IMG/VR virus record: IMGVR_UViG_3300027747_004722
Span: 35,016-99,015 of that record
Strand: one strand, 5' to 3'
DNA: 64,000 nucleotides
Origin: a virus
A model generated the notes under the pieces. The model did no database searches and was not told where the DNA came from. It saw nothing but the letters and a program-made list of their open reading frames with translations. This document shows, piece after piece, positions 1-64,000 of this stretch (positions are counted from its first letter, which is position 1; every line of letters starts with the position of its first letter). The translations under genes and the position numbers were made by a program.

Positions 1-2
1 TC

Positions 3-767
3 AAGAAGTTCTGGGCGAAACTCGGCGACAACCTCCCGCACCCCAGCATCAACGACATGGGGTATGTCATGGCGAATACGGAGGTGATCCACGGGGACGC
101 CTACGAGAGATTGCTCGAGGTGCTGGGGATCGACGACGCGTTCGACAAAATTCTGGAACTCGACATCATCAAGGGCAGGGTCAACTACCTGCGCAAGCAC
201 CTCCATAAGTTTCACTCGGACAACAAGAAGCAGTTCGTCTATTCCCTGATCCTCTTCACGCTGTTCGTCGAGAACATAGCCCTCTTCAGCCAGTTCTACA
301 CTATTAGCTGGTTCGGACGCTACAAGAATGTGCTCAAGGACACGAATAAGCAGGTGGAGTACACCAGCCGGGAAGAGAACCTCCACGCCATGATCGGCAT
401 GAAACTCATCAAGGCGATCAGAAAAGAGTGCCCAGAGCTGTTCGATGAGGAACTTGAGGAGAAGATACTCCACGAGGCCCAGGAGGCCATCAAGTACGAG
501 ATGCAGATCGTCGAGTGGATCGTCAACGGATATGGAGAGGAAAAGCTGAACTCCGAGGTTCTCAAGGAGTTCATAAAGGACAGAATGAACCACTCCCTGA
601 AAGAGATTGGATACAAGAAGGTCTTCGAAGTCGATAAGAAACTGCTGTCGAAAACCATTTGGTTTGAAGAACAGGTTCTCGGAAACAATCAGAGTGACTT
701 TTTTCACTCAAGGCCTGTAGAATATTCTAAAAAAGGGAAGAGTTTTGCGGCAGAGGACTTGTTTTGA
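3..767 (+). CDS. nrdB: Class I ribonucleotide reductase beta subunit, 3' part
   Basis: The reading frame is already open at base 3, so the 5' part lies outside the window. The visible protein is mostly helical, with a ferritin-like segment (SREENLHAMIG, then a later HEAQEAIKYE) that supplies carboxylate and His ligands of a dinuclear metal site, as in class I beta subunits. It ends in AEDLF, like the acidic-hydrophobic C-terminal tail by which beta subunits dock on NrdA. The stop overlaps the TTG start of the next gene, and nrdA follows after that insert. It would supply the radical for making deoxynucleotides during infection. The family call is confident; metal type and subclass (NrdB or NrdF) cannot be settled from this fragment. 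Confidence 0.88.
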   Translation, partial: KKFWAKLGDNLPHPSINDMGYVMANTEVIHGDAYERLLEVLGIDDAFDKILELDIIKGRVNYLRKHLHKFHSDNKKQFVYSLILFTLFVENIALFSQFYTISWFGRYKNVLKDTNKQVEYTSREENLHAMIGMKLIKAIRKECPELFDEELEEKILHEAQEAIKYEMQIVEWIVNGYGEEKLNSEVLKEFIKDRMNHSLKEIGYKKVFEVDKKLLSKTIWFEEQVLGNNQSDFFHSRPVEYSKKGKSFAAEDLF

Positions 768-2245
768 AAAAATTGACCCACGAAGAATTTGTGAGCCGCG
801 CCAAGAAGATATATGGTGATCGATATGACTATGAACAATGTAAGTACGAACACAGCCTTAAAAAGGTAATAATATCATGCCGCATTCACGGGCCATTCAA
901 AATAAAGCCCAGCAATCACATAAACAACCGTCAAGGCTGTTGGCATTGTGGAAATGAATCGACGGGCGTCAAACAAAAGAGGACGACAACAGAGATTGTG
1001 AACTTGATTCAGGCAAAGCCGAATTCCGAAGCCTATGATTTCTCTTCGATTGTGGGGGTCAACGACTATAGGTCGGATTTGGTCACCGTAGTCTGCAAGG
1101 AGCATGGAAGTTACGAACGAACTGTCCGAGACATACTGCGCAGCAAATACTTCGGATGCAAAAAGTGCAAAATAGCAGATGATACATTTACTAGGGAAAT
1201 ATTCATAGAAAAATCAAGCAAGACGCACGACTCCCGCTACTCCTACGACAAAGTCCGCTACACCAAAGCTCATGATCCGGTCGTGGTGACCTGCCCCGAA
1301 CACGGCGACTTTGTCACGGCGCCTTACATACACATCAAAGGAGGCGGCTTCTGTCCGATTTGCGTAAGCCACACCAGTTCGTACGAGATCGAACTCGCCG
1401 ACTATATCAAAAACCAATTCCCCGACCTGCCGATAAAGACAACCTGCAAGGAAATCGAAGGGGTCAGCGAGGTTGACATCATGGTGTATTCCGCCAAGGT
1501 CGCGCTCGAACTAGACGGCCTCTACTGGCACAGCGACATCTTCAAGAAAAAGAACTACCACCTTGAAAAAACGGTCGCCGTATCCAAGGCGGGGCACAGG
1601 CTCATTCACATATTCGAAGACGAATGGAGAGACAAGAAAGATATTTGCAAGTCGATGGTCGCAAACGCCCTTGGCCAAACCAAAACGAAGATTCATGCGA
1701 GAAGTTGTTCGGTGCGTGAGGTGCCTTCGCGCGAGGCGTCAGACTTCCTCCAAGCCAACCACATACAGGGGCGATGTGCCTCGCTCTATAGGTATGGTCT
1801 CTACAAAGACGAGATTTTGGTGGCCCTTATGACCTTCGGCGGCAACCGAGTGTGCCTCGGAGCCAAGAAAAAATTGTCGGAGTACGAGTTGCTTCGTTTC
1901 TGCAATGCCAGGTTCACATCCGTCGTGGGCGGCGCCTCCAAAATCTTCTCCCACTTCGTATCGGCTCACCAACCACAAAAAGTGACCAGCTACTGCGACA
2001 AAAGATGGGGAACCGGCGGCCTGTACAAAACCCTTGGCTTCAAAAAGGCAAAAGACACGCCCCCCAACTACTTCTATGTCAGGGGAGGAAAGAGGTTCGG
2101 TCGCTTTGGCTTCCGAAAGAATGTGCTCGTCGCCAAAGGGCACGACCCCAACAAAACTGAGCGACAAATAATGTCCGACCTTGGCTACAACAGGATTTAC
2201 GACTGCGGGAGCATGAAATTCGAATGGAAAAGAAAACAGGCATGA
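764..2245 (+). CDS. Homing endonuclease with Cys/His repeats, Vsr-like nuclease and acetyltransferase-like domain
   Basis: The likely start is TTG at 764, overlapping the nrdB stop. Residues 1 to about 205 hold three repeats of a CxxHGxF...HxxxxxGCxxC type, a probable zinc-binding DNA-reading module. Residues about 205-310 carry a Vsr/EDxHD-like nuclease core (LELDGLYWHSD, then HIFEDEW). Residues about 325-480 resemble the GNAT/Mom-like domain often attached to phage nucleases (RYGLY...LLRFCNARFTSVVGGASK). The gene sits between nrdB and nrdA, and nrdA carries an endonuclease-free intein. It may therefore be the homing enzyme of that locus; this is inference. Its 5' half is more AT-rich than its neighbours, which suggests recent arrival. 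Confidence 0.75.
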   Translation: MKKLTHEEFVSRAKKIYGDRYDYEQCKYEHSLKKVIISCRIHGPFKIKPSNHINNRQGCWHCGNESTGVKQKRTTTEIVNLIQAKPNSEAYDFSSIVGVNDYRSDLVTVVCKEHGSYERTVRDILRSKYFGCKKCKIADDTFTREIFIEKSSKTHDSRYSYDKVRYTKAHDPVVVTCPEHGDFVTAPYIHIKGGGFCPICVSHTSSYEIELADYIKNQFPDLPIKTTCKEIEGVSEVDIMVYSAKVALELDGLYWHSDIFKKKNYHLEKTVAVSKAGHRLIHIFEDEWRDKKDICKSMVANALGQTKTKIHARSCSVREVPSREASDFLQANHIQGRCASLYRYGLYKDEILVALMTFGGNRVCLGAKKKLSEYELLRFCNARFTSVVGGASKIFSHFVSAHQPQKVTSYCDKRWGTGGLYKTLGFKKAKDTPPNYFYVRGGKRFGRFGFRKNVLVAKGHDPNKTERQIMSDLGYNRIYDCGSMKFEWKRKQA

Positions 2246-4323
2246 CAAACAAGGACTATTATTGGCTCAACTCCCATAGCCGCCTCTTCCTCGAGCGCGG
2301 ATACCTCGAGCCGGGCGTGACCCCCGAGCAGAGGATAAGGCAGATAGCTGACAACGCCGAGTCCATCCTCAAGGTCAAGGGTTTCGCCGACAAGTTCGAG
2401 GGCTACATGAAGCGGGGCTTCTACTCCCTCGCCACCCCGGTCTGGTGCAACTTCGGCAACAAGAGGGGGCTCCCGGTCAGCTGCTTCGGCAGTTACGTCG
2501 AGGACAAGATGGAGAGCATCCTCACGAAGGCGGCCGAGGTCGGGATCATGAGCAAGATGGGGGGCGGCACCAGCGGCTTCTTCGGAGCCCTAAGGCCACG
2601 CGGGACGAAGATCAGCGTGGGCGGCGAGAGCAGCGGCGCCGTGCACTTCATGGAGATTTTCGACAAGGTCAGCGAGGTCATCAGCCAGGGCAGCGCCCGC
2701 AGGGGATCGTTCGCCGCCTACATGCCCATAGAGCACGAAGACATCGAGGAGTTCCTCCGAATCAGGAGCGAGGGACACAGCATCCAGAACATGAGCATCG
2801 GGGTCACCGTCACCGACAAGTTCATGAAAGACCTCATCGAAGGGGACAAGGACAAGAGGGCCATATGGGCCAAGGTCATACAGAAGCGGTTCGAGACCGG
2901 ATACCCGTACATCATGTTCGTCGACACGGCGAACAAGAACGCCCCCAAGGTCTACAAGGACAAGAAGCTGAAGATAAAGGCAAGCAACCTCTGTGTGGCC
3001 CCGGACACCCTCTTGCTCACCCGCGACGGGGAAATCACGATCGGAGACCACGAGGGCGAGGAGGTCGAGGTCTGGAACGGCAAGGAATGGTCGGACACGG
3101 TGATCCGAAAGACCGGCACGAACCAGCCCGTCCTTGAAATCAAATTCGTCATCAGGGAGCTGGACGACGACGACACCCAGTCGCTCAAGTTCTCCTCACT
3201 GAAGGCCACTGAATACCACAAGTTCTACCTGAAGAACGGGTCGGAGGTCAGGGCTTCCGAACTCAAGCCGGGGGACGAACTCCTACGATTCACCGACCAC
3301 AGGGGCAGGCTCGCCAGGACGGAGGTCCTCGAGGTGGCCCCCGCCGGGAACAGCGACACCTACTGCGTCAACGAGCCAAAGGAACACAAGGCCGTCTTCA
3401 ACGGCGTCCTCACCGGCAACTGCTCGGAAATACAGCTGTTCTCCGACGAGGAAAACTCGTTCGTTTGCGTGCTGTCGAGCCTGAACCTCCTGCACTGGGA
3501 CGAGATGGCCGACACAGACGCGGTCGAGACCATGGTCATGTTCCTTGACGCCGTCTGCGAGGAGTTCATACGCAAGACCGAGGGCGCCAAGTACATGGAG
3601 GCCCCCCGACGCTTCGCCATGGAGCAGCGCGCCCTGGGCCTCGGCGTTCTCGGATGGCACTCGTACCTCCAGAGTAAGATGATCGCCTTCGAGAGCATGG
3701 AGGCGAAGATGAAGAACGCGGAGATATGGAAGAAGGTGCGTGAGCGGGCCGACAAGACGACGGAGCAGATGGCAAAGGACTACGGCGAGCCTCCGCTGCT
3801 CAAGGGCTACGGGAGGAGGAACGTCACCACGCTCGCGGTCGCCCCCACGACCTCCAGCAGCTTCATACTCGGCCAGGTCAGCCCCAGCATAGAGCCCCTG
3901 AACAGCAACTACTTCGTCAAGAACCTGGCCAAGGGGAAGTTCACCTACAAGAACCCGTACCTCAAAGAGACTCTCAAGAAGTACGAGAGAAACGACGAAG
4001 ACACATGGAAGACCATTCTGGTCAAGGGTGGATCGGTTCAGCACCTGGACTTCCTCACCAAGGAGGAGAAGGACGTCTTCAAGACCTTCGGAGAAATCTC
4101 CCAGAAGGAGATCGTGATACAGGCCGCCCAGAGACAGAAGTACATCGACCAGTCCCAGAGCCTGAATCTCATGATTCCGCCTTCAACTTCACCCAAGGAT
4201 GTCAACAGTCTTCTGATCGAGGGTTGGGAGATGGGCGTAAAGACCTTCTACTACCAGAGGTCTGCCAACCCGGCCCAGGAACTGGCCCGCAGCATCCTGA
4301 CCTGCTCGTCGTGCGAGGCATAA
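2224..4323 (+). CDS. nrdA: Class I ribonucleotide reductase alpha subunit with mini-intein
   Basis: Catalytic subunit that reduces ribonucleotides. The 699-residue precursor contains an intein at residues 257-399, leaving an enzyme of about 556 residues. Visible alpha-subunit features are the first active-site Cys (LPVSCFGSY), the catalytic-loop Cys directly after the intein (NL/CSEIQL), the substrate-site segment PTTSSSFILG...SPSIEP, and a C-terminal redox pair (CSSCEA). The start may be ATG 2224 or ATG 2242; both overlap the upstream endonuclease gene. The short N-terminus lacks the ATP-cone found in longer NrdA, so the overall-activity allosteric site is probably absent. dut follows immediately. 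Confidence 0.93.
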   Translation: MEKKTGMTNKDYYWLNSHSRLFLERGYLEPGVTPEQRIRQIADNAESILKVKGFADKFEGYMKRGFYSLATPVWCNFGNKRGLPVSCFGSYVEDKMESILTKAAEVGIMSKMGGGTSGFFGALRPRGTKISVGGESSGAVHFMEIFDKVSEVISQGSARRGSFAAYMPIEHEDIEEFLRIRSEGHSIQNMSIGVTVTDKFMKDLIEGDKDKRAIWAKVIQKRFETGYPYIMFVDTANKNAPKVYKDKKLKIKASNLCVAPDTLLLTRDGEITIGDHEGEEVEVWNGKEWSDTVIRKTGTNQPVLEIKFVIRELDDDDTQSLKFSSLKATEYHKFYLKNGSEVRASELKPGDELLRFTDHRGRLARTEVLEVAPAGNSDTYCVNEPKEHKAVFNGVLTGNCSEIQLFSDEENSFVCVLSSLNLLHWDEMADTDAVETMVMFLDAVCEEFIRKTEGAKYMEAPRRFAMEQRALGLGVLGWHSYLQSKMIAFESMEAKMKNAEIWKKVRERADKTTEQMAKDYGEPPLLKGYGRRNVTTLAVAPTTSSSFILGQVSPSIEPLNSNYFVKNLAKGKFTYKNPYLKETLKKYERNDEDTWKTILVKGGSVQHLDFLTKEEKDVFKTFGEISQKEIVIQAAQRQKYIDQSQSLNLMIPPSTSPKDVNSLLIEGWEMGVKTFYYQRSANPAQELARSILTCSSCEA
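2992..3420 (+). other. Mini-intein in NrdA (143 residues)
   Basis: The intein begins at Cys257 (CVAPDTLLL, block A) and ends LTGN, followed by Cys400, the catalytic-loop cysteine of NrdA, as the +1 nucleophile. A block B-like ATEYHKFYL lies in the middle. There is no LAGLIDADG or HNH domain, so it is a splicing-only mini-intein. The penultimate residue is Gly rather than the usual His, an unusual but tolerated variant in some inteins. Insertion at the active site makes removal costly, which favours persistence. Confidence 0.9.
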
Positions 4324-4324
4324 A

Positions 4325-4801
4325 ATGAACTTCGTATCAAGATGGTTCTACAGGGCCAAGACGGACTACGATGTCCCGCACGTGCGCGTCCGGCTTCTGG
4401 ACGCGGACGCCAAGACCCCCGTCCGTTCCAACCCGACCGACGCAGGAGCCGACCTGTCCAGCACGGAGAGCGTCATGATCCACCCCGGCGAGCGGAAGAC
4501 CGTCGGCACCGGCGTGGCCATGGAAATACCGGAGGGGTTCTACGGGAGGGTCGCGCCGCGTTCGGGCCTGGCGAGCAAGCACGGCGTCGACGTTCTCGCA
4601 GGCGTCGTGGACAGCTCCTACAGGGGCGAGATAAAGGTGGTGCTGTTGAACACCGACAAGCACAACACCTTCCATGTCGAGAAAGGGGACAGGATAGCCC
4701 AGATCATATTCGAGGGCCATTTCAACTTCCCCCTGGTGGAGTCGGACTCCCTGGAGAATTCCAGCCGCGGGTCTGGGGGCTTCGGTTCCAGCGGTAAATG
4801 A
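4325..4801 (+). CDS. dut: dUTP diphosphatase (dUTPase)
   Basis: Trimeric dUTPase that converts dUTP to dUMP and keeps uracil out of phage DNA. All five motifs are present in order: TDAGADL, APRSGLAS, GVVDSSYRGE, KGDRIAQII and RGSGGFGSSG. Length (158 aa) is near the family norm, with about 15 extra N-terminal residues. It follows nrdA after one base and its stop overlaps the next start (ATGA), so it belongs to the nucleotide-metabolism operon. Confidence 0.95.
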   Translation: MNFVSRWFYRAKTDYDVPHVRVRLLDADAKTPVRSNPTDAGADLSSTESVMIHPGERKTVGTGVAMEIPEGFYGRVAPRSGLASKHGVDVLAGVVDSSYRGEIKVVLLNTDKHNTFHVEKGDRIAQIIFEGHFNFPLVESDSLENSSRGSGGFGSSGK

Positions 4802-5181
4802 AAAATTTCGCTCCCTTTCTCGACGAACGCCTTCACATCACGTGGGACGAACGCATGGGGCATTGCGTCTTCACCAAGGGAGAAATCAAGAGCCAGACCT
4901 TCGTGGAGATAGCCCCCGTGGTCGACTTCATGCCCGAGTGCCAGGTCGACCACAACCTGATGAGGTACGTCATCGCGTGGGAGGGCCGGCTCGCGGTGCC
5001 CCTCGGCTGGACCATGATCTACAACCACAGCGACGACAACAACTGCGCCTTCTCAATGAACTTCCACGACAAGCTCATCGCCATCATGGCCCTGCGGGAC
5101 ATCAAGGCGGGCGAGCAGATGACCGTCAACTACGGCCCCGACTGGTTCTCCTCTCGCGGGATGGATAAGATGCCTCTATGA
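4798..5181 (+). CDS. SET-domain protein
   Basis: Small protein (127 aa) with SET-fold hallmarks: NHSDDNN at about residues 76-82 and AGEQMTVNYG at about 104-113. These correspond to the NHxxxPN and GEExxxxY motifs that bind S-adenosylmethionine and the target lysine in SET methyltransferases. It is translationally coupled to dut and to the next gene by ATGA overlaps. The substrate is unknown; a host protein is one possibility. The N-terminus (MKNFAPFLDER) faintly resembles the capsid-targeting leader seen elsewhere here, but that may be chance. Confidence 0.75.
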   Translation: MKNFAPFLDERLHITWDERMGHCVFTKGEIKSQTFVEIAPVVDFMPECQVDHNLMRYVIAWEGRLAVPLGWTMIYNHSDDNNCAFSMNFHDKLIAIMALRDIKAGEQMTVNYGPDWFSSRGMDKMPL

Positions 5182-5531
5182 AGAAGATCACCTGCCCGTT
5201 GTGCGGCCAGAAGATGGACGTCTACACCACGGCCCACAAGAACGCCCCGTTCGTGGACAACAACACCTACCCGTCCATGTGCTTCACCTGCTACTTCGTC
5301 CCCAAGACGAGCGAACAGAGGTACGCCAAGGACGGTTCGGTTGCGGAGGACGTCGAACTCCCCTACTCCTGCGAACACCTTTGCACGCCGAAGGAACTAT
5401 ACGAATCGGGGGCCGCAGACACCCTCAAGCAGGCGAAGGCCAGCGTGGCGGGCGTGGCGTCGGCGTGCAAAGAAAAACGACCCCCGAAAAAGCCCGTCGG
5501 GAGGCCGAAGGCCTCCTGGAACGTGGCCTGA
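5178..5531 (+). CDS. Zinc-ribbon protein with AT-hook-like tail
   Basis: 117 aa. The N-terminus has CPLCGQ and MCFTCYF, spaced as a four-cysteine zinc ribbon, plus further cysteines near residue 70. The C-terminus ends in a basic KKPVGRPKA stretch that looks like an AT-hook. It may bind DNA or RNA; no precise family was recognised. Its start overlaps the SET gene stop (ATGA). Confidence 0.65.
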   Translation: MKKITCPLCGQKMDVYTTAHKNAPFVDNNTYPSMCFTCYFVPKTSEQRYAKDGSVAEDVELPYSCEHLCTPKELYESGAADTLKQAKASVAGVASACKEKRPPKKPVGRPKASWNVA

Positions 5532-5548
5532 AAGGCCTAGATAGCACT

Positions 5549-5905
5549 ATGCAATTCAAGGATTTCATCCTGACCGAGGCGGACCAGTACTTCGCCCAGA
5601 GGGTGTCTGATGTGCTGAACGCGCTTCAGGACTTAAATGACAGCGCCGGGGACATGGGCACGAGGCACCTTGTGTCCAACGCCCAGACGATAGTCAACCA
5701 GATCCGCCGGATCGTCCACACCCACTGGTCCCAGCGCCACGAGCCTGGTCTAACGGCACTCCAGAAGTGCGGTGTGGCCGTCATGAGGGCGATAGAGGAG
5801 AAGGACGACCTCCAGGGCGTCCTAAAGGCCTGCCAGGCCCATCTGGAGGCTCTTTCGGGCAAACAGGACAAGCCGTCCAACTCACTTGCTTCTGAAGAGC
5901 AATAG
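5549..5905 (+). CDS. Putative packaged internal protein with capsid-targeting-like leader
   Basis: 118 aa beginning MQFKDFILTEADQYF. The first ten residues match the window-wide leader, and LTE|A is a good prohead-protease-type site ([LI]-x-E). The rest is a helical, soluble protein without a recognised domain. The start at 5549 is chosen because it places the leader at the N-terminus. It overlaps the next gene by 20 bases. Confidence 0.7.
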   Translation: MQFKDFILTEADQYFAQRVSDVLNALQDLNDSAGDMGTRHLVSNAQTIVNQIRRIVHTHWSQRHEPGLTALQKCGVAVMRAIEEKDDLQGVLKACQAHLEALSGKQDKPSNSLASEEQ

Positions 5906-6515
5906 CCCCCGCTTTTGGTATTTTTTTCTTCCGCACTACATAGACTTTGTGGAAGAAGAAGATTCTGAAATAGAGGATATTCTCAAGAGCAGGCCCAAGA
6001 AGATAAAGTCTGGCCGAAAGGGCAAGAGGGTCGAACTCGACCTCATCAAGAAGCTCAACGACAGGTTCCGGGACGTCATCGCCGCCCGCCCCGGGGGCGG
6101 GTCGTTCAACCGCACGGTGGGCAGCGGAAATCGCTGGGGGCAACGGGTTCACCTGTCGAGGGCGGCCTCCGACACCTACACGGGCGACATCGTGTGCCCG
6201 GAGGGCTTCCTGTTCGTCCTGGAGAGCAAGGGAGGCTACAACGACATCGACCTCTGCACCGCCTTCTCGGGCCGCCAGGCCGAGCTCGATTCCTTCCTAA
6301 AGCAGGTCAGCGACGACTCCAAGAGGTGCGGCAGGATGCCTCTCCTCCTGTGGAAGAAGGACAGGAAGCCGCGGCTGGCCTTCCTCAGGTCCGCAGACCT
6401 CGGGGGCAGGGAGTTCCCCTGCATGATGCGGTACGGCCAGTGGACGGCACTGCTGTTCGACGACCTCATGTCGATCGGGGACGACTTCTTCTTCAGCAGC
6501 CCAGCGCGGCCCTGA
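5886..6515 (+). CDS. PD-(D/E)XK nuclease, Holliday-junction-resolvase-like
   Basis: A core from about residue 45 has GKRVELDLI (first acidic residue), a Gly/Asn-rich strand, TYTGDIV (Asp) and LFVLESKGG (ExK). This is the order expected of an archaeal Hjc/RecB-like PD-(D/E)XK fold. It could resolve branched phage DNA. The start is uncertain: TTG 5886 gives 209 aa and GTG 5949 gives 188 aa, and both keep the core. The 3' end overlaps a convergent minus-strand gene by 23 bases. Confidence 0.7.
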   Translation: MLLKSNSPRFWYFFLPHYIDFVEEEDSEIEDILKSRPKKIKSGRKGKRVELDLIKKLNDRFRDVIAARPGGGSFNRTVGSGNRWGQRVHLSRAASDTYTGDIVCPEGFLFVLESKGGYNDIDLCTAFSGRQAELDSFLKQVSDDSKRCGRMPLLLWKKDRKPRLAFLRSADLGGREFPCMMRYGQWTALLFDDLMSIGDDFFFSSPARP

Positions 6516-6702
6516 TATCTTCCGGCATTCTCTCTGGGTCCAAGACCACGACCCCCAGGTCGGAACCCTCGGCCACCACGATCTTGAGGATGCAAACCGC
6601 GGGCAGGAATCGTACGGGGGCGTCCGCCCCGGGCGAGCTGCCGAGCCGGCACTCCACGCCATCGTCGCGTCTCTCGACGACCCTGATCGGCACCATGACC
6701 AT
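6493..6702 (-). CDS. Small hypothetical protein coupled to upstream gene
   Basis: 69 aa with beta-strand-rich composition. Its ATG overlaps the stop of the 6702-8102 gene (TGATGG), a coupling that supports it as real. No family recognised. It ends in convergent overlap with the nuclease gene. Confidence 0.6.
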   Translation of the reverse strand: MVMVPIRVVERRDDGVECRLGSSPGADAPVRFLPAVCILKIVVAEGSDLGVVVLDPERMPEDIRAALGC

Positions 6703-8102
6703 CAGCCGTCCTCCAGCACAGAGAGCATGGCTCCGATCCGCTCCCGTTCCTTCTGGTGGGGAGCCTTCATCTCCGCCCAGTCCTTGCGTTCGGACTCCTT
6801 CTGGGCGAGCCTCTTCGAGGCCTCGCCCCGTCGGGAAGCTATCCTGTCTAGTTCCCCTCGGATGGAGTCGATCTGACGGAGCTTCTCCTTCTCGGCCAGA
6901 TCGAGCGCCTCTATGTCAACACGCAGGTTCCTGATCTCCTCCTCCATCGACCCCAGGACGCCGTCTATCTCCGCCACCTGCCTGTCCGAGTCCTCGTACG
7001 AGGCCAGCAGGTCCTTGATCCGCGTGATGGACACCGGGGAAACCGCCGCGGCCGCCGCCGAGTTCGACACCGGTGGGGCCGGGTCCTCTGACGCCGGGCT
7101 GGGAACAGGGCAGGACTGCCCTTGCGTCGCCTTCGGCGCGGAGCCCTTCCGCCATACCGGGTTCAGCCTGGATTCGACCTCGGGACCGAAATTGCCCTTT
7201 ATGGCCTCCAGCCTGCGCTCGCCAGCCGAAGTGATCCTGTACCCCCTGACGCCCTCGCTGACCCCCCTGCCGTTCTGGGATTCGCATCGGATTCTCTCGA
7301 TGTACCTCCCCTTCTTCCTCAATGCCATCGTGAGGGCCCTCATGGCCCCTTCCACGCTCGTGTAGGTCGGACTCAGCCCCGACACGAAACTCTTGATTCC
7401 GAGGCTCCTGACGATGCTGGAGGAGGCCTCCGCCTTCTTCGCGTACCCGAACTCGGCGACGAAGCCTATGGCCATCAGCGCCCTGTCCATGGCCCCCTGG
7501 TCGGAAAGCAGGGTCGATGGCTCAAGTTCCATCGACGGGAACGCCGTCCTCATGGGTTCCGCTGCCGCATCCCCCTCGGTCTCGCCGTGTCCCGCCGCGG
7601 CCTCTTCGGTGGCCGGGTTCTCTTGAAGGTCTTCGTTCGCTGGGAGCGAAGCAGGCTCGCTGTCTTCCACCTCGACGATCTCCTCCTCCTTCGGCATCGG
7701 CAGGTCGATGTTCAGCGCCCGGGCCATGACGGCCTTCGGTAGTTCGGGGGATTCGGAGACCCTCAGGGTGATTGGGCTCACCCTCTTTAGTACCGCGAAC
7801 GCCATCTGCAGGTCCACCCCCGCAGGCGGGAACAGGGAGTACTCGAACGCGGTGTCGTTTCCCCTCGGCTTGCACCACACCCTCACGCTCTTGGCCCCCG
7901 CCCGCGACTCGAGCCTTATGGCCCCGAACCGCTCCCGACCCTTCTTCTTGATCCTCCTCGAGTCCTTGAGCTCCCACACGCCCTCGAAGCCCGCCTCGTC
8001 GAGGACGTTGAGCATCAGGGCCTTGGTGGGGTTTACGATCTTCTTCTCCGACCTGCGGATGGAGCTCTCGAAAACCAGGTCTACTGATCCTTGGGCCGTC
8101 AT
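6702..8102 (-). CDS. Hypothetical protein: basic N-domain, winged-helix-like centre, coiled-coil C-terminus
   Basis: 466 aa from the ATG at 8102, preceded by AGGGAG at good spacing; the frame is open further upstream but that part looks non-coding. The N-terminal 110 residues are basic and beta-rich. An acidic, Ala-rich linker follows, then a region at about 205-295 with winged-helix character (two helices, then YRITSAGERRLEAI). The last 100 residues form a long coiled coil. It may be a structural or DNA-associated protein; no family was recognised. Confidence 0.65.
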   Translation of the reverse strand: MTAQGSVDLVFESSIRRSEKKIVNPTKALMLNVLDEAGFEGVWELKDSRRIKKKGRERFGAIRLESRAGAKSVRVWCKPRGNDTAFEYSLFPPAGVDLQMAFAVLKRVSPITLRVSESPELPKAVMARALNIDLPMPKEEEIVEVEDSEPASLPANEDLQENPATEEAAAGHGETEGDAAAEPMRTAFPSMELEPSTLLSDQGAMDRALMAIGFVAEFGYAKKAEASSSIVRSLGIKSFVSGLSPTYTSVEGAMRALTMALRKKGRYIERIRCESQNGRGVSEGVRGYRITSAGERRLEAIKGNFGPEVESRLNPVWRKGSAPKATQGQSCPVPSPASEDPAPPVSNSAAAAAVSPVSITRIKDLLASYEDSDRQVAEIDGVLGSMEEEIRNLRVDIEALDLAEKEKLRQIDSIRGELDRIASRRGEASKRLAQKESERKDWAEMKAPHQKERERIGAMLSVLEDG

Positions 8103-8343
8103 GGTCTTTCTCCCTGCGGTGTGGGTCGCGTATCTTCCGACACCAAAGGTTATACGGCGAAGTGGCGGATCGTCAACGAATTTTAGGGGACGGGAAAGTT
8201 CGAGGAAGGCGGCACCGGAGGGGGAGGATCGCTCCTCCCCCTCCTTCTGACACACCACCCCTTCAACCAACCGGGGGAAAAACAAGGCGTTTAGGCCCGT
8301 TTGGCCCCCGACCATGCACTTTCCAAACCCATCCACGGAGCCG
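8103..8343. other. Intergenic region with hairpin
   Basis: No gene is supported here. The region contains the Shine-Dalgarno of the next minus-strand gene and a perfect 12-bp hairpin at 8217-8244. Confidence 0.6.
8217..8244 (-). terminator. Terminator-like hairpin
   Basis: A perfect 12-bp inverted repeat (GGAGGGGGAGGA, TCGC loop) lies downstream of the 8344-9093 gene. There is no clear U-tract, so it may be an mRNA-stabilising hairpin instead. Confidence 0.5.
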
Positions 8344-9093
8344 TCAGTAGACCTGCAGCTGCAGGTTTTCGGATATGAAGCTGTTCTCGCCGAACTGGAG
8401 CTCGAACCACACGTTGTATATCCCGCAGTCCATGCCGAGCTCCACGGTGTCTAGGAAGAAGTAGGCCTCCGTGTCCCTGCGGTACTCCACGTCCGCCCCC
8501 TCGACCACCATCCGCAGGTCCCTCTCCTTGGGAACGCACTCCCCGCACGCCTTCTCGACGGATATCTTTATGGGGCTGGCCACGGCGAGGTTCATGTAGT
8601 ACCTGTCCATGTCCGACGCCCTCGGCACGTTCGGCACCACCTCGATGGTGAGCCATCTCCTCTCGCCCTTCCGTACCCTGTTGGGCCTGAAGCCGTACGA
8701 GAAGTCGTACACAACGGGCATGTCGGACGCGTACCACAGATCCGACAGCACGGAGAACTGGTTTGTCACTGTCCCGGACTGGTTCTGGCTGAACCTCACG
8801 TCCCACACATCGATGTACGTGCCAACCGTGAACACCTCCGACTCGAGAACCACGGCGACCTTGTAGTGGCCCCCGAACGGGTCTCCGACCTCCTCGATGT
8901 CCCCCGGCCCTATCTCCGCGACCAGCCTTCTGCCCTCGGGGTTGTCCTCCGTGGCGCAGGTCTGGTCGATCTGGTAGACGGAGACCTTGTCGACGCTCTC
9001 GACCGCGCTCCTCTGGTTCGAGTTGTAGGTGAAAAGACGCAGGCTGATCTCGTCGCCCACGACCGGGTTCTGGTTTCTTTCCTTGGTCGCCAA
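8344..9093 (-). CDS. Putative structural (virion) protein, beta-sandwich type
   Basis: 249 aa, beta-rich, starting with TTG just 5 nt after a strong AGGAGG. Repeated strand patterns (HYKVAVVLESEVFTVGTYIDVWDV, YNVWFELQFGENSF) suggest Ig-like or beta-sandwich domains typical of baseplate or virion decoration proteins. It lies downstream of the gp26-like gene in the same operon. No specific homologue was recognised. Confidence 0.6.
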   Translation of the reverse strand: MATKERNQNPVVGDEISLRLFTYNSNQRSAVESVDKVSVYQIDQTCATEDNPEGRRLVAEIGPGDIEEVGDPFGGHYKVAVVLESEVFTVGTYIDVWDVRFSQNQSGTVTNQFSVLSDLWYASDMPVVYDFSYGFRPNRVRKGERRWLTIEVVPNVPRASDMDRYYMNLAVASPIKISVEKACGECVPKERDLRMVVEGADVEYRRDTEAYFFLDTVELGMDCGIYNVWFELQFGENSFISENLQLQVY

Positions 9094-9095
9094 CT

Positions 9096-9260
9096 CTACC
9101 TCCTCTTAGCCTTCTTGCGTGCGGACTCCATGGCCTCGTTCTCCCTCTCCTTCTGCTTGATGAAGCGGTCTATCATCCACTTCCTCTCGTTTATGGGCAA
9201 AGACAGAAAATTGTCCCTGCTCTGGCGCATGTGGTACATGAAGAAGAACATCTCCTCCAT
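9096..9260 (-). CDS. Small hub-assembly candidate (gp51 position)
   Basis: 54 aa starting MEEMFFFMYHMRQ and ending in a very basic helix (ARKKAKRR). It lies just downstream of the gp26-like gene. In T4 the gene after 26 is 51, a small baseplate-hub assembly factor, so position suggests that role; sequence alone does not prove it. Its stop region carries the Shine-Dalgarno of the next gene. Confidence 0.55.
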   Translation of the reverse strand: MEEMFFFMYHMRQSRDNFLSLPINERKWMIDRFIKQKERENEAMESARKKAKRR

Positions 9261-9277
9261 GAGGTTGTTCCAGAGGG

Positions 9278-10375
9278 CTAGGCTTGAGTCTTCGACATCG
9301 TCCCCGCCTTTTTCTTTGCCCGAGGGAAGAAAAAATTTGACTCGAGCGGAAGCTCGATCTCGAAGTCACGCAGGCTGTACGGGTTGGTGATGGCCACCTT
9401 GGTGTCGACTCCGAACGGAGGCTCGTTCACCACGGTCCTGAGGTACGCCACGTCCTGTATCGGCAGCTTCTTGAGCAGGGTCTGGATCTCGCTCTTGTCG
9501 GTGAGTCCCTCGACCTCCTCGATGAGGTGGGCCGTCCTGTAGAGGAGCGTGTCGTCCGCCTGTCCGGAAAGGTCGAAGTTCTTGGCTCTTCGCTCCCTGT
9601 ACTCCTGGATGACCTGCTCGTCCTTGCCGACCGCCAGGCGGTACCGGAACCTGTACCCCGTGACCGGCAGCACGTCCTCAAGGTTATCAGAGCCGAACTC
9701 CGCCTTGCAGTAGTCGACGAAGAGGTCGTTGAGGTTGATCGTGGTGGCGAACGTCTGGTCCGTCTCCGGGTCCCTGACCTCCACGTCGTACTCCGGGGTG
9801 TACGATATGCCCCTGAGGTAGATCAGCATGTAGGTCCTGTCCTGCGTCAGGAAGTTCGCGGAGTCGTAGTTCTCCTTCATGCACCTGTTGAATATCATGT
9901 TGATGGCCTGGCCCTTCTTCACGAACCGAGGCGTGGCCAGGATCTCCTCCTCCTCGCCCGTCATCGGCCTGATGTGGACTACGCCGTCGGCCGGACCGTC
10001 CTCGCCGGTGTAGAACTTGCCCTTCGAGGGGAGCTCGATCTTCTCGTAGACCATGTTCCCGCGGGTGCCGATCCCGGCGATGAGCTCCTCGAGCTTGCCG
10101 CTTCCGGTGACCCTCATCTCCTGGCCCTTCGCCGGGGCCTGCGCGGTGGAACCCCCACGGACTGCCCTCTTGAAGGCCTCCGGGATGTTGCCCTTGACCC
10201 TCTGGGCGATCTCGCCCTGCGGCTCCTGGAAGTCGTCGCCCACCTCCTCGGCGGCCTTCCTCCTCATGGCGGCCATGGCCTCCAGCTGCTCTGAGGCCGC
10301 CGCCTGCGTTTCCTCCTGCGAAATCTCTTCCTGCGAAATCTGCCTCTTCTGCTGTCTGAACGAGTCGTCGGCCAT
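9278..10375 (-). CDS. gp26: Baseplate hub subunit, gp26-like
   Basis: 365 aa from the ATG at 10375 (preceded by GAGGGAG). The N-terminal 100 residues are charged and Gln/Glu-rich. The central part matches the T4-like gp26 hub family: ELPSKGKFYTGEDG, then HIRPMTGEEEEIL, and a region on incorporation of ligands (INMIFNRCM...LIYLRGISYTPEYDV). Probably a central baseplate component in the tail-assembly operon reading leftward. The extended N-terminus is longer than in T4. Confidence 0.8.
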   Translation of the reverse strand: MADDSFRQQKRQISQEEISQEETQAAASEQLEAMAAMRRKAAEEVGDDFQEPQGEIAQRVKGNIPEAFKRAVRGGSTAQAPAKGQEMRVTGSGKLEELIAGIGTRGNMVYEKIELPSKGKFYTGEDGPADGVVHIRPMTGEEEEILATPRFVKKGQAINMIFNRCMKENYDSANFLTQDRTYMLIYLRGISYTPEYDVEVRDPETDQTFATTINLNDLFVDYCKAEFGSDNLEDVLPVTGYRFRYRLAVGKDEQVIQEYRERRAKNFDLSGQADDTLLYRTAHLIEEVEGLTDKSEIQTLLKKLPIQDVAYLRTVVNEPPFGVDTKVAITNPYSLRDFEIELPLESNFFFPRAKKKAGTMSKTQA

Positions 10376-10487
10376 TTTTTCTCCCTCTTTAATTGGACTT
10401 TGGTTGGTGTGCATCGGATGTCGGAGTCGCGCGATCGAACCGACGATCCATCAACTACATTAGTGAGGCGAAACAAAAACTGTCACG

Positions 10488-10868
10488 ATGGAAACTTCAC
10501 GCGACCCGATCAGGCTAGGCTTCAAGAACGCGGAAAGCCTGATTTTCGAGGACGATTCCGCATGGAGGCGGATGCCGGAGATGAGGCGCTTCAGGGACCA
10601 GTGGGCGGTCAGCCGGCTGAGTCCCTCCCTCAGGCCCACGGGCCGGGCGGCGATCCTCGACTTCCTTGACTCCGCCGGGCCGGAGCAGGAGGCGGCGCTT
10701 TCGGAGCACTTCGGAAGGGCCGTTACTATCGATAAGGTCGACAGGAACTCCGTGCTGAACATAGAGTTCGAGGCCGACTGCCCGCCCGACCTGGAGGACA
10801 TGTCGAGGTATTCGGGCTTCGGATCGTTCCTCAAAGGCAACAGGCTTTACCTGACATTCTGGAGATGA
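10488..10868 (+). CDS. Hypothetical protein
   Basis: 126 aa, mixed alpha/beta, divergent from the gp26-like operon. No domain recognised. Its stop overlaps the next start (ATGA), making it first in a four-gene chain. Confidence 0.6.
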   Translation: METSRDPIRLGFKNAESLIFEDDSAWRRMPEMRRFRDQWAVSRLSPSLRPTGRAAILDFLDSAGPEQEAALSEHFGRAVTIDKVDRNSVLNIEFEADCPPDLEDMSRYSGFGSFLKGNRLYLTFWR

Positions 10869-11194
10869 GCATGTCCGACATCGCGAGGATAGTTATATTT
10901 TCATTGGCCACCATAGGTCTCACAAACATGATCGTGGACCCGGCCGCCATAATGAAGCCCCTCCGTGACCTCATAGACAGGCGGGGGCATCCGTGGCTCT
11001 CCAAGCTCGTGTCCTGCTACCAGTGCTCCGGCACCTGGGTCGGCTTCCTGTGCGGCTACCTCATCGTGGGCCGCGAGCCGGAGACGGTGTTCGCCTGCGG
11101 AATGGCCGGGAGCTACCTGGCAACCATGTCGGCCACCTACACGAACTACCTAGAGGCCCGAAGCATCATCGGCGTAGAAGAAAATGCCGAGTAG
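10865..11194 (+). CDS. Membrane protein with CxxC motif (DUF1360-like)
   Basis: 109 aa with about three hydrophobic segments. CYQCSGTWVGFLCGY sits at the start of the second, as in small DUF1360-type membrane proteins. Probably inner-membrane; role unknown. Coupled to its upstream neighbour and overlapping the next gene by 11 bases. Confidence 0.65.
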   Translation: MSMSDIARIVIFSLATIGLTNMIVDPAAIMKPLRDLIDRRGHPWLSKLVSCYQCSGTWVGFLCGYLIVGREPETVFACGMAGSYLATMSATYTNYLEARSIIGVEENAE

Positions 11195-11474
11195 CAATTC
11201 CATACTCCTTTGCCTGTCGTGCGGATGGAAGAAGGTCTGCGACCCCGACGCATCGGGCCTCCTGGAGCTGAAGAACGACTCCATGAGCTCCCGGAAGTTC
11301 AGGTGTCCTGGCTGCGGCCGGGCGATAGCCCCAAGGAGCCACCAGGACCCGCAGTCCGAAATGAACCGAAGGGCCTCCGACGAGCGAATAAAGGCCGAGA
11401 ACGAAGTGTTCATAAACGAGGTCATGGATTTCCAGAAGAATTTCATCAGGGAGTCAGAGGATGGCGACAAGTAA
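11184..11474 (+). CDS. Zinc-ribbon protein
   Basis: 96 aa. CLSCGWKKVC and CPGCGRAI form a four-cysteine zinc ribbon in the first 50 residues, followed by a charged helix. It overlaps both neighbours, as expected in a compact phage operon. Function unknown. Confidence 0.65.
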   Translation: MPSSNSILLCLSCGWKKVCDPDASGLLELKNDSMSSRKFRCPGCGRAIAPRSHQDPQSEMNRRASDERIKAENEVFINEVMDFQKNFIRESEDGDK

Positions 11475-11844
11475 AATCACCCTCCAGGACGTGAAGAAGG
11501 CCCTGAAGGACTCCCGCTTCAGACTGTCGCTCCCAAAGGAGCTCGGCCCGCAGGTCGAAGAATTCCTCAACAACCCAGGGTGCGCATGCCACACCCCCCT
11601 GTACCGCAGAATCATCAAGGATTGCTCCGAGCAGCTGTCCAGGTACTTCCCGGGGATGAAGGTGCCCGAACACGACGAGGACATACGGAGGCTTGCCGAG
11701 AACCACTGGAGCGTCATCAGCTGCCACATAGACGAGCTGGAGTCCAAGCTGGCCAAGCTCGGCCCGGGCAGGAAGCAGTTGGACGTGGCAAGGTGGGAGG
11801 ACCAGGTTACGGTGGTCATCAACGATCTAGACGTCGTATTTTAG
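11461..11844 (+). CDS. Hypothetical protein
   Basis: 127 aa, mainly helical, with a Cys/His cluster (GCACHTPLYRR). No family recognised. Last gene of the 10488-11844 operon; its end overlaps a convergent gene. Confidence 0.55.
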   Translation: MATSKITLQDVKKALKDSRFRLSLPKELGPQVEEFLNNPGCACHTPLYRRIIKDCSEQLSRYFPGMKVPEHDEDIRRLAENHWSVISCHIDELESKLAKLGPGRKQLDVARWEDQVTVVINDLDVVF

Positions 11845-12075
11845 GAAGTCGAGAGCCTGCAGCTCCTCCTGCCTCGTCCTCGGCGCCAACCTGCACGCCA
11901 CGACCCTGCGGCTGCAGTACACATTCATGGACTCCAGGAACGCATCCCGCCTGCCGTACTCCAGCATCACGGACGAACACAGATCCCTGGCATCAGACGA
12001 GTTCTGAGCCTCGACCTCGGCAACTTCCTCGCACGACGGATTCTCGTACTGTATGAGCAGCCTGAACTTCAGCAA
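11827..12075 (-). CDS. Hypothetical protein with late-type promoter
   Basis: 82 aa from TTG at 12075, chosen because AAGGAGG lies 5 nt upstream; a GTG at 12093 would leave no ribosome site. An ATAAATA box lies a little further upstream, around 12110. Protein begins LKFRLLIQY. No family recognised. Confidence 0.55.
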   Translation of the reverse strand: MLKFRLLIQYENPSCEEVAEVEAQNSSDARDLCSSVMLEYGRRDAFLESMNVYCSRRVVACRLAPRTRQEELQALDFLKYDV

Positions 12076-12106
12076 TGCAGCCTCCTTGTGCACGACCCAT
12101 AGTTAT

Positions 12107-13048
12107 TTATGGCTGCCGATTTCTTTTGGGGGCGACCAAAAACGATCCCCCCACGGCCTTGCGGCACTTTTCTTCCATTAGGGACGGATAGGACTCGTAT
12201 TTGGATATCTCTATGGGGAACGAGTCGTCGTTTCTCCGCCTCTTCCCGGCGATCCTTGCGTTCTGGTACATTTCCATCGCCCTTCTGTACTCCCCGCGCG
12301 AACAGAGCATGTCCCCAAGGAGACACCAGAACTCCGCGAAAGAAGGGTGATAGAACAGGCACTCTATCGCCCTCTGGTACGCCCGTCTTGAATCCCCCTC
12401 TATGAACTCCTGCCTCGCGAGGTAATAGTTCATCAGAACTTGCGAGTCGTCGCGTCCCGATGCGAGGTTTAGGTACTTGGTCGCCTCGACCATGAACTCC
12501 CGACCACGGCCCTCGGCCAGAAGACAGCACGCGAGGTAGTAGTAGGGATCGGGCGAGGTGGGCTTCCTCGCGGCCCACCGCCTACAGGCCTCCGTGTTCT
12601 GGCCCCTGTTGTCCGGCTGCCCTTCGGAGACTACCACGACGCTCGGGTCGACCACGGCCCCAGAGCCCACCACTGTCTCGAAAACCGGGTTCTCGAACCT
12701 GCCGCGGTCCCAGAGCCTCACCTGCTTGGAAACGTATCCTCCCGACACCACATAGAACGACCGCGACCCTTCCATGGATCCGACCGCCTCCGCCCCCCTC
12801 GCTATCCTCTCCCACGGCTCGAGATACATGTTCGGGCCCTCCGAACAGAGCCCGTTGCGAACATCGGACATGTCCCCGCCGTCCCCAACGGCCACCAGTT
12901 CGGCACCCATACTTCTGGCGATGTGCGGGGTGTCGTCGCTGGAACCCATGTCCCCCACGATCACCCTGCCGCCCACACGGGCCGCGGACTCAAGGCACGC
13001 CGATATGGTCTTCGCGTTGTTCCTCGTCAGGACTTGTATGGTCAGCAC
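12107..13048 (-). CDS. Family-2-like glycosyltransferase with TPR-like C-terminus
   Basis: 313 aa starting from GTG 13048 after a GGAGAGG ribosome site. The N-terminus fits a GT-A nucleotide-sugar fold: IQVLTRNNAKTISACLESA, then VGDMGSSDDT (Asp-containing strand). The C-terminal third has helical repeats (EFWCLLGDMLCSRGEYRRAMEMYQNA) like TPRs. Probably transfers a sugar to a protein, DNA base or host glycan. A second glycosyltransferase-like gene lies nearby (13453). Confidence 0.75.
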   Translation of the reverse strand: MLTIQVLTRNNAKTISACLESAARVGGRVIVGDMGSSDDTPHIARSMGAELVAVGDGGDMSDVRNGLCSEGPNMYLEPWERIARGAEAVGSMEGSRSFYVVSGGYVSKQVRLWDRGRFENPVFETVVGSGAVVDPSVVVVSEGQPDNRGQNTEACRRWAARKPTSPDPYYYLACCLLAEGRGREFMVEATKYLNLASGRDDSQVLMNYYLARQEFIEGDSRRAYQRAIECLFYHPSFAEFWCLLGDMLCSRGEYRRAMEMYQNARIAGKRRRNDDSFPIEISKYESYPSLMEEKCRKAVGGSFLVAPKRNRQP

Positions 13049-13211
13049 CGAACCTCTCCGAAACAAGAAAACGAACGACCTCGGCCTCGTCCCCCATGCC
13101 CGTGGAGTCGTAGTACGAGGCCAGGTCTTCGTAGCCCTTTCGGGCCCACGGCCTTTCCATGATGAGCTCAACCGCCTCGGCGGCGCGCTCTATTGATCGC
13201 ATTCCCTGCAT
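12990..13211 (-). CDS. Small helical hypothetical protein
   Basis: 73 aa, Ala/Glu-rich helices (RSIERAAEAVELIMERPWARKGYEDLA), resembling a TPR-like fragment. It overlaps the glycosyltransferase start by 59 bases and the upstream gene by 22. Alternative start ATG 13202. It may cooperate with the glycosyltransferase. Confidence 0.5.
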   Translation of the reverse strand: MQGMRSIERAAEAVELIMERPWARKGYEDLASYYDSTGMGDEAEVVRFLVSERFGADHTSPDEEQREDHIGVP

Positions 13212-13408
13212 ACGCCAAGTATCCGCCTCCAGAAGGGGCATTCTGGCGGGGGGTTGACCGGCCAGCACGAACAGCAGGTCTTATCGTCTATGAACTGCTG
13301 GTTCTCGTCCCTCAGCGCCCTCTCCAAAGCGTTCGATATTTCGTCGTCCGTGAGAAGGAGGTCTATGCATCTCCCGTCAACGGTGATCGTAGTGTGCCTA
13401 AAAGACAT
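13190..13408 (-). CDS. Small Cys-rich hypothetical protein
   Basis: 72 aa from an ATG with AGAGG upstream. The C-terminal half has TCCSCW and VCRECD cysteines, a possible zinc site. First gene of the leftward glycosyltransferase operon. Confidence 0.55.
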   Translation of the reverse strand: MSFRHTTITVDGRCIDLLLTDDEISNALERALRDENQQFIDDKTCCSCWPVNPPPECPFWRRILGVCRECDQ

Positions 13409-13452
13409 TTTTACCTCTGAAAAATGGTTAGTAACCCTATCTTATATGAGCG

Positions 13453-14325
13453 ATGAACTTCAAAAATTGCGCCCCGCTTCGGAATAGGCATGTTAACGAG
13501 GCACCATGGAGGGGCTCTTGCGTCCGCAAGCCATGGGAATACAGGGTGACGGCCGTCATACCGGTCATGGACACCCCGGAATCCCTGGAGCTTTGCGTCG
13601 GTATACTCAGGCTCCAGACCGAAAAGCCTTACATAGTCGTCGTGGACACGGGGAGCGAGAGCCACCATCTCGAGCGAATACTCGACATGCACGCCGACGA
13701 CCTAGAGGTCCACTGCGTCAGGCAGAACGGCACCCTGCACCCCTCCGACCCCGTCTGTGTCGCGCTGGACCTGGCGCAGAGCATGTGCAGGACCGAGTAC
13801 ATGTTCTCCACCCACTCCGACGCCTTCCTCATGAGGCGGGACTTTGTGGAGTGGGCTCTATCCATGTGCGGGGAGGAGGAGGCCGGACTATCGCCCGTGG
13901 TCGGCTACGAGATCAGCCCGAGGAACCACGACGACTGGAAAGGGATGATCAGCCACACCGCCACCATGTACCACATGCCTACGCTCGACCGCATAGGCTT
14001 CGGGTGGAGCATGAGGCGACTGGCCGCCATGTGCGGCCTCCCCAGCCAGGAGCCACACCCGGAGAGACCGAACTGGCCCGACACGGAGACCCTGGGGAAC
14101 ATGATATTGAGGGAACACGGGGTGCGAACCAAGATCATAGGATCCGAGGCCAACTTCACCAGGAACACCGACGAAAACATAGATCACGCAAGGAGCATAA
14201 CGCTGGGCAAGCTATACGCCCCCGACTACCACCGAGTTGCGTCCGAATGGTTCAAGGACGCGATGGAAAAAGCCCGATCTAGGATCGAGGACTGGACGCG
14301 TAACGACGAAACAGGAGAAAAGTGA
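13453..14325 (+). CDS. Glycosyltransferase-like protein (GT-A fold)
   Basis: 290 aa. After a short lead, YRVTAVIPVMDTPESLELCVGIL and IVVVDTGSESHH look like the first strands of a family-2-type GT-A fold, and YMFSTHSDAF holds an HSD in place of the usual DxD. The second half has aromatic and His-rich segments. A TATATG-like box lies 4 nt before the ATG, so the mRNA may be leaderless. The 3' end is coupled to the late sigma gene. Confidence 0.65.
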   Translation: MNFKNCAPLRNRHVNEAPWRGSCVRKPWEYRVTAVIPVMDTPESLELCVGILRLQTEKPYIVVVDTGSESHHLERILDMHADDLEVHCVRQNGTLHPSDPVCVALDLAQSMCRTEYMFSTHSDAFLMRRDFVEWALSMCGEEEAGLSPVVGYEISPRNHDDWKGMISHTATMYHMPTLDRIGFGWSMRRLAAMCGLPSQEPHPERPNWPDTETLGNMILREHGVRTKIIGSEANFTRNTDENIDHARSITLGKLYAPDYHRVASEWFKDAMEKARSRIEDWTRNDETGEK

Positions 14326-14858
14326 ACGAGTACATAAACAACAAAAACCTAGAGCGACTCATAAACACATTCCAGGAGTCAAAAAGGAAGCAGGACAGGC
14401 TCGGGATGCTCATAGCCGACATCAGGGAGACGATATCGAGGAAGACGGTTCGGAACCTGGACGCCTCCCCGAACGAAGATTCGTTGAGTTCCAAGATGAC
14501 TTCCTTGAGCGAGTGCTCCGCCACATACGAGGAATCCAAGCAGAAACTAGCCGTGGCCTTCTTCACCCTCTCCGAGAACATAGTCAGGTACGCCAAGTTC
14601 CAACTCATAGACGCGGACGACGCGATCCAGGAGGGGGCGATGATATGCTTCGACAAGATAAACAGGTTCGATTCGCGCAAGGGCAAGGCCTTCAACTACA
14701 TGACCACCTGCATATTGAACCACTTCCGCCAGCTTTACAGAACCGCAAGAAACTACAACGAATTAAAGAAAAAGTACCTAAACCACATACAGTTCATTGA
14801 GGGGAACTCCGTATTCAAGAACGGAAGGCAGATGTTCGACCCGAACGGACACCATTGA
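14322..14858 (+). CDS. gp55: Late-promoter sigma factor, gp55-like
   Basis: 178 aa from GTG 14322 (AGGAGAAAA before it; overlaps the previous stop). The middle contains a sigma-70 region-2 signature: IDADDAIQEGAMICFDKINRFDSRKGKAFNYMT... followed by ILNHFRQLYRTARNYNELKKKY. T4-like gp55 recognises only a -10-type TATAAATA box, which fits the TA[T/A/G]ATA boxes seen before many genes here. It has no region 4. Probably the central switch to late expression. Confidence 0.85.
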   Translation: MNEYINNKNLERLINTFQESKRKQDRLGMLIADIRETISRKTVRNLDASPNEDSLSSKMTSLSECSATYEESKQKLAVAFFTLSENIVRYAKFQLIDADDAIQEGAMICFDKINRFDSRKGKAFNYMTTCILNHFRQLYRTARNYNELKKKYLNHIQFIEGNSVFKNGRQMFDPNGHH

Positions 14859-14889
14859 TTTTATCTAGCAAAGTCTATATAATGGCTCT

Positions 14890-15114
14890 ATGAGCGGAAC
14901 AGAACACATCGAAAGGCAGGAGCTTATCAACAAGCTCATAGCCAACGGATACGGTGACGTAGTCAAGGCCCTACTCGAGGACGAGAAAAAGGTCTACACA
15001 AAAAAGGGTCGCCTCAACAAGAGCGGGGCCTGCCGAAGGCTAAACCTCAAATCAAAGCAGCTCGAGGACATGCTCGCCGAAATGAGGAACCTTCTCAAGC
15101 GGGACATGGACTAG
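14890..15114 (+). CDS. Late-transcription co-activator candidate (gp33-like)
   Basis: 74 aa helical protein with YGDVVKALLEDEKKVYTKKGRLNKSG, a pattern I recall from gp33-type RNA-polymerase-associated proteins of T4-like marine phages. Its place directly after gp55 supports a role bridging RNA polymerase and the sliding clamp at late promoters. A TATATA box lies 8 nt upstream of the ATG. It ends convergently with the tail-tube gene, sharing 4 bases. Confidence 0.55.
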   Translation: MSGTEHIERQELINKLIANGYGDVVKALLEDEKKVYTKKGRLNKSGACRRLNLKSKQLEDMLAEMRNLLKRDMD

Positions 15115-15620
15115 CAGCCTTCTATCCACGCCCTGTCGTACCGCAGCGTGAGCTCGACCACAACATACCCGGACTCGCTCATGTCGAGGTCGCCCCATTC
15201 TATGTTGTTGGGCCACGCGTTCCGTATCACCCACTTCTCCACCGTCTCTCCGCAGCCGTCGTAAAGCTCCAGATTGACGGTCCTCTTCCAGTTCCCGCCC
15301 GGCCTCTTCCATTCGGCCTTGTCGTCGCAGGTGTCGTACTGGTTCTTGAGCCATTCGAATATCGGATTCTTGTTCCTCTTCAGGTCGAACAGGGTGATCT
15401 GTATGGGCTTCCAGTCCGGCTTCCCGGCAAAGTATACTGTCTCGTTCAGGTGCTGCGCCTCTATCTCCTTGAAGCTGAGGCTTGGCCTCGCGGCCTTGTC
15501 GGGGGGGAGCATGCTGGCCCCCTCGCCCACCACGCCGTCGATGCGGAACATCCACCTGAACTTGCGTTTGAAGCACACGTCCATCCCGCCAAGGACGCCC
15601 ATGCCCATGTTTCTGCCCAT
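15111..15620 (-). CDS. gp19: Tail tube protein (gp19-like), copy 1
   Basis: 169 aa beginning MGRNMGMGVLGGMDV. KRKFRWMFRI, followed by PSLSFKEIEAQHLNETVYFAGK and VNLELYDGCGETVEKWVIRNAWPNNI, matches the T4-like tube family, whose beta-barrel hexamers stack into the tail tube. GGGAGG lies before the start. A longer paralogue is immediately upstream, so one may form the tube and the other an end cap. Confidence 0.85.
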   Translation of the reverse strand: MGRNMGMGVLGGMDVCFKRKFRWMFRIDGVVGEGASMLPPDKAARPSLSFKEIEAQHLNETVYFAGKPDWKPIQITLFDLKRNKNPIFEWLKNQYDTCDDKAEWKRPGGNWKRTVNLELYDGCGETVEKWVIRNAWPNNIEWGDLDMSESGYVVVELTLRYDRAWIEGC

Positions 15621-15654
15621 CGGTAAAAACCTCCCAGATATCCTAGTCGAAAAC

Positions 15655-15692
15655 CAAACAAAAAAGGCCGGCGGGAATCCCCGCCGGCCTTC
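15655..15692 (-). terminator. Rho-independent terminator
   Basis: A 12-bp GC-rich stem (15664-15675 with 15680-15691, loop AATC), followed on the minus strand by TTTTTTG. It ends the transcript of the second tail-tube gene. Confidence 0.85.
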
Positions 15693-15713
15693 TCTTTGAC
15701 CTCTGAATACGAA

Positions 15714-16304
15714 TTAGTCGACCGAAGACCCGCCCATTCCCTCGCCGCAACCGCAGCACTTGGCCGTCGGGTTCTGGCCACACTTGTTGGTGTACTTGAC
15801 GTTGGAGAACCTCAGGGTGACCTCGATCGTCATCTCGTCGGAAGACGCATAGTCAAGCTCTTGGAAGTTCACGGCCTGCGGCCAGCAGTCCATCAGCTTC
15901 CACTCCTCGAGTTCCTGTCCGCAACCGTCGTACATCGTGATGATTCCGGTTCCGCCGTAGCATCGCCTGCGGGACGACTGGGTCAGCTTCTCGTTGTCGA
16001 GGTAGTTGTATACGCTGGCCAGCCAGCCCCACAGCTCCTCGTTGCCGATACCGCTGAGGGCCGTGATGTCGTAGTACGTGACCGTCATGGACTGCCACGT
16101 TCCCTTGCCGGGGATGTAGGTCTTGGCGTTGAGGAAGTTGATCTCCGTCTCCTCGATCTCGATCTGCGGACGGGCGGCCACCTTCACAAAGCTGGCGGGG
16201 ACTCTCTTGCCCGCGTCGCGCTCCACCGCGAAGGTCCACCGGAACTTACGCTTGTGGATGACGTCGTTGCCGCCCAGGCGGCCCATACCCATGTTAATCG
16301 GCAT
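15714..16304 (-). CDS. gp19: Tail tube protein (gp19-like), copy 2
   Basis: 196 aa, clearly paralogous to the 15111-15620 protein: MPINMGMGRLGGNDVIHKRKFRWTF, PQIEIEETEINFLNAKTYIPGKG, and ITMYDGCGQELEEWKLMDCWPQAV. It has a Cys/Gly-rich C-terminal extension (KCCGCGEG) missing from copy 1. A TAGATA box at 16323-16328 and AGGAG precede it, so it has its own late promoter. Confidence 0.85.
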   Translation of the reverse strand: MPINMGMGRLGGNDVIHKRKFRWTFAVERDAGKRVPASFVKVAARPQIEIEETEINFLNAKTYIPGKGTWQSMTVTYYDITALSGIGNEELWGWLASVYNYLDNEKLTQSSRRRCYGGTGIITMYDGCGQELEEWKLMDCWPQAVNFQELDYASSDEMTIEVTLRFSNVKYTNKCGQNPTAKCCGCGEGMGGSSVD

Positions 16305-16322
16305 TTTCTTGTTCTCCTATGT

Positions 16323-16328
16323 TATCTA
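16323..16328 (-). promoter_or_regulatory. Late-type promoter box TAGATA (leadered)
   Basis: On the minus strand TAGATA lies 18 nt before the tail-tube ATG, with AGGAG in between: the leadered arrangement. Confidence 0.6.
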
Positions 16329-16339
16329 TCAAAACTCGA

Positions 16340-19117
16340 TCAGAAGGTGTCCGAACCAGCCTCGAAGCTTCCCGTCCTGTGGATGCTGAACTCGATGAAC
16401 ATGAACTCGACGGCCTTGGTCGGCTGAACGCCGATTCTGGCACGGAACTCGTTCCTGTCGATCACGTCGGGGGTGTTCAACTCCTCGTCGGCCTTGATGA
16501 TGAAAGCCGTGAGGCCTCGGCCGACCTTTATGTCCTGAAGGATCGCCGTTGCTATGTCTACGAAACGCGCACGGAACTGCTCGTCGTGCGGCTCGAACAG
16601 CAGGGCCCTTGACGCGGCGCGAATGCGCTTCTCGATGACGAACATCAGTCTCCTGACGTTCACCCGATCGAGGGCGGTCGGCCTGCGCTGCAGGGTCTTC
16701 TGGCCCCAGACGACGAAGTCCTGGAAGTCGGCGTACTGGACGATCGGGTTGATCGCGTTCCTGTTGCCGTACATCAGGTCTCTTTCCTCGAGGGTCGGAC
16801 GGCTGAACACGTCGGTGATGCCCGGCACCACGCCTCTGTTCACGCCGGCAGGTGCGAACCACGGTGCCGCTAGGGCGTCGTTCCTGGCGTAGACCGCCAT
16901 CACGGAACCCGACGGCGGAACCCACACGTCAACGTTGTTGAAGGTGTCGCGAATCTTGACCCACGGCCAGTAGAGGGCGGCGAAGTCAGAGTCGAATCGG
17001 GTGGCGTTAAGCGGGTGAGCGCCGTTCTGCCAAGCCACGATCTCTTTCACGGTGAGTCCGAACGGAGCGTCGACGATTGCCAGCGCGTCCGTTCTGAGGT
17101 TCTGTACCATGTCGATGAGAGCGAGAACGACGTTCGTCGAGCTGTGGCCGGGTATGGCCACGAGGTCGAGGTCGATCTGCTCCGGCTCGCTGAGGGAGTA
17201 GATGCCCGTGTAGCCCCTCTGGTTGCCGACGAGGAAGTAGTCCTGGTCGTCCGGATCGGCCGGTATTCCGTCACTGCCACCCGAGAGGGTGTAAGTTCCG
17301 TCAAGCGGCGGCGCCGGGTTGGCCGAGTTGTCCGTTGCACGAACGTAGTCCGAAACGAGCGTGAGGAAGGTCTCGACGTAGTAGCGGCTCGTCTCGTCCT
17401 TGGACAGGTTGCCCCACGACTCTACCTGCACGCCGTTGTTGTACACCTCGAGGACGAAATTGCCCTCTCTGATGTTGTTCTTGACAACCACCTGAGTGGC
17501 GTTGCCCTCTATTCCGGCCGAGTCGGCCATTAGCATCACCGATACGTCGCCGTACCTGTTGCTGTCGCCGTTGACGAGGCCGTAGGTCGATATATCGGCG
17601 TCTCCGCTCACTCCCTCGGGCGATCCGCCCTCGGCGGTGATGTAGAAGCCCTGGTTCGTGCCGCCCGGCTCGTTGAGGACAGCGGGGTTGGTCGGGTCGA
17701 TGAGCGGGGCGTCGAAGCCCAGCATCTCGAACACCGAGCTCTCGTTCTTGACGAGTAGCCTCGCGTCGTTTCCGGCGTGCAGCGTGCGGACGGACACGTA
17801 TCCGGCGACCGCCACGGCCTCGAAACCACCGGGGACATCGCCCGCGGATATCTTGGCGTTGATCTCGTCAACCACGTCCGAAGCCGTGACACCAGAGTTG
17901 CTCTTCAGGAAGGACAGGTCAACGACCTGCACGACGTTGTCGATGAGCACGTTGTCCGTGCCGTCGACAACCACCTGGAGGTCGAACGACGACAAGTTGG
18001 TGAAGTCGTAGTTACCTTCCATGCTTCCGGTCATCTGGGCTACGGTCATGCCGTTGCCGAGTCCTGTCGGCCCGACATGCACGCCGCTGCCCACGTCGAT
18101 TGAGGTCGGCCCGTAGAGAGCGTCCGCAACCGACACGAGCTCGAGGCTCGCGCTCGGGCCGAACGAGAAGGTCGTGCGAACGCCGATCCTTGAAGTCGTA
18201 TAGGTGGAGGTGTACTTGTAGTTAACATACACCTTGTTGGCACCTGCCGACGACGACGAGGTCGAGGCGGGCAGGTTCGAGTTGTATGTGAGCGTCACAG
18301 TGCCGGCCGTGAGATTAAGCACGCCGTTGATGGCCTTGACGGTCGAGCTGGCGACCTGGCGGAAACTGAAGACGCCTGCGTCGTTCACGGAGAACGACTG
18401 CACGACCACGCCGTTGACCACCACGCGGCCCGTCACCGTACCCGCAACCACGTGGTTGTGCGAAAGCGTGAAAGTGGCGTCCGTGTCGATCTGGGAAGTG
18501 GAATGCTCCTCGGCCTCTACATAGCTGATCTGCTCCGTGGTCGAGAAGAACTCTATGCCGTCGACCGCGGGGTCGATCTGCATGTTGAGGTCTTCGGCGA
18601 GCTGCGACGCGCTGTAGCCGTCGTTCTGCACGTTCGGATCGGGATGGTTCTCGTCGGCGAGGGCCACGAGGGTCTTCGAGGCCAGAATGCCGTTGAGTCT
18701 CCAGCGGAAGTACATGTCCTTGTCGAGGCTGTACGGGCCGGCGGTGTCGGAAACGATTGTGACCTGGCCGCCAGCCGAAGGAACTTCGACCTCGGCGGTC
18801 TTGGCGCGCTCCCAGCTGACGGGGTCCGTGTCGGCGACGCGGACAACGTAGAGCTCAGAGGCCACGAGCAGGTACTGCTCGGCGGCGTATATGAGATAGG
18901 GGTCTCCCGCCTCGGGGTGGGGATAGCCGAACACGGTGTTCAGCTGCCTGCGCGAGCGGATGACCGTCGGGATGTTGATCGGCCCCTTGCTCGCGAAGCC
19001 AACGAGGCCGGCGCGGTGGAAGGACTGCTCAGGCGCGATGAAACTCAAGTCCTTCTCGGTGATTCGCACCGACGGCGAAATTGTGTTGGAGGGTGGAAAG
19101 CCCCTTAGGATTGCCAT
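16340..19117 (-). CDS. gp18: Tail sheath protein, gp18-like, enlarged
   Basis: 925 aa, considerably longer than T4 gp18 (659 aa). The conserved C-terminal sheath domain is clear: YWPWVKIRD, VPPSGSVMAVYARNDA, WFAPAGVNRG, then NAINPIVQYADFQDFVVWGQKTLQ and a last strand region ending HRTGSFEAGSDTF. The N-terminus (SPSVRITEKDLSF) is also sheath-like. The extra length lies in a beta-rich central insertion (about residues 200-560), probably surface-exposed decoration. GGGAG lies before the ATG. Confidence 0.93.
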   Translation of the reverse strand: MAILRGFPPSNTISPSVRITEKDLSFIAPEQSFHRAGLVGFASKGPINIPTVIRSRRQLNTVFGYPHPEAGDPYLIYAAEQYLLVASELYVVRVADTDPVSWERAKTAEVEVPSAGGQVTIVSDTAGPYSLDKDMYFRWRLNGILASKTLVALADENHPDPNVQNDGYSASQLAEDLNMQIDPAVDGIEFFSTTEQISYVEAEEHSTSQIDTDATFTLSHNHVVAGTVTGRVVVNGVVVQSFSVNDAGVFSFRQVASSTVKAINGVLNLTAGTVTLTYNSNLPASTSSSSAGANKVYVNYKYTSTYTTSRIGVRTTFSFGPSASLELVSVADALYGPTSIDVGSGVHVGPTGLGNGMTVAQMTGSMEGNYDFTNLSSFDLQVVVDGTDNVLIDNVVQVVDLSFLKSNSGVTASDVVDEINAKISAGDVPGGFEAVAVAGYVSVRTLHAGNDARLLVKNESSVFEMLGFDAPLIDPTNPAVLNEPGGTNQGFYITAEGGSPEGVSGDADISTYGLVNGDSNRYGDVSVMLMADSAGIEGNATQVVVKNNIREGNFVLEVYNNGVQVESWGNLSKDETSRYYVETFLTLVSDYVRATDNSANPAPPLDGTYTLSGGSDGIPADPDDQDYFLVGNQRGYTGIYSLSEPEQIDLDLVAIPGHSSTNVVLALIDMVQNLRTDALAIVDAPFGLTVKEIVAWQNGAHPLNATRFDSDFAALYWPWVKIRDTFNNVDVWVPPSGSVMAVYARNDALAAPWFAPAGVNRGVVPGITDVFSRPTLEERDLMYGNRNAINPIVQYADFQDFVVWGQKTLQRRPTALDRVNVRRLMFVIEKRIRAASRALLFEPHDEQFRARFVDIATAILQDIKVGRGLTAFIIKADEELNTPDVIDRNEFRARIGVQPTKAVEFMFIEFSIHRTGSFEAGSDTF

Positions 19118-19121
19118 GACG

Positions 19122-19346
19122 TTATTCTCCCTTGTTCAATTCTTTACTTGTGATGTGCCTCGTCGAGATGAGCCCCATCTGCTCTGCTCGCCCGACGTAC
19201 TCGGTGTTCCTCTCGTCCTCCAGGAGGAAGATGTTGTTCCCAGCACCAACCCCTGGTATGTTCAGCGTCGTGAACGATCTTGGCGACTTCCTTGACCTTA
19301 TAAGCAGCTGCACAGGACTCTTCGTCTTGTTTTTGATCTCAATCAT
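19122..19346 (-). CDS. Small tail-region protein
   Basis: 74 aa (MIEIKNKTKSPVQLL; FTTLNIPGVGAGNN). Its ATG overlaps the stop of the upstream terminator gene (ATGA), and the sheath gene follows. Probably a small conserved tail-operon protein; function unknown. Confidence 0.65.
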   Translation of the reverse strand: MIEIKNKTKSPVQLLIRSRKSPRSFTTLNIPGVGAGNNIFLLEDERNTEYVGRAEQMGLISTRHITSKELNKGE

Positions 19347-20323
19347 CCCATCTGCCTTTCTATGTTCTCGACGCTGTTCTCTATCCTTCCCAAAACATCC
19401 GATATGTCCTTCTCTTCCACGCTGTTGTGAAGGTCCACCTTCGTATTCAGCACGGACTTTTTCCGAACTATCGGCTGTGGTATATACGACTTTGCGGTCA
19501 GATTAAACTCGAATTTTATGATTCGCTGGTTCTGGTCGCCCGGTTCGTAATCCACGTTGTTCGCTACGGAATCTAGTGTGACTATTGTCTCCCACCTGAC
19601 CCCTCGCACGCTTATATATGCAACTGGCGAGAATTTTACCAGAACCTGTTCAAGAATTTGGTCTATGTCCTCCATGTAGGCCGTCCAGGCCAGCAGGGTA
19701 TAGGTCTTGTTCACGGGTATTCCCCTGGCCACGCCGAAAACCGTGTCCCTTTCCGCCTTCTCCTTGACGTGGAAGCCGGGCCTTCCTCCGTCGCTCCTCA
19801 ACCTCATGTAGTCCAAGGCCTTGTGGTAGGTGTAGCGGCTCTGATCGAACTCCGTTCCCGACGAGTAAATGGCCATCATGGGCAGCCTTATGCGCTCGAC
19901 CACAAGGCTGCCGTCCTTCCGCGTGTTGTCCTGCAGAATCCAGGCGACCGCCCGCTCCTGCGTTCCCCATATGATCGGAACCTTGTGGGCCTTCCCGTCC
20001 TCGTCTATCACCACCACGTTGCTGAAGAGGTCGAGCATGGCCTCGTCGCAACCGCGGAGGCTCTTCGAGTACCTGTACAGAACTTCACGCTCTGGGTTCC
20101 TCATGTCCTCGACTATCTGCCCGGTCTGCATTGGGTCGCACTGGGCGTCTCTGCCCACGCTGACCTTGGATGACGACCCCCGCTCCAACCAACCGGATCC
20201 CATGCCGACGGGCCCCGGGCAATCCCGAGGGGGCGGATCCACCCCCCTGCTCGTCTCGACGGGGCTGGACGGCTTGCAGTCGTTCAGGCTTTTGTCTTGG
20301 TGGTTCCCCGGATTAACGGGCAT
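19343..20323 (-). CDS. Tail terminator / proximal sheath protein, gp15-like
   Basis: 326 aa from ATG 20323 (AAAGGAG upstream). A Pro/Gly-rich N-terminal 90 residues precedes a domain resembling T4-like gp15: RLPMMAIYSSGTEFDQSRY, GIPVNKTYTLLAWTAYMEDIDQILEQVLVKFSP, and QRIIKFEFNLTAKSYIPQP. gp15 caps the tail and joins it to the neck. Operon position directly before the sheath supports this. The N-terminal extension is unlike T4. Confidence 0.7.
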   Translation of the reverse strand: MPVNPGNHQDKSLNDCKPSSPVETSRGVDPPPRDCPGPVGMGSGWLERGSSSKVSVGRDAQCDPMQTGQIVEDMRNPEREVLYRYSKSLRGCDEAMLDLFSNVVVIDEDGKAHKVPIIWGTQERAVAWILQDNTRKDGSLVVERIRLPMMAIYSSGTEFDQSRYTYHKALDYMRLRSDGGRPGFHVKEKAERDTVFGVARGIPVNKTYTLLAWTAYMEDIDQILEQVLVKFSPVAYISVRGVRWETIVTLDSVANNVDYEPGDQNQRIIKFEFNLTAKSYIPQPIVRKKSVLNTKVDLHNSVEEKDISDVLGRIENSVENIERQMG

Positions 20324-20368
20324 GTCGATCTCCTTTAGAATATGTAGGACTAGCGGATTGGAAAAAAC

Positions 20369-20542
20369 ATGAAACACTTCCCACTAAAGAAGAAGAGCTC
20401 CGGCCGCCGCCGAAAGACCTTCGTTCCCGAAGGCGTGAGGACCACCATGCCGAAGCCAAATTTCCCGAGGGTGGTCATGTGGGACGCCCACAAGCCGGGA
20501 CGGCCGAAAGAAAAGCCGTCCGACGCGTTAAATAGGGAATGA
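20369..20542 (+). CDS. Small basic protein with AT-hook-like motif
   Basis: 57 aa, rich in Lys/Arg (KKKSSGRRRKT) with a C-terminal PGRPKEKP that looks like an AT-hook. The stop overlaps the next start (ATGA). Probably binds nucleic acid; the function is not known. A box-like TAAATA for the next gene lies inside its 3' end. Confidence 0.55.
   Translation: MKHFPLKKKSSGRRRKTFVPEGVRTTMPKPNFPRVVMWDAHKPGRPKEKPSDALNRE
20529..20534 (+). promoter_or_regulatory. Possible leaderless late box TAAATA
   Basis: TAAATA lies 4 nt before ATG 20539 but is also within codons of the upstream gene, so chance cannot be excluded. Confidence 0.4.
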
Positions 20543-20958
20543 GATTCTCCCGGTGGATGGAGTCGAAAGTACCGCGCGTCAACAAGGTCGGCCATGAGAT
20601 GTCCGACAGGCTAGGATTGATCAGGGGCGCCAAAGCATGGAACCAGTCCGGGCAGGACTGCTACGAGATCGCATCCGCCGTGGCCGAGCGTTTCGGATAC
20701 GAGCCAGCGCCGGCCCACGAAATATCGTCTAGAATGGACCAATACAAGAGGTTCTGGGCGAGCAAGAACGTCCCTTGGATCAAGGCTCCCGAGCCGAAAG
20801 CCAGCAGGGAGGGAGTCGCCAATTTCGTCGTGAGGGTCGGGGACGACTTCAGGCACCATGTGGCGTTCGAGTACAAAGGAAAAGAGTACAACTACGGAGC
20901 CGCAAAGCCAGACGGTTTCGAAGTCCTGTTCAGGGTCCCGCTGAAGCCCAGATCATGA
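20539..20958 (+). CDS. Putative packaged protein, papain-like fold possible
   Basis: 139 aa starting MRFSRWMESKVP, a leader-like N-terminus. The body has GQDCYEIASAVAERFG (Cys at a helix start) and later FRHHVAFEYKGKEYNYG (His on a strand), the order seen in papain-fold cysteine hydrolases. Catalysis is inference. A similar Cys...His pattern occurs in the 28533 protein. Confidence 0.6.
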   Translation: MRFSRWMESKVPRVNKVGHEMSDRLGLIRGAKAWNQSGQDCYEIASAVAERFGYEPAPAHEISSRMDQYKRFWASKNVPWIKAPEPKASREGVANFVVRVGDDFRHHVAFEYKGKEYNYGAAKPDGFEVLFRVPLKPRS

Positions 20959-21504
20959 GCGGTTGTTCAGGTCGTTGAGGTCGAAGTCCGGCTTCTTCTG
21001 CGTGACCTTGCCCTCGCCGGTCGTGACGCTCTCCTGGAACCTCTGGCAGAGTATCTGGAGCCTCATCCTGCTCCACAGCATCGTCTCGCCCATGTTGAGC
21101 TGTATGATCACCCAGTCCTCTCCCCTGTGGGGGCTGTGTATTCGGGATCCTATCTTCGGGGGATGGCCGACCTTCTGGATGACCTCCCTGTAGTTCAGGT
21201 CGAATATCACCTCGTCGGGCGAGTCAATGCCGAACGCGCTCTGGTAGTTCTGGCCCACGACGGGCTCGTAGCTCGCGTAGAGCGTGACCGGGTTGTTCGA
21301 CCACAGCTTGCCCCTGTCCTCGCGGTACAGCCTGTCCAGCGAGCCCGTCTGTATGAAGACCTCGTAGTAGAATATCGGAGACCCGTATATCTTGATCCAC
21401 TCGGCGTCCCAGTCGTTCCAGATACATCGCTCCGGGTTGTCCGGGTCGAACTGCTCCAGGCTCCCCGTCACCTTGTACGGCGTTCCGTCCGGGTTCTTCA
21501 GCAT
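20953..21504 (-). CDS. Putative neck/connector protein (gp14-like?)
   Basis: 183 aa. IKIYGSPIFYYEVFIQ, LYREDRGKLW, DEVIFDLNYREVIQKVGHPPKIGSRIHSPHRGEDWVII recall the neck (gp14) family of T4-like marine phages, though it is shorter. Location next to tail-terminator genes agrees. Medium-low confidence on the exact name. Confidence 0.5.
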   Translation of the reverse strand: MLKNPDGTPYKVTGSLEQFDPDNPERCIWNDWDAEWIKIYGSPIFYYEVFIQTGSLDRLYREDRGKLWSNNPVTLYASYEPVVGQNYQSAFGIDSPDEVIFDLNYREVIQKVGHPPKIGSRIHSPHRGEDWVIIQLNMGETMLWSRMRLQILCQRFQESVTTGEGKVTQKKPDFDLNDLNNRS

Positions 21505-21541
21505 GTCTCCTCCTACACTATGTAGGGCCGGAGACGCGCAA

Positions 21542-21943
21542 TCAGTTCAGCTGGACCTGGGGCCTCACGGATATCTCCCCGCCACCGGCCGGCAGGTTGA
21601 ACGGAGCCCCGGGGAACTCCTCCGCCCACAGTATGCCCCCGGAGGTGTTGGTCACATAGTAGCCGTAAACGCTCTGACCCACATCGAACATGAAGGTTAT
21701 CGTGGTGTTGTAGACGGCGGTGGTCACGCCTCCGTCCGTCGCCACAGTCCAGTTGGAGCCAACAAGCGTCTCGGAAGCGTAGCCCGATGCGTTCGCCTCG
21801 GTGAAGCTCGACGCGGTGAAAGTCTCGCCCGAAAGGCTCACCGAGTTGATGTACAGATGAAGAACCAAGTTCGTAGGGGCAGTCTTGTTCACTATGTACT
21901 CAAGAAGCCTACGCTCACCCTCGTCAGGAACCACCAAAGTCAT
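21542..21943 (-). CDS. Putative minor virion protein, beta-sandwich
   Basis: 133 aa, Thr/Gly/Val-rich and beta-stranded (NTTITFMFDVGQSVYGYYVTN). Such small proteins are frequent in tail or fibre regions of large marine phages. No family is named. Confidence 0.6.
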   Translation of the reverse strand: MTLVVPDEGERRLLEYIVNKTAPTNLVLHLYINSVSLSGETFTASSFTEANASGYASETLVGSNWTVATDGGVTTAVYNTTITFMFDVGQSVYGYYVTNTSGGILWAEEFPGAPFNLPAGGGEISVRPQVQLN

Positions 21944-21973
21944 ATTGCCCCCTTCTTAATCTCGGCCGTATCG

Positions 21974-21979
21974 TATATA
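21974..21979 (+). promoter_or_regulatory. Late-type promoter box TATATA (leadered)
   Basis: TATATA is 19 nt before ATG 21999, with GGAG between: the leadered class. It lies between divergent genes. Confidence 0.55.
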
Positions 21980-21998
21980 GTAGTTTGGAGAAAAAACC

Positions 21999-22637
21999 AT
22001 GGCCATTTTGACTAGGGACGGAAACGTGTTTGTTCTGGAGGGCCCAAACCCGCTCGTCGAAAAGCAGGTGGCGTGGGACAAATCGAAGCTCGTGTTCCAC
22101 AACTTCCAGTGGGACGAGATACGGCACAAAGGCCCCCAAAGAAAACAGGAACAGAACCCGGAAAAGCCCGAACGCCCCCAGCCGCCGATCGCGACATTCG
22201 AGAGCGCGCCGGAACCCACTCCGGCAAATGACCCGGAGCCGCAAGAGCAACAGAAAAGGGACTTCGACCTCCCGCTCATAAAATACAAGGTTCTCTGCCA
22301 CTGCCTGCCGGCCAAGGTCGAGAAGAGGTCGGACCCTCTCTACGGCGAGTCGTGGACGAGGATCAACTACGGATCCAAGTTCGTATTCCCCTGCGTCATG
22401 ATCTCCTCCCAAGACCTGCTGATCGAATTCTGGACGAGCGACCCGAGGCAGCAGATATCCGAGAAGAGCGTGATCTACCCCTTCTCCTACGAGGTCCACA
22501 ACTCGCAGACCAACTCCTACGACAGAGTCCCGTACGACGACTACAGATGGTGGAGGGTGACTTCGAAGGAGCCCAAGGAGGGCGGCTGGCTATTCACGGC
22601 CGGGCCTAGCGACATGCAGCCAGACTTCTCGGACTAG
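21999..22637 (+). CDS. Hypothetical protein, Pro/Glu-rich linker
   Basis: 212 aa. Two structured ends (LTRDGNVFVLEGPNPL; FDLPLIKYKVLCHCLPAKVEKR onward) are joined by a Pro/Glu/Gln linker at about residues 48-85. Likely a virion or late protein, as it has a late-type box. Not recognised. Confidence 0.6.
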   Translation: MAILTRDGNVFVLEGPNPLVEKQVAWDKSKLVFHNFQWDEIRHKGPQRKQEQNPEKPERPQPPIATFESAPEPTPANDPEPQEQQKRDFDLPLIKYKVLCHCLPAKVEKRSDPLYGESWTRINYGSKFVFPCVMISSQDLLIEFWTSDPRQQISEKSVIYPFSYEVHNSQTNSYDRVPYDDYRWWRVTSKEPKEGGWLFTAGPSDMQPDFSD

Positions 22638-22924
22638 ATGTCGCGGAATATCGGATCGCCCTTCGGAGGCTCCGATTCGGGCACCACGTCTATCTTGAAC
22701 CCCATCTTCGCGATCTGATCCTTGTACTGATCGACAGCCCGAAGGAAGCCGACCTCGAACAGGTCGGCAACGAGCGTGCTCAACCCCTCGTAGTCCTCCC
22801 TGACGACCGTCGTGGCCGCGAGACGCTCGACATACCTCTCGTTCCTGCGGTACCTTTCCTTGAGCACCTCGAAAAGGTACTTCTTTATGGCGACCGAATG
22901 GGGGTTGTTGGCGAAAGGGTTCAC
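22634..22924 (-). CDS. Hypothetical helical protein
   Basis: 96 aa from GTG 22924; helical, charged (KERYRRNERYVERLAA). The stop overlaps the convergent gene by 4 bases. No family. Confidence 0.5.
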   Translation of the reverse strand: MNPFANNPHSVAIKKYLFEVLKERYRRNERYVERLAATTVVREDYEGLSTLVADLFEVGFLRAVDQYKDQIAKMGFKIDVVPESEPPKGDPIFRDI

Positions 22925-22969
22925 GACCTAAAAGAGAGAAGCATTGCCAAATAAAAGCGCCGCGTCCGT

Positions 22970-23236
22970 CTAGACGCGCCTCGGCCAAACCTTGTAGTAC
23001 CCTATGACCGAAAGAAAGACTATGTTGGCGGCGTAGTTGAACATAAGGGGCAGCTCCATCTTCGGGAAAACGTACGCCAAGGTGAGGACCTCGCCCGCCC
23101 CCCACATGATGAGAAGCCCCCAAGTCACGCCCGGCGAAGACTTGGTGCGAAAAGACTCTATGGCCTGCGGCAGCCCGCAGAAGGCCAACAACACGGAACC
23201 GACCCACCCGATGGCTTCGATCAAACCCGTTTCCAT
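22970..23236 (-). CDS. PQ-loop membrane protein (SemiSWEET-like)
   Basis: 88 aa with three hydrophobic segments. The first has GWVGSVLLAFCGLPQAIESFR, containing the LPQ signature of PQ-loop transporters; the rest (WGLLIMWGAGEVLTLAYV; MFNYAANIVFLSVIGYY) completes a triple-helix bundle. SemiSWEETs are dimeric sugar transporters of this size. It starts 5 nt after TATATA, suggesting a leaderless late mRNA. A metabolite transporter is rare in phages, so this could also be a structural membrane protein sharing the fold. Confidence 0.7.
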   Translation of the reverse strand: METGLIEAIGWVGSVLLAFCGLPQAIESFRTKSSPGVTWGLLIMWGAGEVLTLAYVFPKMELPLMFNYAANIVFLSVIGYYKVWPRRV

Positions 23237-23241
23237 GCATG

Positions 23242-23247
23242 TATATA
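23242..23247. promoter_or_regulatory. Bidirectional late-type box TATATA
   Basis: For the minus gene the box is 5 nt from ATG 23236 (leaderless). For the plus gene (GTG 23287) it is 39 nt upstream, with GGAG between. TATATA reads the same on both strands. Confidence 0.65.
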
Positions 23248-23286
23248 CCCCCGTCAGAGCAACAGTTAAAAACGGAGCAAAAGGGC

Positions 23287-24114
23287 GTGAAATTCAGCGA
23301 ATGGCTTCTGTCCAGACACCATGATTGGCAAGAGTCCGCACTGTCGATGCTCGCCCCCTCGACGGGAAGGGGCGGGTTCGGAAACGACGACGAAGAAGGC
23401 GATGACGACGGGGGCGGAGACGAATGGGACTGGGAGCGCATGGACCGATACAGGTGGAATCTCTTCAAGTGGTGCGGCGAGACCGCGTCCATGAGGGAAA
23501 TCGCCGGTCTTATTGGCGACTTCGTGGAAAGGCAGAATCCCAAAAAAGTGACATACCTGATACAGCATTCAAAATACCAGGGCGAGGGACGCCCAAGGTA
23601 TTTGCTGCAACTCAGGTACCACTTTGATTTCGACATCTCTCCCGTCGAAGACAAGCTGAGGAAAATACTGGAGAGGTCCGACCTCCACAAAGTCCTCGGC
23701 AAGGAAAAAAAGGACAACTGGACGCTCCTGCAGGAAGAGGAGGTCAGAGACTACATGACATACATCATATGCTTCTACCTTACTCAAAATCACGATTCGT
23801 CAAAAGACAATTGGGCAAAGGCCGCAGAAGGATCCCCGCTTGACAGGCATTTTTCTTTCAATGTATGGAACAGACTCAAAAAAACATGGGCGTCCAAGGT
23901 CCTCCCTGAAATTTCAGAAATAGCCATCGGGGCCGCATCCAAGGGCAGGATAGAAAGACCAAAAAGCTGGCTGGACATAGGAAAGCCAGAGGTCAAGTCC
24001 GACATTTCCGAAATGCGTCCTCCTTGGGGCGCATCGACCTACAACTCCGAAACGAAAGAATTGGGAGCGTCGGTCACGGCGATGATACCCTTCGACTGGA
24101 ACTACGCCAGATAG
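23287..24114 (+). CDS. Putative packaged protein with leader
   Basis: 275 aa from GTG (GGAG 9 nt upstream). The N-terminus KFSEWLLSRHHDW fits the leader, followed by an acidic Gly/Asp stretch (about residues 35-55) and a helical body. There is no clear [LI]-x-E site after the leader; DWQE|S is the nearest. Not recognised. Confidence 0.65.
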   Translation: MKFSEWLLSRHHDWQESALSMLAPSTGRGGFGNDDEEGDDDGGGDEWDWERMDRYRWNLFKWCGETASMREIAGLIGDFVERQNPKKVTYLIQHSKYQGEGRPRYLLQLRYHFDFDISPVEDKLRKILERSDLHKVLGKEKKDNWTLLQEEEVRDYMTYIICFYLTQNHDSSKDNWAKAAEGSPLDRHFSFNVWNRLKKTWASKVLPEISEIAIGAASKGRIERPKSWLDIGKPEVKSDISEMRPPWGASTYNSETKELGASVTAMIPFDWNYAR

Positions 24115-24989
24115 GGCTCCGTTCCCGTCCACTCGCCCTTCCTCTGCCCCCACTGCCTGACAAGATCCTCGGGAACCTCCCCGTAGACGAGCCTCGGCCT
24201 CTGCTTGTAGTCGAAAGGCACATGCAGCACGCAGACGATCCTGTTCGTACCCCTGAAGCCTATGGGCTCCTCCACCCGTGCGGTCAGGTTGAAAGGCTCG
24301 CTGGAATGGCGGAACGGGTTGGCGAGCCCCTTGAGCGTCCTCGTCATCTTCTCCCGCGCGGCCATGAAGTCCCTCTCCGCTTTCGACTTGTCGGGCACCT
24401 CCGCGTCCTTGAAGTATCTCTTTAGGTAATAGCCCGAATACGCAGCCTGCCTCCTCAAGGCCGCCTTGAAAACCTCGTCCGCAACCGCACCGACCCTCTC
24501 CTTTGCCATCGGATTCAACCCGATGTAGGAGGCCGTCCTGCTGAATACGCGATCCCTGTACTCCTCCCGAGCCTTCTCGACATACTCCTCGTACGAAGGG
24601 TCGCCGAGCATGGAGTACAGGTCGGCGACCTTCATCTCGTTGTTCGCGACCGTGGCCATGAAGTTGAGGTCGTCCTCGTCCGCGAACGCGGTCTTCGGCT
24701 GCATCTCCACCGCGACCAGGAGGTCGCCCTCCTCCATGTACTTGCGGTTCGCCCCGTTGGTGGCCGCCGAAAGCGCGGTCATGAGGTTCCTCGTCAGGTA
24801 GATGCCGTCGAGCGAGGCGCGGCTCGCGCTGTTGAACGAAGAGCCGGGGTCGTCCGCCCACGCCTTGCTCCTCCCCCTCGGCAGAAGCCCGTGGGACATG
24901 ATCGAGCGCAGGTTCCTGAAGGCAGTGCCGTGGTACATGATCACCTTCGGCGTGCGGGCCTCCCGCAGAATCCACTCGGAAAACTTCAT
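24102..24989 (-). CDS. ADP-ribosyltransferase-like protein with capsid-targeting leader
   Basis: 295 aa beginning MKFSEWILREAR, with LRE|A a textbook prohead-protease site. The following domain has MYHGTAFRNLRSIMSHGLLP, LDGIYLTRNLMTA and a late VYGEVP. This is the His...Tyr...Glu arrangement and GLLP turn of KptA/ADP-ribosyltransferase folds, which transfer ADP-ribose from NAD. T4 Alt is a packaged ADP-ribosyltransferase with such a leader that modifies host RNA polymerase, so an injected host-modifying role is likely. The start has GGAGG and overlaps the next upstream gene. Confidence 0.75.
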   Translation of the reverse strand: MKFSEWILREARTPKVIMYHGTAFRNLRSIMSHGLLPRGRSKAWADDPGSSFNSASRASLDGIYLTRNLMTALSAATNGANRKYMEEGDLLVAVEMQPKTAFADEDDLNFMATVANNEMKVADLYSMLGDPSYEEYVEKAREEYRDRVFSRTASYIGLNPMAKERVGAVADEVFKAALRRQAAYSGYYLKRYFKDAEVPDKSKAERDFMAAREKMTRTLKGLANPFRHSSEPFNLTARVEEPIGFRGTNRIVCVLHVPFDYKQRPRLVYGEVPEDLVRQWGQRKGEWTGTEPYLA

Positions 24990-25600
24990 TTCACCCTCCG
25001 GAGCATCGACCAGTCGATCTCCAATTTGCCCTTGAAGCCGAGGTTCTTCTCCACCTGCCAGGTGAAGTACCACCCCCGCGGCAGTTCGTAAAGCCGCCCG
25101 CCAATCACCGCCATATTGTCCAGCTCGGTGGGGTTGGTCTTCGAGCCCTCGGGAGACTCGCTCCACTCCGATCCGTTGTCGTACTTGATGAGCCTGTACG
25201 ACCTGTTGCACTCCAAAGGATAAGTCAGCAGGTAGCCGTCACCGTAAGCATGCTCAAGAGCGTAGGTCCTCGGGTCGTAGTGGTGCACCGGCTGGATGTC
25301 GTAGGTGAACCACAGCATCCCGCTCATCGCTCTTTCTCCATTCAGGTATAGCCTTCCCCCCGACTCTTCGGCGTCCCTCTCGAACGACCTCATGTCGAAA
25401 CCCCTCCAGCACGTGATCCTGTGCGGTTCCTCCACGATTCTGTCGGATACCACCTTGCGCTGCATCTTGGCGAGCCTGTCCTTCAGGTCGCTTTCGTACC
25501 TCCGCCTGTCCTCGGGGTCGTCCATGTCGTATGTGGCCTTGTTGACCGGCCAGCGGTCGGTAACCTCCATGTCATAATCGAGGAACTCCCTGAACTTCAT
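24986..25600 (-). CDS. Second putative ADP-ribosyltransferase-like packaged protein
   Basis: 204 aa with leader MKFREFLDYDME and GGAGG before the ATG. TCWRGFDMRSFERD, MLWFTYDIQ and HAYGDGYLLTYPLE are arranged like the Arg/Ser-Thr/Tyr elements of ADP-ribosyltransferase folds, but catalytic residues are not certain. It is coupled to the preceding ART-like gene (ATGA-type overlap), which supports a related function. Confidence 0.5.
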   Translation of the reverse strand: MKFREFLDYDMEVTDRWPVNKATYDMDDPEDRRRYESDLKDRLAKMQRKVVSDRIVEEPHRITCWRGFDMRSFERDAEESGGRLYLNGERAMSGMLWFTYDIQPVHHYDPRTYALEHAYGDGYLLTYPLECNRSYRLIKYDNGSEWSESPEGSKTNPTELDNMAVIGGRLYELPRGWYFTWQVEKNLGFKGKLEIDWSMLRRVK

Positions 25601-26010
25601 CGCGCCTCCACCCTCTTGAATTCATCCTTGCCCCGCAGGCGCTCGAGGAAGGAGCTCATTCGCTGGAAGGTGAAGACCCTGACCTCGTACTCGCCGCGCC
25701 CGTTCTGGGTCACTGATAGCACCCTGCCGCCCTCCTCCGATATTATCTCGGACACGGCCCGCGGATTCATCCCCCCGGCCGACACGGTTATGCTCCGCGT
25801 CTTCGTCACGGCGACGCCCGCAGACGCGATGGCGATGAAAAGACATGCGACCGACGAGTAGGCCAAAGCCCTCACCCACCCCCTGGGGCGGTCGTCCACT
25901 ATCATCCCCATCTCCACCACCGGCACATAGTCCCCCTGCCCCCGCTCCCTCACGGAGTCCAGGTAGGCGGGGAGATCCTTCAAAGGCATGGGCCTGTCTT
26001 GTCGTTCCAT
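25597..26010 (-). CDS. Single-pass membrane protein
   Basis: 137 aa with one hydrophobic segment (VRALAYSSVACLFIAIASAGVA; about residues 45-66), then a soluble C-domain (AGGMNPRAVSEIISEEGG...). Overlaps the next gene by 4 bases. Unknown function; may anchor at the inner membrane. Confidence 0.55.
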   Translation of the reverse strand: MERQDRPMPLKDLPAYLDSVRERGQGDYVPVVEMGMIVDDRPRGWVRALAYSSVACLFIAIASAGVAVTKTRSITVSAGGMNPRAVSEIISEEGGRVLSVTQNGRGEYEVRVFTFQRMSSFLERLRGKDEFKRVEAR

Positions 26011-26022
26011 ACTCTGTCCTCC

Positions 26023-26256
26023 CTATCGTTTTCGAAAACCCCTCCGCACCGCCACCGCACCGCACGCGAGGCTCAACAGCCCCAAAAGCGGGACCTGGGG
26101 CAGGACGCACAGGAGCCAGACGCCCGCCGCGGCCGACAGAACGCCCAACGCCAAACCCACGCGCCTGAACCCCAGGAAACTCAGCAGCAGCGAAGCGCCC
26201 GCAACCCCCCACACGGAGAGCATCACTACGGCCGCCAACAGAGCTATAGATTCCAT
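26023..26256 (-). CDS. Small membrane protein
   Basis: 77 aa, almost entirely hydrophobic with two to three segments and a basic end (RRGFRKR). No family. Same operon as its neighbours. Confidence 0.55.
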   Translation of the reverse strand: MESIALLAAVVMLSVWGVAGASLLLSFLGFRRVGLALGVLSAAAGVWLLCVLPQVPLLGLLSLACGAVAVRRGFRKR

Positions 26257-26274
26257 GAGCTCCCTCTTGCGGTA

Positions 26275-27585
26275 CTACCGCCCGTTCCTCTTCTGGCCCG
26301 TCGCACCCACAACACCGCCGGCGACGGCCGCGGGAACCGTGTACTTATCGGGCGAGAACTGTGCTTTAGCAGCTGCCAACCTTTTGGCAATTTCTTCAGA
26401 GCCACTGTGTCCGTAATGTTTTAAATCTAATCTAGCACTTAATGGGGTAGGAGAAGACTGAAGCATTGCATTTGTTGCGTCACTTCTGTCTGCATCCCCT
26501 CCAAAAACGCCACCAAGAACTCCAGGTTTATACTCTCCCTGTAAAACTCTTGCGGCATCCCTATATGTGTCTCTCAAATCAGGACTGCTCGGGACGCCCA
26601 CCCTAGTAAGCGACTCCGAACCTCCAGTACTACTTGCGTTTATGGTTCTTCCAATTCCACTGCCTTGGGCATGAAGATCTTTAGGGTCGAGACCACTCGA
26701 TGCTCCCTTATTTTTCAATAATTTATCCGCCATTGAAACTGATTGATCACCGTAAACTTTGTGTCCGTCATCGTTGATGAAATAAGGGTGATTTACTTCT
26801 TGTCCGCCTTTGGAGGTTATTCGATCACCACTTGCCGACTTTCCGTTATCGTCCAGAACTATATTCTGCTTAACCCAGCTAAGAACTTGTGGGTCTATTC
26901 CTTGGTCTTTTATCTTTTCCATTATGAAATCTTTGACCTCATGAGTGATCTTACCTACTCCTGCGCCTATAGCGGCCCCTGCTCCCACGAGAAACAACAT
27001 CCTTGCGACTTCCTTCGGGTTGCCCTTGGCCCACTCTCCTATTTCCTTCGCTCTCTGACCCAAGGCTCCTGCTATCTTGCTGCCGTATCCGGCGACGTTG
27101 CCCGCCACTGACCCAGCAGCCCCACCTATTTTCTCCCCGGCCCAATCCCCCCACGTGTCGGCCTCGACGAAAGCCCTGAATGACTCCAGGGCCGGCTTTG
27201 GTTGGGGAGCCATCGCCTGACCAACCTTGCCGGCGACTTTGGCGCCTGCGTCCCATGTGGCGTCGAACGCCTTGTTCGCGCCCTTCATGAGCGGCTGCTT
27301 CACGAAGTAGAGAAGAGCCGCGAATGGCACCGCCGCCGGCCCGCCAGTTATGCCGGCCGCGACCAGCGCAGTGGCCAAGGGCAGAGGCACGCCCGTCTTC
27401 TGCGACAGAGCCTTGGCCGCCCCTCCGGCCCTAGACAATGCCTGCTTGGCCGCATCCGCATACCTGTCGTAGTTCTGCTCCACGCCCTGACGGGCCTGCT
27501 GGTAGCCCTGTCCGTAGCCCTTCTTGAGACTGTCGAAAAAACCCTCTTCGTACCGCTCCAAAGCCCATTCATTAAAGGTTCGCAT
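26275..27585 (-). CDS. Packaged protein with leader and Gly/Ala-rich amphipathic centre
   Basis: 436 aa beginning MRTFNEWALERYEE, the leader. The centre holds Gly/Ala-rich hydrophobic segments (ALATALVAAGITGGPAAVPFAALLYF; LFLVGAGAAIGAGVGKI), suggesting membrane interaction. A second leader-like ESFRAFVEAD occurs at about residues 130-140. The C-terminal half is encoded by notably AT-richer DNA than its surroundings, indicating mosaic origin. The TATATA box ends 4 nt before the ATG. Confidence 0.65.
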   Translation of the reverse strand: MRTFNEWALERYEEGFFDSLKKGYGQGYQQARQGVEQNYDRYADAAKQALSRAGGAAKALSQKTGVPLPLATALVAAGITGGPAAVPFAALLYFVKQPLMKGANKAFDATWDAGAKVAGKVGQAMAPQPKPALESFRAFVEADTWGDWAGEKIGGAAGSVAGNVAGYGSKIAGALGQRAKEIGEWAKGNPKEVARMLFLVGAGAAIGAGVGKITHEVKDFIMEKIKDQGIDPQVLSWVKQNIVLDDNGKSASGDRITSKGGQEVNHPYFINDDGHKVYGDQSVSMADKLLKNKGASSGLDPKDLHAQGSGIGRTINASSTGGSESLTRVGVPSSPDLRDTYRDAARVLQGEYKPGVLGGVFGGDADRSDATNAMLQSSPTPLSARLDLKHYGHSGSEEIAKRLAAAKAQFSPDKYTVPAAVAGGVVGATGQKRNGR

Positions 27586-27589
27586 GCCA

Positions 27590-27595
27590 TATATA
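27590..27595. promoter_or_regulatory. Bidirectional late-type box TATATA
   Basis: 4 nt from the minus-strand ATG at 27585 (leaderless) and 17 nt from the plus-strand ATG 27613, which has GGAGG. Confidence 0.65.
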
Positions 27596-27612
27596 CACTC
27601 GGAGGACCACTT

Positions 27613-28506
27613 ATGTCATGTAACGGAAGCAACACCCTCGCCATCAACAGGCCCAGCATGAGCGGCATGGCCAGCGCCCAGTGCAACAGCGCCTGCACCG
27701 CCCTCGGACACGCAGACCCCCTCAACAAGGCCCAGCTCGGCCCGAGGAGGCAGAGGGAGAAGGTCAGGGAGCAGATCAAGGACTACTGCCTCCACATGCT
27801 CGGCGCCCCCGTCGTCAAGCTGGAGCTCGACGCCCAGAACCTAGACTTCGCCGTCGACCAGGCCATGAAGGTCTTCGAGGACTACGCCGGCAGGGAGCAC
27901 TTCCAGTACTACGTGTTCGACAGCGTCCCCGGGCAGAGCGTCTACCAGATGCCCCCCGAGGTCGGCGTCGTCAGGAATGTCTTCTACAAGGAGGTCGGCA
28001 ACTACGCATTCCAGGCAAGCGACGTGGGAGGGGCGATACCAATCGAGTACTTCTACGCCTCCGGCAGCTACAGCTCAATCCAAGGAGGACTCATCGACCC
28101 AGTCCATCCCATATGGGGAAAAATGGGGGAGTGGGTTCAGTATCGGCAGTATGAACAAATGTACAGTAGAACGAGTTCTGCACTGGGGGGGTGGGAGTTC
28201 CTCGGTGGGCTGAATTCCATCAAGCTATACCCTGTTCCGTATAGAATACAGAAAGTTATGGTTCACTACCTCCAGAAGAACAAGGACTGGGCGGAAGTCT
28301 CGCAGGCTCTTCAAGAGGGGGCGTTGACATACGCCAAGGAGATTCTCGGGAGGATCAGGAGTAAATACCAGAGCGTACCCGGAGCCCAAGGCGCAGTTGC
28401 GATGGACGGATCCACCCTCATTCAGGAAGCCAGGGAGGACAGACAGAAGTGGTTCGAGGACCTGATCTACAAGTTCGGAGACCTGCCGTTCATCAGTCTT
28501 GACTGA
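27613..28506 (+). CDS. Neck protein, gp13-like
   Basis: 297 aa. The N-terminus is Cys/Ser-rich, then IKDYCLHMLGAPVVKLELDAQNLDFAVDQAMKVFEDYAG matches the start of T4-like neck proteins, followed by beta-stranded segments (LYPVPYRIQKVMVHYLQK). It would sit between portal and tail. GGAGG is close to the ATG. Confidence 0.6.
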   Translation: MSCNGSNTLAINRPSMSGMASAQCNSACTALGHADPLNKAQLGPRRQREKVREQIKDYCLHMLGAPVVKLELDAQNLDFAVDQAMKVFEDYAGREHFQYYVFDSVPGQSVYQMPPEVGVVRNVFYKEVGNYAFQASDVGGAIPIEYFYASGSYSSIQGGLIDPVHPIWGKMGEWVQYRQYEQMYSRTSSALGGWEFLGGLNSIKLYPVPYRIQKVMVHYLQKNKDWAEVSQALQEGALTYAKEILGRIRSKYQSVPGAQGAVAMDGSTLIQEAREDRQKWFEDLIYKFGDLPFISLD

Positions 28507-28532
28507 TTTTGTTGAAATGTTATGATGATTTG

Positions 28533-28922
28533 ATGGAAATCGAAAAGGTCATCAAATCGATATTGGATTGTCTATCCCCCGATCTTCTCAAACCGAGTTA
28601 TCGGGAAGAAAACAAGAAAAATCCAACCTTCGGACATTGCTATGTGGCTTCGGAAGTGCTATTCCATTTAATCGAGGCGGATATTCCCGGAAGATTTTCT
28701 CCATGGATCGGCAAAGATGACCAAGGCATCAATCACTGGTGGCTCGTCGACAACGAGGATGGATCCATAGTCGATCCCACGGCCGACCAATACATTTCCC
28801 AAGGAAAGATTCCGCCGTACGAACACGGAAGGAAGTTTTCCTTTTTGACCAAAAATCCATCCCGGCGCGCCAAGATTGTTATGGAAAGAATCAACCTCGG
28901 TCGCGCTGCCCCTCCCACCTGA
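28533..28922 (+). CDS. Possible papain-like cysteine hydrolase
   Basis: 129 aa (TTG at 28509 also possible). FGHCYVASEVLFHLI, then INHWWLVDNEDG and SIVDPTADQY give a Cys...His...Asp order typical of transglutaminase/papain-like folds. No leader. AT-richer than its neighbours. Target unknown. Confidence 0.5.
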   Translation: MEIEKVIKSILDCLSPDLLKPSYREENKKNPTFGHCYVASEVLFHLIEADIPGRFSPWIGKDDQGINHWWLVDNEDGSIVDPTADQYISQGKIPPYEHGRKFSFLTKNPSRRAKIVMERINLGRAAPPT

Positions 28923-29027
28923 CGGAGTTGCAGTGGGCGAATGAGAGGGGTCTTTCGCGAATCTGGGACTGCGGGAAAGTCCGATGGGAGTACGAGGTCC
29001 AAGCCTCCTAAATTTGCCTTTCACCCA

Positions 29028-29033
29028 TAAATA
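29028..29033 (+). promoter_or_regulatory. Late-type promoter box TAAATA (leadered)
   Basis: ATAAATA 25 nt before ATG 29059, with GAGG between: the leadered class. Confidence 0.6.
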
Positions 29034-29058
29034 CAGGGCGGCACAATCGAGGCTCAAA

Positions 29059-29739
29059 ATGAATTTCAAAAGTTGGTTGGAGAGTTATAAGGACATAGAT
29101 CACGAGAAGGAAAGCGAACGGATCCAGGGCATCAATATGACCGCCAGCCTTCCGTTGTCCGACAGGCCTCCCTTGGATCAGATTGGGGAACTGACGAGGG
29201 GTTTCCATTTGAATACGATCATAGGTCGCATGATGCAGCCGTGGGTCGTTGGTTTGAACTTTGCCCCATTGGATCGCGAGACAGCCGGCATCGATCCTTA
29301 CAAGTGGCGTGTGAGCGACACGGACAAGCGAGGCAATAATGCCTACAAGGCGGCCTACGAATTGTTCAAGCAGGAGATCGCGAACGCAGTTTCTTCTTTG
29401 CCCTTCAAGACCGGCATGAACGTCGTATCGGGCAAGCCCGAGGATGTGCTGGCGAAGTCCAAGGACTTTTTTAGAGCCTACCAAGCAGAGGACAAGGGAC
29501 TGATCGAGTCATTGGAGGCCGCGTGGAAGATATTCGTGGGCGTATTTGGTTTGCGCGGGAGCGAAACTCAAAAGAGGAATTTTCTGAACTTCATGCAGAT
29601 AGTTCAAGAAGAATTCATGACCATAGGCGAGATGTTGCCCACGATGGGCGACGACCCCGGCTCCAGGCGGGTCAACAATTCATTGGTTAAGCGTTTGAAT
29701 GGCGCTATGAAAAAGTTTGAGGCCATAAAGACTATTTGA
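29059..29739 (+). CDS. Putative packaged protein with leader
   Basis: 226 aa starting MNFKSWLESYKD (leader, WLE|S). Helical body without recognised domain, AT-richer than the average gene here. Promoter ATAAATA upstream. Confidence 0.65.
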   Translation: MNFKSWLESYKDIDHEKESERIQGINMTASLPLSDRPPLDQIGELTRGFHLNTIIGRMMQPWVVGLNFAPLDRETAGIDPYKWRVSDTDKRGNNAYKAAYELFKQEIANAVSSLPFKTGMNVVSGKPEDVLAKSKDFFRAYQAEDKGLIESLEAAWKIFVGVFGLRGSETQKRNFLNFMQIVQEEFMTIGEMLPTMGDDPGSRRVNNSLVKRLNGAMKKFEAIKTI

Positions 29740-29765
29740 TCTCGCAAATAGGCACTATTTTATAG

Positions 29766-29868
29766 GGCGCGGGCTTGCACGAGCGGGAGCGGGTGCCGGG
29801 CGGCGACGTCGAGCTAAGCCCGTGTCCGGGCAACCGGACCGTAGGTTCGAATCCTACAGTTTCCGTCA
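29766..29868 (+). tRNA. tRNA-Ser-like element, probably degenerate or split
   Basis: A type II tRNA layout is visible: D stem GCAC/GTGC (29777-29796), anticodon stem CGGGC/GCCCG, variable-arm hairpin GTCCGG-GCAA-CCGGAC (29824-29839), and T arm GTAGG-TTCGAAT-CCTAC (29841-29857), then AGTTTCC-G-TCA. The anticodon loop has 16 nt instead of 7 and ends GCTAA, which would give anticodon GCT (Ser) after removal of about 9 nt. The 5' acceptor strand pairs poorly with the 3' strand. It may be a pseudo-tRNA, an intron-bearing tRNA, or an integration-site relic. Confidence 0.5.
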
Positions 29869-29887
29869 AAAAAACGCTCCACGCCCC

Positions 29888-29893
29888 TAAATA
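29888..29893 (+). promoter_or_regulatory. Leaderless late box TAAATA
   Basis: TAAATA-CGGC-ATG: 4 nt to the start, no ribosome site. Confidence 0.65.
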
Positions 29894-29897
29894 CGGC

Positions 29898-31700
29898 ATG
29901 GAATTCAGGCAGTGGCTCGAAAACGAAGAGCAGGATAACGACGGCAAGTACTGGGTCCGCACCAGCGACCTGGGCGTCATGGATGCCAAGCTCGAGAAGC
30001 TAAACCGAAGGGCGGCCAAGCTCAAGATGCCTCCCGTCACGATGCGCAAACTGAGCAGCAAGGTCGACCGCGAGGTCGGCCCCGATGGCCGCCGGCAGGA
30101 CGTGTCCAAGACGCAGATCGAGCTCGTGGGTGCCGCCCCCAAGCTGAAGGGATGGACATTCATCGCCCGCATAATGCACGGCGAGGGCGGCAACCTGATC
30201 ATGGGCGCCCCGGGCGAAGAGGTCCCGGCCAAGTACAGGACATCCCCGCCCGCGTGCGACCACTGCCGCTCCAACCGAAACAGGAAGGACACGTTCGTGG
30301 TCCGGAGCGACCAAGGCGAGTACAAGCAGGTGGGAACCAACTGCCTGCGCGACTTCCTCGGCACGGAAGACCCCGCGGCCTACGTCCTCTACTTCTCGGA
30401 GCTGAAGTCCTTGATGGACGACATCGAAAGCGACTTCTACGGAGGGGGAGGGAGGGCGTCCAACGAGATTGAGACCCTGAACTTCGTCACGACGACGATC
30501 GCCGTGATCAGGAAGCTGGGCTTCGTCAGCAAGAGGTCCGCCGAAGAGAGGGGCGGCACCACCACCTCAAGCGACGTGTCTAGGTACTACTTCGACGGGT
30601 CCAAGGACGGCAAGAAGTTCCAGGAGGCAATAGACGAGGTCCGCAGGCCTGACGACAGCGACAAGGCGAAGAAGATGATCGACTGGGCCAGGTCGCTCAA
30701 GGACGCCGGGAACGACGACATGGAACAGTACATGTGGAACCTTTCCGTTGCGTCCGAGAAGCTCACGGTCGATCCCAAGACCGCCGGACTGATCGCGAGC
30801 CTGCCCATGGCATACGACAGAGCCAACGGCACCTCGTCCGTCGCGTCGCGCCCCGCCGTGGCCGCACCTCCGACGCCTACCCTCAAGGCCGGCGACAAGT
30901 TCGAGGGCGTCCTGACCGTGGAGAAGGTTCGCTCGTGGGAGAACGACTACGGCGTCACGACGCTGCACATCATGAAGGACGAAGCGGGCCAGACCTACAA
31001 GTGGAAGGCGTCCCGCGAGAGCCTGGACGAGGGATCGAAGGTGAGAATAAAGGGGACGGTCAAGGTCGTCGAACCCGACAAGTACAACGGCAACATTCCG
31101 ACCGTAGAGCTGACGAGGTGCAAGGTCATCAACGTCGTGGTCGACGAAGAGCAAAGCAACTCCGTAGCCCAGAAAGCCGATCTAGAGAAAAGGTGGAAGG
31201 ACATACTGGGAGTGGAGCGAGCGGAGGCCTATGTGACGATGGGGAGAAACAGCTACAGGAGGCTCTCCGACGAGGAGATATCCGACCTCGCAGTCACCGT
31301 GGCGATCAAGATGTTCAAGGAAAGAGGAGGGGATCCCGACCGCCTCTTTGAGGAACTCAAGAACAGAGGGCCGCATGAAATTCGTTACCTGTCCAGCAGC
31401 GCGGACGCGTTCAGCGAAAAGAACCTAGAAACGGCCATGAAATTCATCGACGGCCAGATAAAAACATTTTCGGATCTAATCCCCAAGGCGCAGGCCAACA
31501 AGGAAGCGGAAGGGGTCATAGAGAAGCAGCTTGGCGAATTCAATCAAATCAAGAAGGACATCGTCGATTTCCTCGCCGTTCTCCGATCGAGGCAGGTGTC
31601 CGACTCGCTGGCCGAACTGAAGGAACTGGCGGACAAGCTCTGGTCGATCCACGTCATTGAGAGCCGCACCAAGGGCAGGAGCGTGGAGACGGGCCGCTGA
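29898..31700 (+). CDS. Large packaged protein: leader, zinc-binding domain, OB-like domain
   Basis: 600 aa beginning MEFRQWLENEEQD. Around residues 115-155 is ACDHCRSNRNRKDTF...VGTNCLRDFLG, a Cys4-type zinc site shared with phage/plasmid proteins of unknown function. An OB-fold-like segment follows at about 335-415 (GDKFEGVLTVEKVRSW...GSKVRIKGTVKVVE), then helical C-terminal domains. The combination suggests nucleic-acid binding. Leaderless start. Confidence 0.7.
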   Translation: MEFRQWLENEEQDNDGKYWVRTSDLGVMDAKLEKLNRRAAKLKMPPVTMRKLSSKVDREVGPDGRRQDVSKTQIELVGAAPKLKGWTFIARIMHGEGGNLIMGAPGEEVPAKYRTSPPACDHCRSNRNRKDTFVVRSDQGEYKQVGTNCLRDFLGTEDPAAYVLYFSELKSLMDDIESDFYGGGGRASNEIETLNFVTTTIAVIRKLGFVSKRSAEERGGTTTSSDVSRYYFDGSKDGKKFQEAIDEVRRPDDSDKAKKMIDWARSLKDAGNDDMEQYMWNLSVASEKLTVDPKTAGLIASLPMAYDRANGTSSVASRPAVAAPPTPTLKAGDKFEGVLTVEKVRSWENDYGVTTLHIMKDEAGQTYKWKASRESLDEGSKVRIKGTVKVVEPDKYNGNIPTVELTRCKVINVVVDEEQSNSVAQKADLEKRWKDILGVERAEAYVTMGRNSYRRLSDEEISDLAVTVAIKMFKERGGDPDRLFEELKNRGPHEIRYLSSSADAFSEKNLETAMKFIDGQIKTFSDLIPKAQANKEAEGVIEKQLGEFNQIKKDIVDFLAVLRSRQVSDSLAELKELADKLWSIHVIESRTKGRSVETGR

Positions 31701-31887
31701 TCACCGCCTGGCTCCCACTCTGTCATTCACACAGGCTTTATTCGGATCGGTCCCGCTGCCAATCCGCGCATTCTTGCTTTTTCTAAATATGTGGCCTTGC
31801 TCGCCTGGCCGGTTCGCGCTATACTGAGCGTAAGCCCGCAGAAACGCGGGTCCAAACATTTAACTTCTTAACTAGAAAGGCTGATTT
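31701..31887. other. Intergenic regulatory region
   Basis: No gene. It holds TAAATA (31784-31789), a sigma-70 type promoter (31797-31825), and a short hairpin near CCCGCAGAAACGCGGG in the 5' leader of the next gene. Confidence 0.6.
31797..31825 (+). promoter_or_regulatory. Host sigma-70-type promoter
   Basis: TTGCTC, a 17-bp spacer, then TATACT. The downstream transcript unit is a single gene closed by a strong terminator, so this looks like an early or host-driven cassette. Confidence 0.7.
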
Positions 31888-32493
31888 ATGAGCGACGATA
31901 TTGACCGCCACACGCGGCACAGGATGGACGAAAGGACGGAGGAGGACTTCCGTACCGACATGTTCCAGTTCACCGAGAAGGAGAGGCTCTGGGGAGAGGT
32001 GCTCCAGCAGGAATTCGGGGCCCGACGCAGCCAGTGCTTGGTGGTCGAGAGCGGGGTCGACAACACCGGCTCCGTGATTCAAGGCAGACTCGCCAACTGC
32101 AACCCCGACAAGTTGTATGTGTTCCCGGGTCGAGCGGAGCAGAGGTACGTCGAGATCAAGACTATCCCGGAGGGGCACAACAGGTTCCACACCTTCAAGG
32201 TGTCGGCCCTGAAGGGGTGCCTGCAGTACGGGGCTCTCATCATCGTGCCGAAGCTGGATCACTATTTCATGTACGGCGCCAAGGCGATGGAGTTGATGCT
32301 TGAGCGGTGCGATGTCATACCGTTCTTCGGAGGCAAGCCATGCGTGCAGCCGTCGATGACCTTAATCAGGTGGATGGAGTCGCAGGGGTTGGTCCTCAGG
32401 AAGCGCTGGACGCCTGAGGCCCGCACGCTCATCGAGCGTTACAAGGCGACCCTTTTGGCAGACAGGATCACCAACCGCCGCATAGGTGCATAG
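31888..32493 (+). CDS. Nuclease-like protein in a host-promoter cassette
   Basis: 201 aa. QRYVEIKTIPEGHNRFH suggests the xExK strand of a PD-(D/E)XK fold, with VVESGVDNTG and LQYGALIIVPKL as neighbouring strands; the catalytic Asp is not certain. The sigma-70 promoter and the terminator make this an independent early unit, possibly an anti-host or anti-phage factor. AGAAAGG precedes the ATG. Confidence 0.5.
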   Translation: MSDDIDRHTRHRMDERTEEDFRTDMFQFTEKERLWGEVLQQEFGARRSQCLVVESGVDNTGSVIQGRLANCNPDKLYVFPGRAEQRYVEIKTIPEGHNRFHTFKVSALKGCLQYGALIIVPKLDHYFMYGAKAMELMLERCDVIPFFGGKPCVQPSMTLIRWMESQGLVLRKRWTPEARTLIERYKATLLADRITNRRIGA

Positions 32494-32501
32494 TTTCATG
32501 T

Positions 32502-32538
32502 GGGCCGGCCGGGACAAATTCCCGGCCGGCCCTCTTTT
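32502..32538 (+). terminator. Strong rho-independent terminator
   Basis: A 13-bp GC stem (32502-32514 with 32520-32532, loop CAAAT) followed by TCTTTT. It closes the 31888-32493 cassette. Confidence 0.9.
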
Positions 32539-32555
32539 GAACGAGAGGGACGAGA

Positions 32556-35108
32556 ATGGAGGACGCCAAGAATGAGCGAGGTCGGATGCTGGATAATACC
32601 CAAGTCAATCACATCGAGTTGTGCGCCGGGTACGGCGGAATTGGTCTCGGACTATCAAGAGTTGTCCGAAATCTGCGCACAGTCGCTTTTTGTGAGATCG
32701 AAGCCTTCGCCGTCGCGAACCTGGTCTCTAAAATGGAAGAGGGACTCCTGGACCCAGCTCCTATTTGGTCGAATATCAAGACTTTCGACTTCGGAAAGTT
32801 TCACGGACTGGTGGACATCATCTCTGGCGGGTATCCGTGCTTCAAAGCAGGAACCATCGTCTGCACATATAGAGGATTCATCCCCATCGAGCAGGTCGTC
32901 GTTGGAGACATGGCTCTCACTCATCTCGGAAGGTGGCGAAGGGTCACCGCCGTCATGTCTAAACCTGGCGCCCCTGTCAGAAGGATCAAGGCGCAGGGCG
33001 TCCCGGGCATCGTCTGCACCGACGAACATCCCTTCTATACAAGGGACGGATGGAAGGACGCCAAGGACCTCAAGCGAGGGGACAGAATCGGTCAGGTGCT
33101 CCCTGAGGTTGTGGAGGACGACAGAAGCCCCGAGTTCTGGTGGGTCATCGGACGATACCTCGCAGACGGATGGAGACAGAAGCCTCCAACCCAGCATTGT
33201 GGAAGAATCACAATCTGCTGCGACCACAAGGAGGCGGACTTCCTCCAAGATAAAATCGCCGCCGCAGGGTTCCACTTCTATAGGAACACAGAAAGAACCG
33301 TCACTAGATTTGCCATCGTCAAGAAAGAACTCTACGAGTTCTGCGGACAGTTCGGATCCGGAGCCGCTGGAAAGCATCTCCCTGGATGGGTTCTTGGCCT
33401 TGATTCCGAACGGGCGAGGGCCCTCTGCAACGGCTACTTCACCGGAGACGGCCACAGAAGCCACAGATCAGGAAGTAAGTGGAGCGCCACAACAGTCAGC
33501 AGGGGCCTGTCTGTTTCTTTCGCCCTCCTCGCTCAAAGGGCTTTCGGAGTGGTTGCTTCAGTCAGAAAGCAGGAAGTCAAACCCAAAACAATCATTGAGG
33601 GCCGAACTGTCAATCAGCGACCCCAGTATATACTTACGGTTCCTGACCGAAATCGATCCGGAAAGGTTGAGGGAAACTACGGCTGGAAGTACGTCAGACA
33701 CAACGAGCCATGCGGAGTTGCCGATGTATACAACATCGCCGTCGACGAGGACGAGAGTTACTACGCCGACGGGGCCATCGTCCACAACTGCCAGCCGTTC
33801 TCCGCAGCAGGAAAGCGAAAGGGAAAAGAAGACGAACGACACCTCTGGCCCTGGATCGCAGATGGCATTCGACTTTGTGAACCAAGACTGTGCCTCTTCG
33901 AGAACGTCGAAGGACACATCTCGCTGGGACTCTCCACAGTCGTCAGCGACCTGGAAGAAATGGGTTACGATGTGTCGTGGGGAATATTCAGCGCGGCTGA
34001 AGTCGGCGCCCCTCACCAGCGCAAGCGGGTCTTCATTCTCGCCGCGAGAGATGGCTGGATGGCCCTCGCCGACCGCATCGGACTCGAACGCCCGCGGGAC
34101 GTCGCAGGGCAACAGGAATTCCCCGAACTTGCCCATATCGGTTCTGGAGAACGAAGCCGCGTGGCCGACGCCCCGCACGACGGACACGCAGGCGGGGCGG
34201 GGGTGTGTGCAGATAGGGAAGGGTCTGTACAGGCCGAGCAAGGCTCTGGAGGAGGGAAAGCTCGTCGGGGGCGCAAACCTCGCGGACGCGGTGACGGAGG
34301 GGTGGCCGACGCCTCGGACGCAGGACTCGAAGCACGGGGAGTGCACCCAGTACGAGCTCAACAGGGACAAGGGGAAGGACCTGCTCCATGTGCGGGTGGA
34401 AAGAGAGAAGATGTGGCCCACGGCTACGGCGAGGGACTGGAAGGACAGCCCGGGCATGTCGACGGTCTCGAAGAACCCGGACGGCTCCGTGAGGAACAGG
34501 ACGGACCTCCTTCCCCGCGCCGTGTACGCGCTTGGCCAGCAAGGCCAGGACAACAGCAATTCTGGTGGGAGCCTCCCCGCGTCGTCGGGCCAGTCCCAGC
34601 AAAACTGGCAGACTTTTGCGCCAGGAACCAACTGCAGGGGGGAGACTCCCCACAGGCAGGTGGTGAAGGCTCTGGTGAACGGGGACAAGCTGAAGACGCA
34701 GTGCCTCACGGTGGACCAGGTGTTCGCGGAGGAGATCAAGGGCACGAACAAGCAGAGGGAGACCTGGCCGACGCCGGTGGTAACGGACAGCATCGGCTCG
34801 GGGAACAGGAACCTGGAGGGCTCGAAGGCCCACGCGGGGGAGAGCCTGACGGACGTGGTGAACGGCGGCCAGAAGGCGAGGGTCAGCAAGAACACGGGCA
34901 AGCTGAACCCCCGCTGGGTGGAGACTCTCATGGGGGTCCCAGTTGGCTGGACCATGCCGAGCTGTACCTCTCCTGTGACAATAGAACCGACGAGCTGAGG
35001 CTACTCGGCAACGGCGTGGTGCCGGCAACCGCGGAGACCGCCTTCAGGATCCTCCTCGCGGAGATGTGGCAAAAGAGCCTCGGCGGACCTTCGCCAAGGG
35101 ACATATAG
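32556..35108 (+). CDS. DNA cytosine-5 methyltransferase with intein
   Basis: 850-residue precursor. Motif I is IELCAGYGGIGLGL; catalytic motif IV is GGYP(intein)CQPFSAAGKRKG; motif VI is LFENVEGH; motif VIII is VGAPHQRKRVFIL; motif X is RLLGNGVVPATAE near the end. Between VIII and X the frame translates to Gly/Arg/Glu-rich low complexity, and the +1 frame has genome-typical codon use there. The target-recognition part is therefore in doubt (see the overlapping gene). Likely modifies phage DNA to escape restriction. An intein occupies residues 95-411. Confidence 0.85.
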   Translation: MEDAKNERGRMLDNTQVNHIELCAGYGGIGLGLSRVVRNLRTVAFCEIEAFAVANLVSKMEEGLLDPAPIWSNIKTFDFGKFHGLVDIISGGYPCFKAGTIVCTYRGFIPIEQVVVGDMALTHLGRWRRVTAVMSKPGAPVRRIKAQGVPGIVCTDEHPFYTRDGWKDAKDLKRGDRIGQVLPEVVEDDRSPEFWWVIGRYLADGWRQKPPTQHCGRITICCDHKEADFLQDKIAAAGFHFYRNTERTVTRFAIVKKELYEFCGQFGSGAAGKHLPGWVLGLDSERARALCNGYFTGDGHRSHRSGSKWSATTVSRGLSVSFALLAQRAFGVVASVRKQEVKPKTIIEGRTVNQRPQYILTVPDRNRSGKVEGNYGWKYVRHNEPCGVADVYNIAVDEDESYYADGAIVHNCQPFSAAGKRKGKEDERHLWPWIADGIRLCEPRLCLFENVEGHISLGLSTVVSDLEEMGYDVSWGIFSAAEVGAPHQRKRVFILAARDGWMALADRIGLERPRDVAGQQEFPELAHIGSGERSRVADAPHDGHAGGAGVCADREGSVQAEQGSGGGKARRGRKPRGRGDGGVADASDAGLEARGVHPVRAQQGQGEGPAPCAGGKREDVAHGYGEGLEGQPGHVDGLEEPGRLREEQDGPPSPRRVRAWPARPGQQQFWWEPPRVVGPVPAKLADFCARNQLQGGDSPQAGGEGSGERGQAEDAVPHGGPGVRGGDQGHEQAEGDLADAGGNGQHRLGEQEPGGLEGPRGGEPDGRGERRPEGEGQQEHGQAEPPLGGDSHGGPSWLDHAELYLSCDNRTDELRLLGNGVVPATAETAFRILLAEMWQKSLGGPSPRDI
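32838..33788 (+). other. LAGLIDADG intein in the cytosine methyltransferase (317 residues)
   Basis: It begins with Cys (CFKAGTIV) and ends VHN, followed by the catalytic Cys of the PCQPF motif as +1 residue. Block B is CTDEHPFYT. Two LAGLIDADG-type motifs are visible: WVIGRYLADGW and ALCNGYFTGDGH. This is a full, potentially mobile intein. Confidence 0.92.
33862..34998 (+). CDS. Overlapping +1-frame gene or displaced target-recognition region (WPTP-type)
   Basis: 378 aa if started at ATG 33862. From about 34050 this frame shows the GC3-rich codon choice of the genome, while the methyltransferase frame does not. Repeated WPTP/WPSP motifs (AGWPSPTASDS, EGWPTPRTQDSKHG, MWPTATARDWKDS, TWPTPVVTDS) and LNPRWVETLMGVPVGWT are the marks of a known phage methyltransferase-associated family. 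The first 60 residues (ASSRTSKDTS...) overprint motifs VI-VIII. It could be a separate protein or be joined to the methyltransferase by frameshifting or two indels. Confidence 0.6.
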   Translation: MAFDFVNQDCASSRTSKDTSRWDSPQSSATWKKWVTMCRGEYSARLKSAPLTSASGSSFSPREMAGWPSPTASDSNARGTSQGNRNSPNLPISVLENEAAWPTPRTTDTQAGRGCVQIGKGLYRPSKALEEGKLVGGANLADAVTEGWPTPRTQDSKHGECTQYELNRDKGKDLLHVRVEREKMWPTATARDWKDSPGMSTVSKNPDGSVRNRTDLLPRAVYALGQQGQDNSNSGGSLPASSGQSQQNWQTFAPGTNCRGETPHRQVVKALVNGDKLKTQCLTVDQVFAEEIKGTNKQRETWPTPVVTDSIGSGNRNLEGSKAHAGESLTDVVNGGQKARVSKNTGKLNPRWVETLMGVPVGWTMPSCTSPVTIEPTS

Positions 35109-35323
35109 TCAATCGGCCGGCCCCCGGGAGTTGAACCCGTGAGGCTGGCCGAAAAGACCCGGAGCCGAAAGCCCTACATGTGCGACACAAGCGGGGCTTG
35201 TGCGTTCGGAACGGTCAGCGCCGAGCGAACCCAAGGTCTATTCAGACTTGATCTGGGGGGGCTTCCCTTAAGGGAAATCCCGCACTAATTTAGTGTATTA
35301 CGCATCAATTCTGGGAGGGTTCG
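35109..35323. ncRNA. Structured non-coding gap
   Basis: No gene over 200 bases. Several hairpins: a 9-bp GC stem (about 35114-35151), CACAAGC/GCTTGTG (about 35185-35202), TTCCC-TTAA-GGGAA (about 35263-35276) and CACTA/TAGTG (about 35283-35295). It may terminate the methyltransferase transcript and/or encode a small RNA. Confidence 0.4.
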
Positions 35324-35437
35324 ATGGGGCAGAACGGCAAGGGGGACAAGCCCCGCAGGAAGTCGGTCAACGAGGATACCTGGGCCAAGAACTGGGAGCG
35401 CATATTCGGCAAGAAGACGCCGGAGCCGAAGAAGTAG
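35324..35437 (+). CDS. Small basic protein (37 aa)
   Basis: GGGAGGG lies 4 nt before the ATG. Sequence is Lys/Arg-rich with two Trp (TWAKNWERIFGKK) and ends EPKK. The strong ribosome site supports expression. No known function. Confidence 0.6.
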   Translation: MGQNGKGDKPRRKSVNEDTWAKNWERIFGKKTPEPKK

Positions 35438-35448
35438 GCCCCGACCCA

Positions 35449-35454
35449 TATATA
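35449..35454 (+). promoter_or_regulatory. Leaderless late box TATATA
   Basis: TATATA-CCCCC-ATG: 5 nt to the start at 35460; no ribosome site. Confidence 0.65.
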
Positions 35455-35459
35455 CCCCC

Positions 35460-35918
35460 ATGAGATTCGGGGATTGGCTCGCCAGGAGGATCGACGAGAA
35501 CACGCGATACAGCGTGGAGGTGAACTACCGCACCAAGTCGAGGGAGGTCCTGCGGGGCTTCGCGAAGATCGCCCTCGGCTACGTCAGCGCGGCCATGAAG
35601 AAGCGCGGGTACCATGTCAAGCAGGTCTTCGAGGAGGATCCGCCCCGCATAGTCGTGAGCTCGCGAAACTGGGACGACGGCGAGTGGGTCGGGATGATCC
35701 ACTACAGGGTGGCCGACCAGTGCTTCGTCGTCTCCAACGGCTTCTACAACAGGGACAGGAGGACCGTCAGCGTGCAGAGGTCGGAACGGTGTTCCGACGA
35801 CACCCCTGCGGAGATGACCAAGTCGCTTCTCAACCTCATGCACAGGCTCAAGGACGAGCCCGACATGCACAGGGAGAAGCTCAAGCCTGTTTTGCTCAAG
35901 AGGGGCCCGAAGAAGTAG
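35460..35918 (+). CDS. Packaged protein with leader
   Basis: 152 aa beginning MRFGDWLARRIDEN, with IDE|N a plausible cleavage site. Alpha/beta body (AAMKKRGYHVKQVFEE, PPRIVVSSRNWDDGEW). No family. Leaderless start; convergent overlap of 23 bases with the next gene. Confidence 0.65.
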   Translation: MRFGDWLARRIDENTRYSVEVNYRTKSREVLRGFAKIALGYVSAAMKKRGYHVKQVFEEDPPRIVVSSRNWDDGEWVGMIHYRVADQCFVVSNGFYNRDRRTVSVQRSERCSDDTPAEMTKSLLNLMHRLKDEPDMHREKLKPVLLKRGPKK

Positions 35919-36876
35919 GCAAGCCCAGGCCCCACTCCTCGTACATGTCGTATTCGCGTTCGCCGGAGGCCAAAATCTGTTCGGCGGTCGCGGGGGGGAG
36001 TAGCGAGAAGGCGAATTCGAAGAGGCCCTTGCCTCTCTGCATCGCCTCTTCCCTTTCCATGTCGAAGAGCGACCTCATGAGGGCCACGTCGTACGCCACG
36101 CACTCGTAGCATTCGGCGGGGTTTCCTCCCGAGTTCCAGAAGTCGTCCGACTCGAGGCGTTCCCTGTCGACGCGCCAGAATTCCCTGTGCATCCCCTGCT
36201 CGCATAGGCTCACGCATTCCCTGCATATGTCGAAGACTAGACCCACGAGCATCGGCGAGGCCAGCCAGAAGTTGCCCATCGTCCTGTACTCCAGCCCGTG
36301 AGGCGGCTGCCTGTACCTTCCGGGCGATCCGTAGAGCCTCCTTCTTTCCCTGGCCCCCTTGGACGAGTCCATCGCGATAGAGGCAAGGCCGAGAACGAGG
36401 TCGAGCACCCTGACGAGCATGACGGCCTCCTCGTGGGACGCTCCCATGGCCGTCCCGATGTGAACATGTCCCCCGGCCGTGCGGAAACGGCCGTTCCTCA
36501 TGGCCCTGCGCACCTTGCCGTCTGGCACCATGCTCATGGAGTACGCGCAGTACTCCCTCTCGCATCCCGAACGCCTGGCCTCGGCGTGACGCACCTCGGA
36601 CTCCGGAAAGTCGCAGCAAGCCTCCGTGGTCAGGCGCAATGGACTCACAAGGGCCGCGTACCTGGAGAGCGCCACGCCCGCGTTGCGGACCGCCTCAGGC
36701 CTTGCCTTGGCCGGAGGCATGGTGCACTCGGCCAGAACGTTGTCGTAGAAGAACTCGCATCCGTCCACGAACAGACGGCTCTTCCTGTCGCCTGGAACTA
36801 CCCCTATGGCGCTCCTGGCCTCTCCGTGGCGGTCGCGCAGGATGAACTCTGGGTCGCTTCCGAAAGAGAAATCCAT
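35896..36876 (-). CDS. COOH-NH2 amidoligase, phage type 2
   Basis: 326 aa from ATG 36876 (AAAGG upstream). FGSDPEFILRD at the start, AGGHVHIGTAMG in the middle, and GLEYRTMGNFW later match the phiEco32-like glutamine-synthetase-fold ligases that form amide bonds using ATP. The target could be a peptide or capsid/host component; none is evident here. No leader. Confidence 0.75.
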   Translation of the reverse strand: MDFSFGSDPEFILRDRHGEARSAIGVVPGDRKSRLFVDGCEFFYDNVLAECTMPPAKARPEAVRNAGVALSRYAALVSPLRLTTEACCDFPESEVRHAEARRSGCEREYCAYSMSMVPDGKVRRAMRNGRFRTAGGHVHIGTAMGASHEEAVMLVRVLDLVLGLASIAMDSSKGARERRRLYGSPGRYRQPPHGLEYRTMGNFWLASPMLVGLVFDICRECVSLCEQGMHREFWRVDRERLESDDFWNSGGNPAECYECVAYDVALMRSLFDMEREEAMQRGKGLFEFAFSLLPPATAEQILASGEREYDMYEEWGLGLPTSSGPS

Positions 36877-36928
36877 TTCGTGCCTTTCGAGGCAATAGAA
36901 TGACCTTTTTTTCCAAAAAGTCAACCCC

Positions 36929-36934
36929 TAAATA
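36929..36934 (+). promoter_or_regulatory. Leaderless late box TAAATA
   Basis: TAAATA-CGCCC-ATG: 5 nt to the start at 36940; no ribosome site. Confidence 0.65.
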
Positions 36935-36939
36935 CGCCC

Positions 36940-37764
36940 ATGCCAGCCCCCGACTCCAACATCATCAGCTTCATTCTTTCCGGGGGAGGATTCAACTCCA
37001 ACCCGCTTCTGTCCTTGGGCGGGGAGCCCTCCGCATACCCCGTGGTCGGCAACATCAACGGTCTATTCTCCGACATACCCGAGGCCGTCGCGAAGTCCGG
37101 ATCCACCGACTACAGGTGCGTATACATAGCCAACGCCGACGAGTCGTCCTTGCTAGTGGACGCATCGATATACCTTGATCTGCCCGATTACGGCGAATCG
37201 GACGTCATGGTCGGCTTGATCAGGAGTTCCGAGTCCCAGGTGGTGTCCGTCACGGGCCCTGTGTTCTTCGGGGCCGTGACTTTCTCGTTCGACGGAACCG
37301 AGTTCTCCGCCTTGTGGGGAGAATCGGCTGACGACTTCGCGACGAACCTTGTGTCCGGGTTTGACTCCATCGGGGTCGAGGGAGTTTCCGTGTCGGTCTC
37401 CTTCCTCGGAAACTCCCAAAAATTCAACATCGTTTTCGGCGGCGCGAACGAGAACAAGGCGCAGCACCTCCTGCAGGTCTCGGCAAACATGCTGGAGGGG
37501 GCTTCGACGCCGTCCGTCTCCGCGTCTAGGCAAACGGCCGGTCTTCCTATAAACTCCACCGCGTCGCAGATAGCGACCCCAGAGACCCCACCTGCGAGAG
37601 TTGAATTCATGAAAGCTTCATCCTCATCGAGGATTCTGGTGGGCACGCTGGCGCCCGGGGACAGCTTCCCGGTATGGCTGCGCAGGACGACGCCGAGGCT
37701 ATCGGCATCGAAGCAGGGCGCCAACTTCTTCCTGCGCGTCTCCGGCACGAAAGTCGAGGCTTGA
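36940..37764 (+). CDS. Putative virion protein, beta-rich
   Basis: 274 aa, Ser/Gly/Val-rich, beta-stranded (VSVTGPVFFGAVTFSF, VSVSFLGNSQKFNIVF). Likely a late structural protein; no family recognised. The stop abuts the next start. Confidence 0.6.
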   Translation: MPAPDSNIISFILSGGGFNSNPLLSLGGEPSAYPVVGNINGLFSDIPEAVAKSGSTDYRCVYIANADESSLLVDASIYLDLPDYGESDVMVGLIRSSESQVVSVTGPVFFGAVTFSFDGTEFSALWGESADDFATNLVSGFDSIGVEGVSVSVSFLGNSQKFNIVFGGANENKAQHLLQVSANMLEGASTPSVSASRQTAGLPINSTASQIATPETPPARVEFMKASSSSRILVGTLAPGDSFPVWLRRTTPRLSASKQGANFFLRVSGTKVEA

Positions 37765-37766
37765 AC

Positions 37767-38315
37767 TTGAACTGCCCATTGACGGGCAAGCCCTGCCTGA
37801 AGCACAAGGCCTACACGGTCACGGAGAAGAAGGACGACTACGAGAATTCGTACGCCGTGTGCGAGGACTGCATGCACCTCAGGGGCGAGGCGCCCTCCGC
37901 GGGAGACCACGAACCGTGTCCTTCGTGCGGCTGCGTCATAGAGTCGATCGTGGGCACCTCTCGCGTCGGTTGCGCCAAGTGCTACGACCATTTCTCCGAG
38001 CCGCTGGCGTTCATCATCGAGGCGGTGCAGGGCGGGGCGAACAGGCATTCGGGAGGCGTTCCGGAGTCCTTCAAGAGGAGGTCGGCGGAGTCCGTCAACG
38101 CAGTGGCGTTCGCCTCCCAGGTTCTCGTGGAGATGAGGGCGGCATCGCGCGAGGAGAGGTACCAAGACGCCATGAAACTGGAGGCGACGCTTTCCAAGGT
38201 CAAGGCCATCATTTCTCGAGCCGACGAAAGGGGCGAGCTCGGCCCCGAAGAAAGAGCCGAGCTCGCGGATGTGGTCTATGAACACATGTACCCGGGATCA
38301 GGAGAGGGCGTCTAG
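37767..38315 (+). CDS. Zinc protein, McsA/UvrB-C-like
   Basis: 182 aa from TTG 37767 (GAGG upstream; TTG 37761 also possible). NCPLTGKPCLKHKAY...CEDCMH and CPSCGCVIES...VGCAKCYDHF form two zinc sites as in McsA-type proteins. The tail AMKLEATLSKVKAI resembles a UVR helix hairpin. Possibly a regulator of a protease or kinase; the subtilase gene is convergent next door. Confidence 0.65.
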   Translation: MNCPLTGKPCLKHKAYTVTEKKDDYENSYAVCEDCMHLRGEAPSAGDHEPCPSCGCVIESIVGTSRVGCAKCYDHFSEPLAFIIEAVQGGANRHSGGVPESFKRRSAESVNAVAFASQVLVEMRAASREERYQDAMKLEATLSKVKAIISRADERGELGPEERAELADVVYEHMYPGSGEGV

Positions 38316-39239
38316 CACTCGCCTCGGGTCTAGTATCCCGAATCCCTGGTAGAAGCCCTTGTCCTTGAGTTCCTCGTTCGTAACCGGGACTGCGTGCTCC
38401 TTGAACATCTGGATGTAGTCTTCGTTCGACTCCAGCCTCTTCGAGATTCCGTTGCTCCTCACGTAGGACAGGACGAGCGCGGCCACTCCCGTGGCGAAGG
38501 GGGCCGCCATGCTGGTCCCGCTCAGGACGGCGTACCAGTTGTCCGGCACCGTGGAGAATATCCTGCCCCCGGGAGCCATGAAGTCCAGGTTGTCGCCCGT
38601 GTTGCTGAAGCTTGACCTGGATAGGTTTTCGTCTATCGAGCCTATGGCTATCGTCTCAGGGTAGTTGGCCGGGTAGTAGACCTCTTTGGTGATCCCAGCG
38701 TTGCCGGCCGCCACGAAGCACACCACCTTCTTGGAAAGCGCGTACTGAACGGCCTTCCTGACTTCCTGCACCGGGTTGGGCGATCCGAGCGACATGCAGA
38801 TCATGTCCGCCCTGCCCTCGTCGACGGCCCACCTGATGCCCTTTGCCACGTCGACGAGGTTCCCGTTCCCGCTCTTGTTCAGCACCTTGACTGGTATGAT
38901 CTTAGACTCCGGGGCCACGCCAACCATTCCTATCTCGTTGTTCGACGCGGCTATGATCCCCGCGACATGGGTGCCGTGCTGGTTGTCGTCCCACGGCTCC
39001 TTGCCAGGGTTGACGAAGTTGAAGCCCTGGACGAGGTTCGGGGCCAAGTCTGGGTGGTCGAGGTCGACGCCGGTGTCGAGCACCGCGACCCTCACCCCCT
39101 CTCCCTTGCTTTTAGCCCAGACCGCCGGCAGGTCGAACGCGGTTATGCTCCATCCGTACTTCTGGAGGGAGTCCTGTATCGAGAAAACCTCCTCCCTCTC
39201 GAAAGGGAAGAGGCTGCACTTCTTGTTCCTCCTGCTCAT
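38298..39239 (-). CDS. Subtilisin-like serine protease
   Basis: 313 aa from ATG 39239 (GAGGAGG upstream). Complete triad: VAVLDTGVDLDHPDL (Asp), NQHGTHVAGIIAA (His) and LSGTSMAAPFATG (Ser), with an oxyanion Asn in FVAAGNAG. No signal peptide, so it probably acts in the cytoplasm or virion. A phage subtilase may mature virion proteins or attack host proteins. Confidence 0.9.
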   Translation of the reverse strand: MSRRNKKCSLFPFEREEVFSIQDSLQKYGWSITAFDLPAVWAKSKGEGVRVAVLDTGVDLDHPDLAPNLVQGFNFVNPGKEPWDDNQHGTHVAGIIAASNNEIGMVGVAPESKIIPVKVLNKSGNGNLVDVAKGIRWAVDEGRADMICMSLGSPNPVQEVRKAVQYALSKKVVCFVAAGNAGITKEVYYPANYPETIAIGSIDENLSRSSFSNTGDNLDFMAPGGRIFSTVPDNWYAVLSGTSMAAPFATGVAALVLSYVRSNGISKRLESNEDYIQMFKEHAVPVTNEELKDKGFYQGFGILDPRRVLDALS

Positions 39240-39706
39240 CTTGGCCTCCTCGCCCTGCAGCACGAGTTCCGCGGAGGCAGCACGGCCAGAGCCCTGTCAA
39301 GGCTGGTCTCGGTGGCCTTCCAGCTTCCGTTGTTGTACTTGGAGACCATCCAGTCGATGGCGTTGGAGACCAGAACGTACACTATGTAGTGCTTGATCGG
39401 AGAAGCTATCGGCCTCATCCAGATCGGCATGGCCTCCCTTACCGTGTAGTCGTAGAGCCTGTCTATGGCATCTAGGACGGTGGCCTTCTTGTCGTGTCCC
39501 GGGATTGCGACTTCGCTCATAAGGACCACGAGGTCGTCCAGGGCCACCATCAGGAAGTTGGTCAGCCTAGAAAGCCCGACCTTTGGAACCCAGACGGACT
39601 TGCCCGCCCACTGCGAGGACCATAGTGCCTTGTAGAATTCTATCCTTTTCTCTACGGCTTCAACACGGTGAACCAGACCCACGGGGTCGGCGTAATCCCT
39701 GAACAT
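39236..39706 (-). CDS. Hypothetical helical protein
   Basis: 156 aa (GTG 39709 also possible); GGAGG close upstream and TAGATA at 39725-39730. Starts MFRDYADPV, a weak leader-like look. Coiled/helical with hydrophobic stretches. Coupled to the subtilase gene (4-base overlap). Confidence 0.6.
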   Translation of the reverse strand: MFRDYADPVGLVHRVEAVEKRIEFYKALWSSQWAGKSVWVPKVGLSRLTNFLMVALDDLVVLMSEVAIPGHDKKATVLDAIDRLYDYTVREAMPIWMRPIASPIKHYIVYVLVSNAIDWMVSKYNNGSWKATETSLDRALAVLPPRNSCCRARRPR

Positions 39707-39724
39707 CACAACCTCCTTGTTGCT

Positions 39725-39730
39725 TATCTA
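39725..39730 (-). promoter_or_regulatory. Late-type promoter box TAGATA (leadered)
   Basis: TAGATA about 18 nt before the start, with GGAGG in between. Confidence 0.55.
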
Positions 39731-39753
39731 TCAATATGTATGGATTCATGCGA

Positions 39754-39903
39754 TCAATTTTCGCTTGAGTCTTCCGGGGTGCCGTGGTTCAACACCTCCG
39801 CGACATGGCCGTTGTCCACTATCTCCCCCCAGTTCCAGGTGTTCGGGGGAAGGTCTCCCTCGTCGTACCTCACCTTGAGGATCAGGACTTGTTCTTTGGT
39901 CAT
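39754..39903 (-). CDS. Small acidic protein (49 aa)
   Basis: MTKEQVLILKVRYDEGDLPPN...; ends EDSSEN. GAGG lies 12-15 nt before the ATG. Downstream of the acidic scaffold-like gene. Unknown. Confidence 0.5.
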   Translation of the reverse strand: MTKEQVLILKVRYDEGDLPPNTWNWGEIVDNGHVAEVLNHGTPEDSSEN

Positions 39904-39914
39904 ATTTTGATGCC

Positions 39915-41165
39915 TCACACCAGATCAAGCATGTTGTAGTTTTTGATATGCTTGCCCATCGTTGTGCTCACCATGTATTGAACATCAGATTCCTTGAATC
40001 TAGCCATTTCCAATTCGTGCTTTAGTTCATCGTGAAATTCTTTGCTGTATTGGAGGTGGTACACTGCATCAACTATTCCATCAAGAATATGACTCGTGTC
40101 CTTACCCGAATCACTCATTCTTTGATACTGCCTTATCAGGTCTTTTAGGGCCAAAACATATCTTGGGTCGCCCTGTTCGCTCTTGGTGCCAAAGTATCTC
40201 TTCACGCCTTGAACATCTGCTCCTATATTCGAGGCGAGATTTCCGATTCCGGTGCCTATGGCACCTAGGATCGACTCGTTAACTTCAGATGATCTCACGG
40301 CCTGCTGGACCTCGCCAACCTCCGTCCAGCCGTCCCACCCCTTCTGGTCGTCGGTGCCGAGCATATCGTTGACGCTGTTCCACCAGGCCTGCTCGTCCTC
40401 GTTCATCTTCTTGTCCATCATCTTACCGCACTTCTTATCCCCTTTGCCCTTTTTGGCGAGGATGGCATCCTGGAGAGCCTTGGGGAGTTTCTTCTGGCCG
40501 GCGGTCAGCCCCTCATCTCCGTCCTTTTCGTCGTGCTTCTTTGTGCACACCGGGCAGTCGCAGTCGGGCTTGTGGTTCTTCGCGTGGTGCTTCTTGCCCT
40601 CGCTCATGTACTTGCCGCACTTCTTGCAGCCGCCGTCCATGTGCTTCTTCATTCCCTTCTCCATGCCCTTCTTCATCATCTCGAGTCCCTTCTTTACCTC
40701 GGTGAGGGCCACCTCGTCGTCGACCACCTCAAGCAGGTCTTCCAGGTCCGACATGACTTCCGACCACTCCTTCTTCGACTTCTTCTTCATGAAGGAGAAG
40801 TCCTTCTTCTCGTCCTTTTCTTCCTCATCGGACTCCTCTTCTTCGTCTTCGTCGTCGTCATCTTCCTCATCGGACTCCTCGTCGTCGTCTTCGTCGTCCG
40901 AATCCTCGTCGTCGTCTTCGGTCTTGGGGTTGTCGACGACCTCATCCTCTTCTTCGTCCTTCTCTTCGTCGTCGCCTTCCATCTTCTTCTTCATCTTCTT
41001 GGCTTCCTCGATGGCCTCCTCAGCTTGAGCCTCGATCGCAGCCTCGGTGCCGTTCAGTCCCGACTGGCTGACTATTCCGCCGACCGTGCCTTGGCTGCGG
41101 AGGCCGAGGTTGAATGCGCCGTAGAGGGACTCGTTGAGGAGCTTGTATTCCTTGTAAGAAAGCAT
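39915..41165 (-). CDS. Acidic scaffold-like packaged protein with leader and zinc region
   Basis: 416 aa starting MLSYKEYKLLNES (leader, LNE|S). Residues about 55-125 are almost all Asp/Glu/Lys with Ser. A His/Cys/Lys-rich region follows (about 175-215: GCKKCGKYMSEGKKHHAKNHK, CDCPVCTKKH), probably zinc-binding, then helices. The acid-rich composition recalls prohead core/scaffold proteins. The box TATATA is about 34 nt upstream. Confidence 0.65.
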   Translation of the reverse strand: MLSYKEYKLLNESLYGAFNLGLRSQGTVGGIVSQSGLNGTEAAIEAQAEEAIEEAKKMKKKMEGDDEEKDEEEDEVVDNPKTEDDDEDSDDEDDDEESDEEDDDDEDEEEESDEEEKDEKKDFSFMKKKSKKEWSEVMSDLEDLLEVVDDEVALTEVKKGLEMMKKGMEKGMKKHMDGGCKKCGKYMSEGKKHHAKNHKPDCDCPVCTKKHDEKDGDEGLTAGQKKLPKALQDAILAKKGKGDKKCGKMMDKKMNEDEQAWWNSVNDMLGTDDQKGWDGWTEVGEVQQAVRSSEVNESILGAIGTGIGNLASNIGADVQGVKRYFGTKSEQGDPRYVLALKDLIRQYQRMSDSGKDTSHILDGIVDAVYHLQYSKEFHDELKHELEMARFKESDVQYMVSTTMGKHIKNYNMLDLV

Positions 41166-41199
41166 GTTTTTTTACCGTCCTGTTTAGAAGGTGACCGTG

Positions 41200-41205
41200 T
41201 ATATA
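41200..41205. promoter_or_regulatory. Bidirectional late-type box TATATA
   Basis: 6 nt before ATG 41212 (leaderless, plus) and about 34 nt before the minus-strand ATG at 41165. Confidence 0.6.
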
Positions 41206-41211
41206 TGCCGG

Positions 41212-41919
41212 ATGCTAAAATTTTGCCGTGTAAGATCGTCGTTCCTTTCCGTCTGCATGTGCCTTTTTTTGGCCACAATGCTTGCCCTTTCGATGAAGGC
41301 CGGCCCCAAGGCCACGCCGGAGACCGATCCAAAAACCGGTCCGGTGGTGGGGGTGGCCTTCAGGAACGCCAGCGCCGCGGGATTCGTCGACATCCAAGTC
41401 AGAGTCGACAGGACATTGGGAGGCGAGTTCAGGGCTTCCGCGATGGGACACGAGCAGGCGGCGGTAGCGTTCGATCCCGCCCGAATTTGGTTCTGGATAA
41501 GGTCGTACAACCCAAGGCGTTATTACCTTTGCAACTCCGAGGACGCCGACCGCGTTGGCTTGGCCCCCGCCCTTCGCCCGCTTTTCATGCGATGCGTGTG
41601 CGGAGCCGAATTCCTGTGGAGGGAACACCCGAGGGACGGAGAGATGAGCATGGAGGACGGCGAGTATTCGGTCGTCGTCGTATTCGAAGAAGGCTACCCG
41701 AGGCTCCAGCGGTACCTGCTGGACGGCCGCGAAGTCCTTTCGCTAGAGTTCATAGAGTACCAAAAATCGGCGGGGCTGCTGTTCCCTAGTATGATAAGGC
41801 TTGAGATGGAGGGGTCTTCGCCGTTGGACATTGACATGGGCGAGGTCGAGATCAACCCGCCTGACGCCCCAAAAACCGCTCCTCCCGAGGGCATCAGAAG
41901 ACATGTGCTTCAGCCCTGA
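41212..41919 (+). CDS. Exported or lipoprotein-like protein
   Basis: 235 aa with an N-terminal basic-hydrophobic segment (CRVRSSFLSVCMCLFLATMLALS) like a signal peptide or anchor. The body is beta-rich with a C-C pair (RCVCGAEF). Likely acts in the envelope. Unknown family. Confidence 0.6.
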   Translation: MLKFCRVRSSFLSVCMCLFLATMLALSMKAGPKATPETDPKTGPVVGVAFRNASAAGFVDIQVRVDRTLGGEFRASAMGHEQAAVAFDPARIWFWIRSYNPRRYYLCNSEDADRVGLAPALRPLFMRCVCGAEFLWREHPRDGEMSMEDGEYSVVVVFEEGYPRLQRYLLDGREVLSLEFIEYQKSAGLLFPSMIRLEMEGSSPLDIDMGEVEINPPDAPKTAPPEGIRRHVLQP

Positions 41920-42161
41920 CGCTTCCTGTTGCGGAGGGATACGAGTATCCTCTTCCTCTTCTCTATGTCGTCCTTCCCGCCGAGGGCGTTCCTCTGTTGC
42001 GAGGTCGAGTTCTGCTGTAGCTTCTCCCTCGCGGCCTTAGCGAGGGCCTGTCGCTGGCTGGTCTGCGTCTGCACCTGCCTGGCGTTGACGGAGCCCGGAA
42101 CCGGCGGCCGTATTGCGTTGGACCTGACGTTGCTCTTTCTACCGCCGCATCCGCATCCCAT
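41910..42161 (-). CDS. Small Cys/Gly-tipped virion-type protein
   Basis: 83 aa beginning MGCGCGGRK, then Gln/Arg-rich helices. Tiny proteins with an MGCGC start are common in T4-like marine phages. Its start is next to the stop of the upstream gene. Confidence 0.55.
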   Translation of the reverse strand: MGCGCGGRKSNVRSNAIRPPVPGSVNARQVQTQTSQRQALAKAAREKLQQNSTSQQRNALGGKDDIEKRKRILVSLRNRKRQG

Positions 42162-42391
42162 CAGGAATTCACGTCCTTCTTCTCGATGTTCTGGATGTCG
42201 AGGTCGGCCGTGGCCTTGCTCGGGTTGAAGTACTTGTGGGGGTACTGGCCGTGGACGTACGCGTCGGGGTAGTTGGCGCTGAGTCCCGTCCTGCGGGTCT
42301 TCTCCTCCACGGTCTTCTTCGGCTCGGCCGAATCGGTGAACGTCGGAAGCTCCAGCTTCTCCTCTTTCGTCCAGTCAAGGAATGATTTCAT
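42161..42391 (-). CDS. Small packaged protein with leader
   Basis: 76 aa: MKSFLDWTKEEK, the leader, then an extended polar tail (YPDAYVHGQYPHKYF). GGAG upstream. Confidence 0.6.
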   Translation of the reverse strand: MKSFLDWTKEEKLELPTFTDSAEPKKTVEEKTRRTGLSANYPDAYVHGQYPHKYFNPSKATADLDIQNIEKKDVNS

Positions 42392-42457
42392 CTATGTCTC
42401 CAAAGTTTCGGGGTCCATCTATGTAGACTTCTCGCGTCGTTTTTTTTGCGCCGGGCA

Positions 42458-42463
42458 TAGATA
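42458..42463 (+). promoter_or_regulatory. Late-type promoter box TAGATA (leadered)
   Basis: 26 nt before ATG 42490, with GGGGG in between. Confidence 0.5.
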
Positions 42464-42489
42464 TCGGATACTTGATCGGGGGTTTGCCA

Positions 42490-44832
42490 ATGCTGGATTT
42501 CAAGGAATGGATGTTGCTGGACGAGGTCAGAACGGGGGTCTACGAGTCCGTCCTGGCCGAGGCGGCTCTTTCGGAGGCCCTTGTCGCGACGCTTGACTTC
42601 TACAACAAGGCCGTCCGCCTGGTCCTGGAGGACTCCTCCGAGGATGACGAAAACGTCGAATTGGAAGACCCCTTCTCCGGCAGCGAGGACGCGTCTCCTA
42701 AGGCCGTGTACAGCCATGAAGAGGAGGAGCCTGCCGCCGCGGGACCGAAGCCCGCGGAACAGGAGAGCGAGTCCGAAAACGTCGCCGAAGCGAAGAAAAT
42801 ACAGAACTTGGCTCGCGCCGTCCGCTGGGGGGCGATGCTGGACAGGCTGGAGGCCGTAAACAGCCTCAGGAGCATCTACGAGAAGGAATGGCTACCGCTC
42901 ATGGGCCGCCGCCGAGAGGAGATAGCCAAGGAGTACGAGGCGGCGACCAAGTCCGCCTCGTCGGACGAGGACGCCAGAAGGCAGGTGGGCAAGAAATTCG
43001 GGATGTCGACCTACGAGGTCGGCAGGACGCTCGCGGGCATGCACAACGAATGGTCGGTGATCGAGGAGGCGGAGGACGATTTCGAACTTCCAGATTTCGA
43101 CGACGACGCCGGGTCGCCGCCAACCGGTGGCACCGGCGTCGCTGCCGGCGGAAAGACCTCCTTCGAGGACGACCTGAAGAGGGTGAGAAGAGCCGCTGAG
43201 CCCCTGCTCGTGAAACTGGGGTACCTGAGCGAGGGCGACCTCGACGAGAGCGACCTGTACGAGCGGCAGAAGCTTCTGGACAAAGCCCTGAAGGGGGCGT
43301 CTGAGGAGACGGGCAACGAACCGCCGAACAACGAGCTGACCAAGAAGCTCAAGGACGACCCGAAGGCCCGCTCGGCCGCGAGCAGGGAACTCCAGGAGGC
43401 AATACACCGAAAGTTTATGCGAACGGCGGAGGGATCATGGATGGCCAATTCCAAGCGCATGGGTAGCATGGGCAACGACTCCGCCGGGACCAAGGGCGGC
43501 AGGAGAGGCTCGATGTACTTCCAAGGCGCGGAAGACGTGCTGAACCAAGGCATCATGAGCATAATGCGATCCCTCACGGTCAGGAGACCTAACCAGGACA
43601 TGGTCGCCCCGCCTTGGGACGAAGACCTCACGGTTCTGACCGCCGACAGCGAGAAGAACCCCGGGGCGGTGCTGGGTACGGTGGGCGCAAGGATGTCCGT
43701 GCAGGCCGCGACAAGGGATGAAATCAGAGGAAGGAACAAGGCCGCCGGCCAGAAGACAAGCTCCGGGGGGACGCCGACATACCTTGGCGCGGGAGCCATG
43801 CAGGACGACGGGACGCAGGGCAGCATAGACCCCAGCGACTTCAGAGCTCAGGACTCACTGACCAACGCGGAAAGGGCGGAGACAAGAACCGACCTTTTCA
43901 CATCGTTCAGGGACGCCATGAAGGAACTCAAGGACAAAGATCCCCTGTGGGCTATGCTCGTTTGCCTCAAGCTCGACCTCAAATGCGCGCCTGACGGTTC
44001 GATGCCGGATCGCAAGGCACAAGAGATATTGAGAATCCAGGCGGCCCTGCCCTCCAGTCCTTCGGCTCAAACACCGGAGTTCTTCCTTTCGAGGCTAGGA
44101 CTCGCCGACATGAAACGCGGCGAGGCTGACAACGAGTTGACAAGACGGGTTCAGGCCGGAGGATACTGGGATCGCATGAAAGATCTCAAGGGAAGGACCG
44201 CCAGAAGGTCTTCCCCGTCCATGCCCGACGGAACTCCGATGAAGGACAGGCCGGCCGATAACGCGGCTTTGGCCAAGGAATGGGACAAGTTCAAGGCCAC
44301 CGTAAGGGACGCCGCCGGGGAGGCGTTCAAGTGGATCGCCAAGAGGATGTACGAACTCATCGCGGAGCGCAACCAAGACTTCGCCAGGCCGGTCGGCCAG
44401 AGGGCCCCGACCTCATGGGACATGGGCAGGTTCCTCAAGGCCCAGTTCAGGCCTCCTTTGGTCAAGATAACGGAATCCCGCCCGACCAGGGACGAACATG
44501 AGATAAAGCTCGAGTTCAAGGAAAGACAAAGGTCGCGAGGTCTTTCCGGGGAGACGGAGGACGCCTACGTGACCACCAAAGCGTGGGACATCCTCGTGAA
44601 GGGCAACGGCATCAGCATGATACAGGTTTTCCCTGAAGGATTCGAAGACAACGAGTTCGAATTCTCCATACCTTCCCCGAAGGCATGCAAGGTGTGCGGA
44701 GGCTCGGACGATAGCTGCGAGGCTTGCGGAGGCGACGGACTCGCGCTCGACGCGAGCGAGCTCCGAGACCTAGAGTACAAACTGAGGAACGTCCTCATAC
44801 GAGACCAGAGGAAGGTCGGCAAGCAGTCCTAG
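42490..44832 (+). CDS. Large packaged protein with leader and DnaJ-type zinc end
   Basis: 780 aa starting MLDFKEWMLLDEV, with LDE|V the predicted cleavage. A long Glu/Ala/Lys-rich helical region follows, then Gly/Ser-rich linkers. Near the end, CKVCGG...CEACGGDG looks like one DnaJ CxxCxG zinc module. It probably enters the capsid in bulk; function unknown. The 3' end overlaps a convergent gene by 4 bases. Confidence 0.65.
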   Translation: MLDFKEWMLLDEVRTGVYESVLAEAALSEALVATLDFYNKAVRLVLEDSSEDDENVELEDPFSGSEDASPKAVYSHEEEEPAAAGPKPAEQESESENVAEAKKIQNLARAVRWGAMLDRLEAVNSLRSIYEKEWLPLMGRRREEIAKEYEAATKSASSDEDARRQVGKKFGMSTYEVGRTLAGMHNEWSVIEEAEDDFELPDFDDDAGSPPTGGTGVAAGGKTSFEDDLKRVRRAAEPLLVKLGYLSEGDLDESDLYERQKLLDKALKGASEETGNEPPNNELTKKLKDDPKARSAASRELQEAIHRKFMRTAEGSWMANSKRMGSMGNDSAGTKGGRRGSMYFQGAEDVLNQGIMSIMRSLTVRRPNQDMVAPPWDEDLTVLTADSEKNPGAVLGTVGARMSVQAATRDEIRGRNKAAGQKTSSGGTPTYLGAGAMQDDGTQGSIDPSDFRAQDSLTNAERAETRTDLFTSFRDAMKELKDKDPLWAMLVCLKLDLKCAPDGSMPDRKAQEILRIQAALPSSPSAQTPEFFLSRLGLADMKRGEADNELTRRVQAGGYWDRMKDLKGRTARRSSPSMPDGTPMKDRPADNAALAKEWDKFKATVRDAAGEAFKWIAKRMYELIAERNQDFARPVGQRAPTSWDMGRFLKAQFRPPLVKITESRPTRDEHEIKLEFKERQRSRGLSGETEDAYVTTKAWDILVKGNGISMIQVFPEGFEDNEFEFSIPSPKACKVCGGSDDSCEACGGDGLALDASELRDLEYKLRNVLIRDQRKVGKQS

Positions 44833-45167
44833 TCTGTCCTCTTGGACGCCCTTCTTATCCTCTCGTCCTTGTCTGCATCGGAAGCGGACATGTACTCGTC
44901 CGGCACCATGTGCGGGACGCGCTCCCAGTAGGCCCATTCTTCCTCGTTGTTCGGGCTCTGAAAGACTATGTTCTTCTTGAGATACTTGACGACGATCTCC
45001 TCGACGCGCTTTTGAGTGAGGCCGCTCTCCTTGGCGATCGCGGCCGTGCTTCTCCACTCGTACTTGGGGTGGCGCGCCAGGCTCTTGAAGAAACGAGCCT
45101 CCTGGTCGCCCTCCGGCGTTCCTTGGGGATAGACGTCCGTCCATTTCTTTGGTCGAATTTTCGACAT
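44829..45167 (-). CDS. Winged-helix DNA-binding protein
   Basis: 112 aa from the ATG at 45167. RFFKSLARHPKYEWRSTAAIAKESGLTQKRVEEIVVKYLKK reads as a winged-helix domain. May be a transcription regulator. TAGGCG before the start is only a weak ribosome site. Confidence 0.65.
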   Translation of the reverse strand: MSKIRPKKWTDVYPQGTPEGDQEARFFKSLARHPKYEWRSTAAIAKESGLTQKRVEEIVVKYLKKNIVFQSPNNEEEWAYWERVPHMVPDEYMSASDADKDERIRRASKRTD

Positions 45168-45221
45168 ATTCGCGCCTAGATACTCACATATATCGTAGTC
45201 GGGAACAAAGAGGAATTCAAA

Positions 45222-45668
45222 ATGAAAAAGTCGAACAGGAAGACCAACAGACTGGAGCGGGCCGACCAGAAGCGCAGGGCGGTCGCCTACCATCAGGCCG
45301 GGACAGGCATGTACCTGTTCAAGAACCGAAGTTCGGTGGCCTCTCTGGAGCTTCCCAAGCCCTCCGCGGACGGCAAGAAATGGGTCGAACCCGGCCAGAC
45401 ATGGAAGGGGGACAGCTACTTCCTCTCCATGGTGCCGAGGGAGGCCGTATTGGTGGAGAGTTTGACCGAACAACATAAGGAGGAACCAAAGATGCAAGAA
45501 AAGCTCATCCTAGACCAGCCCGACCAGATCACTTCCTCGGGCAAGGTGGAGCACGCGGTTGATCAGAACGAACTTCCGATCAACGAGGTCGCCCCGCTAG
45601 AGTCCAAGGCCAAAGAGAGGCTCATCACCGAAGACCCCCTCGCCGGCGTCACCATCATAAGAGACTGA
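45222..45668 (+). CDS. Hypothetical protein
   Basis: 148 aa, basic N-terminus (MKKSNRKTNRLERADQKRR), then beta-rich (GTGMYLFKNRSS; WVEPGQTWKGDSYFL), then an acidic tail. AGAGGA upstream. A virion protein is possible. Confidence 0.55.
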   Translation: MKKSNRKTNRLERADQKRRAVAYHQAGTGMYLFKNRSSVASLELPKPSADGKKWVEPGQTWKGDSYFLSMVPREAVLVESLTEQHKEEPKMQEKLILDQPDQITSSGKVEHAVDQNELPINEVAPLESKAKERLITEDPLAGVTIIRD

Positions 45669-45696
45669 AGCGCAGGCGCGCGGGAAGGAGGCCTTC

Positions 45697-46440
45697 ATGA
45701 AGGGAGTGGTGTTGGCTGGCGGGACGGGGAGCAGGATGAAGCCCGCCACTTTCGTGACCAACAAGCACCTGCTCCCCATCTACACCGATCAGGGCGCCAT
45801 ACCCATGATCTTCTACCCGATCAGCACGCTCGTCAGGAGTGGCATACGCGACATCCTGATAATATCCTCCCGCGAACATTCCGGGCCGATCATACAAAAC
45901 CTCGGGGACGGCTTCGCCTTCGGAGCGAGCTTCACATACAAGATACAGGACACCAAGAGGGTCGAGATGGGAATTGCTTCGGCCCTGAAGCTCGCCAAGG
46001 GATTCACCGGGGACGACCCGTTCGCCGTGATACTCGGCGACAACTTCTTCGAGGACTCGTTCAAGGAAGACATCCTGTCCTTCGGCCGCGACCAAGACAA
46101 AAAATCGAAGATATTCCTGAAGGGCGTGCCGGACCCGGAGCGATTCGGCGTGTACCACGAAGGCTCGATCGAGGAGAAGCCGGAATCCCCGAAGAGCAAC
46201 CTCGCCGTCACGGGACTCTACCTGTACAGGAGCGAGGTGTATGGACTCGCGGAGTCGCTCAAGCCTTCGCGACGAGGCGAACTGGAGATAACGGACATCA
46301 ACCAGCACTTCTGCTCGACAAATGAGATGTCTTCTAGGGAGATAGATGGATTTTGGAGCGACATGGGGACGCCCACGAGCGTCCTGAGGACGCAGGAATT
46401 CATCGGCAAGAGCGGACACCAGATAGAGGCGTCGCTCTAG
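45697..46440 (+). CDS. rfbA: Sugar-nucleotide (glucose-1-phosphate) nucleotidyltransferase, RmlA-like
   Basis: 247 aa. VVLAGGTGSRMKPAT (nucleotide-binding start), KHLLPIYTD, AVILGDNFFED (metal-binding Asp), EEKPESPKS and ITDINQHFC follow the order of RmlA/RfbA. It would make an activated sugar (such as dTDP-glucose) from a sugar phosphate, and could feed the two glycosyltransferase-like enzymes of this window. Overlaps a convergent endonuclease gene. Confidence 0.85.
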   Translation: MKGVVLAGGTGSRMKPATFVTNKHLLPIYTDQGAIPMIFYPISTLVRSGIRDILIISSREHSGPIIQNLGDGFAFGASFTYKIQDTKRVEMGIASALKLAKGFTGDDPFAVILGDNFFEDSFKEDILSFGRDQDKKSKIFLKGVPDPERFGVYHEGSIEEKPESPKSNLAVTGLYLYRSEVYGLAESLKPSRRGELEITDINQHFCSTNEMSSREIDGFWSDMGTPTSVLRTQEFIGKSGHQIEASL

Positions 46441-47000
46441 GTCCTACCGCACTTGCGGTCCTTCGGCAGATAGGACCCGACCATGTTGAGGAACTCCTCG
46501 GACGAGTCCTCCGACATCTTTATTCGGTAGTTGCCCCTCTCGAGGAACACCGAGGACTTCCAGTCCAGGCTTTCGAAGTACTGAACCACCGTCTCCGTGC
46601 CGTCCTTGCCCCATATGTTCGTGTTGATTACGACGTTCTTGCCCTTGCACTTGCCGGAATCTCCGAACCACACGGCGATGCTGCTGTCGTGCAGTAGGTT
46701 GAGGTCGTCGGGCCTCAGTCGCCTGTCGCCGCCCTCGTAGAACATGTCGTAGAACTCGTTGAATATAGGGTAGCAAACGGAGTGCCACCTGTTCGTCTTC
46801 TCTATGGTCATGGGGGACTGCGAGGCAAGGTCCCTCAGCTGGTCTGCCTTGTGCTTGAGCCAGGAGATGTCCTTGTCCCTCATCGATAGGTAGCAGTTCT
46901 TGCCCTTCTTGGGCTTGATGATCGAACTTCCTCCAAGAATGGTTCCTATTATGAGGAACCTCTGGGCGGTCGTTACCTTTGGGTTTATCATGTGTGTCAT
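46437..47000 (-). CDS. Free-standing LAGLIDADG homing endonuclease
   Basis: 187 aa from ATG 47000 (TTG 47021 possible). Two weakened LAGLIDADG-type helices are visible: RFLIIGTILGGSSII and SIAVWFGDSGK, separated by about 90 residues. It lies intergenically, as such mobile genes do. Target site unknown. Confidence 0.75.
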   Translation of the reverse strand: MTHMINPKVTTAQRFLIIGTILGGSSIIKPKKGKNCYLSMRDKDISWLKHKADQLRDLASQSPMTIEKTNRWHSVCYPIFNEFYDMFYEGGDRRLRPDDLNLLHDSSIAVWFGDSGKCKGKNVVINTNIWGKDGTETVVQYFESLDWKSSVFLERGNYRIKMSEDSSEEFLNMVGSYLPKDRKCGRT

Positions 47001-47153
47001 TGTTTTCCGAACCGCCTCCAAAACGGAACAGGAACAAGCCCGAGGACGAAACCCAAGCCCAGGAGCTCCCGTGGGGTCGGATTTTCGTCCCCGGCGTCGC
47101 GAGGAAGGGGGTTCCCGCGATCGTCTTGTTGAACTATCTAGTGTGGCCGACTT
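47001..47153. other. Intergenic gap
   Basis: A TAGATA-like box on the minus strand near 47140; otherwise nothing recognised. Confidence 0.4.
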
Positions 47154-47678
47154 TTAATTTGCCCTGCGCCCCTGCACCAGAACACCAGATTCACGCAGTA
47201 TTTTTGCCATTTTCATAAGGTGTTTGCACATCCCGGGCGACTCACCTGGGTTGCTTGATCCCGGCCGAAGTATCGCCTCGTACTTCCTGCCCGCCCGCCC
47301 GTACAGAGATCCGTCCTCGCCGTTCCAGTGCCGGAACCTCCACCTGAAGTCCTCGCACGTGCAGCGAACGAGTACGCCGTTCTCGGAGAACGACAGGCGA
47401 TCCAGGCCGACCTCCTCCCCCTTCGAAGTCATGACGGGCACCGCGGCCGACCCCTCTCTGTACTTGACGCCCTTGAACAGCATTATCGACTCGTTCTTCC
47501 TCCCCTCGTTGTTGACCACGGCCTTTACGAAAAGGGTGCCGAGACCGCGAAAGGGAACCCATCGCATGCCCTCGACCCTCACCGTGTCCGTGGAGTTCTG
47601 CCTCTTGGTGGTGTGCGGGAAGGCCTGCACGGCCATGTCATAAAGGTCTTTCAGGGAACTCTCCAGCCATATGTCCAT
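47154..47678 (-). CDS. SWIM zinc-finger protein
   Basis: 174 aa. VRCTCEDFRWRF ... MCKHLMKMAKIL is the CxC...CxH SWIM pattern, which binds zinc and is found in DNA- or protein-binding proteins. The first part contains beta-strands. Starts 6 nt after TATATA (leaderless). Confidence 0.75.
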   Translation of the reverse strand: MDIWLESSLKDLYDMAVQAFPHTTKRQNSTDTVRVEGMRWVPFRGLGTLFVKAVVNNEGRKNESIMLFKGVKYREGSAAVPVMTSKGEEVGLDRLSFSENGVLVRCTCEDFRWRFRHWNGEDGSLYGRAGRKYEAILRPGSSNPGESPGMCKHLMKMAKILRESGVLVQGRRAN

Positions 47679-47684
47679 AGGTGG

Positions 47685-47690
47685 TATATA
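47685..47690 (-). promoter_or_regulatory. Leaderless late box TATATA
   Basis: 6 nt (CCACCT) before the minus-strand ATG at 47678. The same box lies 26 nt before the plus-strand ATG 47717, which has no Shine-Dalgarno. Confidence 0.6.
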
Positions 47691-47716
47691 CATTCCTCCC
47701 ATAGCTATCTTAATTC

Positions 47717-48040
47717 ATGGGAGACAGACTCATAGACACCGACATACCGCCCCCGGACGGCAAGGGCGGCTTCAAACACAAGTTCCAGGTGATGATGCGC
47801 CCTCTGGGGCCAGACCCGAAGAACGACGGGGTGGAGAAGGCAGTTTTCGTGGACGGCAGGAAACTAGACTTCTCAATAGACATCCTGCGTCTCCTAGAGG
47901 CCAGGCGAATGGGGCCGACCACCCTGCTGGAGGAGCAGAGAAGAATAGAGAGGCAGTTCATAAATTCCGTCTCGGACGCAATCGGGAGGAGAGTCACCAC
48001 GGAGGAGATAAAGCGCGCCGCCGTAGAGGGATGGATATGA
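47717..48040 (+). CDS. Hypothetical protein
   Basis: 107 aa. GPDPKNDGVEKAVFVDGRKLDFSIDILRLLE then helices ending in EGWI. Coupled by ATGA to the next gene. No family; no clear ribosome site. Confidence 0.55.
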   Translation: MGDRLIDTDIPPPDGKGGFKHKFQVMMRPLGPDPKNDGVEKAVFVDGRKLDFSIDILRLLEARRMGPTTLLEEQRRIERQFINSVSDAIGRRVTTEEIKRAAVEGWI

Positions 48041-48369
48041 GCAGCAAGGAGGGGTACGGATACGAGTGGGACGCGATGCTGGTCGGCGGGCCCGCCGACG
48101 GATGCCTTGACAGGGCCATAACCATAAACGGCAACAAGCCCCCCAAGACGGTCATAAGAGTAATGGACGGCAACTCCATGAGGAGAGAGAGCCTCGGGGA
48201 GAAGCTCATCGAGCATCTGACGAGAGACCAAGTCGAGGGATCGCAGAGGGTTGCCGTCTACGAGTTCAGGTCTGTCGGAGAGGACGACAAGTGCATCTAC
48301 GACTATACGGGAACCATGACCATGGACGACTACAGGGACGCCCACCTGCCCGAGTCCAACCTTGAATGA
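48037..48369 (+). CDS. Hypothetical protein
   Basis: 110 aa. WDAMLVGGPADGC... and KCIYDYTGTMTMDDYRDAH. Probably a small alpha/beta protein. ATG 48037 overlaps the previous stop; ATG 48031 is also possible. Confidence 0.55.
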   Translation: MSSKEGYGYEWDAMLVGGPADGCLDRAITINGNKPPKTVIRVMDGNSMRRESLGEKLIEHLTRDQVEGSQRVAVYEFRSVGEDDKCIYDYTGTMTMDDYRDAHLPESNLE

Positions 48370-48378
48370 AATGCCGAA

Positions 48379-49302
48379 TCAGCCCTGCGGAGCAGGAGGC
48401 TGCTGCCCACCGCCAGCGGCTGGAGCCGGTTGCGGCTGTCCCCCGTCATTCTGCGGGCCCGCCTGCGGAGCCTGCCCGGCGTCGCCTTGGTTGTTCTGCC
48501 GCGGGCCTTTCTGGGGCTGTTCTTTGCTGGCCGAGTCGATGACGGCCTTCATTGCCGCAAGAACATCTTGCCTCGACCCCTTGCCGTCCTGCTCGAGCTC
48601 CTCGGCGATCTCCATCATTTTCTTCTCGACGACGGACTTCAAATCCATGTCCTTCTCGCCTTGCTTGTGCTGAGGCTCCGAGACGCCAGACTGATCCGCC
48701 TCGTTTTCTTCCGCCCACCTCAGGAAGGACGGGACAGAAAAGTTCTCTTTGGCTATCGTCTCATCCTCCGGCACTTCGATCTGCTTCTCGATCTCCCCGG
48801 CGCTGATGGCCGAGCCGGATATTCCCGCCACTATCTTGGCCACAACGGCGACGAGCTCCTTCTCCAGCTCCTCCTTGGGCATTGACTTGTACTGCTCCAT
48901 GTCCATTATGCGTTCTATCTTGGGCTTTAGTTCCCTGCGCAGATCCGAGTCGATGTCCATTCTCTCCGAACCCATCATCCTAGCGAACTTGCTGACGTCC
49001 ACTCTGCTACCCTCTTCGTCCGACCCCAGCTCCTTCGCGAGCGAACGAGTGCTTATCGTCTGGCCGCCCATCTCGGCGACCGTCTGCGATATGACCGCCT
49101 TCATCCTGTCGAGCATTTCGTCCTTGGGGAGGGAGCGGAACTTCTCCATGTCCATGATCCTGCGTATCTTCGGACGGAGCTCCATCTCCAGATCGCGGTT
49201 GACCCTGACGGTGCTTGAGTCCATGTACCTGGCGAACGCGTTCTTGTCGAAGTCCTCGCCTAGCACGCCGCGCTCCGCCATCCATTCTTTTATCGACTTC
49301 AT
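48379..49302 (-). CDS. Packaged protein with leader and two internal repeats
   Basis: 307 aa starting MKSIKEWMAERG (leader; MAE|R). Two tandem repeats of about 90 residues share FARxM, VRRDLxxELxPKIxRIMDMExxxSxP and a following helix (first about residues 19-105, second about 106-190). The C-terminal 60 residues are Gln/Pro/Gly-rich. AGGGG lies before the ATG. Repeat plus low complexity resembles scaffold or internal-protein design. Confidence 0.65.
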   Translation of the reverse strand: MKSIKEWMAERGVLGEDFDKNAFARYMDSSTVRVNRDLEMELRPKIRRIMDMEKFRSLPKDEMLDRMKAVISQTVAEMGGQTISTRSLAKELGSDEEGSRVDVSKFARMMGSERMDIDSDLRRELKPKIERIMDMEQYKSMPKEELEKELVAVVAKIVAGISGSAISAGEIEKQIEVPEDETIAKENFSVPSFLRWAEENEADQSGVSEPQHKQGEKDMDLKSVVEKKMMEIAEELEQDGKGSRQDVLAAMKAVIDSASKEQPQKGPRQNNQGDAGQAPQAGPQNDGGQPQPAPAAGGGQQPPAPQG

Positions 49303-49319
49303 GCTTCGACCCCTTTTCA

Positions 49320-49601
49320 TTATGTCTTGTCGCCCGTCTTGATCATCTTGTCTTTCTTTGCGACGGATTCGCCGTCGGACACCATGCCCTTCAGCCTTTC
49401 GACGCGGCCGGACAGACCCGTGATCTTGTCCCTTCCGACGCCCAGGAGGGCCGCCATCCCCTCGCTGTCCCCGCACACCATCAGGAAGTCCTCCCAGAAG
49501 TCGTTGCCCCTCTGTAGGTTCATCCCCTTCCTGACTATTTCCAGGGCCTTTTCCTCGTCCCTGTCGTCCGTGGAATCCCTGTATTCGCTGAAGCTGAGCA
49601 T
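49320..49601 (-). CDS. Small packaged protein with leader
   Basis: 93 aa beginning MLSFSEYRDSTDD. Helical, ends in Lys-rich KKDKMIKTGDKT. Leaderless start: TAGATA ends 4 nt upstream. It precedes the 48379-49302 gene in a leftward pair. Confidence 0.6.
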   Translation of the reverse strand: MLSFSEYRDSTDDRDEEKALEIVRKGMNLQRGNDFWEDFLMVCGDSEGMAALLGVGRDKITGLSGRVERLKGMVSDGESVAKKDKMIKTGDKT

Positions 49602-49605
49602 GCGG

Positions 49606-49611
49606 TATCTA
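49606..49611 (-). promoter_or_regulatory. Leaderless late box TAGATA
   Basis: TAGATA-CCGC-ATG on the minus strand: 4 nt; no ribosome site. Confidence 0.65.
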
Positions 49612-49621
49612 TCCCCGCCCC

Positions 49622-50335
49622 TCAAAAATTGACCCAGAGGGACTCGTTGCCCGCCCCCGGCACGCTCCTCCTGTTCCACTGGGCGAAAAGACGCCTGTAC
49701 ATGGCCGAGTTTCTGGCGCAGACCGCCACTTTGCCCCTGAAGTCGCGGACCAGTTCGCCGAACTCCGCGTGGAACTCGGAGGTGCCCGGGTCCATCGCCG
49801 GAGGGTCGCAGAAGACCAGGCATCCCTCGTGGTTGAACGCCCGAAGAACCTCTATGGCGTCCCTGTTGAGGAAGAAGACCTTCCTCACCCTGGAGCTGAC
49901 GGTGGGTATCCGGTCGAACAGGTCGCACCAGCAGTCCCTGCATTTCACCTTGCCGTCCCTCGGCAGGTAGGTCTTCTTGAGGGCGCTCTTGCTCATGTGA
50001 CGCAGCACGAACTCCCTCACGGCCTCGTCCATGTAGTCCCCTCCCGAGGCCTTCGCGTAGCGGTCGAAGGCCGACCTGGAGTGGTCGATCCTCTTGACCC
50101 TTGACGAGAAGGACGAGTGCTCGTCTCGGACCGCCCTCCAGACGCTCACGAGGCTCGGGTCGGCGTCCGACGCCACCTCCTCGACGGACTCCTCCTTGGC
50201 GAGGAGCACGCTCCCGTCGCCCAAGAACGGCTCCAGGTACTCCATGCCCTGGTAGCCCTCGGGGAACTTGTCGACGATCCACTCGGCGACCTTGTGCCTA
50301 CTGCTGCTCGCCTTTACCACCGGCTTCAGACTCAT
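49622..50335 (-). CDS. DNA adenine methyltransferase, D12/Dam-like
   Basis: 237 aa. YLEPFLGDGSVLL (SAM-binding FxGxG motif) and LVFCDPPAMD (catalytic motif, DPPA in place of the usual DPPY). The Tyr to Ala change could weaken base flipping or signal altered specificity. An insert with CRDCWCD cysteines is present. Would protect phage DNA or regulate it. Overlaps the upstream gene by 38 bases. Confidence 0.75.
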   Translation of the reverse strand: MSLKPVVKASSSRHKVAEWIVDKFPEGYQGMEYLEPFLGDGSVLLAKEESVEEVASDADPSLVSVWRAVRDEHSSFSSRVKRIDHSRSAFDRYAKASGGDYMDEAVREFVLRHMSKSALKKTYLPRDGKVKCRDCWCDLFDRIPTVSSRVRKVFFLNRDAIEVLRAFNHEGCLVFCDPPAMDPGTSEFHAEFGELVRDFRGKVAVCARNSAMYRRLFAQWNRRSVPGAGNESLWVNF

Positions 50336-50528
50336 CGCCCCCCCTTATATGGATCGCGTTCCCGCAAACGCTGCAGAAGAGGTCGTAGTTCCCGTAGCCG
50401 AGCCTACCCTCCCAGAACCACCCCTTTAGGGCCTTCTTGGCGCAAAGGGTACACATGGCCCGCATGACCGCCTCCTCCCCTTCCCCCTCGAGGAACCAGT
50501 AGCTGTCCTGAAGAATGAGCGAGGCCAT
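50298..50528 (-). CDS. Zinc-ribbon protein
   Basis: 76 aa with CTLCAKKA and CSVCGNAI, a four-cysteine zinc ribbon. Overlaps the methylase start, so probably co-translated. Weak ribosome site. Confidence 0.55.
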   Translation of the reverse strand: MASLILQDSYWFLEGEGEEAVMRAMCTLCAKKALKGWFWEGRLGYGNYDLFCSVCGNAIHIRGGDESEAGGKGEQQ

Positions 50529-50573
50529 GCCATACCGTAGTAAGGAAAACGTCACATTTCGCGACGGATCAAC

Positions 50574-50579
50574 TAGATA
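50574..50579 (+). promoter_or_regulatory. Leaderless late box TAGATA
   Basis: TAGATA-AGGCC-ATG: 5 nt; no ribosome site. Confidence 0.6.
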
Positions 50580-50584
50580 AGGCC

Positions 50585-51007
50585 ATGAACTCAAACGCCT
50601 GCTCGGGTACCGCACGCATCACCAAGGGGTCGCTTCTCTCGACCATGGGCTACAAGGCCTTCGAACAGCCCTCGGTGTACTCCAAAACCCTGTCCGAAGA
50701 AAAAAGGGACAGGGTGCTGAAGGTCGTCGCCGACAGCGGCGGGAACCTAAACAGGGCCGCCGTAATACTGGGGATCAAGGCGTCAAGCCTGAAGAGGTGG
50801 ATCAAGGAATGGGCCTCGCCCGGGACGCCCTCCGCGGACGGCGCCTCCAGCAGCCCCACCCGCAACTTCTACGAGCGGATAGCCTCTCCTTGGTCCATAA
50901 CGGCGTTCGACCCCTCCACCAGAGAAGTGTGCATAGAGATAAAGACGCCCTCTGCCACAAACAGGCTCCAATACACAATACCGAACCAACGAGCCTCTGA
51001 CTTTTAA
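50585..51007 (+). CDS. Helix-turn-helix DNA-binding protein
   Basis: 140 aa. Residues about 35-80: DRVLKVVADSGGNLNRAAVILGIKASSLKRWIKEW is a helix-turn-helix of Fis/transposase-adapter type, so it may regulate transcription or recombine DNA. The Ser/Pro-rich tail has no domain. Confidence 0.7.
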   Translation: MNSNACSGTARITKGSLLSTMGYKAFEQPSVYSKTLSEEKRDRVLKVVADSGGNLNRAAVILGIKASSLKRWIKEWASPGTPSADGASSSPTRNFYERIASPWSITAFDPSTREVCIEIKTPSATNRLQYTIPNQRASDF

Positions 51008-51053
51008 CGCCCCACCCCCAGACCGCCCAAATTGAAATTTCCGAGGGGGAGCT

Positions 51054-51081
51054 TTGCAAACCAGCCCGGCACAGCTATGAT
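51054..51081 (+). promoter_or_regulatory. Host sigma-70-type promoter
   Basis: TTGCAA, 16-bp spacer, TATGAT. It precedes a single gene that ends in a strong terminator. Confidence 0.65.
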
Positions 51082-51128
51082 ACGCCCGTAGCCGAATGGT
51101 TCGGCACACACTCAAAGAAGGAGAAGAG

Positions 51129-51470
51129 ATGAGAAGTTTGATCGCGATCGCCCTCGCCAGCGTTGCCGCCGTGGCATTCGCAGAGACCCAGTCCCCCACC
51201 CCAGCCGACGGCACCGTCAGCGTACTCGCCAGCAATTCGCAACAGCAGGCCTCATCGGCGCCCGCCGCCTCCTGCTGCGAGACCGCCAAGGAGGTGAGAC
51301 TCGGCCCGTGGCAGGCCCGAAGGCTTTCCAAGCAGGCCGAACGACAGGAGGCCCGCGACTGCCGGGACTGCTGCAAGGGCAAGTGCGAATGCGACTGCTG
51401 CAAGAAGAGCAGGCCCACCGCCATCGTCACGACGAAGGCCCGTCCCGCGTGCAGCTGCTGCCAGCAGTAG
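51129..51470 (+). CDS. Exported Cys-rich small protein
   Basis: 113 aa from ATG 51129 (AAGGAG upstream). A signal peptide (MRSLIAIALASVAAVAFAE) is clear. The C-terminus has clusters (CRDCCKGKCECDCCKK; CSCCQQ), likely disulfide or metal binding. Single-gene cassette with host promoter and terminator: a moron-type gene that may act in the host envelope. Confidence 0.75.
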   Translation: MRSLIAIALASVAAVAFAETQSPTPADGTVSVLASNSQQQASSAPAASCCETAKEVRLGPWQARRLSKQAERQEARDCRDCCKGKCECDCCKKSRPTAIVTTKARPACSCCQQ

Positions 51471-51496
51471 TTCGCACCAACGAGACGAATCAGTAG

Positions 51497-51530
51497 AGAC
51501 CCCGCGGGCGACCCCCGCGGGGTCTTCTCA
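51497..51530 (+). terminator. Strong rho-independent terminator
   Basis: An 11-bp GACCCCGCGGG/CCCGCGGGGTC stem followed by TTCTCATTT. Closes the Cys-rich cassette. Confidence 0.85.
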
Positions 51531-51908
51531 TTTGAGGAACTTGAGCTTGTAGACGGTCCTGTATGTCAGGGCGATGACCTCGTCCATGATGTTCTGGAGG
51601 TGCGAGTCCTTCAGCGAGTCCCTGCCGACCGCGAACAGCTTGGCACAGTCCTCCAGGTATTCCACCGCATTCGCCACCGAACCCACCTCGAACTCCGCGT
51701 CGCCGAGCAGTCCGTACTGGCCCTGGTAGGTCTCCACGAACTCGTCGACGAGGTCCAGCAGGCCGTCGTAGAACGAGTTGAGGGCCTTGTGTTCCGAGAA
51801 ACTCTTGGACTTCAGATGGCAGTTGTGAGCCACCTGCCTTGCCTCGAACATCTTCTGAACGAGTCCTTTGGCTCCCTTAGACTGTTTGTATTCTTGTAGA
51901 TTTAGCAT
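51528..51908 (-). CDS. DUF5856-like ferritin-fold protein
   Basis: 126 aa. HNCHLKSKSFSEHKALNSFYDGLLDLVDEFVETYQGQYGLL matches a helical family seen in marine phages and related to Dps/ferritin folds. The start MLNLQEYKQS is weakly leader-like, so it might also be packaged. AGGAG upstream. Function unknown. Confidence 0.6.
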   Translation of the reverse strand: MLNLQEYKQSKGAKGLVQKMFEARQVAHNCHLKSKSFSEHKALNSFYDGLLDLVDEFVETYQGQYGLLGDAEFEVGSVANAVEYLEDCAKLFAVGRDSLKDSHLQNIMDEVIALTYRTVYKLKFLK

Positions 51909-51923
51909 GATCTAAATTAGCTC

Positions 51924-54900
51924 CTAGATCGTACTTCCCGAATCCGACACGCCGGAGTGTCCCGTCGGGTTCGGCGGTATGTTCGGAACCTCGGGCGCAG
52001 TCAAATAGGCCTGGCCGTCCTTCGCGTAGACGATCCTTCTTCCCCCACAGCCGTCGGTAACCTCAAGCCAGCCACTTCTCTGGAGCGATATTCTCTTGCC
52101 GTCCTGCTCCACGACCGAGGTGTCCATATTGCCCTCGCCGTAGAACTTGTAGTTCGGCAGTCTTTCTGGATGGTCAGGGCTGAGATCGAGTTCGGACTCT
52201 GCTCCGCAAGTTGCAACAACCTCCAAAACCTCCAAGAACTTGGTTGCAATGGCCTGCGCCTCCGATGCAGTCATCGCAACCCCGTCGGCCTTGCCCAAGC
52301 AGAGAAAGAAGAGTTTTGTCTTTCCCTCAAGCCCGGTGATGCAGTGCTCGTCGCCCCTTGAGGTCGGATCGTAAAACTGATCGATCCCATCCCCATCGCC
52401 ATCGACGATTATGATGTGGTTTATGGAGGGATCGCCAGCGTTATAATTGGTCTTGAAGTAGGCGGTGTAAGTCGACCCCCCAGCACTTATCGGATAGATA
52501 TCAGCTGCATCAACGCCTTCACCGTCCGATCCTATATCGCCAGTTATTGAAAACTGTGTGATGTTGATGTTGTTTGCCGCAAGCACGAACATTCCGGGGA
52601 ACATGGCCGTGAAGTAGTTGCTTCCTTCGCCAAAATATCCATCACCGACCATGACGTGGCTGTCGCACACAGGGAGATATCTATACTCGTCCAACTCTGG
52701 ATCATAGAAATCGTTCTCTGGGTCCCCGTCCCACGCTTGAGTGTGAGTGGAGGGTATGCTCTTATAAAGCTGGTTGTTGTTACACTGCCCTTCCCCGCCG
52801 CTGACAACATCATTGCCTCCATAGCACTTAATGTAAAGATAAGGAAGCGTCAGGTTTGTATTTAGATAATTTGCTCCGTCGTACATGTCATTCATGCCAT
52901 CATTTATTCCCATCTGCTTGAATGCAGGCAGAACGCTCCATGGCTGCAACGCACCATTAGCATTTAGCTTAGCATACTGGAACCTTGCCGCATGGTTGTA
53001 GTCAGTGAAGTTCCCTGCAACATATATGTTGCCAGTCGAGTCTAGCTTAATGTCATTTGTTTGTGGTGGCCAATTACGAATGGCAGGAGTGAATCCAAAA
53101 CCGTTGTTGAAGCTTTCGTCCAAAGAACCGTCAGTGTTCAATCGGACTATTTTGTTTAGACCGCCTCCCTCTAAAATATCAAAGGCTCCGCCTACAAGCA
53201 ACTTTCCATTTTCTTGTTGGGCAATGGCAACTACAAATCCAAAGCCCTCAGACTCGTAAAGGTCTGGGGCGTATGTGTTGTCCAAAGATCCGTCACTGTT
53301 CAATCTTACCAACCCACGGTTACAACTAGACCCGTCATAATCTGCGCCAGAATGTCCAACCAATATCTTTCCGCTTGATAATGGAAGTATTGCAAAAACC
53401 CCATTCACCATCTGGCCGGTGAAGCCGTCCCCGGAATCGAACGAAATGTCCAGTGATCCATCGCCATTAAGCCTGATGATGCTTTTATCAAATCCGCCCC
53501 CAATTAGTATTTTCCCACTATCATCAACAGCAATTGCGGATACAGAATCGCTCAAACTTATGCCACCTCCCGGGAGGTTGCCCAAGCCAAAAATATTGGC
53601 GGCAAAAACTTCATCTATAACTCCATCGCTATCTATTTTTGCCAAATAAGGGGATTCCACATCGTCATAATGAGTAAAATGCCCCCCTACCAGAACGCTG
53701 TCGTCGTCCAGTAATTTTATGGTGTAAATAGATACGCCAATGACACTTATAGCTCTGTCTTCAAAGCCAATATCTCCGCCATTTCTCTTGCTTATTGATC
53801 CATCCGGATTTAAGCAAACCATTCCCCCAATAATGACTTGATTGTCTAATATGATGTCGGGATCCCAGCTTGGTTGTGATATTGATGTGCCGTTGGATGC
53901 TCCATCAAATCTTTCAAAACTAGTAAAAAAACCGCCCACAACCAACCTTCCGTCACTCATCTGAACAACGCTACTTAATGGACCATTGAAAACTGGTGGT
54001 GTGAATGATTCATCTTCTTTGCCATAAACATCTATTCTTCTGAGATTTTTTGAATTATCATTAGTTCCTGAATACCCAGCAACCACAATATTGCCGTCAT
54101 CTTGGATGCATATTGCAGTACCAAATCCCAATTGACCAAAGTTGGGATCTACTCCATCTCCCTCGCCGTCATCCAAGTCAGCATCGTCTGAAAAATAGAA
54201 AAGTGCGCCTTCAACAAGATCAGTGATTTGCGAATGATCCTCTTTGAGTTTGTTGAGTTGATTATTTAATTCTTCATCGTCTGATATTCCATTTGTTTCG
54301 TAGACATTTATCGTGAGGTTCTTGAAGTAAGATGTGCCGGCTTCGTTCTCTACGCCATCGTTATCGGCATCAAATCCAATTCGGTATGGGCCTCCATCCA
54401 TCAATTTCTCATGCAACACGATGGTGTCAACCACGGCTCCGGAGGTGTCCGGCCCCTCATAAGTGACGGCGGTAACAGTTCTGGCGGCGGGGTTGTAGGT
54501 TACCTTGAATGTGTAGATGCCGGGACCAAGAACAGGAGTTCCAGCTTCCGGGCATTCGCCGTCGCCACAATAATATGAGCCGTAATGCTCCCAATAATTA
54601 TTTGCAAATTTGTTTGTGCCGTAAATATTGGGGACAGGACAATTTATGGAAAACGCTATTCTTGAAGGATCTGGATTCCAATTCCAGTTTGGTGATTGCC
54701 CATCATTGTAAAAACATATGCCCTGGTCTGAGCAAAAATTAGTGTGGTCAGCGGTAAATATCACCTCGCAGGCTTGATGCCCAGATATGTTGAAATTGGT
54801 TCTTACGCTATATGCGGTGACCATAACCCCAGCATCCCCAGTAAAATACATACCATCAGAATCAAAACCAAAGTCAGTGTCCAAGGTTTTCCCGGTTTGA

Positions 54901-54960
54901 TTACCATATTCTGCGAGCCAAGATGGCATTGAGGTAAGGTTGCTGGTGTATGTTTTCATG
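51924..54960 (-). CDS. Large tail-fibre/adhesin with delta-60 beta-propeller repeats
   Basis: 1011 aa from ATG 54960 (GCAGGAG upstream). Repeats of the form ...NxDGSLDxxF...ILPLSSGKILVGG... occur many times in the centre, as in delta-60 repeat beta-propellers. The N-terminus (MKTYTSNLTSMP) is not a typical leader. The gene is distinctly AT-richer than the genome, a sign of recent exchange. The C-terminal end TGHSGVSDSGSTI is shared with the 56770 gene. Confidence 0.75.
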
Positions 54961-54984
54961 GAGTCTCCTGCGAAATGCGTGCAA

Positions 54985-54990
54985 TATATA
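54985..54990 (-). promoter_or_regulatory. Late-type promoter box TATATA (leadered)
   Basis: 24 nt before the fibre ATG, with AGGAG between. Confidence 0.55.
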
Positions 54991-55039
54991 GTGATTTTTT
55001 GATTAGTTTGATTGCTATTTATTTCACCAACCATACATT

Positions 55040-55045
55040 TATATA
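55040..55045 (+). promoter_or_regulatory. Leaderless late box TATATA
   Basis: TATATA-GTGC-ATG: 4 nt; no ribosome site. Confidence 0.6.
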
Positions 55046-55049
55046 GTGC

Positions 55050-55493
55050 ATGGAAAGTCTCACTGATGACACGCAGCACTGGCAGAACCTTATTCCCCCG
55101 CTCGCTCCCAACGAGCACGAGGTCGCCATGTACAGGCATCATTCGAGGGGACATCGTCCCATTTGCCTCTTGGGAATGACGAAAAACTTAATTCCCATGT
55201 GCGACTACATGGTTGATCTGAGCCCGATCCCCCAGGAAAGGCCAGTCATAAAGTGCGACTGGAATGAACTTGAAGAGAATGCTTCGGTTGTTTTGGGCGA
55301 CGGTGTACTGAACCTCTGCGGAGTTGAGCTGGCGCACAAGATGTTGAATATTGCCGAAAAGGTAATATTTCGGGTATTCCTGAAAAAGTTTGAGGGCATG
55401 AAGTATGCGCAGTTCTTCCCTAGGGAATTCGTGGACGCCGACCTCGTGATACCCACACAGAAAGATGTGGTCATGGTCGTATGGAGCCGGTGA
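55050..55493 (+). CDS. Hypothetical, possibly methyltransferase-like
   Basis: 147 aa. VLGDGVLNLCG and VIFRVFLKKF recall the end of a Rossmann-type methyltransferase, but no SAM motif is secure. Leaderless start. Overlaps the convergent QueC-like gene by 23 bases. Confidence 0.45.
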   Translation: MESLTDDTQHWQNLIPPLAPNEHEVAMYRHHSRGHRPICLLGMTKNLIPMCDYMVDLSPIPQERPVIKCDWNELEENASVVLGDGVLNLCGVELAHKMLNIAEKVIFRVFLKKFEGMKYAQFFPREFVDADLVIPTQKDVVMVVWSR

Positions 55494-56058
55494 TCCTAGC
55501 CACATCTCTGCATGCGATACAACTTCCGCACTTCTTTATGTCGTCGCCGTCATAGACGGGAGTCCTGCAACTCCAACTCAATGCCCTCAAGTCTTCTGGC
55601 AGCATGTTGTACACCTGCTTCTTGGTCTTGTCTCCGACCGGATACACCTTTTTCGCCCCTGTCCCGAACGCCTCGAATATTCTTTTGGCCCTTTCCACCC
55701 TGTCCGATATTCCTCTCCTCATGTCCGACGCGGTCATCCCGATCGCGACATTTCTTATGCTCGGCATGCTGATGCACATGCCCCCGGCCACAAACGATAA
55801 AAGGTCGCTGTCCCAGAGAAAGCTGTTGTTGTGACACGGGTACTCGTGGTAGCTCTCCGTGAAGGAGAAGTTCCTCAGCCCCTTCATGTATCCAACTATG
55901 TCGCGAACCGCCCTGTCCTCGGCCCTCGCCCTGTTCTCCCTGTTGACGAGATACAAGTGATGCACATGGAGCTCATCGTCGCCTTTCATTAACTCCCAGA
56001 ACGCCCCGGTAGAATCAAGTCCGCCGGAGAACATGATCAAAGTGTCGGGTCTTTCCAT
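55471..56058 (-). CDS. QueC-like 7-cyano-7-deazaguanine synthase
   Basis: 195 aa. MFSGGLDSTGAF is the PP-loop ATP-binding motif; SWSCRTP...KKCGSCIACRD near the end is the zinc-binding Cys group of QueC. QueC makes preQ0, a base some phages use to modify DNA. No other preQ0 genes or a DpdA-like transferase are in the window, so host enzymes or genes outside would be needed. Confidence 0.75.
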   Translation of the reverse strand: MERPDTLIMFSGGLDSTGAFWELMKGDDELHVHHLYLVNRENRARAEDRAVRDIVGYMKGLRNFSFTESYHEYPCHNNSFLWDSDLLSFVAGGMCISMPSIRNVAIGMTASDMRRGISDRVERAKRIFEAFGTGAKKVYPVGDKTKKQVYNMLPEDLRALSWSCRTPVYDGDDIKKCGSCIACRDVARITGSIRP

Positions 56059-56627
56059 CAGTCTAAAGCTTTTGCCCTCCCGAACCGCAAGGCGGCGGAC
56101 ACAATGCCCCAGATCGACCCCTTCTTGGACGGGCGATGCGACTCCGTCGCGGAATAAGGAGCCTCGGAGGATGAAGATGGGTTGTCGCCCAAAACTCCGA
56201 CCCCTTGGCTTTGCTCGACGATTATATTTTTCATCGACTCCGTGTTTATGAAATTCAAGTCCTCTGTCATTAGATACGATATTTCGATCGAACTGCTGCT
56301 GCTGCTGCCGCTGCCGAAGGAGGAACTGCCGAAGGAGGAACTGCTGGAGGAGGAACTGCTGGAGGAGGAACTGCTAGAGGAGGAACTGCTGGAGGAGGAA
56401 CCTCCATCGGGGGTGACGGCCGCGGGCTTGGCCTTCAAAGGCTTATAGAGATCAAGGGAGCACACGGAAACAACAGGCAGCCACGCCCCCGTCCTGCCTA
56501 CGCAACTGGTTTTTCTCGGGCTGCAGTCCGAATAGAAGAAACGCCATCCGCCGCATGTGAATCCAGAACAGGAGCGGAATTCGCCCTTGGACAATTCAAG
56601 TTTTTTGTTTTTTCTTCTGCAAAGCAT
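56058..56627 (-). CDS. Ser-repeat protein with cysteine-rich head
   Basis: 189 aa. A Cys-rich head (about residues 15-60) precedes about 45 near-uninterrupted Ser (and some Phe/Gly), encoded by a 15-nt tandem repeat. A late helical end follows (IWGIVSAALRFGRA). The repeat tract could vary in length. Its stop lies next to the QueC start. Confidence 0.6.
   Translation of the reverse strand: MLCRRKNKKLELSKGEFRSCSGFTCGGWRFFYSDCSPRKTSCVGRTGAWLPVVSVCSLDLYKPLKAKPAAVTPDGGSSSSSSSSSSSSSSSSSSSSSSFGSSSFGSGSSSSSSIEISYLMTEDLNFINTESMKNIIVEQSQGVGVLGDNPSSSSEAPYSATESHRPSKKGSIWGIVSAALRFGRAKALD
56319..56402 (-). repeat. 15-nt tandem repeat encoding poly-Ser
   Basis: About 5 copies of the plus-strand unit GAGGAACTGCTGGAG with slight variants. 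Replication slippage could change the copy number without shifting the frame. Confidence 0.8.
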
Positions 56628-56721
56628 GGCGTTTTGCCCCCGACGCTATCTACCCGCAATCGGCTGCGAAGTCGAAGCAGAATGGAAATAAATTTGAGGG
56701 TCAATTCGGCTCGCAAAACAA

Positions 56722-56755
56722 GGCGGGCCGAGGTGGATATCCACCTCGGCCCGCC
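56722..56755 (-). terminator. Palindromic terminator
   Basis: A 34-nt perfect palindrome, then TTGTTTTG on the minus strand. It ends the 56770-57084 transcript. Confidence 0.8.
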
Positions 56756-56769
56756 ATCCTAAAAGATAA

Positions 56770-57084
56770 TCAGATCGTGCTTCCGCTTTCGTTCGACGCG
56801 GTCGGATGACCAGTCGTCACATTGTCCTCTTCCACGACCGGCATGCCCGCGTCGAAGTTCGGGTTGCCAGCGGGAACGTCGTGAACCACGACATCAAAGG
56901 TAGTGTTGTCGTAGGTCTTGCCGTCCGCCAGCCTGCCGACCATCTTCCTGTTCGATCCGTTCACGACCATGGTGTCGTTGAAGGTCCTCTGGGACGAAAG
57001 GCCTCCGCGGACGGTAGTGTCGAGGTTGCCTTCCGAGACCTGGTTCACCAGGGTGGGGGTCAATTGAACCGTGTATGTAGCCAT
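56770..57084 (-). CDS. Small beta-rich virion protein with SGSTI tail
   Basis: 104 aa. Beta-strand pattern (MATYTVQLTP; GKTYDNTTFDVVVHDVP). Ends TGHPTASNESGSTI, sharing TGH...SGSTI with the fibre at 51924. AAAGGAG before the ATG; closed by its own terminator. Confidence 0.65.
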   Translation of the reverse strand: MATYTVQLTPTLVNQVSEGNLDTTVRGGLSSQRTFNDTMVVNGSNRKMVGRLADGKTYDNTTFDVVVHDVPAGNPNFDAGMPVVEEDNVTTGHPTASNESGSTI

Positions 57085-57115
57085 TGTTTTTCTCCTTTGA
57101 ATGGGGCTCTATTTG

Positions 57116-57121
57116 TATATA
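57116..57121. promoter_or_regulatory. Bidirectional late-type box TATATA
   Basis: 31 nt before the minus-strand ATG (57084) and 19 nt before the plus-strand ATG (57141); both have Shine-Dalgarno sites. Confidence 0.55.
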
Positions 57122-57140
57122 TCTCGGAGGGTCAGCAAAC

Positions 57141-57377
57141 ATGCGGTATACGGAAAAGGAGATCGAGCTGGCTCGCAGGTACAGCACGGGCGACTGCAAC
57201 GAAACCCAACTCAACTACCTAGTTAGCACCGAAAAGATGGACAGGTCCAAAGTTGAGGAATTGATAGAAAAAATGTCCTACGGCGAGCCAATGGCTTCCA
57301 TGGCCAAGACCGTGCTAATCATGATCGTGTTCCACTTCCTGTTCTGCATCGCCTACTCTGTCCTTCAAGCCATGTGA
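57141..57377 (+). CDS. Small single-pass membrane protein
   Basis: 78 aa; GGAGG upstream. Soluble helical head, then a C-terminal hydrophobic segment (TVLIMIVFHFLFCIAYSVL). Tail-anchored topology is likely. Role unknown. Confidence 0.6.
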   Translation: MRYTEKEIELARRYSTGDCNETQLNYLVSTEKMDRSKVEELIEKMSYGEPMASMAKTVLIMIVFHFLFCIAYSVLQAM

Positions 57378-57862
57378 CGCGGCGCGACCTTGGCTATCTC
57401 GCCCTTGATGTCTTCGCCGCTTCTGTCCACGAGAGCCTTTAGCCCGAAATGCATGGGTGAGGGCCAGTCACCGTACCCGACCCAGCGGTAGCCCTGCGTC
57501 TCCCAGTTTAGCCTTGGCTCAAACTCGGACTGCACCACGGCCAGGAAGTTGTGGTACTTGAAGTCGCCCCTGCTGAACACGTGAAGAGGAACCATCTTGA
57601 GCACTTCCGGAGCCCCGGCCTCCTCCGCCACCTCCCTTCTCGCGGCAGAGGACGGGTCCTCCCCAGAGTCGATCGCCCCTCCCCACACTCCCCATGTGCC
57701 CGGCTGTTCGACGCTCGCGGACCTGTGCGGAAGCAGGATTCGGCCCGTGTCCGCCGCCACAATGATCGCCCCCGCCCCCGCACGCCCCCAGAAACCAGTG
57801 TCACGCAGGGCCGCGGCGTGTTCCGCGTCGCTCTCCACCAGCCATTCCAAGAAGGTTTTCAT
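57365..57862 (-). CDS. NUDIX hydrolase with capsid-targeting leader
   Basis: 165 aa from ATG 57862: MKTFLEWLVESDAEHA, with LVE|S a good cleavage site. The NUDIX box follows: GGAIDSGEDPSSAARREVAEEAGA, with GAGAIIVAADTGRILLPHR ahead of it. NUDIX enzymes cleave nucleoside diphosphate-X compounds such as ADP-ribose, NADH or capped RNA. The frame is open upstream but overlaps the divergent gene. Leaderless start. Confidence 0.8.
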   Translation of the reverse strand: MKTFLEWLVESDAEHAAALRDTGFWGRAGAGAIIVAADTGRILLPHRSASVEQPGTWGVWGGAIDSGEDPSSAARREVAEEAGAPEVLKMVPLHVFSRGDFKYHNFLAVVQSEFEPRLNWETQGYRWVGYGDWPSPMHFGLKALVDRSGEDIKGEIAKVAPRHMA

Positions 57863-57867
57863 GGCCA

Positions 57868-57873
57868 TATATA
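57868..57873. promoter_or_regulatory. Shared leaderless late box TATATA
   Basis: 5 nt from ATG 57862 (minus) and 4 nt from ATG 57878 (plus); neither gene has a ribosome site. Both ORFs begin with the leader motif. Confidence 0.75.
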
Positions 57874-57877
57874 GGTC

Positions 57878-59953
57878 ATGCGGTTCAGGGAATGGCTCCT
57901 CCTCCAGGAGTCCATAATAGTCAACACGGGGCGGGAGGAGGTTCCCCTCGGCAAGTCCAACGAGGCCTCCAAGGTCGTCGAGTTCTCGTACGCCACCGAC
58001 AACCACTACTCCTCGTTCGAGATATGGCCGTTCTCCGAGGACAGGCCGGGATACGTCTTCACGGGCAACGCCACGGTGCTGGGCATAATCAAGAACACGC
58101 CCATATTCGCCGACAACGGAGCCGACAGGGCGTTCATACAGGCCCTGACCTCTGCCCTCAACTCCTCCGGCTACAAGGCCCTCCCATACAAGGAGGGAGA
58201 GAGCGCGTGGATGGGCGTCTTCAAGGGCGCCGGCGCGGACGACGAGAGCCTCCTCGGGTCGATGAAGGGGGAGAAGGATACGGGCAAGGCCACGGCCCCG
58301 AAGATGGGGGAGAAGGCCGCCGCGGACAGGAAGCTGACCTCCGGCATAAGCGTGAGCAGGGCCAGCGGATCGTGGGCCTATTTCATAAGGATCAACGCGG
58401 GCGACGCGGACTCCTACATCAGAACCGTCGAGAGGCTTATGAAGGCCACCATAAAACCCCTCGTCGACAACAACCTCGTGGACTACTACCGCATCGTCAG
58501 GGGCAGGAACTACAAGGGCGAGGAATGGGTGTGGTCGGAGAAGGGCAGGAGGGAAAAGGATGAGGTACGAGGCGCGGCGGACAAGTCGGCGGCGTACATG
58601 AAGTTCCTCGCCGACAGGATGCTCGCGAACCACCCGAAGGCCAAGGAGGCCGTCCTCGGACACTTCCGCCATTCGTGGAACAAGGATGTGAAGCCTTCGA
58701 ACGAAAGGGTTCCGATGGACGAACTGAAGTCGTACGTCCGCGACAGCCACGGGGAGAGCCCCTTCCTCTACTTCTTCCTAGACACCATACAGGGCAACAA
58801 CCAACGCATGTACGAGGTGCTGGAGGACGCCGCGAACACCCCGAACTACAACGACGCGATATCGATCTACAGAGAGATCGACGGCGACGAGTACGAATAC
58901 ATGATCGAAGAGCCCAGGCTCTGGATGACCCAGGCCATAAAAATATTCTCCCTTTCGGACTTCCTCCACAAGAACTCCAGATCGCACTTCGAGAAGTTCA
59001 AGAGCGGATACGAGGATGCCCTGAACCGATGGCTGAAGTCCGGCCCGACGATCAGACCCATGGAACTCAAGCACCTCAAGGAACTGTCCGACTACATCGA
59101 GGTTCACGACAAGGATCGAATAATTGACGCCCACGACAAGCACGAAAAGGCCAACAGGGAATTCAACAGAAGACAGGAAGAGGAATACAGGAAGGCCGAC
59201 GAGCTACTCCTCAAGAAAAAGCAGGTCATCGCCCTCGGCCAATTCAAGTACCTGATGCTCGGCAGGGACTCCTCATGGAGCGACATATCGCACAAGTACA
59301 TCAACAACTACGACGAGGTCGACGTCGGCCTGATGGCCCTCGAGGAGGACCTCGTCGACAGGGAGTCGATCATGCACTCCGCCCACGAGAAGGCCAGCGA
59401 GGACGCCATGGCCGACGCGGAGGAACGCAAGTCAGAGACCTACGGCCACGACAGGGAGGAGGTGGAAGGGGACATCGACTACGAGTGGGACGACTACATG
59501 GACGACAGGGAATTCGACGAGGGCGAGTTCGACGGCCTATCCGAAGACCAGAAGAAGGCCAAGATCAAGGAGGACTACCTGGACGACTTCGTAGGGTGGA
59601 AGAAGGAGCGGCTGCAGAAGGAGGAAGAGGAGGAAGGCTGGAAGTACGATCCCGAGCCGGAAGACTCGGACATCAGGAAGTACGAGGAGGAATTCGCCGA
59701 GGCTCAGGCCTACGAGGGCGGACTTGTATGGATGCGGTGGGTGGACGACGAAAGCCGGGACATAGAGGTCTTCGCTCACCACAAGCACTACGAAAAGGCC
59801 AGGGAGATGGTCAGGAAGAACCTCGCCGACGGCATGGAAATTAACGACAAGCACGGCGAGCCGCTGATCCGCAGAGACCAGAGGGTCGAGTTCGAGCTCG
59901 TGGGCGACGGAGACCACTCCAAGGCTACTTCCATGAGGGCGGGGCAGGTCTAG
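57878..59953 (+). CDS. Large packaged protein with leader
   Basis: 691 aa starting MRFREWLLLQESI (LQE|S predicted site). A mixed head is followed by long Lys/Glu helices and an acidic end (about residues 510-600). No enzyme motif recognised. Convergent end overlaps the Gp88-like gene by 4 bases. Confidence 0.65.
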   Translation: MRFREWLLLQESIIVNTGREEVPLGKSNEASKVVEFSYATDNHYSSFEIWPFSEDRPGYVFTGNATVLGIIKNTPIFADNGADRAFIQALTSALNSSGYKALPYKEGESAWMGVFKGAGADDESLLGSMKGEKDTGKATAPKMGEKAAADRKLTSGISVSRASGSWAYFIRINAGDADSYIRTVERLMKATIKPLVDNNLVDYYRIVRGRNYKGEEWVWSEKGRREKDEVRGAADKSAAYMKFLADRMLANHPKAKEAVLGHFRHSWNKDVKPSNERVPMDELKSYVRDSHGESPFLYFFLDTIQGNNQRMYEVLEDAANTPNYNDAISIYREIDGDEYEYMIEEPRLWMTQAIKIFSLSDFLHKNSRSHFEKFKSGYEDALNRWLKSGPTIRPMELKHLKELSDYIEVHDKDRIIDAHDKHEKANREFNRRQEEEYRKADELLLKKKQVIALGQFKYLMLGRDSSWSDISHKYINNYDEVDVGLMALEEDLVDRESIMHSAHEKASEDAMADAEERKSETYGHDREEVEGDIDYEWDDYMDDREFDEGEFDGLSEDQKKAKIKEDYLDDFVGWKKERLQKEEEEEGWKYDPEPEDSDIRKYEEEFAEAQAYEGGLVWMRWVDDESRDIEVFAHHKHYEKAREMVRKNLADGMEINDKHGEPLIRRDQRVEFELVGDGDHSKATSMRAGQV

Positions 59954-60999
59954 TGCTGCGTCAGCAGGATCGTCTTCACGTCGCCCCTGAACGCCGCGTC
60001 GTCGCCGTCCCCGGAGTTCACGATGACGTGCCATCTGGGAGAGTTGGCCCTGGGGGTCGACATCATCTCTCCGTAGGTGAGGATGTCCTCGGCGGGCAAC
60101 GAGAACTTCTTGGCTATCCTGTCCTTCAGGGTCTGCTCGTCGGAGATCTTCATAAGGTCTAGGTCCTTGAACATGTCCTTGGGCACGACGACTGACATCT
60201 TGTGGTAGTCCATGTTCACCCGAGCCGCCTGCCTTGGGTTCGACCCGCTCGAGAAGGTGGTCTGGAACTCCGCGTCGTTGGCCACGTCGGCCACCTTGGT
60301 GTAGGCGTAGCTGTCGACTTTGTAGCCCTCTCTCTTCAGCCTCGCCATGACCGTCTCGGCCATGCGCTTGTACCTGGCCGCGAAGAAATCCCCCGAGTCG
60401 TTCCAGCGCAGCAGAACCTTGGGCTTGTATCCCGCTCGAGCCCCGTGCTCCTCGCACTTGGCCTTCAGCTCCTCGTACATCCGCCTCTCGTACTCGTCGG
60501 GGTCGTTCAAGAGCAGGTTCAGCCTCCTGGTCATGCTGTCGTAGGATTCGGAGTACTGTATGTAGCGTCCGTGCCGGGCGTAGCAGATGAGAGCGCAGGA
60601 CCCGGCCCCCGGACAGGTGTTGATCACGAAGAACTTCCCCGAGGACTTGTCGTAAATGATCCCGCGAAGCGCTGGCACCCCCGTCTTGTACACGAACTCG
60701 TGGGGGCCTCCGGTGTTTTCTATCTTCGAGTTCTTGTTGACGACGTTTTTCGGAGGCTCAGAGATCCTCTTGATGAAGTCCTCGATGTCAAGGTCGCCCT
60801 CTGCGAACAGGTCGGACCTCGAGTGTATGTAAGGCATGGACGCAGGGAACTTCTCCCTGTCCTTGGTCTTCTTGCCGTAGTTGGCCCTGACGGCGTTCAG
60901 GTAGGCGACCAGACGGTCGGGGTTGAGGCACTCCTTCTGCACGTCGGAGAACTCGCCCTCCCAGTCCACCTCGTTGTAGAGCCACTCCCTGAATCCCAT
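59950..60999 (-). CDS. Gp88-like protein with capsid-targeting leader
   Basis: 349 aa beginning MGFREWLYNEVDW. The middle has NTCPGAGSCALICYARHGRYIQYSES...TRRLNLLLNDP, then KVLLRWNDSGDFF. CPGA-C-C and RxxxSGDF are the marks of the phage Gp88 family, probably a metal- or Fe-S-binding enzyme. The leader suggests packaging in the capsid. Starts just after the stop of the gene at 61006. Confidence 0.7.
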   Translation of the reverse strand: MGFREWLYNEVDWEGEFSDVQKECLNPDRLVAYLNAVRANYGKKTKDREKFPASMPYIHSRSDLFAEGDLDIEDFIKRISEPPKNVVNKNSKIENTGGPHEFVYKTGVPALRGIIYDKSSGKFFVINTCPGAGSCALICYARHGRYIQYSESYDSMTRRLNLLLNDPDEYERRMYEELKAKCEEHGARAGYKPKVLLRWNDSGDFFAARYKRMAETVMARLKREGYKVDSYAYTKVADVANDAEFQTTFSSGSNPRQAARVNMDYHKMSVVVPKDMFKDLDLMKISDEQTLKDRIAKKFSLPAEDILTYGEMMSTPRANSPRWHVIVNSGDGDDAAFRGDVKTILLTQH

Positions 61000-61005
61000 G
61001 TTGCT

Positions 61006-61398
61006 CTACTGCCCTTGGGTGGGCGGCTCCGAGGTCTGCGGGGCGACGCCCTCGTCGCCCATCTCGCCAGCCAGCCAGTTGTAGACTTCCTCGATGTCGT
61101 CCCTGCTGGTCGATATGTGGTCCGAGGCCCAGTCGTGGCCGTCGTCTATCATTGCGTCGACCTTGGACGGGTCCATGGCGAGCATGGCCTCCACCTTCTC
61201 CTTGATCATCTTCAGGTTCGAGAAGAACATATAGTGCTTCGGCCCTTCGTCCTGCTGCTCCGCCCCCGAATTCGGGGTCTGCGGGGCGTCCGCAGGGGCT
61301 TGGTCGCCGGCCTGGTCGCCTAGGCCCTGGTCCTGCTGCTGCGGGGCCTCGTCCTGCTCCGCCTCGATTATCTGAATCATCTCGTAGAAGTTTCTCAT
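61006..61398 (-). CDS. Packaged Gln/Asp-rich protein with leader
   Basis: 130 aa: MRNFYEMIQIIEAEQDEA (IIE|A). Gln/Ala/Pro-rich middle, then helices and a C-terminal tail GLY/THR-poor. Leaderless start with TAGATA. First in the operon with the Gp88-like gene. Confidence 0.6.
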   Translation of the reverse strand: MRNFYEMIQIIEAEQDEAPQQQDQGLGDQAGDQAPADAPQTPNSGAEQQDEGPKHYMFFSNLKMIKEKVEAMLAMDPSKVDAMIDDGHDWASDHISTSRDDIEEVYNWLAGEMGDEGVAPQTSEPPTQGQ

Positions 61399-61402
61399 GC
61401 CC

Positions 61403-61408
61403 TATCTA
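61403..61408 (-). promoter_or_regulatory. Leaderless late box TAGATA
   Basis: TAGATA-GGGC-ATG on the minus strand: 4 nt; embedded next to a small hairpin (TGCC...GGCA). Confidence 0.65.
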
Positions 61409-61423
61409 TGCCCCGCAGGCATA

Positions 61424-61455
61424 AAAAAGCCCCCGCCTTGTTGGGGTGGGCGTCT
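61424..61455 (-). terminator. Terminator-like hairpin
   Basis: GCCC...GGGGC stem with imperfect pairs, then TTTTTT on the minus strand. Ends the 61491-61844 transcript before the next promoter. Confidence 0.6.
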
Positions 61456-61490
61456 CTTGTGTCATTGGCAATTACCTTGCGGAGGCCCGA

Positions 61491-61844
61491 TCAGGAGACC
61501 GGGGGCATGCCCTGCGGAACCGCCTTGTTCACGGTCACCGTGCCGTCCGCGTTGGAGGTGAACGATCCGACGAGCTTCATCGCCTCGGCGGTGCACCCGG
61601 GCTTGACCTCCTCCAGGAACGCCGCGAGCTTGGCGTGGAGGGCGAAAACCTCGGCGGCGTCCGTCCCGAGGGCCGACGACAGGTCGGACGGGCTCGACTG
61701 GGCGTTCTTCCAGAAAAGCCTGGTGTTCTGCTCGAACGCGTTCATCATGGCCTGGTAGGTGACCCTGGCGTTCTGCTTGATCTGTGCTGCGGTCCTGATG
61801 GCCGGTGTTATCTCCGGCACGCTCGGCTTGTCGAGTACGCTCAT
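61491..61844 (-). CDS. Small conserved-looking virion-region protein
   Basis: 117 aa, helical (AEVFALHAKLAAFLEEV), ends GTVTVNKAVPQGMPPVS. AAAGGA upstream and TATATA at 61879-61884. No family. Confidence 0.55.
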   Translation of the reverse strand: MSVLDKPSVPEITPAIRTAAQIKQNARVTYQAMMNAFEQNTRLFWKNAQSSPSDLSSALGTDAAEVFALHAKLAAFLEEVKPGCTAEAMKLVGSFTSNADGTVTVNKAVPQGMPPVS

Positions 61845-61932
61845 TTTTATTCCTTTGTTTTGGACGGTAGTTGTGAGTTATATACGTGTTTGAATGAAAA
61901 TTTCATTCCCGACCCTGACCCCGGCTCCCAGT

Positions 61933-64000
61933 TCAAGGAAGCGTCAGCGGGCGTCCCGCCGTCGTGCGCATGAAGTCTATGTCCAGGAACTCTGGCCGCA
62001 CCTTTACTATCCTGTAGAAGTTTCCGGAGTTGAACATGTTCACGGAGAACACCACGTTCTGGTTGGGGTTCAGGTTGCTTCCGTTGTTGTACTCCACCAG
62101 CACCGGCGAGATGTCGTGGTAGGTCGGCACGTGGCTGTACGACCCGTCCGACTCCTTCACCAGCGTGAAGCCCCCCTGGGAACCAGAGTAGCCGGTCTCC
62201 GAGTGGGCGTGGGACCGGAATATCGCCTGTTCGGCGTAGAGGTCGATCTCGTACGCCACCCCGCGGGCGTAGCCGCCGTTCGTGTTGTCGTCGAAGAACG
62301 ACACGATCTGGTTGCCCGGCGTGAGCGGATCGATGTCGGAATGCCAGCGGGCGTCGTGGTTCCCGGAGGGCGGGTCGTATGGGTCGCCCACTATCGTGAG
62401 GAACTTGGTACCGGAGAGCGCCCCGGCCCGCGCGACGCTGGAGAATGTCCCGCCGCCGCAGCAGGGCGACCCCTGGAGTATCCACTTCACCTGCTTCGTC
62501 AGGTAGTCGATGCAGAACCCGCCGCCCGTGTGGCGGCAGCTGATAAGCAGGTCGCCCGTCACGGGGTTCACGTCGATTGAATTAGCGTGAAAATAATCCC
62601 CGTACGCGGCGATATTGAAGTACTCGTCGCTGTGCCAATCCCACACAATGTTTTGTCCGTCGGCAGACAGTTCTTGAATATACAGTTCGTTATTGGGCAT
62701 GTACGTGCCGCTGCAACCGTATGCGTACGTCATCGAGATAAAGTTGCCACGGCGGCCTTCGGGTCCCGCGACCATGTGCGACTCGTGGCACTCCCAAATA
62801 GGATGCGAGTTTGACGAGTCGTTCTGCATCGTGTAGTTCGTGGCAGTCATCTGGTTCAGGCCCAGCTCCACGGCGTACCGGGTGGGATTCGCCCAGGTGT
62901 GGAGCACCAGGTAGTTGGGCACGGTGCAGTGCAGGGAGAACCCGCTGTAGCGGTCGTCGTGGACGTACCACACGGGCGCCAGGTTCTCGTCGAACACGAT
63001 GTAGTACTGGGCCCCGTTGGCCTGGCTCGGGTTGTAGAGGTAGTACCCGGGGCGGTGGCCCGCCGTCTTCGTGACGAGAGTCGGTATGGGCAGGTCGGTC
63101 GGGATGACGCGGACGAAGTACTGCTGGGAGCCGTAGGTCAGGTGGAGGGCCCTGTTCACCAGGATCGAACCCGTCGCCGGCGTGCCGTTTATTGTCACGG
63201 TGTACGAGTCGGTGCCGTTGGCCGCGGAGCGGACGCAGTAGTCTTGTATGTCGGGGTCGAAGGCGGGGAACAGCGTGCCGCCCCCGCTTATCGACACCGA
63301 AAGCGAAGCGATCTGTTCAGCGGACGCGATCTCCACGAACATGTCGGAGGTCAGCGGCGGCTGCGGCGTCAGCTCCGTGGTCGCGACCGTCGCTGTCCAG
63401 TATATTTCCCTTCCGTCCGCTCCCGTGGCGACGAGGCAAAGCCCGTTCGGCTGCGCAGTGGACCCGGCCTCGACGGTCAGGTCGGCCGACGCGGCCCACC
63501 CCGAATCCTTCCAGTCCTCCAGCAGCGGTTCGGCCACGAAACCTATGTCCCCCGAAAGCCCCCTCTTCACGCCGCCCCTGAAGCTCCATGTCGCGGCGAC
63601 CCCGCCGGTTATGTCGTAGGCGCTCGCCGCGACGTCGAAGAACCAGACCGTCCCCGGGGGAACCATCAGGTAGTTGGGGGAGTCGGCCACGCCGTCCAGC
63701 CCCATCGAAGAGGCCGCCGAAGAAATCGTTCGCACTCGCAGCTGGTAGATGCTCGTCTGGGAGTCGCCGGGCGAGTTGAACTTGCCGGAGGATATCGCGA
63801 TCTGACCCTGCAGGGACGCCACCGCGTCCTTGCCGATGGCCACGCTGTTGGCGCCCGAGGCCGTGTTCCCCTCGCCCCCGAGCACCACAGACCCCTGTCC
63901 CTCTGCCGAGTTGCCCGACCCGCCCAGCACGCACGAGTTCGCGCCGGACGCAGTGTTGCCAGATCCGGCGACAACCGCGGAATTCGCGCCCTCGGCATAG
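61933..64000 (-). CDS. Adhesin/tail fibre: YadA-like repeats plus arylsulfotransferase-like propeller, 5' end missing
   Basis: At least 689 aa; the frame is open to the window edge. The visible N-part repeats GSGNTASGANSxVLGGSGNSAEGQGSVV, the head-repeat style of YadA-like trimeric adhesins. From about residue 280 a domain resembles aryl-sulfate sulfotransferase (ASST) propellers: GHRPGYYLYNPS, IVFDENLAPVWYV, NIVWDWHSDEYF, FHANSIDVNPVTGDLLISCR. Probably a receptor-binding fibre that binds or modifies a host surface compound. Tail motif SGSTI is absent; it ends TTAGRPLTLP. Confidence 0.75.
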   Translation of the reverse strand, partial: YAEGANSAVVAGSGNTASGANSCVLGGSGNSAEGQGSVVLGGEGNTASGANSVAIGKDAVASLQGQIAISSGKFNSPGDSQTSIYQLRVRTISSAASSMGLDGVADSPNYLMVPPGTVWFFDVAASAYDITGGVAATWSFRGGVKRGLSGDIGFVAEPLLEDWKDSGWAASADLTVEAGSTAQPNGLCLVATGADGREIYWTATVATTELTPQPPLTSDMFVEIASAEQIASLSVSISGGGTLFPAFDPDIQDYCVRSAANGTDSYTVTINGTPATGSILVNRALHLTYGSQQYFVRVIPTDLPIPTLVTKTAGHRPGYYLYNPSQANGAQYYIVFDENLAPVWYVHDDRYSGFSLHCTVPNYLVLHTWANPTRYAVELGLNQMTATNYTMQNDSSNSHPIWECHESHMVAGPEGRRGNFISMTYAYGCSGTYMPNNELYIQELSADGQNIVWDWHSDEYFNIAAYGDYFHANSIDVNPVTGDLLISCRHTGGGFCIDYLTKQVKWILQGSPCCGGGTFSSVARAGALSGTKFLTIVGDPYDPPSGNHDARWHSDIDPLTPGNQIVSFFDDNTNGGYARGVAYEIDLYAEQAIFRSHAHSETGYSGSQGGFTLVKESDGSYSHVPTYHDISPVLVEYNNGSNLNPNQNVVFSVNMFNSGNFYRIVKVRPEFLDIDFMRTTAGRPLTLP

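Follow-up and report, generated by a model that had tools for sequence, protein, structure and literature searches.

The question raised by this locus is whether the 3' part of a viral cytosine methyltransferase gene encodes one protein or two, and what the second protein would do. The window analyzed here is a 64-kb stretch of a 99-kb IMG/VR virus record. An earlier note on this DNA claimed that two overlapping frames both look coded over this part of the gene, and it named an overprinted second gene, programmed frameshifts and sequence errors as possible explanations. The dual coding proved to be real, as the substitution phase, a stop test and conservation tests exclude chance, and the overprinted gene was the explanation that gained support, with both frames open and conserved.

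Two overlapping frames in the methyltransferase locus

Two long ORFs, alpha in frame A and beta in the +1 frame, occupy the locus, and their features are as follows.

32556..35108, + strand: alpha, C5-cytosine DNA methyltransferase in frame A (single ORF of 850 aa; Pfam PF00145, E 1.6e-26; PHROG 363, E 3e-49)
32558..32562, + strand: GGAGG, possible Shine-Dalgarno sequence for the beta ATG at 32572, 9 nt upstream of it (sequence)
32572..34998, + strand: beta, overprinted +1 ORF with W-P-T-P modules and motif IX (open frame; PHROG 1008, E 4.6e-23; purifying selection)
32838..33788, + strand: intein of 317 aa, just 5' of the catalytic Cys codon in the PCQP motif IV (domain matches)
33949..34059, + strand: where the strongly conserved core of beta begins (TWKKWV...), over the DNA of alpha motif VIII (conservation)
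34005-34043, + strand: alpha motif VIII, GAPHQRKRVFILA (sequence)
34060..34083, + strand: beta module 1 anchor, WPSPTASD (sequence)
34162..34185, + strand: beta module 2 anchor, WPTPRTTD (sequence; the alpha frame reads VADA here)
34303..34326, + strand: beta module 3 anchor, WPTPRTQD (sequence)
34414..34437, + strand: beta module 4 anchor, WPTATARD(WKDSPGM...) (sequence; common to unrelated phages)
34533..34580, + strand: conserved island of the alpha frame inside the TRD zone, WPARPGQQQFWWEPPR (conservation beyond what beta accounts for)
34765..34788, + strand: beta module 5 anchor, WPTPVVTD (sequence)
34903-34950, + strand: beta motif IX, LNPRWVETLMGVPVGW (M.HhaI alignment via fused homologues)
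35001..35033, + strand: alpha motif X, LLGNGVVPATA (sequence; the PHROG 363 match extends to alpha residue 833)

Alpha contained motifs I-VIII and X, including the catalytic PCQ of PF00145 enzymes, which reads PCQPFS once the intein is removed. Motif IX was missing from the alpha ORF, whereas a PF00145 enzyme carries I-VIII and IX in the same polypeptide. A segment resembling the consensus EPxVGRVAHGVPxRVDRL was retained in alpha, and motif X started 3 nt beyond the beta stop, within the alpha ORF. The +1 frame was stop-free from 32500 to 34998, and beta would comprise 808 aa if ATG 32572 is its start. The WPTP-type motifs reported earlier were indeed present in this frame, but their number is five rather than four when counted as W-P-(T/S)-(P/A) (34060, 34162, 34303, 34414 and 34765). 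Beside these tandem modules, the +1 product carried LNPRWVETLMGVP, which aligns to motif IX of M.HhaI, and its C-terminal end was LNPRWVETLMGVPVGWT. Searches of Pfam and NCBIfam with beta returned no family, and a beta-only profile gave no meaningful match among solved structures. The family matched by beta, PHROG 1008, is labeled 'DNA methyltransferase' in PHROGs, and several phage records annotate alpha alone or beta alone. No tRNA or Rfam element was found near the locus. An antisense ORF of 465 aa (33558-34955, minus strand) had a weak PHROG_38519 match; because the reverse frames of relatives contain stops, this ORF is probably just a by-product of methyltransferase conservation.

The intein was recognized by matches to Intein_splicing, LAGLIDADG_3 and Hint_2 (Pfam) and to intein_Cterm (TIGR01443). 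It was absent from a relative, L009, that is 96% identical elsewhere, and was therefore gained or lost recently. In Propionibacterium phage B22 (L196), an intein occupies the same position as in the window. The intein stretch was also stop-free in the +1 frame (0 stops versus 3.1 expected, P=0.006, in this single case), which fits translation of beta through the intein. That beta in the window must be read through 951 intein bases counts against the explanation favored below.

Selection on the two frames

Along the gene, the codon score preferred frame A up to motif VIII, the +1 frame over 34044-34901 and frame A again at motif X. Over 34044-34901, the score was 0.23 per codon in the +1 frame versus -0.03 in frame A. 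The GC3 of this region was 0.88 in the +1 frame and 0.52 in frame A versus 0.73 in window genes. The relative L009 is an independent contig from another sample that is 96% identical to the window over the C-extein and differs by one 141-base (47-codon) indel; the region of beta module 2 contains the 141-nt module that L009 lacks. A comparison of synonymous constraint per frame in relatives, proposed in the earlier note, gave a clear outcome for this pair: the codon changes in the TRD zone were 23 synonymous and 4 non-synonymous in the +1 frame, and 1 and 28, respectively, in frame A. The substitutions were distributed 24/7/2 over frame-A codon positions 1/2/3, and other pairs of relatives revealed the same phase pattern (18/3/6, 18/5/5, 25/6/10 and 45/23/14). 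These codon-change counts, together with the phase in the other pairs, indicated that the +1 frame is the constrained frame in the TRD zone.

A stop test was performed on 65 representatives (<75% identity). Frame A contained 33 stops in the TRD zone versus 277 expected from reshuffled +1 codons, with none in 59 of the 65 representatives; all 33 were confined to six loci, mostly loci in which the other frame holds motif X. The shuffle tests disregard relatedness among loci, but the third frame (376 versus 366 expected) and the flanking genes (1939 versus 1891) were nonetheless at expectation. In the 65 representatives, the +1 frame had no stops over the DNA of motif VIII, the final 150 nt of the I-VIII region, versus 49 expected. 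In the 33 representatives of the window's subfamily, it had none over the whole I-VIII region versus 74 expected, and its conservation there was above that of the shuffles (Z 63, with a third-frame control of Z 22). The dual conservation that had been claimed for 33860-34050 was also recovered; the +1 frame was above synonymous shuffling of frame A, most strongly over LSDLEALGYDAEW and TWK, and the start of the beta core gave Z values of 22 and 16 against synonymous shuffles.

Over the TRD zone, frame A was weakly constrained outside its island. The island itself comprises 16 residues with the consensus W(P/A)xRPGExQxxWEPPR, and its conservation in 17 representatives was 4.57, whereas beta would account for 0.43 (Z 27). 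Because frame A stays open and has its own conserved island, we conclude that both frames are used. In an overprinted pair both frames are selected over the same DNA, as was found here from the codon changes of beta and from an alpha that is free of stops and carries the island. A programmed frameshift would leave constraint on the joined frame alone, whereas here both frames stay open past the junctions.

It is extremely improbable that the +1 frame merely mirrors a methyltransferase gene that is conserved and GC-rich. Conserved genes do look conserved when they are read out of frame, and the control frame was also above the shuffles, but the codon changes of 23:4 versus 1:28 refute this reading; the substitution phase, the stop test with its controls, AT-rich relatives (L028, 37% GC) and the modules that lie outside alpha also speak against it. 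Indels introduced near 34055 and 34985 by assembly or sequencing, which would have broken one continuous frame, have next to no probability; no evidence in their favor was found, and L009 shows the same frames in a separate sample with 96% identity and the one 141-nt indel. The layout of the window is repeated in about 165 further loci and its phase in about 188, so the suggestion that a sequence error joins the frames could be set aside.

Motif IX, homologues and the proposed two-subunit enzyme

We collected 200 loci, and motif IX lay at +1 relative to motifs I-VIII in 188 of them, the window included; as the collection was made mostly with beta motif-IX patterns, this proportion is not the frequency among C5-methyltransferases. 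Motif X was in the I-VIII ORF in 165 of the 188 loci. Well over 100 relatives, both viral and bacterial, show the two-in-one layout. Each locus contained 0-9 module anchors, with a median spacing of 38 aa. In eight split loci (L034, L042, L057, L192, L200, L206, L207 and L210), the modules, motif IX and motif X were all in the +1 frame. In the fused enzymes of actinophages, motifs I-VIII, L-P-T-P modules, IX and X were all in one frame, and the counterpart of the beta end, RLSARFAEWMMGWP, came after the L-P-T-P modules in frame with I-VIII and X. Four single-frame actinophage loci (L194, L195, L205 and L208) had additional L-P-T-P modules over motif VIII that are read in the +1 frame, which gives the impression that modules shift from one frame to the other. 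The methyltransferase of Komagataeibacter phage phiKX1 (L005, 2092-3738) contained an in-frame insertion whose other frame is an HNH-like protein, which resembles the hidden HNH insertion of PMC11855218. Among plasmids, a tblastn search with window beta gave one weak Streptomyces match, and beta of Acinetobacter phage ABMM1 as the query found 9 plasmids. No phage description of the alpha/beta overlap was found in the literature.

A profile of the fused homologues aligned the beta segment LNPRWVETLMGVPVGW with M.HhaI 271 ff. (LHPRECARVMGYPDSY), which is motif IX; the score for the second domain was low by itself, yet the alignment was co-linear. The AlphaFold2 model of alpha revealed a confident catalytic domain and helix X, and the position of the small domain was unstructured, with pLDDT <50 for the majority of residues 176-227 and 247-258. 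Using this model, Foldseek matched only about 170 residues of M.HhaI. In the AlphaFold2 model of the fused enzyme (7 sequences), the one model with modules, the modules were disordered, and the recognition-domain fold therefore remains putative.

Upstream of motif VIII, +1 stops occurred at the expected rate in about half of the loci, and beta therefore starts inside alpha in those loci. In the window's subfamily, beta is best read as spanning the entire alpha gene, in most cases with an AUGUG or ATGnnATG double start. The predicted starts of 66 subfamily loci were paired as [AG]TGTG (41/66), ATGnnATG (10/66) or nearby ATG codons for both frames (12/66), and no ATG was found in 3/66. The predicted layout of the window differs, with the alpha ATG at 32556 (or 32586) and the beta ATG at 32572. 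Initiation in both frames is possible at AUGUG sites in E. coli and varies with the Shine-Dalgarno spacing (PMC9841429). At the other end, beta outruns the alpha stop by 103-694 nt in five loci (L027, L028, L030, L033 and L150), which have one to five extra W-P-T-P modules past the alpha stop.

Both frames are conserved and open, the motifs are assigned to one frame or the other, and homologues exist in single-frame and split form. Three points go beyond the earlier note: motif IX is in the +1 frame, the +1 ORF extends back as far as the alpha start, and the split and fused homologues explain the overlap. Judged from sequence, the +1 product is most likely the DNA-recognition partner of alpha. 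We consider it probable that beta is the overprinted subunit of a C5-methyltransferase that consists of two polypeptides, like M.EcoHK31I; alpha and beta would be made separately and would assemble in the manner of M.EcoHK31I or M.AquI. In one-chain C5-methyltransferases, motif IX organizes the recognition domain. In the proposed enzyme, alpha would be the catalytic subunit with the AdoMet-binding and catalytic motifs I-VIII plus X, and beta would contribute the W-P-T-P array at the TRD position followed by motif IX, both of which are missing in alpha. The two would be translated separately from nearby start codons and would assemble into one active methyltransferase; each beta module may read one DNA target, and methylation may guard the phage DNA from restriction. 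It is an evenly balanced possibility that the second frame of this widespread phage methyltransferase family, with its shared double start, holds an exchangeable module array, in which the gain or loss of a module of about 40 codons alters the specificity of beta while alpha gains a tolerated linker.

One long enzyme could instead be made if programmed ribosomal frameshifting moved translation from A into +1 and later returned it to A. The motif order of I-VIII (A), TRD and IX (+1) and X (A) would indeed amount to one complete enzyme, and frame A shows little constraint in the TRD zone apart from its island. Such a model requires two shifts, but it requires neither an open frame A over the TRD (33 versus 277) nor an open +1 frame over I-VIII (0 versus 74), and it leaves the conserved alpha island, the closely spaced double starts and the overrun of the alpha stop by beta with more modules unexplained. 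We regard it as very unlikely, and the frameshift joining A, +1 and A proposed earlier conflicts with two frames that are both open against expectation. If alpha were a complete methyltransferase, beta could be a separate accessory protein, such as an anti-restriction or regulatory protein, that shares only the DNA with it. The EPxVGRVAHGVPxRVDRL-like segment and motif X retained in alpha would agree with this, as would the N-terminal part of the subfamily beta, which lies outside any known C5-methyltransferase. However, the actinophage enzymes join the modules and IX in frame with I-VIII and X, motif X is located in beta in the split loci, and alpha is without IX, which makes an accessory beta unlikely.

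Comparison with known systems

To our knowledge, cellular genes and phages seldom have long same-strand overlaps that are conserved throughout. The alpha/beta overlap is old and recurrent across many lineages, and it suggests that many phage and prophage annotations of 'DNA cytosine methyltransferase' may describe just one of two subunits; a codon-recoded clone of the annotated gene would therefore destroy the partner. Additionally, under the preferred two-subunit reading, the family provides a natural collection of AUGUG double-start genes, and its modules may be a source of new methylation specificities.

The gene of the M.EcoHK31I small subunit lies in another frame inside the large-subunit gene. 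M.EcoHK31I (YGGCCR) consists of two polypeptides, with I-VIII and X in the large subunit and motif IX confined to the small one (PMC3404938, background paragraph), and the window is similar to it when compared by description. In contrast to M.EcoHK31I, the window-type beta has tandem W-P-T-P modules, spans the whole of alpha in the window's subfamily with double starts and may outrun the alpha stop, and the window alpha contains an intein. M.AquI is naturally divided behind motif VIII and carries IX in its second polypeptide (PMC3404938); its motif X is in the second polypeptide as well, as in the eight split loci above, whereas that of the window is in alpha.

The multispecific C5-methyltransferases of phages SPbeta and phi3T (EMBO J 15:1434) have tandem recognition modules between VIII and IX, the position of the putative recognition array found here; their modules are in one frame and one protein, whereas the W-P-T-P modules are only putative recognition modules and lie in a second frame. 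The actinophage proteins Tweety gp72, prophiGD91-2 gp27 and prophiFVLQ01-1 gp6 contain the same I-VIII, LPTP modules, IX (R-L-x-x-x-F-x-E-W-M-M-G-W/L-P) and X, but in a single reading frame, unlike the window. Streptomyces phage Samy gp49/gp50 consists of a catalytic half and a PHROG_1008 half that overlap in the +1 phase, although gp50 holds the motif X that is in alpha in the window. Finally, overlapping AUG and GUG starts also feed two frames in the E. coli AUGUG double-start genes (PMC9841429); those are a handful of cellular genes, whereas here the family is conserved and both products are long.
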